From positions 1 through 57,363 of the forward strand of contig JAFUGS010000095.1 in NCBI GenBank assembly GCA_017469265.1: a stretch of 57,363 bases of DNA, in the 5' to 3' direction. Below the pieces are notes generated by a model that did no database searches, was not told the origin of the DNA, and worked only from the letters and a program-made list of their open reading frames with translations. The translations under genes and the position numbers were made by a program. This DNA comes from Clostridia bacterium. GTDB lineage: Bacteria > Bacillota > Clostridia > Christensenellales > Aristaeellaceae. Numbering within the stretch: position 1 is the stretch's first letter; every line of letters begins with the position of its first letter. Positions 1 through 57,363 of the stretch are shown here, piece by piece.

Positions 1-1809
1 CCGGCGCAGCCCGCCGAAACGCCGACGCCCGCGTCCGGCGGCAGCGGCGGCTGGAGCGACTGGGGAACGGTTTCCGGCACGACGCCCACGCCGCAGCCCG
101 GCGTCAGCGTTTCGGTGCTTCCGGACACGACGCCCCAGAGCAGCACCATCGTTTTTGATACCTACAGTCCCCGGCCTTCGGACGGCACACAGACCGTGAC
201 GGCGGCGCCCCGGGAAACCATTCAGGTTGTAACCCGGCCGCCGGCGACCCCGACGCCGACCCCCAAAAGCCTCCAGCGGGGCTTCACCGGGTCGGACGAG
301 GTCCGGGCTGTGCAGAAAAGGCTGAAGGCCCTGGGCTATTATACCGGTTCCGTGGACGGGGACTTTGGCGCCGGCACGGAGGCGGCGGTCAAAGCCTTTC
401 AGAAGGCGAACGGCCTGACGGCGGACGGCAAGGTGGGGGAGAAGACCCTGGCCAAGCTGAATGCCAGGGACGCGGTCACCAAAAAGCAGGCCAGCGCCAC
501 CCCGACCCCGAAGCCGACCGCGAAAGCAACGGCGAAGCCCACCGCCAGACCAACCAAAAAACCCACCGCCACGCCCCGGGCAACGGCGACGCCGAACCTG
601 ACAAAGGATTACTACCTGCAGCTGGGCGCCAGCGGCGCGAAGGTGCGGACCCTGCAGAACCGGCTGATTCAGCTGGGATGGCTGGGGGGAAAAGCCACGG
701 GCACCTATGACGAGGCGACGGAGGCCGCGGTGCGGGCTTTCCAGAAGAAGACCAAAGGCCTCTGGGAGGATGGCATCGCCGGGCCGGACACGCTGCGGGC
801 TCTCTACGCCAGCGGCGCGGCCAAAGCTTCCACGGCGGCGGCCAGCACCGGCGAGACCCTGGAGAAGGGCAGTGAAGGCGACGCGGTGCGGGCGCTGCAG
901 CGGCGGCTGAAGGAGCTGGGCTACCTGTCCGGCACCGTGGACGGCAGCTTTGGCATCGCGACGGAGGCGGCGGTGATCGCCTTCCAGCAGCGAAACGGCC
1001 TGACCGCGGACGGCAAGGCGGGCTCCGCGACCCTGAACCGGCTTTACAGCGAGGACGCGGTGAAAAACGGCGGGTCCCCGGTGGACACCTCCACCAGCCG
1101 GGACACGTCCGCCGGCCGGGACACCTCCGGCATCTCCTCCACAGGGTATGTGACCCTGGAGAACGGTTCCACGGGCGCCGCTGTCAGAAAGCTGCAGGAG
1201 CGGCTGAAGCAGCTGGGTTACTACAGCGGCTCGGTGGACGGCAGCTTCGGGGACGGCACGGAGGCCGCGGTGATGGCCTTCCAGCTGCGGAACAAGCTGA
1301 CCGTGGACGGAAAGGCCGGCCCTGCAACCCAGCGGGCGCTGTACGGCAGCGGAACCGCCATCGCCTATACCGCGCTGCGGACCGGCGAGGAAGGCACGGC
1401 GGTGAGAAATCTGCAGTACACCCTGTATGAGCTGGGATACTACACCGGAACCATTGACGGGGAATACGGCCAGAGCACCGCGGACGCGGTGCGGGCTTTC
1501 CAGATTCAGAACAGGCTGAGCCCCGTGGACGGGGTGGCCGGCAGCGCCACCCTGGCCCGGCTGTATTCCGCGGACGCCCTGCCCGCGGAGGCCGCCGCCG
1601 TGAGCTATGACACGGCCAGGCCCGGAGACAAGGGCGAGCTGGTGGTGGAGATCCAGGACTGTCTGGTGCAGATGGGCTATCTGGAGCGGATCAGCGGCGT
1701 GTACGATGAAAGCACGGAAGCGGCGGTGAGGCAGTTCCAGAAGGAAAGCGGCCTGACCGCGGACGGCGTGGCGGGGGGGAAGACCCTGCAGTATCTTTTC
1801 GGATACTGA
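1..1809 (+). CDS. Secreted peptidoglycan-binding repeat protein (5' end outside window)
   Basis: The reading frame is open from the first base, so the N-terminus, and any signal peptide, lies outside the window. What remains is a Pro/Thr-rich stretch followed by about six PG_binding_1 repeats of some 60 residues. Each carries the family pattern of LQ-x-RL-x-LGY, a VDG-x-FG turn, TEAAV-x-AFQ and GLTADGKAG. A Thr-Pro-Lys-rich linker at about 480-600 separates the first repeat from the rest. Such repeats anchor proteins to the cell wall. No catalytic domain follows the last repeat, and the protein ends in a short YLFGY tail, so any enzymatic part must be N-terminal. It resembles the complete SH3b/PG-binding protein at 7749-10184 and may share its job. 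A GTG at 115 is an internal codon, not a plausible start, because coding-like sequence continues upstream. Confidence 0.85.
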   Translation, partial: PAQPAETPTPASGGSGGWSDWGTVSGTTPTPQPGVSVSVLPDTTPQSSTIVFDTYSPRPSDGTQTVTAAPRETIQVVTRPPATPTPTPKSLQRGFTGSDEVRAVQKRLKALGYYTGSVDGDFGAGTEAAVKAFQKANGLTADGKVGEKTLAKLNARDAVTKKQASATPTPKPTAKATAKPTARPTKKPTATPRATATPNLTKDYYLQLGASGAKVRTLQNRLIQLGWLGGKATGTYDEATEAAVRAFQKKTKGLWEDGIAGPDTLRALYASGAAKASTAAASTGETLEKGSEGDAVRALQRRLKELGYLSGTVDGSFGIATEAAVIAFQQRNGLTADGKAGSATLNRLYSEDAVKNGGSPVDTSTSRDTSAGRDTSGISSTGYVTLENGSTGAAVRKLQERLKQLGYYSGSVDGSFGDGTEAAVMAFQLRNKLTVDGKAGPATQRALYGSGTAIAYTALRTGEEGTAVRNLQYTLYELGYYTGTIDGEYGQSTADAVRAFQIQNRLSPVDGVAGSATLARLYSADALPAEAAAVSYDTARPGDKGELVVEIQDCLVQMGYLERISGVYDESTEAAVRQFQKESGLTADGVAGGKTLQYLFGY

Positions 1810-1990
1810 GGACCCGCCGCGAAAGTCCCCGTGCCTTTTGCCGGCCGGAATCCGCCCGGCCCGCGCCGGCGGGCGGGAAAAAGCGCGCGGACGCCCGCCC
1901 GGAGCGGAAAACCCGCAAAAAAGAGGAGAAAAGACCTTTGAGGTCGAAATAATCCTTTTTGGAAACCTGATTTTAGACGAGGTGAAAGCG

Positions 1991-2836
1991 ATGTCGGAAT
2001 GCACACATGACTGCTCCTCCTGCGGGGTTGACTGCAGCAGCCGTCAGTCGGAAAGTCTGCTGGCCCCGTTGAACGCGGCCAGCAAGGTGAAAAAGGTCAT
2101 CGCCGTGGTGAGCGGCAAGGGCGGCGTGGGGAAGAGCCTGGTGACCGGCCTGATGGCGGTGCTGGCCCGCAGAAACGGCTTCCAGACCGCGATTCTGGAC
2201 GGGGACATTACGGGGCCCAGCATCCCGAAGATGTTCGGGGTCCGGGATCCCGCCATGGGCAGCGATGAAGGCATCCTGCCGGCGGAAAGCCGCACGGGCA
2301 TCAAAATGATGAGCGTGAACCTGCTGCTGGAGAACGATACGGATCCGGTGGTCTGGCGGGGCAGCCTGATCAGCGGGACGGTGAAGCAGTTCTGGACCGA
2401 CGTGGTCTGGGGCGAGGTGGATTATATGTTCGTGGACATGCCTCCGGGAACCGGGGATGTGCCGCTGACGGTGTTCCAGAGCTTGCCGGTGGACGGGATC
2501 CTGATCGTCACCAGCCCCCAGGAGCTGGTGGGCATGATCGTGGAAAAGGCGCTGAACATGGCCAAGATGATGAACATCCCCGTGCTGGGTATCATCGAGA
2601 ACATGAGCTACATTCGCTGCCCGGACTGCGGGAAGAAGATCTATCCCTTCGGCGAGGGAAGGACGGAAAAGATCGCGCAGCAGCATTCCCTGCCCCTGCT
2701 GGCCCAGATTCCCATGGATCCGGCCCTGGCGCGGGAGTGCGACACGGGCGTGATCGAGCTGTTCAATGAGGACTGGATGGACGGCGCGCTGGCGGCGGTG
2801 GAGCACTGCCCGAAAAAGGTGTTCGGCAAGGCCTGA
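1991..2836 (+). CDS. Mrp/NBP35-type Fe-S cluster carrier ATPase
   Basis: This is a 281-residue P-loop ATPase of the Mrp/NBP35 (ApbC) family, which holds and delivers [4Fe-4S] clusters in the cytoplasm. The N-terminus has four clustered cysteines (C4, C8, C11, C15). A deviant Walker A of the MinD type (SGKGGVGKS) follows at about residues 38-46, then the DxDxxGPS segment (DGDITGPS), a Walker-B-like region (VDMPPGTGD) and a late CPDC pair that in this family contributes to the cluster site. I chose the ATG at 1991 because GAGGTGAAAGCG stands just before it; an in-frame ATG at 1838 would add about 50 low-complexity residues absent from the family. It leads the housekeeping run that continues to rnc. 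The preceding 180 bp hold GC-rich inverted repeats but no convincing promoter. Confidence 0.92.
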   Translation: MSECTHDCSSCGVDCSSRQSESLLAPLNAASKVKKVIAVVSGKGGVGKSLVTGLMAVLARRNGFQTAILDGDITGPSIPKMFGVRDPAMGSDEGILPAESRTGIKMMSVNLLLENDTDPVVWRGSLISGTVKQFWTDVVWGEVDYMFVDMPPGTGDVPLTVFQSLPVDGILIVTSPQELVGMIVEKALNMAKMMNIPVLGIIENMSYIRCPDCGKKIYPFGEGRTEKIAQQHSLPLLAQIPMDPALARECDTGVIELFNEDWMDGALAAVEHCPKKVFGKA

Positions 2837-2950
2837 CCGGGCCGGGGAAATGCCTTTCCAGTTAAGGGGCGCGGCCCCGCGGTCCGGAAAAGCGGGCGGG
2901 GATCAGCGCCATCCCGATGAAACCACAGGACGGAAAGGAGGCGGCCGGGG

Positions 2951-4141
2951 TTGGCCAGACGGTACAGGGACCAGAGTGATCAGCTGCTCCGGCGCCAGGG
3001 CCGCAGCGCCAGGGAACGGCAGCAGAACGCGGACGCGGAGAAAACCCGCCGGACGCGCATCCGGGCCGGGATCATCCTGGTGGCGCTGGTGGTGGCGGTG
3101 CTGCTGGGGTTCCGCTTCCTGCGGGCCAACGGCCCCAGGGAAAGCTCCGCTTCCCGGCTGCCCTGCTTCGCCAATCAGAACGTGACCCCCTTCGGGGACA
3201 GCGTGCTGTATTACGACGGCGCCAGCCTGCACTGCCTTACCTCCTCCGGCACGATCCGCTGGAGCTTTCCGGCGGGGGAGAGCGCGTCCTTCTACGCGGG
3301 GCCGAAGCATGTGGCGATCTGGAGCGGCATGCAGATGTACCTGGTGGACTACAACGGCAATTCCACCTACAACGAAAGTATGGAGGGCCAGGTCCAGTTC
3401 ATCCGGGTGGGGGACCGGTACTGCGCCGTGGTTGTGGGGGAGGACACGGAATCCAAACTGATCGTGAAGGATCTGCAGGGCTCCCAGATCGACGTGGAGC
3501 AGGAAGCCTTCAGCGGGCTGATGATTCTGGATACCGGGTTTTACGGCGACCAGGGGGAATATCTCTGGACCCTGAGCCTGGACGTTTTCGGGACGGCGGC
3601 TAACACGATCATGAACACGTTCCAGGTGGGCAAGATGAACACCGGCGAGGTCAGCCTGGGTTCCTCCCTGACCTACAAGGTGCTGTATGAGAACGCCCGG
3701 CTGCGGGTGTTCACCACGCAGCAGTGCTATACCTATGACTACAAGTGCGTCCAGGACACCAACGCCACCATGCTGGTGTACGGCTGGAAGCTGATCGATC
3801 ATGAGATCCCCGAGCGCGGCGCGGCCAGAATGCTGCTGGCGCCCACCAGCCAGACCAGCAGCGCCCAGTCCATTACGGAGCTGCGGGTGCTGGAGGGAAA
3901 CGTGGACAAGCGCTACACCCTGCCGTCCGCCTGCGTGGGCGCCTGCATCTGGAAGGGAAACATTTACGCCTTCAGCGACGCCTATCTCTACCGGGCGGAT
4001 ATGAACAGCCAGCGCTTTTTTGTCAGCGGGATTCCCGTGCCGGAGGATACGGCGATCACCGCGTTCTATGGAGTGACCACGGACGGCCGGGCCCTGCTGG
4101 CGGCGGGGGACACGGTGTATTCCCTGAGACTGCCGCAATAA
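2951..4141 (+). CDS. DUF5711-like single-pass membrane protein
   Basis: The protein has 396 residues and a TTG start preceded by a strong AAAGGAGG. The first 36 residues are very basic and rich in Arg and Gln. One transmembrane helix follows at about 37-57, then a long extracytoplasmic domain with short beta-strand-like repeats (for example WSFPAGE, YLVDYNGN, YLWTLSLD), suggesting a propeller-like fold. The layout matches clostridial proteins annotated as DUF5711; that family name is from memory and the function is unknown. It lies between an Fe-S carrier ATPase and proS with short gaps and probably shares their transcript. The topology prediction puts the N-terminus inside and the repeat domain outside. 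Confidence 0.7.
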   Translation: MARRYRDQSDQLLRRQGRSARERQQNADAEKTRRTRIRAGIILVALVVAVLLGFRFLRANGPRESSASRLPCFANQNVTPFGDSVLYYDGASLHCLTSSGTIRWSFPAGESASFYAGPKHVAIWSGMQMYLVDYNGNSTYNESMEGQVQFIRVGDRYCAVVVGEDTESKLIVKDLQGSQIDVEQEAFSGLMILDTGFYGDQGEYLWTLSLDVFGTAANTIMNTFQVGKMNTGEVSLGSSLTYKVLYENARLRVFTTQQCYTYDYKCVQDTNATMLVYGWKLIDHEIPERGAARMLLAPTSQTSSAQSITELRVLEGNVDKRYTLPSACVGACIWKGNIYAFSDAYLYRADMNSQRFFVSGIPVPEDTAITAFYGVTTDGRALLAAGDTVYSLRLPQ

Positions 4142-4203
4142 GGATCCAAATACAGAACCGGCGGGCCGAGCACCCATGGGCCGGGAAGACGGAGGAAAAC
4201 ATC

Positions 4204-5649
4204 ATGGCGAAGGACAAGCAGGAATTTGTGACCCACATTACCCCCCGGAGTGAGGATTTTTCCCAGTGGTATACGGACGTGATCAAGCAGACGGAGCTCT
4301 GCGATTACGCGCCGGTGCGGGGCTGCATGATCATCCGGCCCTATGGCTACGCCATCTGGGAGCGGATTCAGGCGGAGATGGATGCCCGCTTTAAGGAGAC
4401 CGGGGCGCAGAATGTGTATTTCCCGATGCTGATTCCGGAGAGCCTGCTGCTGAAGGAAGCGGAGCATGTGGAAGGCTTCGCGCCGGAAGTGGCCTGGGTG
4501 ACCCAGGGCGGCGGGGAAACCCTGCAGGAACGCCTGGCGGTGCGCCCCACCAGCGAGACCATCTTCTGCTCCATGTATTCCAAATGGGTGCAGACCTGGC
4601 GGGATCTGCCCATGATGTACAATCAGTGGTGCTCCGTCATGCGCTGGGAGAAGGCGACCCGGCCTTTCCTGCGGACCAGCGAATTCCTCTGGCAGGAGGG
4701 GCATACCATCCACGCCACCGCGGAGGAGGCGGAGGAGGAAACCCTGAAGATGCTGGAGGTCTACCGGGAAGTGGCGGAGGACGTGCTGGCGCTGCCCGTC
4801 TACGTGGGCCAGAAGAGCGAGAAGGAAAAGTTCGCCGGCGCCCGGGCCACCTACTCCATGGAAGCCATGATGCAGGACGGCAAGGCCCTGCAGGCCGGCA
4901 CCAGCCACAATTTCGGCACCAATTTCGCGGAGGCGTACGATATCCAGTACCAGAGCAGGGAAGGCAAGCTGGAATACGTCCATGAAACGTCCTGGGGCGT
5001 CAGCACCCGCCTGATTGGGGCGATTATCATGACCCACGGCGATGAGCGCGGCCTGCGGCTGCCCCCGAAGGTGGCGCCCATTCAGGTGGTGATCCTGCCC
5101 ATCGCGGCCCACAAGGGCGGCGTGATGGAGGCCTGTGAAAAGATGCTGGGCGAGCTGAAGCAGGCCGGTTACCGGGTGAAGCTGGACGACCGGGATACGG
5201 TGTCGGCGGGATACAAGTTCAACGACTGGGAGCTGAAGGGTGTGCCCGTCCGGCTGGAAGTGGGCCCCAGGGATCTGGAGAATGGCGTGGTGACGGTTTT
5301 CCGCCGGGATACGCTGGAAAAGTTCACCCTGCCGCTGGAAAACCTGGCCGGGGAGCTGGGCGCGCTGCTGGAGGATATCCAGAAGGGCCTGTATGAGCAG
5401 GCGAAGGCCTTCCGGGACGCGCGGACCCGCGTGGTGCACAACATGGAGGAGCTGGAGACGGCGGTGCAGGACGGCTTTGCCAAGGCCATGTGGTGCGGTG
5501 AGCGGGCCTGTGAGGACGAGATCAAGGACAAATTCAACGCCTCCTCCCGGAACATGCCCTTTGACCAGGAAGGCAACACCTTCGGCGACACCTGCGTCTG
5601 CTGCGGAAAGAAAGCGAAGAAGGTCATGTTCTTCGCGAAGGCCTACTAA
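4204..5649 (+). CDS. proS: Prolyl-tRNA synthetase, type 3 (archaeal/eukaryotic-like)
   Basis: This 481-residue class II synthetase charges tRNA-Pro with proline. Its length and the absence of the bacterial insertion (editing) domain mark the short type-3 form found in some bacteria, archaea and eukaryotes. Motif 2 is visible as RWEKATRPFLRTSEFLWQEG, motif 3 as THGDERGLRLPP, followed by an anticodon-binding domain (about 285-390). The C-terminal zinc-binding-like domain has paired cysteines (CVCCGKKAKK near the end). The ATG at 4204 has GGAGGAAAACATC in front. It sits 62 bp after the DUF5711-like gene and 20 bp before plsX in the same direction, so co-transcription with lipid and RNA-processing genes is likely. 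Confidence 0.97.
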   Translation: MAKDKQEFVTHITPRSEDFSQWYTDVIKQTELCDYAPVRGCMIIRPYGYAIWERIQAEMDARFKETGAQNVYFPMLIPESLLLKEAEHVEGFAPEVAWVTQGGGETLQERLAVRPTSETIFCSMYSKWVQTWRDLPMMYNQWCSVMRWEKATRPFLRTSEFLWQEGHTIHATAEEAEEETLKMLEVYREVAEDVLALPVYVGQKSEKEKFAGARATYSMEAMMQDGKALQAGTSHNFGTNFAEAYDIQYQSREGKLEYVHETSWGVSTRLIGAIIMTHGDERGLRLPPKVAPIQVVILPIAAHKGGVMEACEKMLGELKQAGYRVKLDDRDTVSAGYKFNDWELKGVPVRLEVGPRDLENGVVTVFRRDTLEKFTLPLENLAGELGALLEDIQKGLYEQAKAFRDARTRVVHNMEELETAVQDGFAKAMWCGERACEDEIKDKFNASSRNMPFDQEGNTFGDTCVCCGKKAKKVMFFAKAY

Positions 5650-5669
5650 TACATCGCGGGGGAAAAAGC

Positions 5670-6665
5670 ATGAAGATTTACGTGGATGCCATGGGGGGCG
5701 ACAACGCTCCGCAGGCGATCGTGGAAGGCATCCTGGAGGCCCTGCGGAACAAGGCGGATCTTCAGGTGATCCTCGGGGGTCCCCTGAGCCAGGTGGAACC
5801 CCTGCTGGCCGGGGCGCAGGATGTCCGGGACCGGATCACCCTGGATGATGCGCCGGAAATCATCACGAATCATGAAAGCCCGGTCATGGGCGTCCGGAAG
5901 AAGACCAACAGCGCCACGGTGAAGGGCATGCTGGCCCTGCGGGAAGGCCGCTGCGACGGGTTTGTGTCCGCCGGCAGCACCGGCGCCGTGCTGGCAGGCG
6001 GCATGTTCCGCCTGGGGCGGATTCCGGGCATCGAGCGGCCGGCGCTGGCCCCGCTGATGCCCAACGGCAAAGGGCATTTCCTGCTCATTGACTGCGGAGC
6101 GAATGTGGACTGCAAACCCGAGTACCTGGTGCAGTTCGGCCTCATGGGGGAGGCCTATATGCGCGGCGTCATGGGGATGGAGTCTCCCCGGGTGGGCCTC
6201 ATCAACATCGGGGCGGAGGCGGAAAAGGGCAACGCCCTGGTGAAGGCCGTCTATCCGCTGATGGAGCAGGCGCCCTACCACTTTGTGGGCAATGTGGAAG
6301 CCCGGGACATCACCGGGGATCAGGCGGACGTGCTGGTGGCGGACGGCTTCAGCGGCAACCTGGTGCTGAAGTTCATGGAAGGCGTGGCCGGCACGCTGAT
6401 GGGCATTATCAAGCAGGAAATGATGGCGGATCTCCGTGGCAAGCTTTCCGGCCTGATCGGCAAGCCCGCTTTCCGCCGGGTGAAGAAGCTGATGGATTAT
6501 ACGGAGGTGGGCGGCGCCCCGCTGCTGGGGGTCCAGGGCGCGGTGGTCAAGGCCCATGGCTCCAGCAACGCTCACGCCTTTGCCTGCGCCATCGGACAGT
6601 GCGTGAAGATGGTGGACGGCGGCGTGGTCCGGATTATCGCCGAGGGCGTGGAAAAAATGGGATGA
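5670..6665 (+). CDS. plsX: Phosphate acyltransferase PlsX
   Basis: PlsX converts acyl-ACP and phosphate to acyl-phosphate, the donor for glycerol-3-phosphate acylation in phospholipid synthesis. The 331 residues begin with the hallmark YVDAMGGDNAP and contain the conserved SAGSTGA, NIGAEAEKGN and VADGFSGNL segments. The start has GGGGGAAAAAGC before it. It is followed 66 bp later by acpP, its acyl carrier partner, and then rnc. The usual fabD/fabG genes are not between them. The end of the protein (RIIAEGVEKMG) is intact and full length for the family. Confidence 0.97.
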   Translation: MKIYVDAMGGDNAPQAIVEGILEALRNKADLQVILGGPLSQVEPLLAGAQDVRDRITLDDAPEIITNHESPVMGVRKKTNSATVKGMLALREGRCDGFVSAGSTGAVLAGGMFRLGRIPGIERPALAPLMPNGKGHFLLIDCGANVDCKPEYLVQFGLMGEAYMRGVMGMESPRVGLINIGAEAEKGNALVKAVYPLMEQAPYHFVGNVEARDITGDQADVLVADGFSGNLVLKFMEGVAGTLMGIIKQEMMADLRGKLSGLIGKPAFRRVKKLMDYTEVGGAPLLGVQGAVVKAHGSSNAHAFACAIGQCVKMVDGGVVRIIAEGVEKMG

Positions 6666-6731
6666 CGGACGGAAGGGCGTCCCGCGCGCTTCCGACATCA
6701 TAAAAAAAGGAAAAAGAGGAGGAACGACAAA

Positions 6732-6962
6732 ATGACGTTTGATACCGTGAAGGAAATGATTGCCGCGCAGCTGCGGGTGGATGCCGGCACGATTACGGAA
6801 AGCAGCCGCCTGGTGGAGGACCTGAAGGCGGATTCCGCCAACATCATGGTGATGATCATGGATCTGGAAGACCGCTTCGGCGTGACGGTGGAGGATGACC
6901 AGATCATGAAGCTGAAGACCGTGGGCGACGTGGTGAAGTACATCGACAGCCTGCAGAAGTAA
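6732..6962 (+). CDS. acpP: Acyl carrier protein
   Basis: This 76-residue acidic protein carries growing fatty-acyl chains on a phosphopantetheine arm attached to the serine of the DSA motif (LKADSANIMV). Here Leu after the Ser, common in ACPs, is Ala, and the following residues are NIM instead of DVV; the rest of the four-helix ACP pattern (FGVTVEDDQIMKLKTVGDVVKYID) is normal. AAAAAGAGGAGGAACGACAAA precedes the ATG. Its place between plsX and rnc matches the common acpP-rnc linkage in Bacillota, so it is probably the fatty-acid-synthesis ACP and not a specialised carrier. Confidence 0.93.
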   Translation: MTFDTVKEMIAAQLRVDAGTITESSRLVEDLKADSANIMVMIMDLEDRFGVTVEDDQIMKLKTVGDVVKYIDSLQK

Positions 6963-6971
6963 AATACATTC

Positions 6972-7625
6972 ATGAGCGAACTGGAAAAAAAGCTGGGGTA
7001 TACCTTCCGGGACGGGGCGCTGCTCCGGCAGGCCCTGACCCACCCGTCCATGGGGAAAAAGGATAACCAGCGGCTGGAATTCCTCGGCGACGCCGTGCTG
7101 CAGTATCTGATGAGTGACAAGCTCTATCAGGCCTATCCGGAGAACCGGGAGGGCGGGCTGACCCATCTGCGGGCCCTGCTGGTCTGCGAGGCGACCCTGA
7201 GCCGGATCGCCGGAAAGCTGGGCGTCGGCGAGGCCCTGATCATGGACAAGGGGGAAGAGATGACCGGCGGCCGGGAAAAGCCCAGCGTCCTGTGTGACGC
7301 GATGGAGGCGGTTCTGGCGGCGGTATACCTGGACGGGGGAATCGAGGCGGCCCGGGACGTGATGGAACGCTGCTGGCCGGCGCCGGAGGACGTGCACAGC
7401 CCCACCCAGGACAGCAAGAGCACGCTGCAGGAGCTGCTGCAGCGGAACGGGGGCAACCCGCCGGAGTACCGGATCACCGGTCAGAGCGGCCCGCCCCATG
7501 ATCCCCGCTTTGAGGCGACGGTTTTCCATGAGGGAGCGCCGCTGGCCACGGGGATCGGGCATACCAAAAAACACGCGGAGCAGGAGGCCGCGGCCAGTGC
7601 CCTGCGGAAGCTCAGCGAATTATAA
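6972..7625 (+). CDS. rnc: Ribonuclease III
   Basis: This double-stranded RNA endonuclease processes rRNA precursors and structured mRNAs. The 217 residues contain the RNase III signature NQRLEFLGDAVLQ with the catalytic acidic residues, the second acidic site DAMEAVLAAVYLDGG, and a C-terminal dsRNA-binding domain (about residues 150-217, with the closing GHTKKHAEQEAAASAL helix). It starts 9 bp after acpP and has only a weak ribosome-binding site, so it probably depends on translation from acpP. In many Bacillota smc follows rnc; here smc is about 26 kb away on the other strand. Confidence 0.96.
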   Translation: MSELEKKLGYTFRDGALLRQALTHPSMGKKDNQRLEFLGDAVLQYLMSDKLYQAYPENREGGLTHLRALLVCEATLSRIAGKLGVGEALIMDKGEEMTGGREKPSVLCDAMEAVLAAVYLDGGIEAARDVMERCWPAPEDVHSPTQDSKSTLQELLQRNGGNPPEYRITGQSGPPHDPRFEATVFHEGAPLATGIGHTKKHAEQEAAASALRKLSEL

Positions 7626-7655
7626 ACAAAATATTACAAAAAGATGAAAATCCTG

Positions 7656-7684
7656 TTGACAAAATTCGCGCGGTTGCGTAAAAT
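7656..7684 (+). promoter_or_regulatory. Strong sigma-A-type promoter for the SH3b/PG-binding gene
   Basis: A perfect -35 TTGACA at 7656-7661, a 17-bp spacer and a TAAAAT -10 at 7679-7684 lie 31 bp after rnc. They give the next gene its own promoter and place the transcript start near 7691, which rules out the in-frame ATG at 7644 as the translation start. Confidence 0.85.
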
Positions 7685-7748
7685 GAGACCGTGTATCAGT
7701 ATGTCAGCAGGATTTTTCCTGTTTTCTGGCAAGATGGAGGTCGAGAGT

Positions 7749-10184
7749 ATGTCCGTTTGGAAAAAGAGGGTTTGCCGCGGGTTCCTTTGCACGCTGCTGC
7801 TGGTGCTGGCCTGTGGGGCCGCTCTGGCGCTGACCTATCCCTTCCTGACCACCACGACGGACTCTGTCCGTCTGCGGCGCAGCGCGTCCGGTACGGCCAC
7901 CGTGCTGGAGACGATTCCCTCCGGCGCGCAGGTGGAAGTGCTGGGTAAGACGGGCAGCTACTATAAGGTGAAATACAACAGCCGCACCGGGTACGTCCAG
8001 AGCGGCTACATCAACACGGAGAAGGACGCGATGACCCAGGTCACGCCGGAGCCCATGGAAGTGGTCTCCGAATATCCCTATACCACCGTGACCCGGGAAA
8101 AGGTCAACCTGCGCGCCAGCCGCTCGGTCCGGGCAACGCTGCTGAAGAAGATCCCCCAGGGCGCCACCATCACGGTGAACGCCAACGGCAGCACCTGGGC
8201 GGAGGTGGAATACAACGGCATTTCCGGATACGTCAAGAACGAGTACATCGTGCTGAAGGAAGTCAAGAAGGTCAAGGTCACCCCGACTCCCACGCCGATG
8301 CCCACGCTGAGCCCTGAGGAGAGCGCGGCGGAATACGTCATTCTGGAAAAGGGCAGCGAAGGGTCGGAGGTCAAGGCCCTGCAGCAGGCGTTGATCGAGC
8401 TGGGCTTCCTGAAGGGGTCGGCGGACGGCAAGTTCGGCTCGGCCACGGAGAACGCGGTGCTCCAGTTCCAGCAGGCGAACGGCTATCCCACCACGGGGAT
8501 CATGGACGCCAATATCCAGGCCTTCCTGTATGCCGGGAAGCCGAAGAACGCCTCCGGCAAGGCGACGAAGGTAACCACGGTGAGCCCCGTGGCCGGCGCC
8601 ACCATGAAGCAGCACGCCACCGGCGACGCGGTCAGCGAGCTGCAGACGCAGCTGCAGGCGCTGGGCTATTACGACGGCGAGATTTCCGGCACCTTTGATC
8701 TGGCGACGAAAAAGGCGGTCATTGCCTTCCAGAAAAAGAACGGCCTGACCGCGGACGGCGTGGCGGGGGCGGATACCCAGAAAAAGCTCTTCGCCGCCGA
8801 CGCCCTGAGCAAGGCGGACACGCCGACCCCCAAGCCCACGGCGACGCCTTCTCCGGAACCGACCTACACGATTCCGGAAAAAACCGTGCGGAAGAATGAC
8901 ACCGGCGCGGACGCGAAGGCTGTCCAGAAGCGGCTGAAGGACCTGGGCTACCTGAAGGGCGCGGTGGACGGGAAGTTCTCCGCCGCCAGCGTGGCGGCCC
9001 TGAAGGCCTTCCAGGAGGCGAACGGGCTGACCGCGGACGGCGTGGCGGGTCAGGCTACCTACGCGGTGCTTTTCAGCAATCAGGCCCTGAAGAGCGGCGC
9101 GACGCCCACCCCCGTGCCCGAGGTCACGCCGGTGCCCGGGGACGAGGAATCCGGCATCCCGGTGGACGCTTCCTATGAGACGCTGCGGAAGGGCTCCTTC
9201 AGCGGCGATGTGGCCACCATGCAGCAGGTGCTGATCAACCTGGGCTATCTGAGCGGCGAGCCGGACGGCAATTACGGCACGCAGACGGAAAAGGCGGTGC
9301 GCGCCTTCCAGAAGGTGAACGGGCTGGGGGTGGACGGCACCGCCGGCACCGCTACCCTGACGAAGCTCTACAGCAATGAGGCCATTGCCGCGACGGCGGC
9401 CGTGGCCACGTCCGCCTCCGGGACGGCCGCCACGGCGAAAGCCACCGCGACGCCGGCTCCGGACAGCACCAACCTGAAAAAAGGATCCACCGGGGACGCG
9501 GTGAAATCCATGCAGCAGCAGCTGATCAAGCTGGGGTATCTGACGGGCAAGGCGGACGGCACCTTCGGGTCGAAGACCTACGCGGCGCTGGTGGCCTTCC
9601 AGAAGGCCAACAAGCTGACCGCGGACGGCGTCGCCGGGACGAAGACCCAGGCGAAGCTGAACAGCAGTGACGCGGTGGCCGCTTCCGCCGGTGAAACTAC
9701 CGCCACCGCCACGGCCGCGCCGGTAAAGGTCGCCCCCGCGCTGACAGGCACGCCTTCCGCCAGCCGGGTGCTGTACGCGAACTGGTACACCACGGTGAAG
9801 GACGTATGCCGCAGCTATCCCTACGCCACGATTTATGATTATGAAACCGGGATTTCCTGGCAGATTCACATTTTCTCCCTGGGCGCCCACGCGGACTATG
9901 AGCCGCTGACGGCGAATGATACCTCCAAGATGCTGAAGGTTTTCGGCGGGCAGACCTGGAATCCCCGGGCGGTCTGGGTGGTTTTCGCCAACGGCAGCGT
10001 GTACATGGCCTCCACCCACAGCATGCCCCACAGCGTGGTCCACATTACGGACAACAACTTCGCGGGCCACTCCTGCCTCCACTTCCCGCGGACCCAGACC
10101 CAGGTGGAAGCCATCGGCGTCTACGCCACCAGCCACCAGAGCACCATCGACGCCGGCTGGGCCAAAACCCAGGCCATGAAGTAA
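7749..10184 (+). CDS. Secreted SH3b / PG_binding_1 repeat protein with C-terminal Cys-His domain
   Basis: An 811-residue exported protein. The signal peptide is residues 1-28 (basic start, hydrophobic core, ALA end). Two bacterial SH3 domains follow (about 30-90 and 105-170; VRLRRSASG and VNLRASRSV are typical openings), then five PG_binding_1 repeats at about 197-255, 285-350, 377-445, 474-540 and 574-640, separated by Thr-Pro linkers. The last 140 residues form a separate domain with a GHSCLHFP core (H774, C776, H778) and an upstream THSMPHSVVH segment. The conserved Cys and His look catalytic, but I cannot name the family. The ATG at 7749 has GGAGG eight bases upstream and fits the promoter at 7656. 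It probably remodels or binds the cell wall. The monocistronic unit ends in a clear terminator. Confidence 0.88.
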   Translation: MSVWKKRVCRGFLCTLLLVLACGAALALTYPFLTTTTDSVRLRRSASGTATVLETIPSGAQVEVLGKTGSYYKVKYNSRTGYVQSGYINTEKDAMTQVTPEPMEVVSEYPYTTVTREKVNLRASRSVRATLLKKIPQGATITVNANGSTWAEVEYNGISGYVKNEYIVLKEVKKVKVTPTPTPMPTLSPEESAAEYVILEKGSEGSEVKALQQALIELGFLKGSADGKFGSATENAVLQFQQANGYPTTGIMDANIQAFLYAGKPKNASGKATKVTTVSPVAGATMKQHATGDAVSELQTQLQALGYYDGEISGTFDLATKKAVIAFQKKNGLTADGVAGADTQKKLFAADALSKADTPTPKPTATPSPEPTYTIPEKTVRKNDTGADAKAVQKRLKDLGYLKGAVDGKFSAASVAALKAFQEANGLTADGVAGQATYAVLFSNQALKSGATPTPVPEVTPVPGDEESGIPVDASYETLRKGSFSGDVATMQQVLINLGYLSGEPDGNYGTQTEKAVRAFQKVNGLGVDGTAGTATLTKLYSNEAIAATAAVATSASGTAATAKATATPAPDSTNLKKGSTGDAVKSMQQQLIKLGYLTGKADGTFGSKTYAALVAFQKANKLTADGVAGTKTQAKLNSSDAVAASAGETTATATAAPVKVAPALTGTPSASRVLYANWYTTVKDVCRSYPYATIYDYETGISWQIHIFSLGAHADYEPLTANDTSKMLKVFGGQTWNPRAVWVVFANGSVYMASTHSMPHSVVHITDNNFAGHSCLHFPRTQTQVEAIGVYATSHQSTIDAGWAKTQAMK

Positions 10185-10211
10185 AAATACAGAAAAGCAT
10201 CATGAAAAACA

Positions 10212-10252
10212 GGGCTGCTGCAGAAGCATCGTCAACTGCAGCAGCCCTTTTT
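10212..10252 (+). terminator. Intrinsic terminator after the SH3b/PG-binding gene
   Basis: A 12-bp perfect stem (GGGCTGCTGCAG with CTGCAGCAGCCC) and a 12-base loop are followed by five T. It separates this unit from the convergent lacI-family gene. Confidence 0.9.
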
Positions 10253-10331
10253 CCATACCTGCCTGATCAGACAGAAACACAAAACAATGGAATAAGACGG
10301 AAAAACCGGCGCCATGTCCCCCATGAAAAGC

Positions 10332-11339
10332 TTATTCGCTTTCCTTCCGGGTGGACTGACGTTCTACAATTTCGGTGCAGATCAGCATTTTTCGACTGAC
10401 ACGCTGCCCGGAGAGCAGAGAGAGCACGTTGCGGGCGGCGGTGATGGAAACATCGTACAGCATGTTGTCCAGGGAGGTCAACGTCGGAATGCTGAGCTTG
10501 GCGTAATTGGAATTGTTGATGCCGATCACCATCATGTCCTCGGGAACGCGCCTGCCCAGGTCGGCCAGGGTGCGAAGGCCAACGACGGCCAGCAGATCTT
10601 CGGAATAGATCAGGCTGTCAATTTCCGGGTGCCGCTGCAGGAGCGTCCTGGTTTCCGCGGCGATGGTGTCGATCTCGTTTCCGCAGATGGAGGTATGAAC
10701 CGGCATCTCAGGGAAGAAACGGGCCATCCCTTCCTCAAAACCGAGCTTTTTCTTCTCATTGCTGGGGGTAACCTGATTCATCAGGAAGGCCGGATGTTTC
10801 CGCCCCTTGGCGGCCAGCAGGGAGACGCATTCCGTTACGCCGCCCTGCTCATCGGACAGAATGCCGTAAATGTTTTCGCCGTTCATATACCCATTGCTGA
10901 TTACCACGGGGATGGAGGGAAGATACAGGGAGATCGCTTCCCGAACCAGATCGGTCTGATAGATGGAGCCTACCAGGATAAGCGCTTCGATTTTGCGCTG
11001 GCTGAGAGACTGGAAGTAAGCGACCCAGTTGTTTTCATCCCTTCCGGTATTGTGAATCAGACAGGTATAGCCGTTGGCAGAAAGCTCTTTTTCGATAAAA
11101 TAGATTCCATTGGTGTGATGGGTGGTCCGAATATCCGAAATCAGTACGCCAATGAGCCTGGAGGACTGTTTGACCAGTTCCCGGGCGGATTCATTGGGAA
11201 CATAGTTATGCTCGGCCAGCAGTTTCAGGATCCTGGCGCGGGTTTTCGCGTTTACCGTGGATTTGTTATTGACCACCCGAGAAACGGTGCTTGCAGAAAC
11301 TCCAGCCATTTTGGCGATATCATAGATGGTAACCTGCAC
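10332..11339 (-). CDS. LacI-family transcriptional regulator
   Basis: This 335-residue repressor-type regulator has an N-terminal LacI helix-turn-helix (IYDIAKMAGVSASTVSRVVN, residues 5-24), the hinge region, and a periplasmic-binding-protein-like effector domain (from about residue 60, SSRLIGVLISDIRTT). It lies at the distal end of the minus-strand catabolic operon but is separated from it by a terminator and has its own promoter. Its likely target is the palindrome TTGCAATCGGTTGCAA on the operon promoter about 12 kb away, which has the centre and symmetry typical of LacI-family operators. The effector would then be a substrate or intermediate of that operon. The assignment of target is inferred from position and operator type. 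Confidence 0.93.
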   Translation of the reverse strand: MQVTIYDIAKMAGVSASTVSRVVNNKSTVNAKTRARILKLLAEHNYVPNESARELVKQSSRLIGVLISDIRTTHHTNGIYFIEKELSANGYTCLIHNTGRDENNWVAYFQSLSQRKIEALILVGSIYQTDLVREAISLYLPSIPVVISNGYMNGENIYGILSDEQGGVTECVSLLAAKGRKHPAFLMNQVTPSNEKKKLGFEEGMARFFPEMPVHTSICGNEIDTIAAETRTLLQRHPEIDSLIYSEDLLAVVGLRTLADLGRRVPEDMMVIGINNSNYAKLSIPTLTSLDNMLYDVSITAARNVLSLLSGQRVSRKMLICTEIVERQSTRKESE

Positions 11340-11368
11340 GCCATTCCCTCCCCCTAATTCCTGTGATC

Positions 11369-11397
11369 ATTGTACAAATCCTGGAAATGAAAGTCAA
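11369..11397 (-). promoter_or_regulatory. Promoter of the LacI-family gene
   Basis: On the minus strand TTGACT and TACAAT are separated by exactly 17 bp, 30 bp before the ATG. A TTGCAA half-site resembling the operon operator lies just upstream (near 11412-11417), which could allow weak autoregulation. Confidence 0.75.
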
Positions 11398-11429
11398 TCT
11401 AAATCAGCAGGTTTGCAACAGGTTTCTGA

Positions 11430-11470
11430 AACAAAAAGAAAGGGGCGCGCGGAAACGTGTTCCGTGCGCC
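11430..11470 (-). terminator. Terminator of the catabolic operon
   Basis: An 11-bp stem (GGCGCACGGAA paired with TTCCGCGCGCC, one G-U) is followed on the minus strand by a CCTTTCTTTTTG tract directly after the NHL-propeller gene. Confidence 0.8.
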
Positions 11471-11482
11471 TGAGAACGTAGT

Positions 11483-12577
11483 TTAGTCTTTGATCCGCTT
11501 CAGGGCGATGCACTGATGTTCCGTGTTGGCATGGGTGGGGAAGAGATACAGGTTTCCTTCCTCATCACAGGCCACGGAATGCGAGCGCAGGTCGCCGTTG
11601 AATTCGCCCAGCTCCGCCACAATGTTGAAGTCCGTGTCGAAGATGGTCAGATAGCCGGCACGGCCGCCGACGTAAATATACTGTCCGTCAGCATCAATTC
11701 CGCTGGGCTGGCCGAGATCACCCTTGGCATAGAACAGCAGATTTCCTTCGTTGTCAAATACATGCACGGCGTCCTTTTCCCGGTCGCAGAGCCAGACATG
11801 ATCCTTCGCGTCCACGCAGATGGAGTGCGGTACCAGGAATTTGCCGGGCACATCCACATTGTCGAAGAAATGCTCGTATCCGGAGCCGCCCCAGGTTTTC
11901 AGCAGCTTGCCGTCGGGGCTGAATTTATGCATCGCGCAGTTGCCATAACCGTCGGAGACATAGATGTTGCCCTGGCTGTCATAGTCTACATCGGTGGGCT
12001 TGTTGAAGGGTTCGCCCAGGGTAATATCCTTATGCATCAGGTACCACTCGAAGGAACCGCCGCAGGCTTCTTCGTGGAGCGGTTCGGTGGCGACAACGCC
12101 TTTATGCATCCGGAAGTCTGTGAAGGCATTTGTATTGTAGCCATTGTCGCAGGGATCACCGGGCTTTCCCAGCCAGCCAATGACTTCACCGGTTTCCAGA
12201 TCCATTTCGGAGAAGGCATTGATGCCCACATGGGCGATCAGCATGGATTTCTGATCATTTTTGATCTCGAAAAAATGCATGGAGCCAATTTTGCCGGCTC
12301 CGATGGAACGGACATAGCTGCCGTCCTTGTCCAGCTGGATGATCATGTTCGGAGGGTTGGGGGACATGAAGCTGCCGCCCCGCAGGCCGAGGTAGATGTT
12401 TCCTGCTTTGTCACAGCAGCCGCCGGATATATTGCCCTGGAAGGGGACGTATTTCAATTCTTCCGGCATGTTCTGCATGAAGTCCAGGATCACTTCATAC
12501 TTGAACTTTCCATCCGCGGACTGAATGAATTTTTTCATCACCTGACGGCGATTGGGGTTTCCGTGCTTGATTTCCAT
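11483..12577 (-). CDS. NHL-repeat propeller, peptidyl-hydroxyglycine lyase (PAL)-like
   Basis: A 364-residue cytoplasmic protein with no signal peptide. It has repeated NHL-type blades, most clearly DSQGNIYVSDGYGN and VPHSICVDAKDHVWLCDRE. The VSDGYGN and PHS...DRE pair resembles the lyase domain of peptidyl-alpha-hydroxyglycine alpha-amidating lyase and related bacterial six-bladed propellers. In bacteria these relatives are mostly uncharacterised; lactonase or lyase activity on a small molecule is possible. I chose the ATG at 12577 because AAAGAAAGGAAGG precedes it; an in-frame ATG at 12673 lacks a ribosome-binding site and overlaps the upstream gene. It is the last gene of the operon, 92 bp after the YhcH-like gene. 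A second, unrelated propeller (15167-16219) is encoded in the same operon. Confidence 0.8.
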   Translation of the reverse strand: MEIKHGNPNRRQVMKKFIQSADGKFKYEVILDFMQNMPEELKYVPFQGNISGGCCDKAGNIYLGLRGGSFMSPNPPNMIIQLDKDGSYVRSIGAGKIGSMHFFEIKNDQKSMLIAHVGINAFSEMDLETGEVIGWLGKPGDPCDNGYNTNAFTDFRMHKGVVATEPLHEEACGGSFEWYLMHKDITLGEPFNKPTDVDYDSQGNIYVSDGYGNCAMHKFSPDGKLLKTWGGSGYEHFFDNVDVPGKFLVPHSICVDAKDHVWLCDREKDAVHVFDNEGNLLFYAKGDLGQPSGIDADGQYIYVGGRAGYLTIFDTDFNIVAELGEFNGDLRSHSVACDEEGNLYLFPTHANTEHQCIALKRIKD

Positions 12578-12669
12578 GGTAGATCCTTCCTTTCTTTGCG
12601 ATGGTATATACAAAGTGCTTTGCAGCCGTTGAAAAGAGGAACCGGCGGACAAAATATCCAGTGGCTGCC

Positions 12670-13122
12670 TCATACGGGAACCTTGAGGACGATTTTCCGT
12701 ACCGGCATGGGATTTCCGGCGGCGATATGGGGCTTATGGGCATCCTCATAGGCGACGACGGTATAATCCCCTTCCCGCAGATAAACGCAGCCGAACTGCG
12801 CGGGATCCGCGTAAAACTGAATGTCGTTTTCCGGACTGTAAGGAATTTTGGTGACAAGCCCGTCCCGAATGCAGACACCGATTTTTTCTTCACCCTTTAC
12901 CATGTAGTGAATGTCGAAATACTTTTCGTGCGTCTCAAAATCCAGCTCGGCTTCGGGCTGGGTGGTGTACTCCTGGACGCTGGCGCGGACCCCATGATCC
13001 AGATCGATCCAGCCCAGGGGCAGTTCCACCAGGTCCTGCCGATCCAGAAAAGCGAAAGCGGTTTTAAACTTAGGATCCTGAAGGTCGTACTTATAGGCGG
13101 TGTTCAGTGCTCCATAAAACAT
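12670..13122 (-). CDS. YhcH/YjgK/YiaL family protein
   Basis: This 150-residue cupin-fold protein matches the YhcH/YjgK/YiaL family (DUF386). It has the typical MFYGAL start, the FETHEKYFDIHYMVKGEE core with metal-binding His and Glu residues, and the DAHKPHIA segment near the C-terminus. Family members occur in sugar and sialic-acid operons and are thought to act as epimerases or sugar-binding enzymes, but few have been tested. GGAGGAGACCC precedes the ATG. It lies between the MFS transporter and the NHL propeller. A perfect 6-bp hairpin (CCGTGT/ACACGG) in the 134-bp gap before it lacks a T run. Confidence 0.9.
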   Translation of the reverse strand: MFYGALNTAYKYDLQDPKFKTAFAFLDRQDLVELPLGWIDLDHGVRASVQEYTTQPEAELDFETHEKYFDIHYMVKGEEKIGVCIRDGLVTKIPYSPENDIQFYADPAQFGCVYLREGDYTVVAYEDAHKPHIAAGNPMPVRKIVLKVPV

Positions 13123-13256
13123 GATGGGTCTCCTCCTTGTCTTTGATCAGTGCTTTTGCGCTTTCAGGGGCGCGGGGGAACCGTGTGGGAACACGGCGGT
13201 TCAATATGAGCGAACCCGGACAGCGTTTCATCCGGAAGACGCGCCGGGAAAACGCT

Positions 13257-14441
13257 TTATGAGAGGGACTTTCGCTTTTGCCAGGCTACCTGCGCCGCGA
13301 TGAGCGCCGCGATGACCAGGGCCAGGCATCCGGCAAAGAGGAAGCGGAAGCGAACCGCGTCCGTGTTGAAGATTCCTTTGGACAGAGCGGTCAGCAGGGG
13401 GGAAACCAGCGTTCCCAGATTTGCGCAGAGCAGCGTAATGGAGAGCCCCAGTTCCTGCCGGCTTCCACCCGCGTCGGAGCCAAGAATCTGCGCGTGCGGC
13501 ATGACGAAGGTGATTGCGCCTCCGCAGACAATGCCGCCCAGAATGAACAGCGCATAGGAAGGGGCGAAGAAAATGATGCCATAGCCTGTCGCCAGAGAGA
13601 GAAAGCCGAGGGTCATGCAGTGCAGCCCGATTTTCCGGGTCAGCCTGTTCAGGCCAAAACCAACCAGTCCGCCGACGGCCAGCAGCACCGTGGACAGGAG
13701 CCCGCCCCGGGCAGCGGCTGCTTCTGGCGGCACAAATCCGGATTCGCTGACCAGCATGGAGACATTGACCATGGCGACAGAGTACAGCAGGGAAACCGAA
13801 AAGCCCGCCACACAGGGAAAGACCAGTCCCTTCCAGCGGAAGGCTCCCCGGGCGCCATGCGTCTCCATGCTTTTTGCCAGTTTTGTATCCTTTGGATGCA
13901 CGGCCAGGGCCAGGATCAGGCCGGGAATCATGATCAGATAGACCAGAAAGCCGTACCGCCAGTGGATCGCGACAAGATACCCGCCGACGAAGGTCATCAG
14001 CATGGTACCGATGGAAGAGGCACAGGCCCGGACGCCGAAGATACCGACGCGTTCCTCAGGCTCGAACATCTCATTGACGATGGCTGGGGAAACGGTACAG
14101 GCCAGGCTCGTGCCGATGCCCAGGATCGCGGCCCAGATATAAATGACGGTCAAAGACCGGTTGAACAGAAAACCGAGCAGGGCGAACAGCACAGCCAGCC
14201 CGCAGCCAATGGCGGTCAGATACTTTTTGGGATACTTCTCGCACAGCCGGCCTGTAAACAGATTCGTCAGTACCACCGTAATAGACGGAACGGTCATCAC
14301 AAACTGAATCGCTGTTGCGCCAGCGGAAGGAAAGGCTTCGCTCAGGGAGGCCATCAGGGGGGAAAGCCCCGCGCCTCCCATCTGCAACGCGGCAACGAAA
14401 TAAATGGCGATGATATTCCAGGTTCGCTGTTTTCGGGTCAT
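13257..14441 (-). CDS. Major facilitator superfamily transporter
   Basis: A 394-residue integral membrane protein with about twelve hydrophobic helices. The loop between helices 2 and 3 carries the MFS A-motif region as GRLCEKYPKKY, a degenerate form of GxLaDrxGrr, and the two six-helix halves are separated by a charged loop (HPKDTKLAKSMETHG, about residue 190). It starts 4 bp after the SnoaL-like gene and is probably translationally coupled to it. The operon also encodes a complete Opp-type ABC importer, so the MFS protein may handle a different compound, such as export of an end product. The substrate cannot be read from the sequence. Confidence 0.9.
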   Translation of the reverse strand: MTRKQRTWNIIAIYFVAALQMGGAGLSPLMASLSEAFPSAGATAIQFVMTVPSITVVLTNLFTGRLCEKYPKKYLTAIGCGLAVLFALLGFLFNRSLTVIYIWAAILGIGTSLACTVSPAIVNEMFEPEERVGIFGVRACASSIGTMLMTFVGGYLVAIHWRYGFLVYLIMIPGLILALAVHPKDTKLAKSMETHGARGAFRWKGLVFPCVAGFSVSLLYSVAMVNVSMLVSESGFVPPEAAAARGGLLSTVLLAVGGLVGFGLNRLTRKIGLHCMTLGFLSLATGYGIIFFAPSYALFILGGIVCGGAITFVMPHAQILGSDAGGSRQELGLSITLLCANLGTLVSPLLTALSKGIFNTDAVRFRFLFAGCLALVIAALIAAQVAWQKRKSLS

Positions 14442-14444
14442 GAA

Positions 14445-15167
14445 TCAATCCTCCAGCGGGAACTGCAGTTCCGGCAGCGCATCCGTATCATATTGCCAGT
14501 GATAAGTGGTGGGCCCGTTGGGCAGGTTTTCGAAGGAGGGAATGGGATCGGGCGTTTCAAACAGAGATTCCAGCCACATGCCGTCCGTGACCTGTCTGGT
14601 TTTGGCATACCGCACCCAGTCGCTGCCGGCCGGACAGCGGAAGAATTCACTGACATGCAGACGGAAGATCCGCCACTGTCCCTCTTCCTTTCGGAACAGG
14701 ACTTCGTATTTCTGCAGAAGCACTTCCGCCCGATAAGCCTGACCGTTCTCAGTGCGGGAGGACAGCAGGATTCGACGCTGATCCCCTTCCGTCGGCGGCT
14801 GCGCGGAAAGGTCTCCGGCGTCCGTTTCCGTGCAGACGGCCATCCAGGCGCCCCGCGCTTCCGTGCCGCTTTCGGAAATCTTCAGCCACTGGCTGGCGAG
14901 GGTACAGGTCTGCAGGTATCCCGGGATTTCCGCATTGACATAAAAGGTTTTGACCTTCCACAGATTGCGGTAGACGCCGGACGCGCCGTATTCGAGGGAT
15001 GCTTCATCATCCCGGGACCAGAGCTCCGGAACAATTCGCCTCCCCTGCCCCGCGGAAAAATAGAAGGCATATCTGGCCATCAGGTTTTCAACCGCCGCGC
15101 GGTCCTCCAGTGTCAGAAGTCTGTGCTCCAGCCGTGAAAGGCGCTGCTCCAGATCCGGATGATCCAT
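14445..15167 (-). CDS. SnoaL/NTF2-like domain protein
   Basis: A 240-residue protein. It begins with a short coiled-coil-like stretch (LEQRLSRLEHRLLTLEDRAAVENLMARY) typical of the anaerobe branch of NTF2-like proteins, followed by the cone-shaped alpha+beta domain (about residues 30-185). A C-terminal extension ends in YHWQYDTDALPEL. SnoaL-like enzymes include cyclases, isomerases and dehydratases such as BaiE, but many are uncharacterised. The ATG overlaps the stop of the upstream lactonase-like gene (TGATG), so the two are translationally coupled. It lies next to an MFS transporter gene, an arrangement I associate with degradation of small cyclic compounds by gut anaerobes; that association is inference. 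Confidence 0.75.
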   Translation of the reverse strand: MDHPDLEQRLSRLEHRLLTLEDRAAVENLMARYAFYFSAGQGRRIVPELWSRDDEASLEYGASGVYRNLWKVKTFYVNAEIPGYLQTCTLASQWLKISESGTEARGAWMAVCTETDAGDLSAQPPTEGDQRRILLSSRTENGQAYRAEVLLQKYEVLFRKEEGQWRIFRLHVSEFFRCPAGSDWVRYAKTRQVTDGMWLESLFETPDPIPSFENLPNGPTTYHWQYDTDALPELQFPLED

Positions 15168-16219
15168 CAGGTGTCCCTCCTCGTTGATCGCAGGGTTTCG
15201 TCAAGCATGGTGATGGCCGCAGCCGCGGGTGAGGGGATGGAAAGCTTCCATCCCGTGTCCAGCAGGGTTTCCGACTCAATGCGGTGTACGCAGATTTCAT
15301 CTGTTTTTTGCAGGCAGGTGACCACGGCGCGACCATCCGGCGTGATGGCGAAATCTCTCGGAGCCTGTCCGGGAAGCGGCAGGATCTGTTTTCGAGCCAG
15401 GGTGCCGTCTGCCTGGACGGAGAAAAGCGTCAGGGTGCTGTTTTCTCGGGCGGCGGCGATCAGCAGGGCACCGTCGGAAGTGAAGCGCAGGGTGGTGGTG
15501 GCGTAATGGGCAAGGGGCTGCTCCTGGACAGAGATGGTCTGCAGCAGGGTCAAGACACCTTTTTTCTCCGGGTCACTCCGGAAAACATAAATGTCTCCCG
15601 GATCCTGCATCATCGCGTAAATCATCCGGTCCCGAACCGCCAGATAGCGGCAGAAGGGATGCCCGGGGAAAACGAAGGAAGTGACCCGTTCGCCGTTGGA
15701 CGCGCGGTAAACGACCAGCGCGCATTCCGCCAGGGAAATCACGGCGACATAATCATCTCCGATGGCTTCCACACAATGCAGGGCCCGGAACGGGCCGGCC
15801 TCTTCCGGCGGCGCGACGGACAACCGGGCCGGCAGCAGATCGCCGTTTTCATCCAGCGGCCAGGCGACCCAGGTTCCCTGATAGAAATTTGCGCCGTACA
15901 GATTCTTTCCGCGGGGATCCACGGCGATGGCGCAGGTTCGCTGGCCGAAGCTCCGCTGGGCAGAGGTTTCCGTCAGAATCCCGGCTGCGTCACAGGCGAA
16001 GGCATGGGCTCCGCCATCCGCTTTCCCTTTGAAAGTCATTCCTTCACTGGCCGCGTAAAGCCGGCGGCCGCCCCAGGTCAGTGCGCCGGAGTTGTAAACC
16101 TGATGCGTGGCCAGCAGTTCCGGACGCAGCGTTTCGCCGTCCAGCCGAAGGGAGTAAATCCCCTGGCTGCCCCGGACGGAGTTGGTGCCGATAAAGGCAA
16201 GGTAGTCTTTCTTAACCAT
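15167..16219 (-). CDS. Lactonase-family (6-phosphogluconolactonase-like) beta-propeller
   Basis: A 350-residue seven-bladed-propeller-type protein of the lactonase (Pgl/YkgB) family. Typical features are the opening FIGTNS..QGIYSLRLD, CAIAVDPRGKNLYGANF, and the late APRDFAITPDGRAVVTC blade, close to the APRHI-x-FHPDG-x-AYV pattern of the family. No signal peptide is present, so it acts in the cytoplasm. I place the start at 16219, where GGGAG stands nine bases upstream; the ATG six codons earlier has no such site. Its stop overlaps the SnoaL-like start. A strong hairpin separates it from the binding-protein gene upstream and should lower its expression relative to that gene. Confidence 0.85.
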   Translation of the reverse strand: MVKKDYLAFIGTNSVRGSQGIYSLRLDGETLRPELLATHQVYNSGALTWGGRRLYAASEGMTFKGKADGGAHAFACDAAGILTETSAQRSFGQRTCAIAVDPRGKNLYGANFYQGTWVAWPLDENGDLLPARLSVAPPEEAGPFRALHCVEAIGDDYVAVISLAECALVVYRASNGERVTSFVFPGHPFCRYLAVRDRMIYAMMQDPGDIYVFRSDPEKKGVLTLLQTISVQEQPLAHYATTTLRFTSDGALLIAAARENSTLTLFSVQADGTLARKQILPLPGQAPRDFAITPDGRAVVTCLQKTDEICVHRIESETLLDTGWKLSIPSPAAAAITMLDETLRSTRRDT

Positions 16220-16253
16220 GGCAGTGTTCTCCCACATGGGTGATGATCAGCAG

Positions 16254-16292
16254 AAGAGAAAAGCGGGCCTGGCCCGGTTCGACCAGGCCCGC
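16254..16292 (-). terminator. Internal terminator/attenuator after the binding-protein gene
   Basis: A perfect 10-bp stem (GCGGGCCTGG with CCAGGCCCGC) is followed on the minus strand by TTTTCTCTT. It lies between the solute-binding protein and the downstream enzyme genes and likely sets a higher transcript level for the binding protein. Confidence 0.8.
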
Positions 16293-16306
16293 GGGAAGAA
16301 GTCTGA

Positions 16307-17857
16307 TTATTCCGCGGGATGCATGGCCCAGACATTCGGCCAGCAGTGCGCGTCATACAGCATGCCGGTATAGGCGCTGTTCCAGGCGTCCACGAACAGG
16401 CAGTTGTCCAGCACGGTGGTTACATAGTGATCCGCGCAGAACTGCTGGACCGCCGCATAGGCGTCGTACCGGGTGGCGTCATCCGCGGCCCAGGCGGCGT
16501 CGATCAGCGTGTGCAGTTCATCCTCGTAGGGACCGCGGTACGCTTCGAAAGAGGTGGGAACGCGGCTGTCGACCAGCTCCAGCATCCGGGTCACGTCCCA
16601 GGTGTCATTTTCGCCGATACCGATGGAGGAATCGCCGACAAACAAATGCTCGAACAGCATCACGGCCAGATCCACGGCTTCGATGTTGATGGTGATGCCG
16701 ATCTGGCTCAGGTAGTACTGCAGCAGTTCGTACTGGGACAGGTCGCTGCCGGCTACACCGTACATGGTGAAGGTCAGGTCCTCAGGGGTCCAGCCGTTCT
16801 CTGCGATGGCTTCGTCCATGGCGGCCTGCGCGACGCTCAGATCCTGAGAAAAGGTTTCACAGGCAAAATAGTACGCGGAGTTGGGGCCGGTCAAGGAGGA
16901 CTGGCCGTCCAGGCCGTAGCCCATGTGATAGGCTTCCGCCAGCGCGGCCTTGTCAATGGCGTAGAAGATGGCTTTACGGACATTTTCATCCTGCAGGGCA
17001 GGATTCCGGACGCTGCCGTCCTCCAGCAGGGACATATTGAAGGTCAAGGGCTGGGTCACGTTCTGATTATAGGGATTCACGGTCAGCCCGGCGGTCTTCA
17101 GCTCTTCAATCTGGTTGACCGCGATGGTGTAGGCCACATCCACGGTGCCCGCTTCCAGCGCATTGGTCCGGGCCGCCTGGTCGGCGATGAAGTAATAGAT
17201 GATCTGCTTGAAATAAGGCATATTGTCCTTATCCCAGTAGTTTTCGTTCCGCTCCAGGGTGATGTGATCACCGGAGACCCATTCCACCAGCTTGTAGGGG
17301 CCGGAACCAATGGGATCTCGCATCCACTTGGCGGTGTCCATGCCATCCGCTTCGAAGGCGGACCAGTCAAAGATCGTGTAATAGTCGCAGCCCAGGATGT
17401 CCAGCAGATTGCCGTAGGGCCGGTTCAGCGCGAGCACCACATGGGTATCATCCTCAACGACGAAGTTTTCCCGGTCGAACATGGCGGTGTAGCGCTGATG
17501 GTTGTCGCAGGAATAGTCCAGGGACTTGGCAACGTCTTCCGCGACCAGCTTTTCCCCGTTGGTGAAGTAGACATCATCCCGGATGGTGAAACGGATGTGC
17601 AGGTCGTCAATCCATTCCCACTCGGTGGCGATGCTGGGCTTGGAGACCTTCGCCTCGTCGTCCCACTCAACCAGGTAGTTCCACAGGGAGCTGTTCACAC
17701 GGTTGTCGACCTTGCTCTGCTGGTAAGCGGCAAACAGGGAAGCGGGTTCTCCATCCACGGCTACACGAAGCACCGCGTCAGCGGAGGGCTCGGCCAGCGC
17801 GGACACGCAGGTCAGCAGCATGCAGAGCGACAGGATGAGAGAAAGAAGCTTTTTCAT
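16307..17857 (-). CDS. ABC transporter solute-binding protein, family 5 (OppA/DppA type)
   Basis: A 516-residue extracytoplasmic binding protein of the SBP_bac_5 family, which binds peptides, opines, or some glycosides. The first 22 residues form a signal peptide. The mature part shows the family pattern IATEWEWIDDLHIRFTIRDDVYFTNGEKL and MRDPIGSGPYKLVEW. The signal peptide contains LLTC followed by VSALAE: Thr before Cys is a poor lipobox, while ALA-E fits signal peptidase I, so lipid anchoring is uncertain. GGAGGTAACCC precedes the ATG. The genes for both permeases and both ATPases lie directly upstream in the same operon. Confidence 0.93.
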   Translation of the reverse strand: MKKLLSLILSLCMLLTCVSALAEPSADAVLRVAVDGEPASLFAAYQQSKVDNRVNSSLWNYLVEWDDEAKVSKPSIATEWEWIDDLHIRFTIRDDVYFTNGEKLVAEDVAKSLDYSCDNHQRYTAMFDRENFVVEDDTHVVLALNRPYGNLLDILGCDYYTIFDWSAFEADGMDTAKWMRDPIGSGPYKLVEWVSGDHITLERNENYWDKDNMPYFKQIIYYFIADQAARTNALEAGTVDVAYTIAVNQIEELKTAGLTVNPYNQNVTQPLTFNMSLLEDGSVRNPALQDENVRKAIFYAIDKAALAEAYHMGYGLDGQSSLTGPNSAYYFACETFSQDLSVAQAAMDEAIAENGWTPEDLTFTMYGVAGSDLSQYELLQYYLSQIGITINIEAVDLAVMLFEHLFVGDSSIGIGENDTWDVTRMLELVDSRVPTSFEAYRGPYEDELHTLIDAAWAADDATRYDAYAAVQQFCADHYVTTVLDNCLFVDAWNSAYTGMLYDAHCWPNVWAMHPAE

Positions 17858-17933
17858 GGGTTACCTCCTTGTTTTTTTATTTCTCCACTCCTGAAAAGGA
17901 GCGGGAAGAATCATATCCCCGCGGATCTTTCCG

Positions 17934-18908
17934 TCAGGTGGCGTCAGGCAGCGCGTTGATTTCCTGAACCCGGTGGCAGGCGACGAAGTGATCCGGCGCG
18001 ATTTCCCGCAGCGCGGGTGTTTTTCCGTTTTTGCACGCTTCCGTGCAGTAGGCGCAGCGGCCGGCAAAACGGCAGGTATCCTTTGGGTTGATCGGGCTGG
18101 AAAGCTCGCCCTGCAGGAGCACCCGCTGGGGCCGGTTGTGCAGGGACGGGACGGGAATGGCGGACAGCAGCGCCTTGGTGTAGGGGTGCCAGTGCTGCTG
18201 AAACAGAACTTTTGCCGGGGCTTTTTCCACGATCTGACCGAGGTACATGACGATAATATCGTCGGAGATATGCTTGACGACGGACATGTCGTGGGTGATG
18301 AAGATATAGGTCAGGCCCAGTTCCTTCTGCAGATCCTGCAGCAGATTCAGCACCTGTGCCTGAATGGACACGTCCAGCGCGGAAACCGGCTCATCGCAGA
18401 CGATCAGCTTCGGGTTGAGCGCCAGCGCCCGGGCAATGCCGATGCGCTGGCGGCGGCCGCCGTCCAGCTCATGCGGATAGCTGTTTTCAAACCGTTTCGC
18501 CAGGGAAACGGTATCCATCAGCTCATCCACGCGCCTGTTCAGGGCTTCCTTCGTGGGCTGCGTCTTGTAGATGCGCATGGGTTCGGCGATCAGCTCCCGA
18601 ATGGAAAGCCGGGGATCCAGGGAAGCGTAGGGATCCTGAAAGATCATCTGGATATCCGGACGAATCTTATGGAATTCCCTGGCGGGCATCTTCGCGATGT
18701 CCTGCCCCTCGAAGCGGACGGTGCCGGCGGTGGGATCCAGCAGGCGGATGATCGTTTTGCCCAGGGTGGATTTGCCGCATCCGGATTCGCCGACAACGCC
18801 AAGGGTTTTCCCTTTTTCCAGGGTGAAGGACACATCGTCCACCGCGTGGAGCAGCCCTTTGGAAACCGGGAAATACTGCTTCAGATGCTCAACTTCCAGC
18901 AGCGCCAT
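17934..18908 (-). CDS. Oligopeptide-type ABC transporter ATPase (OppF-like)
   Basis: A 324-residue ATP-binding subunit. It has Walker A GESGCGKST, Walker B LIVCDEPVSALD, and the C-terminal oligo_HPY domain with four cysteines (CRFAGRCAYCTEAC) that in some relatives binds an Fe-S cluster. The ABC signature reads LDGGR instead of LSGGQ; I recall this variant in other clostridial OppF proteins, so it is probably functional. It lies 3 bp after the OppD-like gene and precedes the binding-protein gene, completing a five-gene importer. Confidence 0.94.
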   Translation of the reverse strand: MALLEVEHLKQYFPVSKGLLHAVDDVSFTLEKGKTLGVVGESGCGKSTLGKTIIRLLDPTAGTVRFEGQDIAKMPAREFHKIRPDIQMIFQDPYASLDPRLSIRELIAEPMRIYKTQPTKEALNRRVDELMDTVSLAKRFENSYPHELDGGRRQRIGIARALALNPKLIVCDEPVSALDVSIQAQVLNLLQDLQKELGLTYIFITHDMSVVKHISDDIIVMYLGQIVEKAPAKVLFQQHWHPYTKALLSAIPVPSLHNRPQRVLLQGELSSPINPKDTCRFAGRCAYCTEACKNGKTPALREIAPDHFVACHRVQEINALPDAT

Positions 18909-18911
18909 GCT

Positions 18912-19895
18912 TTAGTCCGCCTCCTTTCGGGCAAAGATGCATTTCACGAAATGTCCAGGGGAGACTTCAACCAGCTTCGGATCCGCCGCGCGGCATTGCT
19001 CCGTGCACCGGTCGCACCGGTCACAGAAGCTGCAGTAGGGCGGAAGATCCGTGGGATCAATGATCTGCCCCTTCACGGGCTGCAGCCGTTCCACATCCTT
19101 GTCCAGGGATGGTATGGATGCGAAGAGACCCAGCGTGTAGGGATGCTGCGGCCGGTCGAAGATGTCCTCTACCGTACCGATTTCCACGATCTCCCCGGCA
19201 TAAACCACGGCGCACTTGTTGCAGATATCCGCCACAATGCCCAGGTCGTGGGTGATCAGCATGAGCGCGGTGCCGAAACGGTCCCGCAGATCCTTGATCA
19301 TATCCAGCACCTGCGCCTGAATGGTTACATCCAGGGCGGTGGTAGGCTCATCGGCGATGAGCAGTTCCGGGTTGCAGGCCAGCGCGATGGCGATGACAAC
19401 CCGCTGTTTCATGCCGCCTGACAGCTGATGGGGATAATCCTTGTAGCGCTCCGGCCGGATGCCGACCATCTGCAGCATGTCCAGCGCTTTCTTCTGCGCC
19501 TCCTCTTTGGTGCAGCGCTCGTGCAGCAGAATGACTTCGGCGATCTGATCCCCGATGCCGACGACCGGGTTCAGCGCGGTCATGGGATCCTGAAAAATCA
19601 TGGATACCTTTTTGCCGCGGATGGCGCGCATGTCGTTCTTGCTTTTTTTCGCGATGTCCTCGCCGTCGATTTCCACTTTCCCCCGGATGATATGTGTCGG
19701 GGGATAGGGCAGCAGGCCCATCATGGCCAGGGCGATGGTGGTTTTTCCGGCGCCGGTTTCCCCTACCAGCCCAAAGGTATCGGCGGGAAGAATTTCAAAG
19801 CTGACGCCGTTGACTGCTTCCACCACGCCATCCCTGGTTTCATAATGGATCACCAGATCGTCGACTTTGGCGATGGGCGTTGTTTTCTTTTCCAT
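18912..19895 (-). CDS. Oligopeptide-type ABC transporter ATPase (OppD-like)
   Basis: A 327-residue ATP-binding subunit that pairs with the OppF-like protein. It has Walker [10 protein letters not shown], a canonical signature LSGGMKQR, Walker [13 protein letters not shown] and the oligo_HPY C-terminal domain with a [14 protein letters not shown] cysteine cluster. It starts 12 bp after oppC with GGAGGCGCCCGT before the ATG. The intact signature here, against the altered one in its partner, suggests that the two ATP sites of the heterodimer are not equivalent. Confidence 0.95.
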
Positions 19896-19907
19896 ACGGG
19901 CGCCTCC

Positions 19908-20816
19908 TTACTTCAGCCTGGGATCCAGCGCGTCACGTAGCCCGTCTCCCAGAAGGTTGAAGCCAAGCACCGCCAGCATGATCATGATGCCGGGGAACAG
20001 GCAGAGGTATGCGTGGCTGGAAAGATACTGCCGGCCGGTGGACAGAAGGGATCCCCATTCCGGCGTGGGCGGTGAGATGCCGACGCCCACAAAACTGAGG
20101 GCGGATACGCAGAGGACTTCCACGCCCAGCAGTCCGACGATGGCCAGGATGACCGGTCCGACGGCGTTGGGAACAAGGTGGCGGAACATAATGCGGAAGT
20201 TGCTGGCCCCCATGGCTTTGGAGGATTCCACATAATCGCTGTCGATGACGGTGAAAATGGCGCCGCGGAAGGTGCGGGCCATGTTCGGCACCGCGCCCAT
20301 GCTCAGACCGATTACCAGCACGGTTTCGTTGTTGCCAAGGCAGGCGACGATGGCGATGGCCAGCATGATGCCGGGGATGGATCCCCAGATGTCAATGATG
20401 CGCATGATGGTGTTATCCACGGTTCCGCCGAAGTAGGCAGCGATGATGCCCAGCACCCCGCCCACCAGGATGGCGAAGAGCACCGCGAAAATCGCGATGG
20501 GCATGGTGATCCGTGTGCCGTAGATGCAGCGGGTCAGCATGTCCCGGCCCAGCTGGTCCGTGCCGAAGGGATGCTTGGCGGAGGGGAACTGGAGTTTATC
20601 CTTCATGTTCACTTCGTCAAAGCCGTAGGGGGTCAGAACAGGAGCCAGGATGGCGACCAGCGCCAGCAGGATCAGGATGATCATGCCGAGGATGGCAACC
20701 TTGTTGCGGATCAGCCGCAGCCAGGCTTCCTTTCCAGGCGTGGACTGGCGCACTTTGCCGTGCTTTGTGCGCCGTGCATTGATCTTTTGCATTTCAGGTG
20801 TCAGGTTTTTGGCCAT
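19908..20816 (-). CDS. Oligopeptide-type ABC transporter permease (OppC-like)
   Basis: A 302-residue inner-membrane permease with the N-terminal OppC_N region (WLRLIRNKVAILGMIIL) and six predicted helices. The EAA-like loop reads SSKAMGASNFRIMFRHLVPN and contacts the ATPases. The protein ends GDGLRDALDPRLK, a typical DppC/OppC C-terminus. Its ATG overlaps the oppB stop (TGATG), so the two permeases are translationally coupled. Confidence 0.95.
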   Translation of the reverse strand: MAKNLTPEMQKINARRTKHGKVRQSTPGKEAWLRLIRNKVAILGMIILILLALVAILAPVLTPYGFDEVNMKDKLQFPSAKHPFGTDQLGRDMLTRCIYGTRITMPIAIFAVLFAILVGGVLGIIAAYFGGTVDNTIMRIIDIWGSIPGIMLAIAIVACLGNNETVLVIGLSMGAVPNMARTFRGAIFTVIDSDYVESSKAMGASNFRIMFRHLVPNAVGPVILAIVGLLGVEVLCVSALSFVGVGISPPTPEWGSLLSTGRQYLSSHAYLCLFPGIMIMLAVLGFNLLGDGLRDALDPRLK

Positions 20817-21808
20817 CAGACGGTCACCCCCTGTTCTCTGAGCATCTGATTCAGCTTCCGCTTGCTGGCTTTTTTCCCGGTAATCTGGGACTTCAGGCGT
20901 GGATCAATGATCACATAAGCGATGTCCACCAGCAGATTCACTACGGTGAACATGATGGCCGTTACCAGAATGCCGCCCAGCATCCCCGGATAGTTCCGGG
21001 TGCTGATGGCGTTTACGATATAGGACCCGATGCCGGGCAGGGAGAAAACAATTTCCACTGTCATGTTGCCGCCCAGCGCGTTGCCGAGACCGGAACCGAT
21101 GCTGGTGGCGACAGGGATCATCGCGTTACGCATCATGTGATGCATCACGATGACGTCTTCCTTCTGGCCCTTGGCCCGGGCGGTGCGGATATAATCCTGC
21201 CGCATTACCTCCAGCATGGAGGAACGGGTGATGCGGATGAACTGGGCCATGGATCCGATGGTGGCAACGACGATGGGCATGATCCAGCCGGTCCAGTCCC
21301 CGTTGACGAAGAAGGAGGGCAGGAGCCCCAGACTGACCGAAAGCAGGCTGATCAGCAGCATGGAAAGCCAGAAGTTTGGCATGGAGACGAAGAGCACGGA
21401 AAGGAACAGCACCGAACCGTCGGTGATGGTGTACTGTTTCAGCGCGGACCAGACCCCCAGAGGAATGCCGATGAGCACGGCCAGGGAGACGGAGACAACG
21501 GCCAGAATCAGCGTATAGGGCAATTTGGCCAGCACCTCATCCCGCACGGGCTGCATCGTGGTATAGGAGGTCCCGAAATCGAAACGGGTGAACACGCCGA
21601 CTACGTAGTTGAACCAGCGCTCCAGCACGGGCTTGTCGAGGCCGAGCCGATGATGGACTTCGTCGATTTGTTCCTGTGTGGCGTTTCGGTCCAGCAGGGA
21701 AGCCGCGGGGTCGCCCGGCGTCAGCACAGTGATCGCGAAAACGATCGTGATCACGCCAACCATAACCGGAATAAGCCAAAGCAGTCGCTTCAGAATGTAT
21801 CGCAGCAT
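20816..21808 (-). CDS. Oligopeptide-type ABC transporter permease (OppB-like)
   Basis: A 330-residue permease opening with MLRYILKRLLWLIPVM, the classic OppB/DppB start. It contains the conserved LTPGDPA motif after the first helix and an EAA loop at RTARAKGQKEDVIVMHHMMRN. I chose the ATG at 21808 because GGGAGGAAAGCAC precedes it; the longer reading frame upstream runs through the end of the cyclase gene. It is the first transporter gene, 22 bp after the cyclase-family gene. Confidence 0.95.
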   Translation of the reverse strand: MLRYILKRLLWLIPVMVGVITIVFAITVLTPGDPAASLLDRNATQEQIDEVHHRLGLDKPVLERWFNYVVGVFTRFDFGTSYTTMQPVRDEVLAKLPYTLILAVVSVSLAVLIGIPLGVWSALKQYTITDGSVLFLSVLFVSMPNFWLSMLLISLLSVSLGLLPSFFVNGDWTGWIMPIVVATIGSMAQFIRITRSSMLEVMRQDYIRTARAKGQKEDVIVMHHMMRNAMIPVATSIGSGLGNALGGNMTVEIVFSLPGIGSYIVNAISTRNYPGMLGGILVTAIMFTVVNLLVDIAYVIIDPRLKSQITGKKASKRKLNQMLREQGVTV

Positions 21809-21830
21809 GTGCTTTCCTCCCTTTTGGTGA

Positions 21831-22577
21831 TTACTTCGCGGAGGTGAATCCGTCCAGTCCCTCGATCGCGTACACCCGGACCGGGCAGGAATCCAGACCG
21901 ATGATTGGCAGCGGAGCATAGCTGATGAAGAAGGTATCCGTCCGCAGCAGCTCCAGATTCTGCAGCACTTCCAGGAAGAGGCAGTTTTGCGCCATCAGGA
22001 TGTCATGGAAGGGCTTGACATTTTCATTGCTGTCCTCGATGGACACGCCGTCGCCGAAGCCGACGCACTGCGCGCCATGAGCGGCCAGCCACCGAGCGCT
22101 GTCTTCCCCGACCAGAAGGCGGTGGTCATCCGGGCCGTTGGTCGCCGGTGTGAAGGGGGGAAGCTTGTGCGGGCTGTCCAGGATGACGGTATCTCCGGGA
22201 CGCATCCGTCCCCCGATTGCAGCTTCCAGATCCGCTCCGGTAATCTGATGGTTTTCCGGCAGATCCAGGGTGACATACAGGCCGCGCCCCATGAACTGCG
22301 TCAGCGGCAGCTCCGCGACGGAAGGCCAGGTTTCATCATGATGATAGGGACATTCACAGTGGGTTCCAAGATGGCTGGTAAGATCCATGATGGTGTGAAA
22401 GTCCGGGATGGATCCGCCCGTGTTGTAGCGCCAGAGACGGCAGCGCCGGCTTTCCGTGTTTGGATCCAGCACTTTGGTCAGGTCCACGATGTGGAGCGGT
22501 CCCATCGTGTACTCCTTGGGAGGAAGCTGTTCCGGCTTCCGCTTTGGATACCCCGCAACCCAGTTGTAGTCAGCCAT
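21831..22577 (-). CDS. Cyclase / kynurenine-formamidase-like metal hydrolase
   Basis: A 248-residue cytoplasmic protein of the cyclase family (PF04199). The metal-binding motif HLGTHCECPYHHDE matches the family HxGTHxDxPxH with Glu replacing the usual Asp. The conserved C-terminal VGFGDGVSIEDS segment is also present. Family members hydrolyse N-formylkynurenine, isatin or cyclic imides and lactams, so this gene supports a role for the operon in opening a ring or cleaving an amide. GGAGAAAAAA precedes the ATG. It is the second gene of the operon. Confidence 0.87.
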   Translation of the reverse strand: MADYNWVAGYPKRKPEQLPPKEYTMGPLHIVDLTKVLDPNTESRRCRLWRYNTGGSIPDFHTIMDLTSHLGTHCECPYHHDETWPSVAELPLTQFMGRGLYVTLDLPENHQITGADLEAAIGGRMRPGDTVILDSPHKLPPFTPATNGPDDHRLLVGEDSARWLAAHGAQCVGFGDGVSIEDSNENVKPFHDILMAQNCLFLEVLQNLELLRTDTFFISYAPLPIIGLDSCPVRVYAIEGLDGFTSAK

Positions 22578-22609
22578 TTTTTTCTCCTTCTTTCTTCATC
22601 ATTTCTTCG

Positions 22610-22627
22610 TTCAGTCTCGGGACTGAA
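22610..22627. repeat. Perfect short hairpin between cyclase and reductase genes
   Basis: TTCAGTC-TCGG-GACTGAA is a perfect 7-bp stem with a tetraloop. Its arms match the arms of the hairpin repeat in the smc leader (36628-36670). Followed by a T-rich stretch only on the plus strand, it is not a terminator for the operon. Confidence 0.6.
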
Positions 22628-22688
22628 TCAATTCTTTTTCAGGAAGGGGCTGGTGGAGCCGCTGTGTTCTATCCGGCGCCGCGGCCTC

Positions 22689-23609
22689 CTAATCCATCCG
22701 GGGCTTTCCTTCCAGCGCGTGAATCAGCGCGACCAGCATCTCGTGACAGGGAACCTGCAGCCCCTGTGCCTTGGCCGCGGCTACCACGCTGCCGCTGATG
22801 GTATCCACTTCCGTGCGGCGCCCCGCCCGGATATCTGAATAGATGGAGGTGTAACCGTTCGGCGCGTTGCGGCAGACGGCTTCCACGCCGGAAAGGACAT
22901 CTGCTTCATCGAAGCGGGCGAAGCCTTCCGCGTTAGCTACCATGACCGCCTCGTGGCACAGCTGGCGCATGATGCCGTGGGCGGAATCATTCTCCATGAG
23001 GAATCCCAGCGGAACCTGAAGCACGGCGGTTAAGGCGCTGGCGGCGGTGTTGGTGAAGAGCTTGGTCCAGATCTGCTTCTGGATTTCATCACAGGTGACA
23101 CACTCCAGACCGCAGGCGGTAAAGTTCTCCGCCAGAGGAAGAAGGCTGGCGCTGTTTCCTGAGAGCAGCCCAACCGAGGTCAGCCCGATGCCGCCGTGAT
23201 GGATGTAACCGTTCTCGATGATGGAGCTGTTATGCTGCGTGGTACCGATGATAATACGATCTGGCTTTGCAAACGATAACAATTTCCGGTCGTGTCCAGC
23301 GCCGTTCTGCAGGGTCATCAGGCAGGTGTTTTCGCCGATGAGATGCTGATTGTTCCGAAGGGCTTCCTCTGTGAACATGGCTTTCACAAAGACGAGGATC
23401 AGATCCATCGTCCCGAGCCCCTTAGTGCTGGTAACCGCGCGCGGATACAGGCGGACATCGCCTTCTTTTTCACGGATTTTCACGCCTTCCCGGTTGATCC
23501 GGTCCACCCGTTCCTGGCTGATTTCCACCAGCCATACCTCGTTTTTCCTTGACAGGTAACCACCGAAGAGCATTCCCATGGCGCCTGCGCCAAGTACTGC
23601 GATTCTCAT
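22689..23609 (-). CDS. Ketopantoate reductase (PanE/ApbA) family oxidoreductase
   Basis: A 306-residue NADP-type reductase. It has an N-terminal dinucleotide-binding loop VLGAGAMGMLFGG, the conserved KAMFTEEAL lysine region, NGAGHD, and the C-terminal helical domain with WTKLFTNTAASALTAV, where canonical PanE has Lys and Asn in the active site. Family members reduce ketopantoate, but many catabolic paralogues act on other 2-oxo acids. Being the first gene of a substrate-controlled operon far from pan genes, it is more likely a catabolic 2-keto acid reductase than the pantothenate enzyme. I chose the ATG at 23609 (GAGAGGAAGCA before it); it lies 57 bp downstream of the operator. Confidence 0.87.
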   Translation of the reverse strand: MRIAVLGAGAMGMLFGGYLSRKNEVWLVEISQERVDRINREGVKIREKEGDVRLYPRAVTSTKGLGTMDLILVFVKAMFTEEALRNNQHLIGENTCLMTLQNGAGHDRKLLSFAKPDRIIIGTTQHNSSIIENGYIHHGGIGLTSVGLLSGNSASLLPLAENFTACGLECVTCDEIQKQIWTKLFTNTAASALTAVLQVPLGFLMENDSAHGIMRQLCHEAVMVANAEGFARFDEADVLSGVEAVCRNAPNGYTSIYSDIRAGRRTEVDTISGSVVAAAKAQGLQVPCHEMLVALIHALEGKPRMD

Positions 23610-23665
23610 TGCTTCCTCTCTTTCGTGTCGTGCATTCTTCCAAATACGGTGAAAAACCCAGGAAC

Positions 23666-23681
23666 TTGCAATCGGTTGCAA
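23666..23681. promoter_or_regulatory. LacI-type operator O1
   Basis: TTGCAATCGGTTGCAA is a 16-bp palindrome with one mismatch from TTGCAACCGGTTGCAA, with the central CG common to LacI-family operators. It lies directly after the -10 box of the minus-strand operon promoter and would cover the transcription start. Confidence 0.8.
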
Positions 23682-23683
23682 TT

Positions 23684-23712
23684 AATATAGCATCAATCTG
23701 GCAAAAAAGCAA
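23684..23712 (-). promoter_or_regulatory. Promoter of the catabolic/transport operon
   Basis: On the minus strand TTGCTT (23707-23712) and TATATT (23684-23689) are separated by 17 bp. Operator O1 follows within two bases, so bound repressor would block initiation. Confidence 0.78.
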
Positions 23713-23881
23713 CCTTTTTTTCAAAATATTTTTTTGCGCAATGACGCGGCCTGACTTCGCGCAGAACAGGTGTGGTGCAGGGCACTCCCTTGCGCGGGCT
23801 TGAGAACAGGGCGCGGCGCGTGATCAGAGACCCCAAAAGGCTGCGGAGGAGGGACATGATGAGAAACGCCAGCCTGGAGAA

Positions 23882-23897
23882 TTGCAATCGGTTGTAT
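23882..23897. promoter_or_regulatory. Auxiliary LacI-type operator O2
   Basis: TTGCAATCGGTTGTAT repeats the first 13 bases of O1 exactly and lies 216 bp away, upstream of the operon promoter. It could serve DNA looping. It also lies 28 bp upstream of the -35 of the divergent DUF554 gene. The rest of the 410-bp gap (23610-24019) shows nothing else beyond the two promoters. Confidence 0.6.
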
Positions 23898-23924
23898 ATT
23901 GTGGCGGCTGACGTGAAAAAAAGT

Positions 23925-23954
23925 TTGCGTTCACGGATACTCATCCGATATAAT
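23925..23954 (+). promoter_or_regulatory. Promoter for the DUF554 gene
   Basis: TTGCGT (23925-23930), an 18-bp spacer and a perfect TATAAT (23949-23954) lie 66 bp before the DUF554 start. Confidence 0.7.
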
Positions 23955-24019
23955 AACCAGGAAGCGCGTTTCGTGCGGAACGCACATGCTTCATTGTATG
24001 GGAAAGGACGGGGAAATCC

Positions 24020-24721
24020 ATGCCGACCGGCGTTATCTGCAACGTGCTGGCGGTCGTCCTGGGCGGTGTGCTCGGGACGGCGGGCGGCCGGAAGCTTTCA
24101 GAGGAGTTTAAGCAGAAGCTGAACCTGATCTTCGGCGTCTGTGCCATGGGGATCGGCGTTTCCTCCATCGTGCTGATGCAGAATATGCCCGCCGTGATTC
24201 TGGCGCTGATTCTGGGCACCATTCTCGGGATCGTGACCCGTCTCGGCGCGCGTATCGAAAACGGCGGAAGGAAGCTGGCGGGCCTGATTCCAGGCCAGGG
24301 GCAGACGGACAACGCGCTGCTGGTGACCACCATCGTGCTGTTCTGCGCCAGCGGAACCGGGATCTATGGAACGATCGTGTCCGGCATGAGCGGGGACCAC
24401 AGCATCCTGATCGCGAAATCCATCCTGGATCTGTTTACAGCCATGATTTTTGCCTGCTCGCTGGGGATGGTGACCAGCCTGGTGGCGATTCCGCAGGCGG
24501 TCATCTTCCTGCTGCTGTTCTTCTGCGCCAGGCTGATCTTCCCCCTGACGACGCCGGCCATGATCAACGATTTCAAGGCCTGCGGCGGGCTGATCATGCT
24601 GGCGACGGGTTTGCGCATCGCGAAGATCAGGGATTTTCCCATCGCGGACATGATTCCGGCCATGATTCTGGTCTGGCCCATCAGCTACGCGTGGAGCGCC
24701 TGGATCGTGCCCATGCTGTAA
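24020..24721 (+). CDS. DUF554 family membrane protein
   Basis: A 233-residue integral membrane protein. The opening PTGVICNVLAVVLGGVLGT and the central ASGTGIYGTIVSGMSGDHSILIAKSILD match the DUF554 (YdfK-like) family. About six or seven hydrophobic helices are present and no extracellular domain. The function is unknown; a transport role is often assumed. GGAAAGGACGGGGAAATCC stands before the ATG. It is divergent from the LacI-controlled operon, with 51 bp separating it from the copper ATPase gene downstream, which may share its transcript. Confidence 0.88.
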   Translation: MPTGVICNVLAVVLGGVLGTAGGRKLSEEFKQKLNLIFGVCAMGIGVSSIVLMQNMPAVILALILGTILGIVTRLGARIENGGRKLAGLIPGQGQTDNALLVTTIVLFCASGTGIYGTIVSGMSGDHSILIAKSILDLFTAMIFACSLGMVTSLVAIPQAVIFLLLFFCARLIFPLTTPAMINDFKACGGLIMLATGLRIAKIRDFPIADMIPAMILVWPISYAWSAWIVPML

Positions 24722-24772
24722 AACCGGTTTCGTGACGGAACGCCGGAGTGGACAGAGGAGCGGATTGAATCG

Positions 24773-27319
<2,547 letters not shown>

Positions 27320-27331
27320 GGAGCGTAAAGG

Positions 27332-27358
27332 CAGCCCCGGCCGGATCGGCCGGGGCTG
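27332..27358 (+). terminator. GC-rich hairpin after copA
   Basis: A 12-bp perfect stem with a three-base loop begins 13 bases after the copA stop. No T run follows directly (TGGTGCTTT), so it may be a weak terminator or an mRNA-stabilising hairpin. Confidence 0.55.
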
Positions 27359-27414
27359 TGGTGCTTTCCGGGAGGTTTCCTCCGGGGCCGCGCTGGTTTT
27401 TTCCTGTCCCCGCC

Positions 27415-27443
27415 TTGCGCCAGGTATGCGGATGAATTATAAT
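27415..27443 (+). promoter_or_regulatory. Promoter for the DUF6273-type protein gene
   Basis: TTGCGC (27415-27420), a 17-bp spacer and a perfect TATAAT (27438-27443) lie 126 bp before the start codon. Confidence 0.7.
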
Positions 27444-27569
27444 ATCCTTATTGTCTGAAAACCCGGGGAACACCGGGAGAAAAGCGGGAACGGAATCGGG
27501 AAACGGACATGGCGCTCACCGCGGCCGGGCCGTGAAGCGCGGTACCATGGGGAAAAGGAGGACTTTGGG

Positions 27570-29360
27570 ATGAGAAGAATCTGGACATGCCTGCTGGCGC
27601 TGCTGATCCTGCTGTCGGCGGCCGGCCCGGCCCGGGCCGCGGAGGACCGGGACGTCCTGCTGGAGCGGGCGGAAAACCTGGAGGCGGAGATGGAAAAAAG
27701 CCTCCGCTCCGTGATGCTGCATGTGCAGAGCGGGGAGGAACCGGACGCGCCCACGGAGGAGGACGCGCCGGACGCAGTCTTCCTGAAATGCCTGGCCATG
27801 GCGCTGGAAAGCGGATGGGCCCTGGCGGAAACGGAGACGCCGGACATGCCCATGGCGGAGCGCCGGATCCTTTACGCCCGGATGGCGGAGGCGGAGCTGG
27901 AAGCCCTCGCGCCGGGCGCGGAGCTGGCGCTGGAGGATCCGCTGCTGGATTTCCTGCGCCGGGTGTACCTGGCGGACCTGCGGTGGCAGCTGGACGCCAC
28001 AAAACGGGATTACGCGGATCCCATCGCCTTCCTCTGGCGCTGGAACGGGCACCGGCAGGAAGGGCTGAAGGCGCTGTTCTTCATCAACCGGTATTATGGC
28101 GTGTCCATCCGCAAAGCCTTCAAGGACCGGATGAGCAGCGACCTGTACGAAGGCGCGCTGCTGATCAGCGAAAACACCATCGCGGAGCTGATTGATCATC
28201 TGGACGCGGAGCGGGAGGCGGCCGCCTCCGGGGACGCCGAACCGGCGGAAAGCGCCGAAGCCGAAGACATGGTGGAGCTGGGGGAAACCTTCGGCGGCGA
28301 GGTGTGGCATTCGGAGCCCACGGGGAAATACGCCTTCCGGATCTTTGATTTCGACAGAGAGGCCCTGACGATGCAGGTGGAGCTGCGGGAAGCGGAAACG
28401 GAAAACACCGTGCCCTGCGAGCCGATCAATCTGTCCGCCTGGGAAAAGTACCGGAAGGACCGGCGCGTTCTGGACACCTTCTACAAGGTGGGCGGCATCG
28501 CCAACGAGGAGGGAAAACTCAGCTTTGACCTGTATATCAACGTGCTTTTCGACGGCCGGCTGTATAAGGAGCTGAAGGGCCGGATCTCCATGCGGCTGCC
28601 CACCGCCCAGGGCGGAGGCGCTTCCGCGGAGGCGGGCCAGGCTTCCGACGCGTCCTTCCCGGAAGAGGCCATCGCGCAGGATTTTACGGGCCTGAGCCTG
28701 GGGGATCAGATCCTGATGGGCTACTACGAACAGGACGGGGATGCCGCCAACCTGCGGGAGCCCATCGCGTGGAAAATTATTTCCGTCAACAAGAAAAAGC
28801 AGGTGGCCCTGGTGATGGCGGTCTATGGCCTGGACGCCGTTTCCTACGGCACGCTTGGGGATGAGGAAGCGGCGGTGACGGAGGGCTTCAACTGGAAGAA
28901 TTCCTACCTGCGTCAGTGGATGAATGAAACCTTCTACACGGAGTGCTTTACCAGCGCGGAAAAAGCCCGCATCCGGACCGTCAGCAATGTGACCCAGGAC
29001 AAGTCCGGCCGCTTTACCACGAAGGATCAGGTGTTCCTGCTGAACACCATGGAGGTCAAGCGGTACCTGAAGGGCGTCAAGGGCATGGTCTGCGAGGCCA
29101 CGCCCGCGGCGCGGCAGAAGCTGGCGGAAGGCGCCGTCACGAAGGACGGGTACTGCCTCTGGTGGATCCGGGATATGGTGAACGCCGCCGTCAGGGACAA
29201 AAAGGGCAATCTGAAAAAAGGCACCCGCAACCTGGCGGGCTATGTGTACGGCAGCGAAGGCCTGAAGCATTTCCTGCAGAAAAAGGGCGGCGAGATCTAT
29301 CTGGATAATCAGATCCTGGTCCGCCCCGCCATGTGGATCAAGCTTGGAGAACTGGACTGA
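27570..29360 (+). CDS. Exported protein with C-terminal DUF6273 domain
   Basis: A 596-residue secreted protein. The first 23 residues are a signal peptide ending in ARA. A helical, acidic N-terminal region (about 25-230) follows, then a beta-rich segment (about 235-345, GKYAFRIFDFDREALTMQVELREAE), a short Ala/Ser linker, and a C-terminal DUF6273 domain (about 370-596). The last domain has the typical IAWKIISVNKKKQVALV, NWKNSYLRQWMNETFY and QDKSGRFTTKDQVFLL segments, which resemble sulfatase-modifying/lectin-like folds used by secreted proteins of gut Clostridia. AAAAGGAGGACTTTGGG precedes the ATG. It has its own promoter and terminator. No function is established; a surface or carbohydrate-binding role is a guess. 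Confidence 0.75.
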   Translation: MRRIWTCLLALLILLSAAGPARAAEDRDVLLERAENLEAEMEKSLRSVMLHVQSGEEPDAPTEEDAPDAVFLKCLAMALESGWALAETETPDMPMAERRILYARMAEAELEALAPGAELALEDPLLDFLRRVYLADLRWQLDATKRDYADPIAFLWRWNGHRQEGLKALFFINRYYGVSIRKAFKDRMSSDLYEGALLISENTIAELIDHLDAEREAAASGDAEPAESAEAEDMVELGETFGGEVWHSEPTGKYAFRIFDFDREALTMQVELREAETENTVPCEPINLSAWEKYRKDRRVLDTFYKVGGIANEEGKLSFDLYINVLFDGRLYKELKGRISMRLPTAQGGGASAEAGQASDASFPEEAIAQDFTGLSLGDQILMGYYEQDGDAANLREPIAWKIISVNKKKQVALVMAVYGLDAVSYGTLGDEEAAVTEGFNWKNSYLRQWMNETFYTECFTSAEKARIRTVSNVTQDKSGRFTTKDQVFLLNTMEVKRYLKGVKGMVCEATPAARQKLAEGAVTKDGYCLWWIRDMVNAAVRDKKGNLKKGTRNLAGYVYGSEGLKHFLQKKGGEIYLDNQILVRPAMWIKLGELD

Positions 29361-29431
29361 TTTCCCGAAAGCTTTTCCGGCTCCCCCTCTTTTGCGGGTG
29401 CAACTTAGGGATTTTCAATCTCTGGCGAAAG

Positions 29432-29466
29432 ACGGTATAGTCGAGCGATCGGCTATGCCGTTTTTT
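29432..29466 (+). terminator. Intrinsic terminator after the DUF6273-type gene
   Basis: A 12-bp stem with two G-U pairs (ACGGTATAGTCG with CGGCTATGCCGT), a six-base loop and a following T run end the transcript 71 bp after the stop codon. Confidence 0.75.
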
Positions 29467-29623
29467 CATCCCCTTCATGCATCAGCGGCGTGAATTCGCC
29501 GATACAGTTCCAAACAATTCGGATGCGTTGGACGCGATTGCCGTTGATGCGCTCTGCCTTGTGGACAAAAATCCTCTCAACGAACTCCCGGATAATCTCT
29601 GCGGTCAGCTCCTGGACGTGGGC
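29453..29623 (-). pseudogene. Remnant of a serine site-specific recombinase C-terminus
   Basis: The last 56 codons of this minus-strand frame encode VQELTAEIIREFVERIFVHK, AERINGNRVQRIRIVWNCIG and EF. This is the C-terminal (DUF4368-like) end of large serine recombinases carried by clostridial mobile elements. The preceding residues in the frame do not continue the recombinase, and no resolvase catalytic domain is present nearby, so the gene is a truncated relic. It lies in the 595-bp gap between the DUF6273-type gene and hsp20; the remaining bases hold a terminator and the hsp20 control region. It marks a past insertion at this spot. Confidence 0.65.
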
Positions 29624-29822
29624 CGGCTTTTCAAACAGACGGCCGGGCAGCGAAGGCCTTTTTCCATGCGCGGCTTCGCCAGGAAGGCCCGCGCAGGCCG
29701 GGAATGCCGATCCCATTCCGGGAAGAGCGGCGGAGAACAGCCAAGGCTGAAAAAGTGCGAAAAATACAGATAAAGTGAGAAAAACGGCGAAATACATCAA
29801 ATTCAGACGCACAAACCAAAAA

Positions 29823-29865
29823 TTTGACTATTTTTGACCTTTCTATATTTTGACTTTCTTTGACC
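29823..29865 (-). promoter_or_regulatory. Two CtsR heat-shock operator boxes
   Basis: Read on the minus strand, GGTCAAA-AAT-AGTCAAA (29823-29839) and GGTCAAA-GAA-AGTCAAA (29849-29865) match the CtsR heptad repeat RGTCAAANNNRGTCAAA. The second overlaps the -35 box of hsp20. CtsR represses protein-quality-control genes in Bacillota until heat stress; ctsR itself is not in this window. Confidence 0.88.
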
Positions 29866-29877
29866 TTTGAGTATAAT
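29850..29877 (+). promoter_or_regulatory. hsp20 promoter
   Basis: TTGACT (29850-29855), a 16-bp spacer and a perfect TATAAT (29872-29877). The -35 lies inside the second CtsR box, so repression by steric block is expected. Confidence 0.82.
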
Positions 29878-29955
29878 CATAATTGTTCCGAGAGGGACCC
29901 GGAGGAACACCAGCTCCTCCTGGAAAATGAATGTGTTTGAATGGAGGCTTTGAAT

Positions 29956-30417
29956 ATGAGTACTTATCTTCCGACCCTGTTTGGGGAAAACCTGATGGAC
30001 GTTTTCAATGACTTTGACCGGGACTTTTTCCGGGGCATCCGGATGCCGGAGCATGTGCTGTACGGCAAGAACGCGCCGCACCTGATGAAGACCGATGTCC
30101 GTGAGACGGAAACCGGGTATGAAGTGGACATGGATCTGCCGGGCTTCAAGAAGGATGAGATCAAGCTGGAGCTGAACAACGGCACCCTGACCGTTTCCAC
30201 CCAGAAGTCCATGGAGAAGAAGGACGAGGACAAGAACGGCAAGCTGCTGCGCCAGGAGCGCTACGCCGGCAGCATGAGCCGGAGCTTCTACGTGGGCGAG
30301 CATGTCACGGAGGAGGACGTGAAGGCCCGCTTCGAGGATGGGGTGCTCCGCCTTTCGATCCCGAAGAAGGACGCGAAAAAGGTGGAAGAAAAGAAGACCA
30401 TCCTGATCGAGGGATAA
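29956..30417 (+). CDS. Small heat-shock protein, Hsp20/alpha-crystallin family
   Basis: A 153-residue ATP-independent chaperone that holds unfolding proteins. The alpha-crystallin domain spans about residues 44-140, with VDMDLPGFKKDEIKLELNNG, the SRSFYVGE strand, and the ARFEDGVLRLSIPKK segment (GVLxLxIPK signature). The C-terminal tail carries TILIEG. I chose the ATG at 29956 because GGAGG lies eight bases upstream; the ATG at 29941 precedes that site. Two CtsR boxes on its promoter predict heat and protein-stress induction. It is monocistronic, with a bidirectional terminator after it. Confidence 0.96.
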   Translation: MSTYLPTLFGENLMDVFNDFDRDFFRGIRMPEHVLYGKNAPHLMKTDVRETETGYEVDMDLPGFKKDEIKLELNNGTLTVSTQKSMEKKDEDKNGKLLRQERYAGSMSRSFYVGEHVTEEDVKARFEDGVLRLSIPKKDAKKVEEKKTILIEG

Positions 30418-30444
30418 CCTTTCCCGGAGGAAAACCAAAAAAGC

Positions 30445-30483
30445 AAAAACAGCACCCGCGGCCGCGCCGCGGGTGCTGTTTTT
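30445..30483. terminator. Bidirectional terminator between hsp20 and the YgjP-like gene
   Basis: An 18-bp perfect inverted repeat beginning in a run of A and ending in a run of T, with a CGC loop. It serves both convergent genes. Confidence 0.92.
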
Positions 30484-30506
30484 CGGTTCGGACGGGTGAA
30501 GGCGCC

Positions 30507-31061
30507 TCAGGGCAGCCGGGCCAGCAGCTCGGCGCCGTGCTCCTTCAGCCAGCGGTGGTGCCGGTCGTAATCCGGAAAAACCCGGTAGACGTATTGATAA
30601 AAGCGGGGGGAGTGATTCATCTCCTTCATGTGGCACAGCTCATGCACCACCACCGCGTCCAGGGTTTCCCGGGGAGCCAGCATGAGCAGGCAGTTGAAAT
30701 TCAGGTTTCCGCCGGAGGAACAGCTGCCCCATCGGGTCCGCTGATTGCGGATGGTGATCCGCCGGGGCAGGACGCCCAGCAGCGGCGCGTAATGGCGGAC
30801 CCGCTCGGGGATGTACCGCAGGGCCTCGTCCGCCAGGGCGTGCAGCTCGGCGGAGGTCAGCTTCGGAATCTCCGCCGCGGCCCGGGCCTTTTCCTGGCTT
30901 TTCGCCAGATGGGAAAGGATCCAGGCTTCCTTGTCCTGAATCAGCTTTTCAATCTCGGCGGGGGAGGCGCCCAGCGGGGCCCGGACGGTCAGCCGCCCCT
31001 CCCGGATTTCCAGCCCAAGACTCCTGCGGTGGCTGAAAACCACCTGATAGGGTATTTTCAT
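30507..31061 (-). CDS. YgjP-like (M48-type, DUF45) zinc metallopeptidase-fold protein
   Basis: A 184-residue cytoplasmic protein with HELCHMKEMNHS, the HExxH zinc motif with a third ligand His nine residues on. It has the family-typical RTRWGSCSSGGNLNFN segment and an N-terminal HRRSLGLEIREGRLTVRAP beta strand region. Relatives (YgjP) are annotated as metal-dependent hydrolases, and the E. coli member has been described as acting on pyrimidine nucleotides; the true substrate here is unknown. It is the last gene of a minus-strand group with the flavin reductase and lysA, 64 bp after the former. Confidence 0.88.
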   Translation of the reverse strand: MKIPYQVVFSHRRSLGLEIREGRLTVRAPLGASPAEIEKLIQDKEAWILSHLAKSQEKARAAAEIPKLTSAELHALADEALRYIPERVRHYAPLLGVLPRRITIRNQRTRWGSCSSGGNLNFNCLLMLAPRETLDAVVVHELCHMKEMNHSPRFYQYVYRVFPDYDRHHRWLKEHGAELLARLP

Positions 31062-31125
31062 GATGTTCCTTTCCCCCGGGCGCTTCCCGTTTTTCCCTCC
31101 GGGCCGGCCGCCGGGAGGGGAAAGC

Positions 31126-31764
31126 TTACGCCTGCCGGTACTCCTTCATGCGCTTTTCGAAAACATCGGGGCGGGCGACGGACCAGCCGAAGAAGCCCAG
31201 CACATCGCCCAGCCGCTGGTACAGGCCGTGGCTGTAGGCTACCAGCCCCGCCTTTTCCAGATGAAGGCCGCCCTTTTCGTCCACCAGGTCCCCACGGACG
31301 CTGACGGCGGCTACTTCCCCGAGAAACAGGTCATGGCTGCCCAGGGGGATGATCTGGCGCACCTGACAGCTGAGGCTGAGGGGCGCGGCGTCCACCGCCG
31401 GGGCAAAGGCCATTTTTTCCGCGGGACGGTAGCGCAGGCCGCAGGCCTGCGCCTTATCCATGTCCCGGCCGCTGCGCACGCCACAGAAATCGGTGGCGCG
31501 GCAGAGGGCCTCATCCACCAGGTTGACCACGAACTCGCCGGAATCCCGGATCATGGCGTGGGAAAACCGGGAGGGGCGGATGCTGACGGAAACCATGGGC
31601 GGCTCGGAATTGACCGTGCCGGCCCAGGCGGCGGTCACCAGATTCCGGCGGTCCGGATGATCCTTCTCGCCGCAGCTGACCAGCACCACGGGGGTGGGAT
31701 TCAGCAGCGTGGCCGGGGGAAAGGAAACATAATCGCGCTCCGCGGGCGGGGTGTGCGCCGGCAT
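31126..31764 (-). CDS. Flavin reductase-like FMN-binding protein
   Basis: A 212-residue protein of the flavin-reductase-like split-barrel family. The N-terminal PTPVVLVSC, the RRNLVTAAWAGTVNSEPPMV segment with the FMN-phosphate contact region, and DSGEFVVNLVDE are typical. Such proteins bind FMN and reduce flavins or act as NAD(P)H oxidoreductases with unknown electron acceptors in anaerobes. GGAGGGAAATCC precedes the ATG. It follows lysA by 17 bp on the same transcript; the pairing has no clear functional logic. Confidence 0.88.
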   Translation of the reverse strand: MPAHTPPAERDYVSFPPATLLNPTPVVLVSCGEKDHPDRRNLVTAAWAGTVNSEPPMVSVSIRPSRFSHAMIRDSGEFVVNLVDEALCRATDFCGVRSGRDMDKAQACGLRYRPAEKMAFAPAVDAAPLSLSCQVRQIIPLGSHDLFLGEVAAVSVRGDLVDEKGGLHLEKAGLVAYSHGLYQRLGDVLGFFGWSVARPDVFEKRMKEYRQA

Positions 31765-31781
31765 GGATTTCCCTCCTTTTT

Positions 31782-33011
31782 TCAGAACCGCAGGGTGGCA
31801 AAGTAATCCTCCGGCGTCTCGGCCCGGCGGATCATGCGGAAATCCCCATCCGCGGTCCGGAGGATTTCCGCGCTGCGCAGCCGGCCGTTGTAATTGTATC
31901 CCATGGCGTAGCCGTGGGCGCCGGTGTCGTGAATCACCAGCAGGTCGCCGACGCGGATCTCCGGCAGGGCGCGCTGGATGGCAAACTTGTCATTGTTTTC
32001 GCAGAGGCAGCCCGTGACGTCGTACACATGGTCCAGGGGCTGATCCGCCTTGCCGCAGACGGTGATGTGGTGGTACGCGCCATACATGGCGGGGCGCATC
32101 AGGTCCACGGCGCAGGCGTCCACGCCGATGTAGTCCCGGTGGATCTTCTTTTCGTGCACCGCCCGGGTCACCAGCCAGCCGCAGGGGCCGGTCATCCACC
32201 GGCCCAGCTCCGACTTGATGGCCACATCCCCGCGAGGGCACTCCCGGGCGTAGATTTCCCGGATAGCCTTGCCGACCGCCTGAATATCCACTTCCGCCTG
32301 GCCCGGCTCATAGGGAATGCCGATGCCGCCGGACAGGTTGATGAAGGCGAAGCCCAGGCCGGTTTTTTCCGCCAGATCCCGCCCGAGGCGCAGCAGGATG
32401 CCCGCCAGCTCCGGGTAGTAGGAGGCGGCCATGGTGTTGGAGGACAGGAAGGCGTGCAGCCCGAACCGCTCCGCGCCCAGCTCCTTCAGCCGCAGCAGCC
32501 CCCGCAGCAGCTGATCCGCCGGCATGCCGTACTTGGCCTCGCCGGGATTGCCCATGATGGTGTTGCCGATGGAAAAATCCCCGCCGGGGTTGTACCGCAG
32601 GCAGACGCAGGCCGGGATGCCGCCGTGGGCGGCCAGCAGGTCGATGTCGCTCAGGTCATCCAGGTTGATATAGGCGCCCAGGGACCGGGCCAGATCAAAT
32701 TCCGAGGGGGGCATGGCGTTGGCGGAGAACATGATGCCCTCGTCCCGGAAGCCGCACCGCTCCGCCAGCATCAGCTCCGTGGCGGAGGAGCAGTCCAGCC
32801 CGCAGCCCTCTTCCCCCAGTACGCGGAGGATCGCGGGGTTGGGCAGGGCCTTGACGGCGAAATACTCCCGGAAATCCGGGCACCAGGCAAAGGCTGCCTT
32901 CAGCCGGCGGGCCCGCTCCCGGATGCCCGCCTCGTCATACAGATGAAAGGGGGTGGGGAAACGCGCGGCGGCGTCGGCGAAGACCTGGTCGGAAAGCGCG
33001 AAATTCGGCAT
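31782..33011 (-). CDS. lysA: Diaminopimelate decarboxylase-type PLP enzyme
   Basis: A 409-residue fold-III PLP decarboxylase. The PLP lysine lies in YFAVKALPNP (K54). The phosphate-binding glycine loop is LSGGIGIPYEPG, the ELGR-MTGP arginine motif is present, and the dimer-contributed Cys lies in TGCLCENNDKFA, where DapDC has CesgD. It probably converts meso-diaminopimelate to lysine. The histidine stacking on PLP lies in GLHAFLSSNT, a variant of the usual HIGS. Related carboxynorspermidine and arginine decarboxylases are alternatives, but length and motifs favour LysA. GGAGGAATGCCCC precedes the ATG. It starts 35 bp after smc. Confidence 0.85.
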   Translation of the reverse strand: MPNFALSDQVFADAAARFPTPFHLYDEAGIRERARRLKAAFAWCPDFREYFAVKALPNPAILRVLGEEGCGLDCSSATELMLAERCGFRDEGIMFSANAMPPSEFDLARSLGAYINLDDLSDIDLLAAHGGIPACVCLRYNPGGDFSIGNTIMGNPGEAKYGMPADQLLRGLLRLKELGAERFGLHAFLSSNTMAASYYPELAGILLRLGRDLAEKTGLGFAFINLSGGIGIPYEPGQAEVDIQAVGKAIREIYARECPRGDVAIKSELGRWMTGPCGWLVTRAVHEKKIHRDYIGVDACAVDLMRPAMYGAYHHITVCGKADQPLDHVYDVTGCLCENNDKFAIQRALPEIRVGDLLVIHDTGAHGYAMGYNYNGRLRSAEILRTADGDFRMIRRAETPEDYFATLRF

Positions 33012-33046
33012 GGGGCATTCCTCCTTGACGGGTTCGGTGGGCGGGA

Positions 33047-36000
33047 TTACTCCTGATAATCCTGCAGGGATACGGAGACCATCTTGCTGACTCCCTGCTC
33101 CTCCATGGCGACGCCGTAGAGAGCGTTGGCCCGCTCCATGGTGCCCTTCCGGTGGGTGACCACCACGAACTGGGTTTCTTTGGAGTATTCCACGAGATAA
33201 TCGGCGAAGTAGCCGATGTTCGCGTCATCCAGGGCGGCTTCGATTTCGTCCAGAATGCAGAAGGGGGTGGGCTTCAGCTTCAGCGTGGCGAAAAGAATGG
33301 CGATGGCGGTCAACGTCCGCTCGCCGCCGGAAAGCAGCGTCAGCAGCTGCAGCTTCTTGCCCGGGGGCTGGGCGTTGATCTCGATGCCGCAGTTCAGCGG
33401 ATCCGCGGGATCCATCAGGATCAGCTCCGCGTGGCCGCCGCCGAAAAGCCGCTGGAAGGTTTCGGAAAAATACCCCTGCAGCAGGGTAAAATTCTCCACG
33501 AAGGTGGTCTTCATCTGCTCCAGCAGCCGGGCGATCAGATCCTTCAGGTCGGCCTCGGCCTTTTCCAGATCCTGCCGCTGGCTGGTCAGCTCGTCCGCCC
33601 GGGCCTTGGTATCCGCGTACTCCTCCACGGCCTTGACGTTGACCACGCCCATGGCGCGGATCTCCGTGGAGATCTCCGCCGCCCGGCGGTCCGCTTCCGT
33701 GACGTTGAAGCCCTCCGCCTGGCGGAATTCCTCCGCGCCGGCTTCCGTCACCTCGTAGGTGTTCCAGATCCGGTCCCGCAGGACTTTCAGATCCCCGTCC
33801 GTCCGGGAGCGGCTCAGCTCCAGCCGGTGCATTTTGTCCGCGTCCCGGGCCCGGGACTGATGCAGCCCCTCGATGTCGGACAGAATCTGCTTCAGATCCG
33901 CCTGGCGGGCGGCCCGGGTTTCCTCCAGGGAGCGGGTGACCAGCTCCCGGCCGCCCTGATCCGCGGCGGCCTGGCGCACGGTTTCCCGCAGCTTTTCCAG
34001 CTCCCCGGCGTCCAGGGCCTCCTGCGCCGCCATCTGGTCCAGCTCCTGCCGGCGGCGGCGCTGCTCCCGCTCCACGCGGTCCTGCTCCTGCCGGAACCGG
34101 TCCTGATCCCGCAGGAGGGTTTCCGCCTCGTGCTTCAGGTCGCTGACCTCCAGGGTCAGCCGCAGAGTTTCCGCCTCGGCCTTTTCCGCCTCCTGCCGGG
34201 CTTCCTGCAGCGAAGCCTGGAGCCGGGCAGTTTCCTGCTCCATCTCCTCCCGGGACAGCTGGGTCTTTTCCGTGTCGCCGGATACCATGGACAGCTGCTC
34301 CTCGATCTGCATCATGGATTCCATCAGCTGCTCCCGGGCGGCCTCGGACTCGGACAGGCGCAGGGCGTGCCCGTCCCGGTCCGCCTGGGCGTTCTGCAGA
34401 TGCTCCGTTTCCCGGGCGACGGCGATCTCCTGCTGATGCAGGTCCTCCAGCCGCTGGCCGCTCTCCCGCTTCAGGGCCTCCTTCTCCCGCTGGCCTTCCT
34501 GCATGGTCCGCAGCAGGGTTTCCAGCTCCCGCTGGCCGGAGGCCAGCTTCTCCGTCAGCTCCTTCAGCTCCCGCTCCCGGGAAAAGAAGTTGACGCTTTT
34601 GGAGGACACGGAGCCGCCGGTCATGGAGCCGCCGGAGTGCATGACGTCCCCCTGCAGCGTGACCAGCCGGAAGGCGTGGCGCCCCCGGCGCATGATGGCG
34701 ATGCCCGCGTCCAGATCCCTGGCGATGACCGTGCGGCCCAGCAGGTTTTCCACAATGCCCCGGTACCGCGGGTCGCAGGAGACCAGCTCCGACGCGACCC
34801 CGACGCAGCCGGGCATGCGGAGCGCTTCCCGCTCCGCCGCGTTCAGCAGCCGGGACTGCACGGCGGAAACCGGCAGGAAGGTGGCCCGGCCCAGGTGGTT
34901 CTGCCGCAGATGCTCGATGAGCCGCTTGGCGGTTTCCTCGTCCTCGGTGACGATGTTCTGCTGCTGTGCCCCCAGGACCATGTCCAGGGCGGTCTCATAT
35001 TCCCGGGGCACCTGAATCAGCTGGCCCAGGACGCCGTGGACGCCCTCCAGCCCCCGGTCCCGGGCGAATTTGACGGCGGCCCGGACGGAATGGGCGTAGC
35101 CCTCCATCTCCCGGGACATTTCGGCCAGCAGCTTCTGGCGGGATTCCATGTCCCGCATCTCCGCCAGCTTCCGGTCATAGCGCTGCCGGGCTTCAATCAC
35201 GTCCGCGTCGCTCCGGTTCAGCCGGTCCACCGCGTCCTGCCACTGGTCCGCCTTCTCCTGCCGCAGGGCTTCCTCCCGGGCCAGCTCCGCGGCGGCGGCG
35301 GCCACGGCCCCGTCCTTTTCGGCCGCTTCCCGCTTCATCTGTTCGCAGGAGACGGAGATTTCCCCCAGCCGGGTTTCCATGGTGGAAAGCATGGTCTTGA
35401 GCCGGGTCTGGTTATTCATGGCGGCGGCGTGCAGGTTCATGGCTTCCATGACCGCGTTCTTCTGGGCTTCCAGGGCTTCCTCCCGGGTTTCCTCCTCCCG
35501 GTGGGCCTCCGCTTCCTTCCGCTGGGCCTCGGCCAGGGCGGCTTCCTCCTCCGCCAGCAGCCGGGCCCGGTCCTCCCGGCCGTTCTCGTTCTCGGAAAAG
35601 AGGGCGGTCAGCTCCGCCATGCGGGCGTCGGCTTCCGCCATGTCGCTCTCGGTGCGCTCCCGGTTTTCCTGGCGGCGGGCCTGCCGCTCCTCCACCCGGC
35701 GGACGGCGTCCTGGGCGGCGTGCAGGGCCTCCAGCCCGGCCATGACCGTGGCGTGAGCCGCGGAAACCTTCTCCTCCAGCTGGGCGATCTCAGCCTGCAG
35801 GGCGTCCCGCCGCTCCGCCTTCTGCTGCAGGGTGGCTTCCGCCTGCTCCAGCACGGCGGACATGGACTGCATGTCGCTGTCCAGGGAGCGGAGCCTCGCT
35901 TCCATTTTTTCACTGCGGATCAGGAAAAGGTTCAGGTCCAGCACCTTCAGTTCGGCGCTGAGCTCCAGGTAGACTCGGGCGTTCTTCGCTTCCTCCTCCA

Positions 36001-36613
36001 GGGGGGCCAGGCGGCGGTTCAGCTCGTCCAGAATGTCGTCCACCCGGGAAAGATTGTCCTGGGTCCGGGCCAGCTTTTTGTCCGCCTCTTCCTTCCGGGC
36101 CCGGAACTTGACGATGCCGGCGGCTTCCTCGAAAACCAGACGGCGGTCCTCCCCCTTGCGGGAAAGAATCTCGTCAATGCGGCCCTGGCCGATGATGGAG
36201 TAGCCTTCCTTGCCGATGCCCGTGTCCCGGAAAAGATCAATCACGTCCTTGAGCCGGCAGGTGGACCGGTTCAGAAAATATTCGCTCTCCCCGGAGCGGT
36301 AGACCCGGCGGGTGACCATAATTTCCGCGTAATCCATGGGCAGGGCCCGGTCCTCATTGTCAAAAACCAGGGAGACCTCGCAGTAGGAAAGGGGTTTGCG
36401 CTTCTGGGTGCCGTTGAAAATGACGTCCTGCATGCTGCTGCCCCGCAGCAGCTTGGCGCTCTGCTCCCCCAGCACCCAGCGGACGGCGTCCCCGATGTTG
36501 CTTTTGCCGGATCCGTTCGGCCCCACGATGGCGGTGATTCCCTCGTTCAGGACGATTTCCGTCCGCTGGGCGAAGGACTTGAACCCGTAGAGCTCCAGTT
36601 TCTTCAGTCGCAT
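33047..36613 (-). CDS. smc: Chromosome segregation SMC ATPase
   Basis: A full-length 1188-residue SMC protein, which condenses and separates chromosomes with ScpA and ScpB. Residues 1-160 form the N-terminal ATPase half, with Walker A GPNGSGKS at 31-38. Long coiled coils (about 165-510 and 670-1020) flank a hinge at about 520-670 that contains [13 protein letters not shown] and [16 protein letters not shown]. The C-terminal half has the signature [14 protein letters not shown] and Walker [26 protein letters not shown] stands before the ATG. The leader contains a hairpin repeat (36628-36670). It is distant from rnc, unlike the common rnc-smc-ftsY order. Confidence 0.98.
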
Positions 36614-36627
36614 TGATTCCTCTTTGG

Positions 36628-36670
36628 TATCTCTTCAGTCGCTCCGCTTTCTGGACTGAATCGTTACCCT
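36628..36670 (-). repeat. Short hairpin repeat in the smc leader
   Basis: On the minus strand this reads GTAACGATTCAGTCCAGAAA then GCGGAGCGACTGAAGAGATA then CC. TTCAGTC and GACTGAA form a 7-bp stem. Its left half matches 41302-41330 and its right half matches 39525-39546 and 41590-41611, so it belongs to a dispersed family. Confidence 0.75.
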
Positions 36671-36747
36671 CTTTGATCCAAAGTACTTCCGGCGGCTTTG
36701 CGGAACCGGCCGGGACCTTTCCGCCGCAAGGCGCGAAAGGACAAGCT

Positions 36748-36776
36748 ATCTTAGCACAATTTCGCGGGAAAAGGAA
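36748..36776 (-). promoter_or_regulatory. Possible smc promoter
   Basis: On the minus strand an extended -10 (TGCTAAGAT, 36748-36756) lies 17 bp from a poor -35 (TTCCTT). It would give a leader of about 130 bases carrying the hairpin repeat. Confidence 0.4.
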
Positions 36777-36830
36777 CAGGAGGATTGCTTTTCCGGCGCT
36801 TTTTCGGCTATTTCCTGTTTCCGGGGAATA

Positions 36831-36839
36831 TGGTATACT
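36831..36839 (+). promoter_or_regulatory. Extended -10 promoter for the GTPase-NYN gene
   Basis: TGGTATACT is an extended -10 box 31 bp before the start codon; the -35 position (TTTCCT, 36811-36816) is weak. Confidence 0.5.
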
Positions 36840-36870
36840 GCCTGCGAAGACCGGGAAAGGAGGGAGCGCC

Positions 36871-39516
36871 ATGGCGGAGAAGCATCTGGTGACGGGGCTG
36901 GTGGCCCATGTGGACGCGGGCAAGACCACCCTCAGCGAGGCGCTGCTGTACGCCGGGGGCCAGCTGCGGAAGCTGGGCCGGGTGGACCATGGGGACGCCT
37001 TCCTGGACACGGACGCCCAGGAGCGGGAGCGGGGCATCACCATTTTTTCCAAGCAGGCGGAAACCGCCTGGAAGGATCTGCGCCTGACCCTGCTGGATAC
37101 CCCCGGGCATGTGGATTTTTCCAGCGAGATGGAGCGGACCCTTTCCGTGCTGGACGCGGCCGTGCTGGTCATCAGCGGGGCGGACGGGGTGCAGGGGCAT
37201 ACGGAGACCCTCTGGCGGCTGCTCCGGGCCTATCAGGTTCCCACCCTGCTGTTCATTAACAAAATGGATCAGCCCGGGATCAGCCGGGCCGCCCTCCTGG
37301 CGGAGCTCCGCCGCCGGCTGGGGGACGGGTGCGTGGATCTCTCCGCCCCGGAGGGCCCGGAGGAGGCGGCCCTCTGCGATGAGGAAGCCATGGAGCTTTT
37401 CCTGCGGGAAGGCGAAATTCCCCGGCCCCGCCTGGCGGCCATGGTGGCCCGGCGGCAGCTTTTTCCCTGCTTCTTTGGCAGCGCGCTGAAGATGACGGGC
37501 ATCGAAGCCCTGCTGGACGGCCTGCGGGAGCTGGTGCCCGCGCCGGCGTACGGGGACGCGTTTGCCGCCCGGGTTTACAAGATCAGCCATGATCCCCAGG
37601 GCGCCCGGCTGACCTGGATGAAGATCACCGGCGGCGGCCTGAAGGTCAAAAGCCTGCTGCGCACCGGGGCGGAAGAGGAAAAGGTGAACCAGATCCGCCT
37701 CTACAGCGGCGCCAGGTACCGCCTGGCGGAGGAGGTTTCCGCCGGCACGGTCTGCGCGGTTACGGGCCCCGCCGCCACCCGGGCCGGGGACGGCCTCGGC
37801 GCGGAAAGCGCCGCCCCCTCCCCGCTGCTGACGCCGGTCTTTTCCTATCAGGTGCTCCCGGCCACCGGCACGGATCCGGTTCAGCTCCTCAGCCAGCTGC
37901 GCCAGCTGGAGGAGGAGGACCCGCAGCTCCACGTGGTGTGGAAGGCGGAAAAGCGGGAGATCCATGTGCAGCTGATGGGGGAGGTGCAGCTGGAGATTCT
38001 CCGCCGCCTGACGCGGGATCGTTTCGGGGCGGAAATCGCCTTCAGCCCCGGCAGCGTGCTGTACCGGGAAACCATCGCCGCCCCCGTGGAAGGGGTCGGC
38101 CACTACGAGCCCCTGCGCCATTACGCCGAGGTGCATCTGCTCCTGGAGCCGGGGGAACCCGGCAGCGGCCTGCGCTTCGCTTCCGCCTGTCCCACGGACC
38201 AGCTGGACCGGAACTGGCAGCGGCTGATCCTGACCCACCTGATGGAAAAAACCCACCGGGGCGTGCTGACCGGCGCGCCGGTGACGGATCTGCGGGTCAC
38301 CCTGACCGCGGGCCGCGCCCACCTGAAGCACACGGAGGGGGGCGACTTCCGCCAGGCCACCTACCGGGCGGTGCGCCAGGGCCTCATGCGGGCGGAGAGC
38401 GTGCTGCTGGAGCCCTGGTATGACCTGCGGCTGGAGCTGCCCGGGGACTGCCTGGGCCGGGCCATGAGCGACCTGACCCAGATGGGCGGCCGCTTTGACC
38501 CGCCGGAAACCGAGGGGGACCGGGCTGTCCTGACGGGGTCCGCCCCCGTCGCCGCCATGCGGGATTACGCCCGGGAGGTGACCAGCTATACCCGGGGCCA
38601 GGGCCGTCTGCGGGTCAGCCTGCGGGGGTACGCCCCCTGCCGGCATCCGGAGGAGGTCATCGCCGCGGCGGCCTACGATCCCCTGCGGGATGTGGAAAAC
38701 AGCCCGGACTCCGTCTTCTGCGCCCATGGCGCGGGCTTTGTCGTGCCCTGGGATCAGGTGGAGCGCTATATGCACCTGCACCCGGAAGCCCTGGGCAAGG
38801 CCGACGCTTCCGGGCCCGCCGCCCCGTCCCGCTCCGGGTACCGGGGCACCGCGGCGGAGGACGAGGAGCTGCAGGCGATCTTCGAGCGCACCTACGGCCG
38901 GCGGGAGCTCCGGCTGGCCGGGGATCTGCCGCCCCGGCGGAATGAGACCACGGTCAACGGACAGCTGCTGGAGCTGCCCCCGCCGAAGACGGAGTACCTG
39001 CTGGTGGACGGCTACAACATCATCTTCGCCTGGCCCGACCTGCAGGCCCTGGCGCGTCGCAGCCTGGAGGACGCCCGGAAGAGCCTCGTGGATATTCTGG
39101 GCAATTACCACGGCTTCCATCCCTGCGAGCTGATCCTGGTCTTCGATGCCTACCGGGTCCACGGCGGCGTCGGTCACCAGGAGGAAACCCAGGGGATCCA
39201 CGTGATCTATACCCGGGAGGCGGAAACCGCGGACAATTATATCGAGAAGGCCATCCGCCGGATCGCCCGGAAGCAGGACAGCCGGATCCGGGTGGCCACC
39301 AGCGACGGGCTGGAGCAGGTGATCATCCTGGGGGGCGGCGCCACCCGGGTGTCCGCCCGGGAGTTCCGCCAGGAGGTGGAACAGGCGCGGGTGGAAATCG
39401 CCGCCATCCTGGAAAGGAACAACCTGCGCCCGAAGGAGGTTTCCCCCGTGGCGCTGGCGATGCGGAAGGCGCTGGAAAGGCAGTCCGCCGGGGAGGAAAA
39501 GAAAAATCCGGAATAA
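36871..39516 (+). CDS. TetM/EF-G-like ribosomal GTPase fused to a Rae1/YacP NYN endoribonuclease
   Basis: An 881-residue two-part protein. Residues 1 to about 660 are a translational GTPase of the TetM/TetW group: G1 AHVDAGKTTLSEAL, G2 RERGITI, G3 DTPGHVDF, G4 NKMD, followed by EF-G-like domains II to V. After a linker of roughly 45 residues, residues 705-860 form a YacP-type NYN nuclease domain with the acidic residues of LLVDGYNIIFAWPDL, LVFDAYRVHGG, REAETADNYIEKA and VATSDGLEQV. In B. subtilis the free homologue Rae1 cuts mRNA in the ribosomal A site. The GTPase part targets the same region of the ribosome, so the fusion could deliver the nuclease to stalled or drug-bound ribosomes. GGAAAGGAGGGAGCGCC precedes the ATG; the longer upstream frame is noncoding. 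A simple tetracycline-resistance role is not supported by context. Confidence 0.93.
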   Translation: MAEKHLVTGLVAHVDAGKTTLSEALLYAGGQLRKLGRVDHGDAFLDTDAQERERGITIFSKQAETAWKDLRLTLLDTPGHVDFSSEMERTLSVLDAAVLVISGADGVQGHTETLWRLLRAYQVPTLLFINKMDQPGISRAALLAELRRRLGDGCVDLSAPEGPEEAALCDEEAMELFLREGEIPRPRLAAMVARRQLFPCFFGSALKMTGIEALLDGLRELVPAPAYGDAFAARVYKISHDPQGARLTWMKITGGGLKVKSLLRTGAEEEKVNQIRLYSGARYRLAEEVSAGTVCAVTGPAATRAGDGLGAESAAPSPLLTPVFSYQVLPATGTDPVQLLSQLRQLEEEDPQLHVVWKAEKREIHVQLMGEVQLEILRRLTRDRFGAEIAFSPGSVLYRETIAAPVEGVGHYEPLRHYAEVHLLLEPGEPGSGLRFASACPTDQLDRNWQRLILTHLMEKTHRGVLTGAPVTDLRVTLTAGRAHLKHTEGGDFRQATYRAVRQGLMRAESVLLEPWYDLRLELPGDCLGRAMSDLTQMGGRFDPPETEGDRAVLTGSAPVAAMRDYAREVTSYTRGQGRLRVSLRGYAPCRHPEEVIAAAAYDPLRDVENSPDSVFCAHGAGFVVPWDQVERYMHLHPEALGKADASGPAAPSRSGYRGTAAEDEELQAIFERTYGRRELRLAGDLPPRRNETTVNGQLLELPPPKTEYLLVDGYNIIFAWPDLQALARRSLEDARKSLVDILGNYHGFHPCELILVFDAYRVHGGVGHQEETQGIHVIYTREAETADNYIEKAIRRIARKQDSRIRVATSDGLEQVIILGGGATRVSAREFRQEVEQARVEIAAILERNNLRPKEVSPVALAMRKALERQSAGEEKKNPE

Positions 39517-39524
39517 CGGGCGCG

Positions 39525-39546
39525 AGCGGAGCGACGGAACAGATAC
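39525..39546 (+). repeat. Copy of the hairpin repeat (right half)
   Basis: AGCGGAGCGACGGAACAGAT followed by AC, directly after the GTPase-NYN stop codon, matches the right half of the smc-leader repeat and of the element at 41302-41611. Confidence 0.65.
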
Positions 39547-39638
39547 AAAACCGGGGCTGGCGGGAAAACCGATATTTGACTTCAGAGAACCGCTGTGATA
39601 CAATAAACCGAAATTTGTTGATCAAAGGGGGCTTTCCC

Positions 39639-39791
39639 ATGGAACACATTCAGACCCTGAACACCCGGAATCTCTGTGAGAGCGCGAAGAACGGCGGCTG
39701 CGGCGAATGCCAGACCTCCTGCCAGTCCGCCTGCAAGACCAGCTGCGGCATTGCGAATCAGCAGTGCGAGAACAAGGCTGAGCAGAAGTAA
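39639..39791 (+). CDS. scfA: SCIFF ranthipeptide precursor
   Basis: A 50-residue peptide with the hallmark MEHIQTLNT leader and a Cys-rich core (GGCGECQTSCQSACKTSC and a final NQQC). SCIFF peptides (six cysteines in forty-five residues) are modified by a radical SAM enzyme that links Cys sulfurs to side chains of neighbouring residues; they are near-universal in Clostridia and have been linked to cell-to-cell signalling. The canonical six cysteines are C21, C24, C28, C32, C36 and C43. This copy has a seventh, C13, in the leader. AAAGGGGGC precedes the ATG. The maturase gene starts 75 bp downstream, after a hairpin. Confidence 0.95.
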   Translation: MEHIQTLNTRNLCESAKNGGCGECQTSCQSACKTSCGIANQQCENKAEQK

Positions 39792-39810
39792 TCACCGCTT
39801 TGATGAGAAG

Positions 39811-39833
39811 TGCCGCCCACGGGCGGCATTTTT
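39811..39833 (+). terminator. Attenuator between SCIFF precursor and maturase genes
   Basis: A 7-bp stem TGCCGCC-CACG-GGCGGCA followed by five T. Partial termination here would give more peptide mRNA than maturase mRNA. Confidence 0.8.
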
Positions 39834-39866
39834 CATCCCGACAGACTTCGGGGAAAGAGGTTTTTC

Positions 39867-41243
39867 ATGATTCATCAGTATCAGATGGACGGGCTGAACA
39901 TCGTACTGGACGTCTGCTCCGGCGGGGTGCACCTGGTGGACGAGATCGCCTACGACATGATCGCGCTGTACCAGGACCGGTCCCGGGAGGAAATCCTGGC
40001 GGCCATGGCGGAAAAATACGGCGGCCGGGCGGATGTAACCCCGGCGGAGCTGGCGGCCTGCTATGACGAGATCACCGCGCTGAAGGAGGCGGGGCAGCTT
40101 TTTTCGGAGGACAGCTTCGTGCCCCTGGCCGGGGAGCTGAAGCAGCGGACCAGCGGGGTGGTGAAGGCCCTGTGCCTCCACGTGGCCCACAGCTGCAACC
40201 TGAACTGCTCCTACTGCTTCGCCAGTCAGGGCAAGTATCACGGGGACCGGGCGCTGATGTCCTTCGAGGTGGGAAAACAGGCGCTGGATTTCCTGATGGA
40301 TCATTCCGGCAGCCGGCACAATCTGGAGGTGGATTTCTTCGGCGGGGAACCGCTGATGAACTTTCAGGTGGTGAAGGATCTGGTGGCCTATGCCCGGTCC
40401 GTGGAAAAGGAAAGGGGCAAGCGCTTCCGCTTTACCCTGACCACCAACGGCATGCTGATCGATGACGACGTGATTGATTTCGCGAACCGTGAATGCAGCA
40501 ATGTGGTGCTGAGCCTGGACGGCCGGAAGGAGATCCATGACCGCTTCCGGGTGGATTACGCCGGACAGGGCAGCTGGGACCGGATCGTGCCGAAGTTTCA
40601 GAAGCTGGTGGCGGCCCGGGGCGGCAAGAACTACTATATACGGGGCACCTTTACCCACGCGAACCCGGATTTCCTGAAGGATATCCAGGTGATGCTGGAC
40701 CTGGGCTTTACGGAGCTGAGCATGGAGCCGGTGGTCTGCGCGGAGGGGGATCCCTCCGCCCTGACGGAGGCGGATCTGCCCGTCGTCATGCGGCAGTACG
40801 AGGACCTGGCCCGGCTGCTGGTGGCCCGGCGCCGGGAGGGGCGGCCCTTCACCTTCTATCATTACATGATCGACCTGAGTGGCGGCCCCTGCGTGTACAA
40901 GCGGATTTCCGGCTGCGGCTCCGGGACGGAATACATGGCTGTGACCCCCTGGGGGGATCTGTATCCCTGCCATCAGTTCGTGGGGGAGGAAGCCTTCCGC
41001 CTGGGGGATGTCTGGCAGGGAGTGACCAACACGGAGACGCGGGCGGATTTCGCCGCCTGCAACGTGTACGCCCGGGAGGAGTGCCGGGACTGCTGGGCGC
41101 GCCTGTACTGCTCCGGCGGCTGCGCCGCCAACGCGTATCACGCCACGGGCTCCGTCCGGGGCGTCTACAAAACCGGCTGCGAGCTTTTCCGGAAGCGGAT
41201 GGAGTGCGCCATCTGGGCGGAAGCCATGCGGACGCGGGAATAA
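39867..41243 (+). CDS. scfB: Radical SAM SCIFF peptide maturase
   Basis: A 458-residue radical SAM/SPASM enzyme that installs thioether cross-links in the SCIFF peptide. The N-terminal 90 residues resemble the peptide-recognition (RRE-like) domain. The SAM cluster motif is SCNLNCSYC (CX3CX2C, about residues 109-117). The C-terminal SPASM region has cysteines in SGCGSGTEYM, LYPCHQF, CNVYAREECRDCW and YCSGGCAANAYH for two auxiliary [4Fe-4S] clusters. The ATG at 39867 has GAAAGAGG upstream; the longer frame runs through the attenuator. It works directly with the precursor at 39639. Confidence 0.96.
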   Translation: MIHQYQMDGLNIVLDVCSGGVHLVDEIAYDMIALYQDRSREEILAAMAEKYGGRADVTPAELAACYDEITALKEAGQLFSEDSFVPLAGELKQRTSGVVKALCLHVAHSCNLNCSYCFASQGKYHGDRALMSFEVGKQALDFLMDHSGSRHNLEVDFFGGEPLMNFQVVKDLVAYARSVEKERGKRFRFTLTTNGMLIDDDVIDFANRECSNVVLSLDGRKEIHDRFRVDYAGQGSWDRIVPKFQKLVAARGGKNYYIRGTFTHANPDFLKDIQVMLDLGFTELSMEPVVCAEGDPSALTEADLPVVMRQYEDLARLLVARRREGRPFTFYHYMIDLSGGPCVYKRISGCGSGTEYMAVTPWGDLYPCHQFVGEEAFRLGDVWQGVTNTETRADFAACNVYAREECRDCWARLYCSGGCAANAYHATGSVRGVYKTGCELFRKRMECAIWAEAMRTRE

Positions 41244-41250
41244 AAAAGGA

Positions 41251-41287
41251 CCGGGCAGCGGGAAAAACCCCCGGCTGCCCGGTTTTT
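41251..41287 (+). terminator. Terminator after the SCIFF maturase gene
   Basis: CCGGGCAGC pairs with GCTGCCCGG, with an inner GGG/CCC extension and an A-rich loop, followed by TTTTTG. Confidence 0.9.
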
Positions 41288-41301
41288 GTGTTTTCTTATT
41301 C

Positions 41302-41611
41302 GTAACGATTCAGTCCAGCAAGCGAAGCGCTGAGGTGTTCCACTTCCGGGGGCCTTGATTCTCGCCGGTTCTTAGCGATTGGCAAGCCGAAGGCGCAGAC
41401 AGAGCTTAGAACCGCTGCGTAAGTGAACGGGGTGCGATCCGACCGCCGCCCCTGTGGGGCGTCCGCCGTCAGGCGGAAGGAAGGTGAGCACCTCAACCGA
41501 AACAAGCGCAGCCGCCGCCCCAAGGCGGCTGTGCGCCGATTGAGGTTGCGGGAGGCGAGAGCCGTCCCCCGGAATGGAATTCCTCAGAGAGCGGAGCGAC
41601 GGAATAGGTAC
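41302..41611. repeat. Structured 310-bp intergenic element bounded by hairpin repeats
   Basis: The left end (41302-41335, GTAACGATTCAGTCCAGC and on) and right end (41590-41611, AGCGGAGCGACGGAATAGGT and on) match the left and right halves of the 43-bp repeat in the smc leader, as if that repeat were a short version of this element. The interior is rich in stable hairpins: GCCCC-TGT-GGGGC (near 41448-41460), CCGCC-GTCA-GGCGG (41463-41476) and a long two-part stem at 41491-41545 (CCTCAA/TTGAGG outside, GCGCAGCCGCC/GGCGGC-TGTGCGC inside). No supported coding sequence lies within it. It could be a repeat element or a structured RNA. Confidence 0.6.
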
Positions 41612-41613
41612 CC

Positions 41614-42495
41614 TTATTCCTCCGGCAGCTCGATAAAGGCCATGATGTCCGCGTCCTTGGCGGCGCCGCCGGCGATGGTGCCCAGCCGCTTTTTGTCCTT
41701 CTTCCGGGCCAGCAGCGCGGTGGAGGGCCCCCCGTCCAGGTTGTACAGCCATTCCAGTTCAAAATACTTCAGGAAGAAGTCGTTGACCTCGTGCAGCGTG
41801 AGGCCGTAGCCGCCCTCGCTGGTGACGGAAAGGATCAGGTAATTGTTCCGGTCCACCCGCCCCAGCACCGTCCGGCGGGCCCGGCGGCCGGCAAAGGCCC
41901 AGTCCTCCGGCGTCAGCACCTGCCCGTTCAGCTGCATGGGACACTGGACGTAGAAGCTCCAGGTCTGGGTGGGGGACGCGGCCAGCACGGCACTGTTTTC
42001 CGCCCCCACATACATGTGGAGCCCGTCCTTTTCCAGGGTCAGCCCGGAATAGGGCACGCCCTCCAGATTGCGGAACACCTCCCCGTCGGTGACGGTGAGG
42101 GAGCCCAGGGGGGTGTAGTAGTAATCCCTGTTCGTGCCGGGATAATCCTCCGGAATCCAGGGATAGGTGGGGCTGACGTAGCCGCTGCCGTTGATGACCA
42201 GCGCCGCCCCCGGCACCTTTTTGGCCATGGCCGCGGGCAGCTGGATGTTCTTTTGCCAGACGGCGGTGGCTTTCCGGACCTGCCGGGCGGGATCCCGCAT
42301 CCACAGCTTGACCAGGAAGCACCGGACGCTCTTGATCCGGAAGGTTTCAATGGTGTACTTCAGGGATTCCGAATCGTAGGAGCGGTAGGGCTTGTGGCTG
42401 AAATTCTCATACTCCCGGGGAGGAAAAACATCCTCAGCCGCGGCCGCGGACCAGAGCAGCAGCGCGCAGCAGAGCAGGCAGAGGATTCTCCGCAT
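41614..42495 (-). CDS. Exported phosphodiester glycosidase (NAGPA/DUF2233) family protein
   Basis: A 293-residue secreted protein with a signal peptide (first about 19 residues, ending AAA). The phosphodiester-glycosidase domain is marked by ALVINGSGYVSP, the substrate-loop GSLTVTDGEVF, and the C-terminal LEWLYNLDGGPSTALL, whose LDGGxSt motif is the family signature. The related human enzyme uncovers mannose-6-phosphate; bacterial members are thought to cleave phosphodiester-linked sugars on cell-wall glycopolymers. GGAGGCTGACCCC precedes the ATG. The gene is alone on its strand here. A second family member lies at 54863-55906. Confidence 0.88.
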   Translation of the reverse strand: MRRILCLLCCALLLWSAAAAEDVFPPREYENFSHKPYRSYDSESLKYTIETFRIKSVRCFLVKLWMRDPARQVRKATAVWQKNIQLPAAMAKKVPGAALVINGSGYVSPTYPWIPEDYPGTNRDYYYTPLGSLTVTDGEVFRNLEGVPYSGLTLEKDGLHMYVGAENSAVLAASPTQTWSFYVQCPMQLNGQVLTPEDWAFAGRRARRTVLGRVDRNNYLILSVTSEGGYGLTLHEVNDFFLKYFELEWLYNLDGGPSTALLARKKDKKRLGTIAGGAAKDADIMAFIELPEE

Positions 42496-42735
42496 GGGGT
42501 CAGCCTCCTTTCAGGAAACTTCTCCCCTGGATCATACGCCATTTGCCGGCGTTCCGCAAGGATGAAAACGCGCGGCCAGCGTTTCTCCGCAAAGGGAGGC
42601 CGGGCGGTCAGTCGGATCAGTTTAAAATGGGGAGCCCTGTCCTGGCGGAGAAGTCTGCGATGGACATACCTGCCCTGCGGGCGGCTTCGGCCGGGGAGGG
42701 AAATTGTTTTTCGAATGTTTTTTCCGGGAAAAGGA

Positions 42736-42764
42736 TTGACATTTTGGCCAAAGGCACATAGAAT
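42736..42764 (+). promoter_or_regulatory. trpBA promoter
   Basis: A perfect TTGACA (42736-42741), a 17-bp spacer and TAGAAT (42759-42764) directly before the T-box leader. The preceding 240 bp, back to the phosphodiester glycosidase start, show nothing else I can support. Confidence 0.85.
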
Positions 42765-42765
42765 A

Positions 42766-43035
42766 ACCCCAATTTCAGAGAAACCGTTGAGGCGGAGAGA
42801 AGACGGAAGAGCCCCTGCAGAGAGTCCGGGAAGGTGGAATCCGGGCGGAAGGCAACCGTACGATGGACCGCTGAGGGCGCGGGTGAAAGGCAGCGAGTAA
42901 TCCGCGACGGGGAGGCCTCCGTCATGGCCGGGGATATGATGGTATCCCGCAGAGCGCACGGCTCACGCCGTGAATCAGGGTGGCACCGCGAATGACAATT
43001 CGTCCCTGACAGAGTGATCTGTCAGGGATTTTTTT
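42766..43035 (+). promoter_or_regulatory. tRNA-Trp-sensing T-box riboswitch
   Basis: The leader has the invariant T-box AGGGTGGCACCGCG (42977-42990) in the antiterminator and ends in a strong terminator, an 11-bp TCCCTGACAGA/TCTGTCAGGGA stem with seven T (43003-43035). In stem I the specifier reads TGG followed by ACC (42864-42869), the Trp codon in the usual context. The UGGC of the T-box bulge would pair with GCCA, consistent with a G discriminator as in tRNA-Trp. Uncharged tRNA-Trp should therefore switch on trpBA. Confidence 0.95.
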
Positions 43036-43116
43036 GTGGCGGAAGGGGATTCCGCCGGAGGGACGGCAGCGACCGGAGAAAGGCCCAAGGGCCGGGAAGA
43101 CGAAGGAGGAAAGACC

Positions 43117-44307
43117 ATGCGCAATCCAAAGGGACGGTTTGGTATCCACGGGGGGCAGTACATCCCGGAGACGCTGATGAACGCCGTCATCGAACTGGAG
43201 GAAGCCTACAACCACTACCGGGAGGATCCGGCTTTTCAGGGGGAGCTGACCACGCTGCTGAATGAGTACGCGGGGCGGCCCTCCCGGCTGTACTTCGCGG
43301 AGAAGATGACCCGGGAGCTGGGCGGGGCGAAGATTTACCTGAAGCGGGAGGACCTGAACCACACGGGGGCCCACAAGATCAACAACGTGCTGGGGCAGGC
43401 GCTGCTGGCGAAAAGGATGGGCAAGACCCGGCTCATCGCGGAGACCGGCGCCGGGCAGCACGGGGTGGCCACCGCCACCGCGGCGGCGCTGATGGACATG
43501 GAATGCGTCATCTTCATGGGGGAGGAGGACACCCGCCGCCAGGCGCTGAACGTCTACCGGATGCGGCTGCTGGGGGCGAAGGTGGTGCCGGTGACCACGG
43601 GCACGGCCACCCTGAAGGACGCGGTGAACGAGTGCATGCGGGAGTGGACCAGCCGGATTGACGATACCCATTACTGCCTGGGATCCGTCATGGGGCCCCA
43701 TCCCTTTCCCACCATCGTGCGGGACTTTCAGGCGGTCATCTCCCGGGAGATCCGGGACCAGCTGAAGGAAAAGGAAGGCCGGCTGCCGGACGTGGTGATG
43801 GCCTGCGTGGGCGGCGGCAGCAACGCCATGGGCAGCTTCTACCACTTTATTCAGGAGCCGTCGGTGCGGCTTATCGGCTGCGAGGCCGCGGGCCGGGGCG
43901 TCGACACGATGGAAACCGCCGCCACCGTGAACGTGGGAAAGGTGGGCATCTTCCACGGTATGAAGAGCTATTTCTGCCAGGACGAATTCGGGCAGATTGC
44001 CCCGGTGTACTCCATCTCCGCGGGGCTGGATTATCCGGGGGTGGGGCCGGAGCACGCCTGGCTGCACGACATCGGGCGGGCGGAATATGTCCCCGTCACG
44101 GATGAAGAGGCGGTGGACGCCTTCGAGTACCTGGCCCGGACGGAGGGCATCATTCCCGCCATCGAATCCGCCCACGCCATCGCCTTCGCGAGAAAGCTGG
44201 CGCCGGAGATGGGCCGGGATCAGATCATGGTGGTGACCGTGTCCGGCCGGGGGGACAAGGACTGCGCGGCCATCGCGCGATACAGGGGGGAGGATCTGTA
44301 TGAGTAA
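43117..44307 (+). CDS. trpB: Tryptophan synthase beta chain
   Basis: A 396-residue PLP enzyme that joins indole to serine. The PLP lysine is K87 in [23 protein letters not shown] and the phosphate loop GGGSNAMG are present, and the protein has the normal TrpB1 length. The start at 43117 has GAAGGAGGAAAGACC before it; a longer in-frame ATG at 43036 lies directly after the terminator and would add an unconserved 27-residue tail. It overlaps trpA by 8 bp. No other trp genes are present in the window, so the pair may serve indole salvage or complete a pathway encoded elsewhere. Confidence 0.97.
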
Positions 44308-45070
44308 GATCGCGAAAGCTTTTGATCACGGAAAGGCGTTCATCGCCTTCATCACCTGCGGGGATCCGGACCTGGAGACCACGGCCGCCTGCGTGCGGGC
44401 GGCGGCGGAAAACGGGGCGGACCTGATCGAGCTGGGCATCCCCTTCTCGGACCCGGCGGCGGAAGGCCCGGTGATTCAGGCGGCGAGCCTGCGGGCCCTG
44501 ACCGGGGGCGTCACCACGGACCGGGTTTTCGGCCTGGTGCGGGAGCTGCGGAAGGATGTCACGATCCCCATGGTGTTCATGACCTACGCCAATGTGGTGT
44601 TTTCCTACGGGGCGGACCGCTTTATCCGGACCTGCGCGGAAACCGGGATCGACGGGCTGATCCTGCCGGATGTGCCCTACGAGGAGAAGGAGGAATTCCT
44701 GGAAGCCTGCCATCGGTATGACGTGAACCTGATCTCCCTGGTGGCGCCCACCTCCCGGCAGCGGATCGCCATGATCGCCCGGGAAGCGGAGGGCTTCATC
44801 TACATCGTGTCCAGCCTGGGGGTGACCGGCACCCGCAGCGAAATCACCACGGATCTGGACAGCATCGTCCGGGAGATTCGCTCCAGCACGGAGATCCCCT
44901 GCGCGGTGGGCTTTGGCATCTCCACCCCGGAGCAGGGAAAGCGGATGGCGGATCTGTCGGACGGGGCCATCGTGGGCTCCGCCATCATGAAAATCATCGC
45001 CAGGGAGGGCCGGAACGCCGCCCCGGCGGTGGGGGCATACGTCCGGTCCATGACGGAGGCCCTGCGGTAA
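44300..45070 (+). CDS. trpA: Tryptophan synthase alpha chain
   Basis: A 256-residue TIM barrel that splits indole-3-glycerol phosphate and passes indole to TrpB. The catalytic Glu corresponds to E44 ([11 protein letters not shown]). The position of E. coli Asp60 holds Glu (E55, AAEGPVIQ), a variant I recall from other clostridial TrpA proteins. The loop VTGTRSE and the phosphate-binding VGFGIS and VGSAIM segments are normal. The start ATG overlaps the trpB end (ATGAGTAA), giving tight coupling. A divergent TrpA-like paralogue is encoded at 48857-49600. Confidence 0.95.
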
Positions 45071-45139
45071 AGCCGGGCCTGCGTGACGGAGAATCCAGCC
45101 CCGGTGAAAATGCGCCTCGAACGGTAAAAACGCGTTTCA

Positions 45140-45151
45140 GAAATTAATTTC
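45140..45151. promoter_or_regulatory. Upstream palindromic operator of the sugar operon
   Basis: GAAATTAATTTC is a perfect 12-bp palindrome lying 13 bp upstream of the -35 box. An identical copy lies downstream of the promoter. Confidence 0.7.
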
Positions 45152-45164
45152 GCTATCGGAAATA

Positions 45165-45193
45165 TTGACAAATCCGTGGGAAAAGGCTATGAT
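45165..45193 (+). promoter_or_regulatory. Promoter of the sugar ABC/kinase operon
   Basis: A perfect TTGACA (45165-45170), a 17-bp spacer and TATGAT (45188-45193), flanked by the two GAAATTAATTTC palindromes. The leader to the first start codon is about 90 bases. Confidence 0.83.
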
Positions 45194-45216
45194 CTGCTTG
45201 AAACAAGTTGCTGAGA

Positions 45217-45230
45217 TGAAATTAATTTCA
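45217..45230. promoter_or_regulatory. Downstream palindromic operator of the sugar operon
   Basis: TGAAATTAATTTCA is a perfect 14-bp palindrome centred 78 bp from the upstream copy and just beyond the expected transcription start, where a bound repressor would block the polymerase. Confidence 0.72.
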
Positions 45231-45290
45231 AACAAAAAGAAACCAGGGCGCGGTGCGCCTGGAAAATAAAAATCAAGGAGGCATATTCCA

Positions 45291-46226
45291 ATGAAGAAGA
45301 TCTTAGCGGTGGTCCTTTCTCTTCTGCTGGCGCTGGTCAGCGTTTCCGCCATGGCGGACATGACCGGGAAGCAGGTGGCCCTCATGACGCCCTATCTGGG
45401 CTCCGTGACGACGAACCAGATGGTGGAGTTCATGAAGGCGGAGCTGGAGGCGAAGGGCGCGGTGGTGACCGTGATCAACACCAACAACGACTTCGCGGAG
45501 CTGGCCAGCCAGGTGGAAAACGTGGCTTCCGGCGGGCAGACGGACGCGATCGTGCTGGTCAGCGCCGATCCCTCCCAGATCGCCAATCAGCTGCAGGACG
45601 CCTTTGACGCGGGCATCCCGGTTTTCGGCTGTGACAGCGGCTTCATCGAGGGCATGCAGGTGAACGCCACCAGCGACAATTACCAGATGGGTTCCCTGAT
45701 CGTGAAATACCTGTTCGAGGATCTGATGGGCGGCAAGGGCACCGTCATCGCCCTGACCCACCGGCCCCATCCCGGCGTGGTGAAGCGCTGCGAAGCCTTC
45801 GACGACCTGATCAAGGAATACCCGGACATCACCCTGATTACCGAGCAGCATGTCCCCGCGGAGCAGCCGATCAACGACGCCCAGAGCATCGTGGAAAACC
45901 TGCTGCTGGCCAACGCGGAAAAGGACAGCGTGACCGCCATCTGGGCGGCATGGGATGAGCCGGCCATCGGCGCGACCCAGGCGCTGAAGGAAGCTGGCCG
46001 GGACGAAGTCATTGTCACGGGCGTGGACGGAAACCAGCAGGCGGTGGCCCTGGTGGCGGAAGGCGGCAACCTGAAGGCCACCGTGGCCCAGAACTTTGAG
46101 GGCATGGGCACCATCGTCGTGGAGGAGATGGAAAAGCTCTTCGCGGGCGAGGAGATTGAAAAGGGCGAGCAGTACGCGCCGGCGACGCTGATCACCCTGG
46201 AGAACGTGGCGGATTTCATGGACTAA
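45291..46226 (+). CDS. Sugar ABC transporter substrate-binding protein (RbsB type)
   Basis: A 311-residue type-I periplasmic-binding-protein fold, with GKQVALMTPYLGSVTTNQMV at the start and two alpha/beta lobes. Relatives bind ribose, galactose, xylose or other pentitols. The signal peptide (about 1-22) ends SAMAD with no cysteine near it, so this is not a lipoprotein by sequence, which is unusual for binding proteins of Gram-positive bacteria. AAGGAGGCATATTCCA precedes the ATG. It is first in a transporter-enzyme operon, and a hairpin after it should favour its own expression. Confidence 0.93.
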   Translation: MKKILAVVLSLLLALVSVSAMADMTGKQVALMTPYLGSVTTNQMVEFMKAELEAKGAVVTVINTNNDFAELASQVENVASGGQTDAIVLVSADPSQIANQLQDAFDAGIPVFGCDSGFIEGMQVNATSDNYQMGSLIVKYLFEDLMGGKGTVIALTHRPHPGVVKRCEAFDDLIKEYPDITLITEQHVPAEQPINDAQSIVENLLLANAEKDSVTAIWAAWDEPAIGATQALKEAGRDEVIVTGVDGNQQAVALVAEGGNLKATVAQNFEGMGTIVVEEMEKLFAGEEIEKGEQYAPATLITLENVADFMD

Positions 46227-46242
46227 GCCAGAAAAGCACAGG

Positions 46243-46273
46243 AGGGGGACGTTCCGGCAGCGTCCCCCCTTTC
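46243..46273 (+). terminator. Attenuator after the sugar-binding protein gene
   Basis: AGGGGGACG pairs with CGTCCCCC(C)T around a nine-base loop, followed by TTT. It likely reduces transcription into the ATPase and permease genes. Confidence 0.65.
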
Positions 46274-46350
46274 CGTCCGCCTGCGGAGGAAAAAGCGCGG
46301 AAGGCCGATGAAACCGGCGCCGGCGGGAGACCGCCAAGGAGGAGAATACC

Positions 46351-47832
46351 ATGCTGCTGGAGACCCGGCATCTGTCAAAGCAATTCAATGGCATCTACGC
46401 CCTGAAGGACATTCATTTTTCCCTGGAGGCCGGGGAGGTTCACGGCCTGGTGGGGGAAAACGGCGCGGGAAAATCCACGCTGATCAAGATTCTGACGGGG
46501 GTGTACGCCCTGGATACGGGCGAAATCTACTGGAACGGGGAGCCCCTCACCGTCCGGAACCCTTCGGAGGCGCGGAAGGCCGGCATCAGTGTGATCCATC
46601 AGGACCGGACACTGGTTCCTACCTTCACGGGGGTGGAAAACGCCTACCTGGGCATGCCCTATCCCACCCGGGGCGGCCGGGTGGACTGGAAGGCCATGGA
46701 GGCTCGGGTCGCGAAGACGGGAAAGGCCATCGGCATTGAGCTGGACTGGCAGCGGACCGCGGCGGAGATGTCCCCGCCCCAGCGAACCTGCCTGGAGATC
46801 GTGCGGGCCATGATGAATGACTGCCGGCTGCTGATCCTGGACGAGCCCACCGCCTCCCTGACGGACAAGGAGAGCGAGTGGCTGTTCTCCATCATTGACG
46901 GGCTGCGGGCCCGGGGGACGGCGATCCTGTATGTAACCCACCGCATGGAGGAAATCTTCCGCCTGACGGATCGGATCACCGTCTTCAAGAACGGGGAAAT
47001 GGTGGGCACGGTGCTCACCCGGGAAATCAGCCGGGAGGCGCTGATCGGCATGATGTCGGACAACTGGGTGGCGGAGACGCTGCACGGCGGCAGCGGCGGG
47101 GGAGAGGTTCTGCTGCGGGCGGAGCACCTCCGGAGCCGGGACGGCATCGTCCGGGACGCGAGCCTGGAAGTCCGGGCCGGAGAGATCCTGGGCCTGTTCG
47201 GCCTGGGGGGCAGCGGCCGGACGGAGCTGCTGGAATGTCTGTACGGATACCGGCCCGTCGCCGGGGGAACCATCACCATCCACGGCCAGCCCCAGACGCG
47301 GCTGACGCCGGAGAAAGCCATCCGCCTGGGTGTGGCTCTGATCAGCGAGGACCGGCGGGGCAAGGCCATGATCGGCAATCTGTCCGTGCGGGAAAATGTG
47401 GCCCTCAGCTGCCTGAAGGATTTTGCCCGCCACGGCGTGGTGGACAGCGGCGCGGAGCGGCCCGCGGTGCGGGAGATGACGGACCGGCTGCGGGTGCGCA
47501 TGGCGGGACCGGAGCAGCGGGCCATCGAGCTCTCCGGCGGCAACCAGCAGAAGGTGGTTTTCGCCAAGGCCCTGATGACCCATCCTCAGGTCTTTCTCTG
47601 CGATGAACCCACGCAGGCGGTGGACGTGATGACCCGGGGCGAGATTCACCGGCTGCTGCGGGAGGAGGCGGATCAGGGCCGCGGGGTGCTGTTCGTGTCC
47701 TCTGACCTGAAGGAAGTGCTGGAGGTGGCGGACCGCGTCCAGATCATCGTGGCCGGGGAAACCCGGGAAACGCTGGAGAATCGAAATCTGAACACCCAGC
47801 AGGTGCTGGCCTGCTGCTACAGGGAGGAATGA
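46351..47832 (+). CDS. Sugar ABC transporter ATPase, two domains (RbsA/MglA type)
   Basis: A 493-residue duplicated ATPase that powers the sugar importer. The N-terminal domain has Walker A GENGAGKST and Walker B LLILDEPTAS. Its signature region reads MSPPQRT instead of LSGGQ, a common deviation of this half. The C-terminal domain has FGLGGSGRTEL in place of a canonical Walker A, as usual for this family, with an intact signature ELSGGNQQK and Walker B FLCDEPTQAVD. AAGGAGGAGAATACC precedes the ATG. It is 6 bp from the permease gene. Confidence 0.95.
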   Translation: MLLETRHLSKQFNGIYALKDIHFSLEAGEVHGLVGENGAGKSTLIKILTGVYALDTGEIYWNGEPLTVRNPSEARKAGISVIHQDRTLVPTFTGVENAYLGMPYPTRGGRVDWKAMEARVAKTGKAIGIELDWQRTAAEMSPPQRTCLEIVRAMMNDCRLLILDEPTASLTDKESEWLFSIIDGLRARGTAILYVTHRMEEIFRLTDRITVFKNGEMVGTVLTREISREALIGMMSDNWVAETLHGGSGGGEVLLRAEHLRSRDGIVRDASLEVRAGEILGLFGLGGSGRTELLECLYGYRPVAGGTITIHGQPQTRLTPEKAIRLGVALISEDRRGKAMIGNLSVRENVALSCLKDFARHGVVDSGAERPAVREMTDRLRVRMAGPEQRAIELSGGNQQKVVFAKALMTHPQVFLCDEPTQAVDVMTRGEIHRLLREEADQGRGVLFVSSDLKEVLEVADRVQIIVAGETRETLENRNLNTQQVLACCYREE

Positions 47833-47838
47833 GGCCCC

Positions 47839-48783
47839 ATGAAACAGGCAAAAAAGATCTTTCAGTCCTACGGAACGCTGCTGGCCCTGGCGGTCATCAT
47901 CCTGGTGTTCAGCCTGCTGCGGCCGAGCGCCTTCTTTACGGTGAAGAATTTCCTGAACATTTCCCGCCAGATTTCCCTGATGGTGATCATTTCCATCGGC
48001 GCGACGCTGGTGATGAGCATCAACGAGTTTGACCTGTCCGTGGGTTCCATGGCCAGCCTGGGCGGCGTCATGGCCGCCCTGATGGCGGTGGCGGGCCTGC
48101 CGCTGCCCCTGTGCTTCCTGCTGCCGGTACTGATCAGCCTGGTGGTCGGGTGGATCAATGGATGGATCGTGGCGAAGTTCCGGGTGCTGTCCTTTATCAC
48201 CACCCTGGGCATGAGCACGGTGCTTTCCGGGGTGATCTACCGGCTGACGGGCGGCGCTACGGTTTTTCAGAACATTCCAAAGGGCTTCTCCTGGCTGGGC
48301 ACCTTCAAGATCGGGGAGATCCCGCTGCTGTCGGTGATCATGGTGGTCTTCGTGGTTCTCTTCACCTTCATCATGCGCCACACGGTGCTGGGCAGAAGGC
48401 TGTACGCCATCGGCGGCAACGAGGAAACCTCCAAAATCGCGGGCATCAATGTGCCGCTGTATAAGAACATTGCCTTCGCCCTGTGCGCGGTGCTCTCCTG
48501 CGTAACGGGCATGCTGATCGCCTCCCGGGTGGGCTCAGCCAACACCACCGCCGGCGACGGCTATTTCCTCAGCTCCTACGCCGCGGTGTTCATCGGCTGC
48601 ACCGTGTCCCGGAAGGGCATTCCCAATGTGCCCGGCACGCTGGTCGGCTGCGCGATTCTGGGCATTCTGACCAATGGGCTGACCATGCTGCAGATGCCCA
48701 CCTATATGCAGGACATCATTACCGGCGCCATCATCGTGCTGGCGGTCATCCTGCAGAAGGTGGGCAGGGGGGACGCGAAATAA
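47839..48783 (+). CDS. Sugar ABC transporter permease (RbsC type)
   Basis: A 314-residue membrane protein with eight to ten hydrophobic helices and the family markers NEFDLSVGSMASLGGVMAAL, GGNEETSKIAGINV, and the late LVGCAILGILTNGLTML. It forms the channel with the ATPase at 46351. GGAGGAATGAGGCCCC precedes the ATG. A 73-bp gap follows before the TrpA-like gene. Only one permease gene is present, so it should act as a homodimer. Confidence 0.95.
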   Translation: MKQAKKIFQSYGTLLALAVIILVFSLLRPSAFFTVKNFLNISRQISLMVIISIGATLVMSINEFDLSVGSMASLGGVMAALMAVAGLPLPLCFLLPVLISLVVGWINGWIVAKFRVLSFITTLGMSTVLSGVIYRLTGGATVFQNIPKGFSWLGTFKIGEIPLLSVIMVVFVVLFTFIMRHTVLGRRLYAIGGNEETSKIAGINVPLYKNIAFALCAVLSCVTGMLIASRVGSANTTAGDGYFLSSYAAVFIGCTVSRKGIPNVPGTLVGCAILGILTNGLTMLQMPTYMQDIITGAIIVLAVILQKVGRGDAK

Positions 48784-48856
48784 GTCTTCTGTTATCCATG
48801 AAGAAGGGACAGGGTGCGCGAAGAACGGTTACAGAGCGGGATAAGGGGGACAGGAC

Positions 48857-49600
48857 GTGAGGCAGTTTGTCGGTTTTATGGTGGCGGGATATCCGAGCAG
48901 AGAGGAAAGCATCGGGGTGATCCGGGACTGCTGCGCCGCGGGGCTGGATGTGCTGGAACTTGGGTTTCCGGCCAGGGACGCGAGCATGGACGGGCCGGTG
49001 ATTCGCGCGGCGGACGCGCTGGTGGATCCCGCGCTGGCGGAGGATCTTCCCTACTGGCGGGAGATCCGCAGGGTGGTCTCCATCCCCATCTGGCTGATGG
49101 GGTACCGGGAAGACCTGCTGCGGGAAGATATCTGTTTCCGCCTGGCGGAGGAAGGGCTGTATGACGCACTGGTGATTCCGGACATGACGGAGACAGAGCG
49201 GGCCGCGCTGCGGCAGCGGCTGACACCGCTGGGCATTCAGGTCATGGGATTCATCAACGGGGAGCAGTCTCCGGCGGAGCGGGACCTGGCGCTGCGGGAA
49301 GCGGAGCTGATCTATCACCAGCTGTACTGCGGGGAGACGGGCATCGCGCACAACGACAGCGGCTACCTGCAGCTGTACGAGTATGCCCGGGCCCATACCC
49401 GGGCGAAGATCTACGCCGGCTTCGGCATCAGCACACCTGAGCGGGTGCGGGAGCTGTTGGGGCATGGCTATGACGGAACCATTATCGGTTCCGCCATCAT
49501 GCAGCATCTGCTGGAGGGGGAAGCCGGCGCGCTGGCTTTCATCCGTCAGGTGCATGAGACGACACGGGCGACGGACCCGGCCGGGGAGGAAAAAGCATGA
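48857..49600 (+). CDS. TrpA-like TIM-barrel protein in a sugar operon
   Basis: A 247-residue divergent homologue of tryptophan synthase alpha. The two catalytic acids of TrpA are in place: E34 in VLELGFPARD (Glu49 of E. coli) and D45 in SMDGPVIRAA (Asp60). The phosphate-binding loops YAGFGIS and TIIGSAIM are kept too. The VTG-containing loop that closes over the indole substrate and talks to TrpB is replaced by YCGETGIAHND. It therefore may do TrpA-like aldol cleavage or isomerisation on a phosphorylated sugar and not act in tryptophan synthesis. It starts with GTG after AGGGGGA, and its stop overlaps the kinase start (ATGA), so the two are coupled: the kinase product is the likely substrate. 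Confidence 0.8.
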   Translation: MRQFVGFMVAGYPSREESIGVIRDCCAAGLDVLELGFPARDASMDGPVIRAADALVDPALAEDLPYWREIRRVVSIPIWLMGYREDLLREDICFRLAEEGLYDALVIPDMTETERAALRQRLTPLGIQVMGFINGEQSPAERDLALREAELIYHQLYCGETGIAHNDSGYLQLYEYARAHTRAKIYAGFGISTPERVRELLGHGYDGTIIGSAIMQHLLEGEAGALAFIRQVHETTRATDPAGEEKA

Positions 49601-51108
49601 GCTGTATCGCGACATTTGATATCGGCACCACCGCGGTGAAGGCCGTGCTGGTGGGCGAAAAGGGCGAGGTGATCGCCCGGCTTTCCCGGGAGATTCCCAC
49701 CCGGTATGAAGGGGGCGAGGTGACTCAGCGGCCGGAGGACTGGTGGGAGGCTTTCCGCGCCCTGTCGGCGGAGATGCTGCCCGGCGCGCCGGAGGTCCTG
49801 GGCATCGTCATGAGCGGGCAGATGCAGGACGTGATCCCTGTGACCGGGGATCTCTCGCCGGTGTGCCCGGCGATCCTGTACAGCGACGGCCGGGCGGAAG
49901 CGGAGGCGGAGGAAATCCGCGCCGGAATGAAAGCCCGGGCGGCGAAACCGGCCGACGGGGATCCCTGCCTGCGGATTACGGGCAACCACTGCGACGGGAC
50001 CCTGTCCCTGCCCAAAATCCTGTGGCTGAAGCGACACGCGCCGGAGGTGTATGAAAGGACCCGGTGTTTCCTGATCTCCTCCAAGGATTATGTCATCGCC
50101 CGGCTGACCGGGGAAACAGTGGGAGACTACACAGCCTGCTCCACCGCGGGAGGCATGGATCTGGAAAAGAAGGTCTGGAGCGGCGAAATCCTGGCCGCAG
50201 CGGGCGTCGCGCCGGAGAAGATGCCCCGGCTGCTGCCTTCCCATGGCCTGGCGGGCCGGGTGACCCCGGAGGCCGCGGCGGGGACGGGCTATCCCGAGGG
50301 CACGCCGGTCTACGCGGGCGTGGGGGACGCGGGGGCGACCACCCTGGCCAGCGGCATCGTGCGCCCCGGGCAGTACAACATCAACCTGGGGACCTCGGGA
50401 TGGGTGGCGACGGTTTCGGAGGGGCCGCTGTTCAACGAGGGCGGCATCTTCAACCTGGCGGCCATGCCGGAGGGCCGGGTCATCAATGTGGTGCCCTTCC
50501 TGAACGCGGGCAACGTGCACCAGTGGGTGAGCCGCCTGTTCAGCGCCGACGGGGAGCCGGATTACGCCCATACCCAGGCGCTGCTGGACAGAAGCGTGCC
50601 CGGGGCCCGGGGCGTGTTTGCCCTGCCGTACCTGGCGGGGGAGCGCTTCCCCGTGGCGGATCCCCAGGCGCGGGGCGCTTTTGTGGGCTTGAGCCCTGAA
50701 ACCCGGCCGGAGGATCTGACCCGGGCGATGCTGGAGGGCGTGGCCTTCTCCATCCGCCAGGGCATGGAAATGCTGGGGGAGAAGCCCCGGAGCGTCTCCA
50801 TTATCGGGGGCGGCGGCCGCGTCGACGCGTGGTGTCAGATGCTGGCGGACGTGTTGGGACAGCGGGTCACCGTCTGCCCGGACGCGGACACCCTGCCGGC
50901 CCGGGCCATCGCGTCCGCTGTGCTGCTGGCGCGGGGGAACATCGAAAGCTATGATGCGTTTATCGAGCGGCTGCTGGCGGAAACCAGTCCCCGGTGTTAT
51001 CAGCCGGACCCGGAGACCGTCCGGCTGTATGAAGGCCTGTACCGGCGGTATATCCGGCTGTATCCCGCCCTGCGGAACTGGGCCCGGGAAGTGGAACCGG
51101 AGGCGTGA
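49597..51108 (+). CDS. FGGY-family carbohydrate kinase
   Basis: A 503-residue sugar kinase with the FGGY N-domain ATP-site start (ATFDIGTTAVKAVLV) and substrate-domain markers (MSGQMQDVIPV). The catalytic Asp lies in YAGVGDAGATTLASG and the C-domain in ISIIGGGGRVDAW-like SIIGGGGRVDAWCQML. It resembles xylulokinase and related enzymes but the sugar cannot be assigned. It overlaps the TrpA-like gene by four bases and is followed by the regulator gene. It would phosphorylate the sugar brought in by the RbsABC-type transporter. Confidence 0.92.
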   Translation: MSCIATFDIGTTAVKAVLVGEKGEVIARLSREIPTRYEGGEVTQRPEDWWEAFRALSAEMLPGAPEVLGIVMSGQMQDVIPVTGDLSPVCPAILYSDGRAEAEAEEIRAGMKARAAKPADGDPCLRITGNHCDGTLSLPKILWLKRHAPEVYERTRCFLISSKDYVIARLTGETVGDYTACSTAGGMDLEKKVWSGEILAAAGVAPEKMPRLLPSHGLAGRVTPEAAAGTGYPEGTPVYAGVGDAGATTLASGIVRPGQYNINLGTSGWVATVSEGPLFNEGGIFNLAAMPEGRVINVVPFLNAGNVHQWVSRLFSADGEPDYAHTQALLDRSVPGARGVFALPYLAGERFPVADPQARGAFVGLSPETRPEDLTRAMLEGVAFSIRQGMEMLGEKPRSVSIIGGGGRVDAWCQMLADVLGQRVTVCPDADTLPARAIASAVLLARGNIESYDAFIERLLAETSPRCYQPDPETVRLYEGLYRRYIRLYPALRNWAREVEPEA

Positions 51109-51149
51109 GCCCCAGAAAGTTATGTGAAGAAAATGAAGGTCAGAAACAG

Positions 51150-52082
51150 ATGAGCATTATGGAGAATCAGCGGCTGATGGCCAAGGTGTGCGAGCTGTAT
51201 TACCTGTCGGAGTTGTCCCAGAAGGAGGTTTCCTCCCGGCTGGGTATCTCCCGGCCCCAGATCTCCCGGATTATCGCCCAGGCCAGGGCTCAGGGCATGG
51301 TGGAAATCCATGTCCGTAATCCCCACGAGACGGACACGGCACTGGAGCGGCAGCTGGTCAGACGTTACGCCCTGGAGGACGCCTTCGTGGTCAGCATTCC
51401 AGAGGGGGAGCCGGAGGAGCGGGAACTGGCTTTCAGCCGGGAGGCGGCGTCCTACCTTGACTTCCTGCTGGGGGCAGGGGTGAGCCTGGGGGTCATGAGC
51501 GGGAAGACCATCGCCGGCATGGCCCATCAGCTGCGGGGCGGCGGCAGAACCCTGGGGGAGATCGTGCCCCTGGTGGGCGGAATCGGCCCTGTGGCCCCTG
51601 ACCTCCACGCGAACACCATCGCCATGACCATCGCCCGGAATCTGGGGGGAACTCCCCTGGTGCTGAACGCGCCGCTGGTGGTATCCAGCCCGGAAGCCGC
51701 CGCGCTGCTGCGGCAGGAGCAAGGTATTGCCCGGGTACTGGAAAAGGGCGCCCGCTGTGATTATTACCTGATAGGCATCGGCAAGGCGGACGCCCGCTCT
51801 ACCACTGCTCAGGCAGGCGGCCTGACGCCGGAGGATCTGGAGTTGCTGCGGCGGGAAGGGGCCTGCTGCTCGGCGTGCAATTCCTATTTTGACAGGGACG
51901 GCAGGGAGATCATCGCCCTGCGGGACAGGAGCATCGGTTTGGGCTTGCTGGAGCTGAAGAAGGGCCGGGTGATTGCCTGCGCCAGGGGTACGAGCAAGAC
52001 GGAGGCGATCCGCGCGGCGCTGAAAACCGGTCGGGTCCACCTGCTCATGACCGACGCGGAAACCGCCCGGACGCTGCTGTGA
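51150..52082 (+). CDS. SorC/DeoR-type sugar-binding transcriptional regulator
   Basis: A 310-residue regulator. The N-terminal helix-turn-helix is LSQKEVSSRLGISRPQISRI (about residues 21-40), and the C-terminal sugar-binding domain (from about 75) has LGVMSGKTIAGMA, VPLVGGIG and the late GTSKTEAIRAAL typical of SorC and CggR relatives. The effector should be a phosphorylated sugar. I favour the ATG at 51150 (GAAGGT upstream); a GTG at 51105 overlapping the kinase stop would add 15 residues but has its GGAGG too close. It ends the operon and is the natural candidate to bind the palindromes at 45140 and 45217. Confidence 0.9.
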   Translation: MSIMENQRLMAKVCELYYLSELSQKEVSSRLGISRPQISRIIAQARAQGMVEIHVRNPHETDTALERQLVRRYALEDAFVVSIPEGEPEERELAFSREAASYLDFLLGAGVSLGVMSGKTIAGMAHQLRGGGRTLGEIVPLVGGIGPVAPDLHANTIAMTIARNLGGTPLVLNAPLVVSSPEAAALLRQEQGIARVLEKGARCDYYLIGIGKADARSTTAQAGGLTPEDLELLRREGACCSACNSYFDRDGREIIALRDRSIGLGLLELKKGRVIACARGTSKTEAIRAALKTGRVHLLMTDAETARTLL

Positions 52083-52163
52083 ACGCGGCCCGCGGGCCGT
52101 ACGCCTTCCTGCATGGGAATCCCGGTCGCCGACCGCTCCCACGATGAAAAGAAAACCGAACCG

Positions 52164-52190
52164 GGCGTCCTGAAAAAGGCGCCTGTTTTT
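52164..52190 (+). terminator. Terminator after the SorC-type gene
   Basis: A 6-bp GGCGTC/GGCGCC stem (one G-U) with an A-rich loop is followed by TGTTTTTG. Confidence 0.6.
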
Positions 52191-52256
52191 GCGTTTCACC
52201 GCGTGTATGGGCCGAAAGAATTCCGTCCGTGGTGACCCTGCACAATGAAAAAAGAT

Positions 52257-52375
52257 TTAAGGAAGCGCTGATTTATTCAAATCCGCGTAAAAGCATTCTG
52301 CTTACGCTGTTGATATTAAATGGTTTTCTTGTTCCCCTGCTTCGCGGGGGAGCATTAATCAGCGCGTTTCCTTAA
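52257..52375. mobile_element. MITE-like element with 19-21 bp terminal inverted repeats
   Basis: The left arm TTAAGGAAGCGCTGATTTA (52257-52275) and the inverse of the right arm, TTAAGGAAACGCGCTGATTA and a final A (52355-52375), match except for a two-base insertion and one mismatch. The 119-bp unit begins and ends with TTAA and contains two inner hairpins, GCGTA..TACGC-like at 52284-52306 and CCCC..GGGG at 52335-52350. It encodes no protein. The rest of the 585-bp gap (52083-52667) has the terminator before it and the L,D-transpeptidase promoter after it; 52381-52600 is unlike the neighbouring sequence (less GC) and shows no supported gene. Confidence 0.6.
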
Positions 52376-52600
52376 GAAATGGCTGCATTTCTGTCACAAA
52401 AAGGATTGCGAGAAGGCGTCTCGAGATTGGTGCGATCGTGTCGCGCCAATTGAACGTGCTGCCGAGCGAAGGAAAAAGTGCGATGACGTCGCACTCTTTG
52501 GGCAATGACACAGCTGTATCAGGCCGACATGACGACGCACGATTTAGCACACCTCCGGACACACTGATCAGCCGCCTTTCTTGTTCCGTCACGCCGGATA

Positions 52601-52629
52601 ATGACAGAAACGGAAAAATGTGTTATGAT
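52601..52629 (+). promoter_or_regulatory. Promoter for the L,D-transpeptidase gene
   Basis: ATGACA (52601-52606), a 17-bp spacer and TATGAT (52624-52629) lie 38 bp before the start codon. Confidence 0.65.
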
Positions 52630-52667
52630 TAAAGGTGATTTTTGTGTTTTGGGAAGGAGGGGCGCAC

Positions 52668-53795
52668 ATGAAACGGCGGATCACCGCGTGGATCTGCGCG
52701 CTGGCGCTGGGGGCCGCGTCCGCGGCGGCGGAGCCCCTGCCGGCCCGGGACATGATTTACAGGACGCCCAACGAGGACAGCGAGGTCCTGTGCGGGCACG
52801 ATTTCTGCTTCTGGCAGCTGACGGAAGGGGAAATGGATGAGGACCTGGTCTGGCAGGTGCTGATGCAGCCCCTGATGGTGCTGGAGGGAAAACAGCGGGA
52901 CCAGATCCGGGTCCGGGCCCGGCCGGAGGAGGACTGCGCGGACTACGTCGGCGTGGTGACCTGCGCCAGCCAGGGGGTGCACGTGCTCCGGCAGGAAGGG
53001 GACTGGACGCTGATCGAGGCCTACTCCTCGGCGGAGGAAGGCTCCAAAGTGCAGGTCTGGGCCACCCGCTTCCAGGGATACGTGAAGACGAAGCTGCTGA
53101 AGGAGCTGCCGGTGGACGACCAGTACGGCCTCGTCATCGACAAGCTGCAGCAGCGTCTGTATGTATATAAGGAAGGACACCTCTTTTCCACCCTGCTCTG
53201 CTCCACCGGGTTCCCCCGGGAGGACACGCCCTTCAACGAAACGCCGGCGGGGGAATTCGCCATCGTCAGCTGGGTGGGCGCCTTCTGGGCCGGCAGCCTG
53301 TACTGTGACAAGGCCCTGCGGATCAACAGCGGCATCATGCTGCACGAGGTGCCCTGTACCATCACCACGGATGAAGCCACCGGCGAGGAAAAGCGGGATT
53401 ACACCCGCTGCGAGCGGTACCTGGGGGAGAAGGCCAGCCACGGATGCATCCGGATCCAGAAGGAGCTGACGCCGGAGCGGGTCAACGCGGAATGGCTCTG
53501 GAAAAACCTGAGCCGGAAGCCGGTGACCAAGGTCATCATCTGGGATGAGATCGGGCGCCAGCTGGGATACCCGGACGAGGATTATCCCCTGTACTACAAC
53601 CCGAAGAACGGAAAGAATTACCACTCCTCCCCGGACTGCCCGCTGGTGAAGGAAAAATACCGGCCGCTGCAGGCCTTTACCTGGGGGGAGCTGGAGGAGG
53701 AGCCCTACAGCAAACTGACCCCCTGCCCCGGCTGCGCGCCGCAGCTGCGGCGGGAGGGCATCGATACCGTGAACGAGAAGAACACAAGAAAATAA
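52668..53795 (+). CDS. Exported L,D-transpeptidase (YkuD family)
   Basis: A 375-residue secreted cell-wall enzyme that forms 3-3 cross-links in peptidoglycan or attaches proteins to it. The signal peptide is about residues 1-21. An SH3-like segment (about 95-140) precedes the YkuD domain (about 145-290): it opens YGLVIDKLQQRLYVYKEG and has the catalytic SHGCIRI with C260. The C-terminal tail has a CPLVKEK...CPGC pair (about 325-360) that looks like a small metal- or disulfide-binding module. GGAAGGAGGGGCGCAC precedes the ATG at 52668, the better of two in-frame ATGs. It is followed 14 bp later by asnA. Confidence 0.92.
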   Translation: MKRRITAWICALALGAASAAAEPLPARDMIYRTPNEDSEVLCGHDFCFWQLTEGEMDEDLVWQVLMQPLMVLEGKQRDQIRVRARPEEDCADYVGVVTCASQGVHVLRQEGDWTLIEAYSSAEEGSKVQVWATRFQGYVKTKLLKELPVDDQYGLVIDKLQQRLYVYKEGHLFSTLLCSTGFPREDTPFNETPAGEFAIVSWVGAFWAGSLYCDKALRINSGIMLHEVPCTITTDEATGEEKRDYTRCERYLGEKASHGCIRIQKELTPERVNAEWLWKNLSRKPVTKVIIWDEIGRQLGYPDEDYPLYYNPKNGKNYHSSPDCPLVKEKYRPLQAFTWGELEEEPYSKLTPCPGCAPQLRREGIDTVNEKNTRK

Positions 53796-53809
53796 AGAGG
53801 TGAGGAAAT

Positions 53810-54814
53810 ATGCAGCTGATCATTCCGGAGCATTACAACCCGGTGCTGGATCTCCGGGACACGGAGATCGCCATCAAGCTGGTGAAGGACTTTTTCGAGG
53901 CGGAGCTGAGCCGGGCCCTGAACCTGACCCGCGTGTCCGCCCCCATCATGGTGACGCCGGAGAGCGGCCTGAACGATAACCTGAACGGCGTGGAGCGGCC
54001 GGTTTCCTTCGACGTGCTGGAAACCGGGCGGCAGGTGGAGATCGTCCACTCCCTGGCCAAGTGGAAGCGGCAGGCCCTGAAGACCTACGGCTTCCAGCCC
54101 GGGGAAGGGCTTTACACGGACATGAACGCCATCCGCCGGGATGAGGTGACGGACAATAGTCACTCCATCTTTGTGGACCAGTGGGACTGGGAGCGGATCA
54201 TGGCCCCGGGGGAGCGGAACGAGGAATTCCTGCGGAAGATCGTCCGGAAGATTTACATGACCCTGCGGAAGACGGAGGGCTACGTCTGCGCCCATTACCC
54301 CCATATCAAGCCGGAGCTGCCGGACGAGATCACCTTCGTCACCACCCAGGAGCTGGAGGACCGGTATCCGGAGCTGGACGCCCGGCGCCGGGAATACATG
54401 GCCGCGAAGGAGTACGGCGCGGTGTTCCTGATGCAGGTGGGCGGCGCCCTGCGGAGCGGAAAAATCCATGACGGCCGGGCGCCGGACTATGACGACTGGA
54501 CGCTGAACGGGGACATCCTGCTCTACGATCCGCTGCTGGACATGAGCCTGGAGGTTTCCAGCATGGGCATCCGGGTGGACGCGGAAGCCCTGCGGCGGCA
54601 GCTGAAAATCCGGGGCTGCGAGGAGCGGGCGGAGCTGCCCTTCCAGAAGGCCCTGCTGAACGGGGAGCTGCCCCAGACCATCGGCGGCGGCATCGGGCAG
54701 AGCCGGATGTGCGTGTATTTCCTGCGGAAGGCCCACGTGGGCGAGGTGCAGGCCAGCATCTGGCCGGACGAGGTGGTGGAGGCCTGCCGGAAGGCCAACA
54801 TCCTGCTGCTGTAA
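53810..54814 (+). CDS. asnA: Aspartate-ammonia ligase (asparagine synthetase A)
   Basis: A 334-residue class-II-synthetase-like enzyme that makes asparagine from aspartate, ammonia and ATP. Recognised by the N-terminal VSAPIMVTPESGLNDNLNGV, RPVSFDV, the NSHSIFVDQWDWE region and the C-terminal TIGGGIGQSRMCVYFLRKAH. GAGGTGAGGAAAT precedes the ATG. Length is normal for the family. It lies between an L,D-transpeptidase and a phosphodiester glycosidase gene; that grouping may only reflect position. Confidence 0.96.
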   Translation: MQLIIPEHYNPVLDLRDTEIAIKLVKDFFEAELSRALNLTRVSAPIMVTPESGLNDNLNGVERPVSFDVLETGRQVEIVHSLAKWKRQALKTYGFQPGEGLYTDMNAIRRDEVTDNSHSIFVDQWDWERIMAPGERNEEFLRKIVRKIYMTLRKTEGYVCAHYPHIKPELPDEITFVTTQELEDRYPELDARRREYMAAKEYGAVFLMQVGGALRSGKIHDGRAPDYDDWTLNGDILLYDPLLDMSLEVSSMGIRVDAEALRRQLKIRGCEERAELPFQKALLNGELPQTIGGGIGQSRMCVYFLRKAHVGEVQASIWPDEVVEACRKANILLL

Positions 54815-54862
54815 GGCGGAGACGAAAAGAAGAATGATATCGGCCTGACCAAGGAGGACACC

Positions 54863-55906
54863 ATGAAGAACTGGACGAGGCGGATCGGGACCCTGGTTTT
54901 GACGCTGGTTTTGACGCTGGCCACGGGGCTGGCCCTGGGGGAGGAAAGCGGGGAGACGGCCCTCCCGCTGCCGGCGGCGGAGGGGGGCGAATTCGCCCTG
55001 CTGACCCCGGCGGAGGATCCCATGATCGGCCCCCGTGAGGAGAGCTATCTGTTCAGCGAGGGGGAGAAAAGCCCCTGGGGATACGCGGATCCCTCCATCT
55101 CGGTGCGGCTGGGCACGGGCCGGATCTATGACACGGGCTATACCTACGCCCGGGTGAAGATCGCCAGCCCCGCCCAGATCCGGACCATGACGGCCACCGA
55201 GTCCCTGTCCTCCAGCGGCACGGTGCTGGGCCATCTGCTGGCGAAGCGGGTTAAGGCCGTGGTGGCCATCAACGGCGTGCTGGAGGCGGATGTTTCCAGC
55301 GGCGGCCTGGCCTTCGTGGACGGCCCCATCCTCTATCAGGGCGAATGGCAGCGGCCCAGCGCGAAAACCACCGAGAAAAAGCTGGCCAACTGGCGGGCCG
55401 AGGAGGGGCGGGACACCCTGGTGATCGACAGCCAGGGCGACCTGGTGATCCTGGAGGCGGAAACCTGGGGCGAAACCTATGACCGGATTCTGGCCATGGG
55501 GGATGAGGCGGTGAACGCCTTCAGCTTCGGCCCGGCGCTGGTGGTGGACGGGGAAGCCCGCTACGGCTACGAAAGCCGCCAGATGTCCACCCACCGGGTG
55601 GCCCAGCGCATGGCCATCTGCCAGACCGGCCCGCTGGAATATCTGCTGATCACCAGCGAGGGACCGGAGGATCCCGGCAGCAAGGGCCTGCTGCTGGATC
55701 AGTTTATCGAGCTGATCGAAACGAACTTCCCGGAGGTGCGGACCGCCTACAACCTGGACGGCGGATCCTCCTCCACCATGATCTTCCGGAAGGGCAAGGA
55801 GCTCTGGGCGAAGGTGAACTGCCCCAAAAGCGGGAAGAAGCGGGCGCTGCGGGACCTGATCTACTTCGCGGACGCCTGGCTGCCGGCGGAAGGAAGCGGC
55901 CAATGA
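54863..55906 (+). CDS. Exported phosphodiester glycosidase (DUF2233) family protein
   Basis: A 347-residue secreted protein with a signal peptide (first about 24 residues, ending ALG). The family core is clear: VVAINGVLEAD, FGPALVVDGEA, YLLITSEGPEDPGSKGL and the signature TAYNLDGGSSSTMIF. It is a paralogue of the protein at 41614-42495, but the two differ in length and inner loops. Bacterial members are thought to act on phosphodiester-linked sugars of cell-surface polymers. AAGGAGGACACC precedes the ATG. Its stop overlaps the start of the CapA-like gene (ATGA), so the two are translationally coupled and may act on the same polymer. Confidence 0.9.
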   Translation: MKNWTRRIGTLVLTLVLTLATGLALGEESGETALPLPAAEGGEFALLTPAEDPMIGPREESYLFSEGEKSPWGYADPSISVRLGTGRIYDTGYTYARVKIASPAQIRTMTATESLSSSGTVLGHLLAKRVKAVVAINGVLEADVSSGGLAFVDGPILYQGEWQRPSAKTTEKKLANWRAEEGRDTLVIDSQGDLVILEAETWGETYDRILAMGDEAVNAFSFGPALVVDGEARYGYESRQMSTHRVAQRMAICQTGPLEYLLITSEGPEDPGSKGLLLDQFIELIETNFPEVRTAYNLDGGSSSTMIFRKGKELWAKVNCPKSGKKRALRDLIYFADAWLPAEGSGQ

Positions 55907-56997
55907 GAAAAGCCCTCGCCTGCCTGGCCGCGCTGCTGATCCTGGCCGGGGGAACCGCGGCCCGGGCGGAGACCCGGATTACCCTCAGCTTTACGGGGGA
56001 CGTGACCCTGGGGGGCGTCGAACGGGGCCGGAGCAATCCGGAATCCTTCGACAGCTACGCGGCGGAAAAAGGCTATGCCTATTTTTTTCAGAACATGCAG
56101 GACCTGTTCCTGCGGGACGATCTGACCCTGGTCAACCTGGAGGGCACCCTGACGGACAGCACCCGGCAGGAAAACACGAAGAAAACCTTCCGCTTCCGGG
56201 GGGCCACGGATTACGCGAAAATCCTCCGGATCGGGGGCATCGAAGCCTGCGCCATCGCCAACAATCATATCATGGACTTCGGAAAGCAGGGCTACCAGTC
56301 CACGGTGGAAACCCTGGAAAAGAACCGCCTGCTCTTCTGCGGCAATGAATATGACTTTATCCTGGACAAAAAAGGCGTCCGGATCGGCTTCTTCGCCTTC
56401 CAGGGCGGATACCTGACCCAGGAGCATATTCAGGGAATCGGCCAGCGGATCGCCCGGATGCGGGCGGAGGGGGTCGGCGCCATTGTGTGCTGCTTCCACG
56501 CGGGGCAGGAGTATGTCCCCACCCGGCGGAAATGGGATCAGGAGCGGTACGCGAAGATCGCCGTGCAGGAGTGGGGCGCGGATCTGGTGGTCATGCACCA
56601 TCCCCATGTGCTGCAGGGCATCGACGTGCTGGACGGGCGGTACGTGTTCTATTCCCTGGGCAATTTCTGCTTCGGCGGGAACACCACCATCCGCGGCCAG
56701 GAGGGCAACGCCAGCGTGCGGACCCTGGAGACCATGGTGCTGCAGATGGATCTGACCTTTGACGACGCGGGGAAACTGACGGGCCAGGAGGGCCGGATCT
56801 ACCCCTGCTACATGTCCTCCTCCGCCACGAAGGTGGGGGGCGTGAATGATTATCAGCCGAAGCTGGTCACCGGCGCGCAGGCGGAAGGCGTGATTCAGCG
56901 GATTCAGGCGGACACGGCCTTTGACATGGGCGCCATCGATCCGGAGGAAGGATACCTGCGCCTGCCCTGGCTGGCCGCTCCGGAAGAGAAGGAGTAA
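55903..56997 (+). CDS. Exported CapA-family (PGA_cap) metallophosphatase-fold protein
   Basis: A 364-residue protein with an N-terminal signal peptide or anchor (residues 1-22) and a CapA/PgsA domain. That domain opens with ITLSFTGDVTLGGV and continues with NLEGTLT, ANNHIMDFG, HHPHVLQGID and YSLGNFCFGG, the conserved acidic, Asn and His residues of this metal-binding fold. Members take part in poly-gamma-glutamate capsule export or in surface-polymer processing. No pgsB or pgsC gene is nearby, so capsule synthesis is not supported; coupling to the phosphodiester glycosidase gene suggests envelope polymer metabolism. Confidence 0.92.
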   Translation: MRKALACLAALLILAGGTAARAETRITLSFTGDVTLGGVERGRSNPESFDSYAAEKGYAYFFQNMQDLFLRDDLTLVNLEGTLTDSTRQENTKKTFRFRGATDYAKILRIGGIEACAIANNHIMDFGKQGYQSTVETLEKNRLLFCGNEYDFILDKKGVRIGFFAFQGGYLTQEHIQGIGQRIARMRAEGVGAIVCCFHAGQEYVPTRRKWDQERYAKIAVQEWGADLVVMHHPHVLQGIDVLDGRYVFYSLGNFCFGGNTTIRGQEGNASVRTLETMVLQMDLTFDDAGKLTGQEGRIYPCYMSSSATKVGGVNDYQPKLVTGAQAEGVIQRIQADTAFDMGAIDPEEGYLRLPWLAAPEEKE

Positions 56998-57003
56998 GAT
57001 ACG

Positions 57004-57363
57004 TTGGAAGTAAAATGGATGATCGCCCTGCCGGGGCGGGAAATCACCGGTTACGCGCTCAGCGTCTGGATCGCGGCGCTGCTGGGGGCGGCCCTGTTCT
57101 GCTGGCAGGGCAGGGGACTGAAGCGGGCAGCCCGGCTCTGGACCCTGGTCCTGGGAATTCCCCTGGGGCTCCTGGGCGCCCGGCTGTACTATGTGCTGGC
57201 CCGGTTCGACCTGTTTCAGGAAATCGGGTTTGAAAACTTTTTCGCCGCCGCGGACGAGGAGCTCCGGGTCTGGGGCGCGGCCAGCGGGGCCGGCTTCTGG
57301 GGCGCCGTGGGCGGCGTGGCCCTGGGGGCGTGGCTGGCGGGGAAACTCAGCGGGGAGCGGACC
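57004..57363 (+). CDS. Prolipoprotein diacylglyceryl transferase (Lgt)-like protein, 3' end outside window
   Basis: The first 120 codons of a membrane protein are present. The TTG start has AAGGAG nine bases upstream, inside the end of the CapA-like gene; an ATG five codons later is the alternative. The helix pair and the GARLYYVLARFD segment match Lgt (family xARxYYVxFxWD). The next conserved segment, usually IWxGGxxxHGG with an essential His, reads VWGAASGAGFWGAVGG, so the His is replaced by Trp. It may be a divergent Lgt paralogue with altered or no lipid-transfer activity. The active-site region further along lies outside the window. Confidence 0.65.
   Translation, partial: MEVKWMIALPGREITGYALSVWIAALLGAALFCWQGRGLKRAARLWTLVLGIPLGLLGARLYYVLARFDLFQEIGFENFFAAADEELRVWGAASGAGFWGAVGGVALGAWLAGKLSGERT

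Follow-up and report, generated by a model that had tools for sequence, protein, structure and literature searches.

A translational GTPase fused to a Rae1/YacP-type NYN nuclease in Clostridia: domain layout, distribution, and possible function

The fused gene and its surroundings

The DNA analysed here, referred to as the window, is a stretch of 57,363 nucleotides from a Clostridia bacterium (contig JAFUGS010000095.1), in which a single gene encodes a translational GTPase joined to a Rae1/YacP-type NYN nuclease domain. The features of this gene, together with those of its two downstream neighbours, are as follows.

36858..36863, plus strand: Shine-Dalgarno-like AGGAGG 5' of the ATG, read directly from the sequence
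36871..39516, plus strand: whole gene, translational GTPase-NYN fusion of 881 residues (stop-free translation; Pfam domains; AlphaFold2 model)
36880..37539, plus strand: G domain (residues 4-223) with HVDAGKTT, DTPGH including His80, and NKMD (Pfam GTP_EFTU, 2.2e-51)
37561..38043, plus strand: domains II and III (residues 231-391; Pfam EF-G_D2 at 231-309, EFG_III at 321-391)
38050..38394, plus strand: domain IV (residues 394-508; Pfam EFG_IV, 3.1e-19)
38311..38352, plus strand: domain IV tip loop GRAHLKHTEGGDFR (residues 481-494), replacing the Tet YYSPVS loop (row comparison)
38401..38643, plus strand: domain V (residues 511-591; Pfam EFG_C, 6.5e-18)
38644..38778, plus strand: GTPase C-terminal extension (residues 592-636), containing DSVFCAHGAGFVVPWDQVERYMH (row comparison; AlphaFold2 model)
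38779..38988, plus strand: linker (residues 637-706), largely disordered (AlphaFold2 pLDDT)
38989..39429, plus strand: Rae1/YacP NYN nuclease (residues 707-853) with the acids D713, D759, D788, E792, and D812 (Pfam NYN_YacP)
39430..39513, plus strand: divergent C-terminal tail (residues 854-881), replacing the LExxRR of stand-alone Rae1 (alignment)
39633..39791, plus strand: SCIFF six-cysteine peptide gene, downstream of the fusion (PF13165, 5.4e-23)
39810..41243, plus strand: radical SAM/SPASM gene, likely the SCIFF maturase, downstream of the SCIFF gene

An earlier note on this DNA had read the gene as a GTPase and a YacP NYN domain in one intact frame of 881 residues, and both the stop-free translation and Pfam confirm this, with the six Pfam domains given above scoring over their cut-offs. 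The same layout occurs in two other listed genomes of the genus, with open frames of 901 and 894 residues, and in the 112 distinct proteins among 114 fused proteins aligned from fetched loci (two rows of the alignment are repeats), which rules out a frameshift or assembly artefact. Its presence in the two relatives also makes contamination of the contig unlikely. In one of these relatives, a radical SAM gene with 86% identity to that of the window also sits near the fusion, on the opposite side. Split records do exist, in which the two halves lie in separate frames or a contig end interrupts them (L157; L217, L218, and L219), and were left unaltered.

Upstream of the fusion lies a divergent SMC gene. 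When the neighbours at 108 loci were clustered with a 60-bit floor, many of these loci having short flanks, the fused genes of 102 loci fell into one cluster and no other cluster spanned more than 15 loci. A search with PADLOC gave no match. An operon or defence-island context was thus ruled out, since none of the neighbours is shared by more than 15 of the 102 fused loci and the PADLOC result was null. An Rfam search of the window gave no match, and the sole promoter-like match within 36500-39850 falls downstream of the fused gene.

Characteristic features of the two halves

Both halves look catalytically intact and strongly constrained, as judged from their conserved residues. In the G domain, H80 is kept in 111 of the 112 distinct fused proteins, the remaining one having Tyr. 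Domain IV is the most conserved of the domains, with a mean column identity of 0.82 over the 114 rows, compared with 0.62-0.69 for the remaining domains and 0.46 for the linker, and it is this domain that reaches the A site in EF-G and Tet proteins. Within its tip loop, G481, H487, T488, G490, G491, D492, F493, and R494 are each found in 112/112 distinct fused proteins.

The GTPase was described in the earlier note as TetM-like. The overall domain plan bears this out loosely, but the protein lies outside the tet(M/O/W) rows, lacks YYSPVS, and falls well under the relevant family cut-off. Its best NCBIfam matches are tet_protect and EF-G models, all under cut-off: 412.4 bits against 775 for tet_protect and 303 bits against 659.4 for EF-G. 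In a quick tree with SH-aLRT supports, fused and unfused rows of the subfamily form a 54-row clade (support 100) separate from the three tet rows. In the tip-loop alignment, which took in tet(M/O/W) and EF-G-type rows, the stretch that reads YGLYYSPVSTPADFR in the three Tet rows is GRAHxKHTxGGDFR, and AHLKHT of the window protein occupies the position of the Tet YYSPVS loop. The fusion's GTPase shares its five domains with Tet(M), Tet(O), and Tet(W), and in all of these domain V is followed by a short C-terminal extension, but it differs from them in clade, in its domain IV loops, and in the extension itself, and is only about 28-30% identical to them. With EF-G, represented elsewhere in this genome by two EF-G-like genes (frames of 708 and 699 aa), it shares the domain plan and predicted fold but not the domain IV loops. 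By score, identity, clade, and loop, the GTPase is, at the level of sequence, a subfamily apart from Tet(M/O/W). The identity of the tip loop is not in itself decisive against a Tet role: Pro509 of Tet(M), inside that loop, reportedly overlaps the tetracycline site, and yet a triple S508A P509A V510A variant of Tet(M) is reported to be still active (PMC4750697).

One gene and one group of genes should be noted separately. L159 (2983-4917, plus strand) is a plasmid gene of Ligilactobacillus salivarius without NYN and with a changed tip loop, annotated as a tetracycline ribosomal protection protein ("TetM/TetW/TetO/TetS family"), which in the GTPase tree is a long-branched member of the fused clade. 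Caution is needed here, as members of the subfamily can receive a tetracycline-resistance annotation while the window protein falls outside that family in the sequence tests applied. Another Tet-like GTPase group exists in the window's order (L202, 2896-4830, minus strand; L203, 2896-4914, minus strand; L214, 1945-3873, plus strand). Its members carry a CPRR...YIL tail, their tip loop reads DHxxHTHPLDF (in L214, HHLIHTHPLDF), and they are 34-36% identical to the window protein over the part searched (residues 320-640). L202, the sole member of this group tested, scores 510 bits with tet_protect, under the 775 cut-off.

The C-terminal extension, modelled by AlphaFold2 as a hairpin (614-625) and a helix (627-633), is common to the unfused relatives of the GTPase, whose ends fall at about this point. 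These relatives share the domain IV loops (except L159) and the extension with the fusion but carry no NYN, stopping right after the extension motif SVFC..G...W..., close to a conserved His, whereas fused GTPases continue past it into the linker and the NYN domain. Linker length ranges from 62 to 146 residues across the fused proteins, and pLDDT is below 50 at residues 645-658 and 680-702 of the window protein. Between these stretches lies the single conserved linker helix (residues 661-675, EELQAIFERTYG), with E666 in 107/112 and I670 in 108/112 distinct fused proteins. The AlphaFold2 model of the whole protein has a mean pLDDT of 88.7 and a pTM of 0.71, with a largely disordered linker, and does not fix the relative placement of the halves.

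The NYN half is recognized by Pfam NYN_YacP at residues 710-853 (1.8e-47; 161.9 bits against a cut-off of 24.6) and agrees in fold with Rae1 of Bacillus subtilis (5mq8, 5mq9), with which it shares the NYN fold and the acidic residues. D713, N716, and D759 are invariant in the 112 distinct fused proteins, D788, E792, and D812 are present in 111 of them (one gap), and the acidic columns are likewise kept in 41/41 stand-alone NYN proteins. The domain had been called complete, and this holds for the catalytic part with its acids but not for the C-terminal end: the Pfam match ends at position 144 of 166, and the LExxRR end is absent. B. subtilis Rae1, in comparison, is a stand-alone protein of about 170 residues with an LExxRR-type end; S1025 was the first of its substrates to be characterised. 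In strict form this pattern occurs in 31/41 stand-alone NYN proteins and in 0/107 distinct fused ones, and in loose form in 35/41 and 4/107, respectively. R166, the second arginine of the LExxRR-type element in 5mq9 numbering, is the site of R166P, which is described among the loss-of-function suppressor mutations of B. subtilis rae1 (PMC6613710), although this substitution might merely unfold Rae1.

Distribution and origin of the fusion

Tabulating how often and in which lineages the two domains are fused had been suggested as a check, and 128 of the 393 genomes sampled from the class (requested completeness at least 90%) proved to carry the fusion. A profile search gave an NYN_YacP match in 250/393. 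Sorted by open frame (>700 aa as fused, <250 aa as stand-alone), the 392 genomes besides the window's own comprise 127 with a fused gene, 112 with a stand-alone gene, and 143 with none, 9 with cut or intermediate frames and 1 that was not assigned being set aside. For 19 genomes, among them 6 fused and 12 stand-alone ones of the 392, the NYN state was deduced from the GTPase search; the NYN and GTPase searches of the class each cover the best places, about 150 in number. Only 5 of the 128 fused genomes (G120, G174, G208, G284, and G370) have more than one NYN match among the matches listed, and the single NYN_YacP match in the window's genome (91.75% complete) is the fusion. Of 54 NYN-bearing families, 20 have fused genes and lack stand-alone ones, 28 have stand-alone genes and lack fused ones, 5 have both, and 1 only an intermediate frame. 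The fusion nearly always takes the place of stand-alone Rae1.

Each half also occurs alone. The subfamily GTPase, counted at E 1e-60, a threshold at which more distant unfused copies are missed, is unfused with a separate NYN gene in 21 of the 392 genomes and has no NYN match in 7 (in one of which, G203, the GTPase is a short frame only), so the GTPase seems to have a role of its own, and nuclease delivery is probably not all that it does. Conversely, 91/392 genomes have a stand-alone NYN gene without a subfamily GTPase at the same threshold, which indicates that Rae1 is not reliant on the GTPase. Neither half, then, seems dependent on the other.

In a phylum sample of 398 genomes, partly overlapping the class sample, the GTPase subfamily was found in 34, as 28 fused-length frames and 6 frames of 651-674 aa. 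Relatives number at least 590, and the carriers among the best 80 include Intestinimonas, Flavonifractor, Lawsonibacter, Ruminococcus flavefaciens, Anaerovorax odorimutans, and Fusibacter. NYN is scarcer in the window's order, where 27/121 genomes have a match, mostly stand-alone, and 94/121 have none. The fusion is present in three genomes of the window's genus (window 36871-39516, L198, and L199), and other genomes of the family have a stand-alone NYN gene (G419) or none found (G293, G439, and G488). As the fusion is found in the genus while the family and order are mostly otherwise, the genus may have acquired the gene horizontally. L199 is identical over the compared part to L158, a goat omasum record labelled "Clostridia bacterium".

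It looks like the fusion goes back to one old event, as seen in the trees of both halves, which were quick IQ-TREE searches with SH-aLRT supports only; partial or repeated loci were left out of the sets used for the trees and for the NYN comparison. The GTPase tree, built on 66 rows, groups the fused rows in one clade (support 99) that also takes in one unfused row (L159); the other 19 unfused rows fall outside it, and the subfamily as a whole has support 100. The NYN tree, built on 78 rows, unites 37 fused and 2 stand-alone rows in a clade (support 96). The two stand-alone genes nested inside it, L035 (genome G209) and L220 (genome G225), come from genomes that each also carry an unfused subfamily GTPase, and the LExxRR element is present in L220 and mostly present in L035, which fits branching before loss of the element. 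The simplest history is a single fusion with joint inheritance thereafter and few separations or losses.

Possible function and significance

Atkinson 2015 described a YacP-like NYN domain on the Tet proteins of ten Clostridiales, suggested antibiotic resistance as their role and, in the Background, considered their possible ability to act as RNases on rRNA worth testing (PMC4342817). Like the window's protein, these are clostridial EF-G/Tet-type GTPases that carry a YacP NYN domain, and, compared by text description only, they are likely members of the same clade. The architecture was thus already known. In the literature searched, which was available in part and did not cover the original Rae1 papers, the fusion was described nowhere else and no functional test of it was found. 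No earlier account was found there of the wider distribution, the single origin, the replacement of Rae1, or the lost C-terminal element. What is added here is a likely single event, the near-exclusive replacement of Rae1, the loss of LExxRR, and a GTPase subfamily apart from Tet(M/O/W).

We propose that the fusion protein is the Rae1 of this lineage and that its own translational GTPase carries it to paused ribosomes, into the A site, a reading that we regard as about evenly balanced between right and wrong. On a 70S ribosome whose A site is vacant, the GTPase half would occupy the factor site and place the domain IV tip (HxKHTxGGDFR) at the decoding centre. The extension and the flexible linker of at least 60 residues would then position the tethered NYN domain at the A-site mRNA for cleavage, and the ribosome left on the cut mRNA could be cleared by trans-translation. 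The window's genome does contain tmRNA (E 4.2e-75). Docking on the ribosome is suggested by homology to EF-G and Tet proteins, and A-site cleavage by Rae1, the closest characterised homologue, for which mRNA cleavage in the A site has been described; rescue is presumably the purpose of the fusion. The scheme put forward in the earlier note, in which the protein docks on a stalled ribosome and the mRNA is then cleaved, is consistent with the findings. Because domain IV and docked Rae1 would compete for the A site, sequential action must be assumed. GTP hydrolysis might gate the cut, for example by a withdrawal of domain IV that admits the NYN domain, but this is conjecture. The fuller version, in which the protein would be a GTP-gated A-site nuclease that senses an empty A site, withdraws domain IV upon hydrolysis, and lets the tethered Rae1 cut the exposed codon, is possible but doubtful.

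A passive tether fits the findings nearly as well as GTPase-delivered Rae1. The GTPase would in that case be an independent ribosomal factor to which Rae1 is tied for local concentration only, with a cut that GTP does not control. A long, poorly conserved linker (mean identity 0.46; 62-146 residues) is what such a tether would look like, and unfused GTPases with the same loops and extension, accompanied by a separate NYN gene (21/392) or by none found (7/392), point the same way. However, the conserved linker helix at 661-675 and the lost Rae1 C-terminal element suggest more than a passive tether, and we consider this explanation somewhat unlikely.

Less likely than either delivery or a passive tether are two further roles. 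The published proposal (PMC4342817) of a Tet-type ribosome protection protein with added RNase activity is in keeping with the overall domain plan and with tet_protect being among the best NCBIfam matches, albeit under cut-off. It is made improbable by the score (412 against 775 bits), by the position outside the tet(M/O/W) rows, by the exchange of the YYSPVS loop with its Pro509 for AHxKHT, by a spread over whole families (20 of the 54 NYN-bearing families being fused without a stand-alone gene), and by the lack of any neighbour common to more than 15 loci. Alternatively, the GTPase could take the NYN domain not to mRNA but to stable RNA (rRNA or tRNA), in the service of maturation, quality control, or shut-down. 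A cleavage substrate is not readable from sequence, which leaves room for this idea, but the A-site mRNA cleavage described for Rae1 speaks against it, and we give it little weight.

According to a 2025 review, in the part available, the list of nucleases that cut mRNA on stalled bacterial ribosomes is incomplete (PMC12320835). The fusion joins such a nuclease to a GTPase of the ribosome-docking kind, with both sets of active-site residues kept, in about one-third of the sampled genomes of the class; this architecture, known since 2015 but neglected, is widespread. With the fusion, how Rae1 gets into the A site can also be tested directly on a single purified protein. Finally, if the GTP-gated reading is true, the protein would be a factor dedicated to mRNA surveillance, having taken over from free Rae1 in a large part of the Clostridia, and the unfused GTPase would be an uncharacterised translation factor that partners a separate Rae1 in other lineages.
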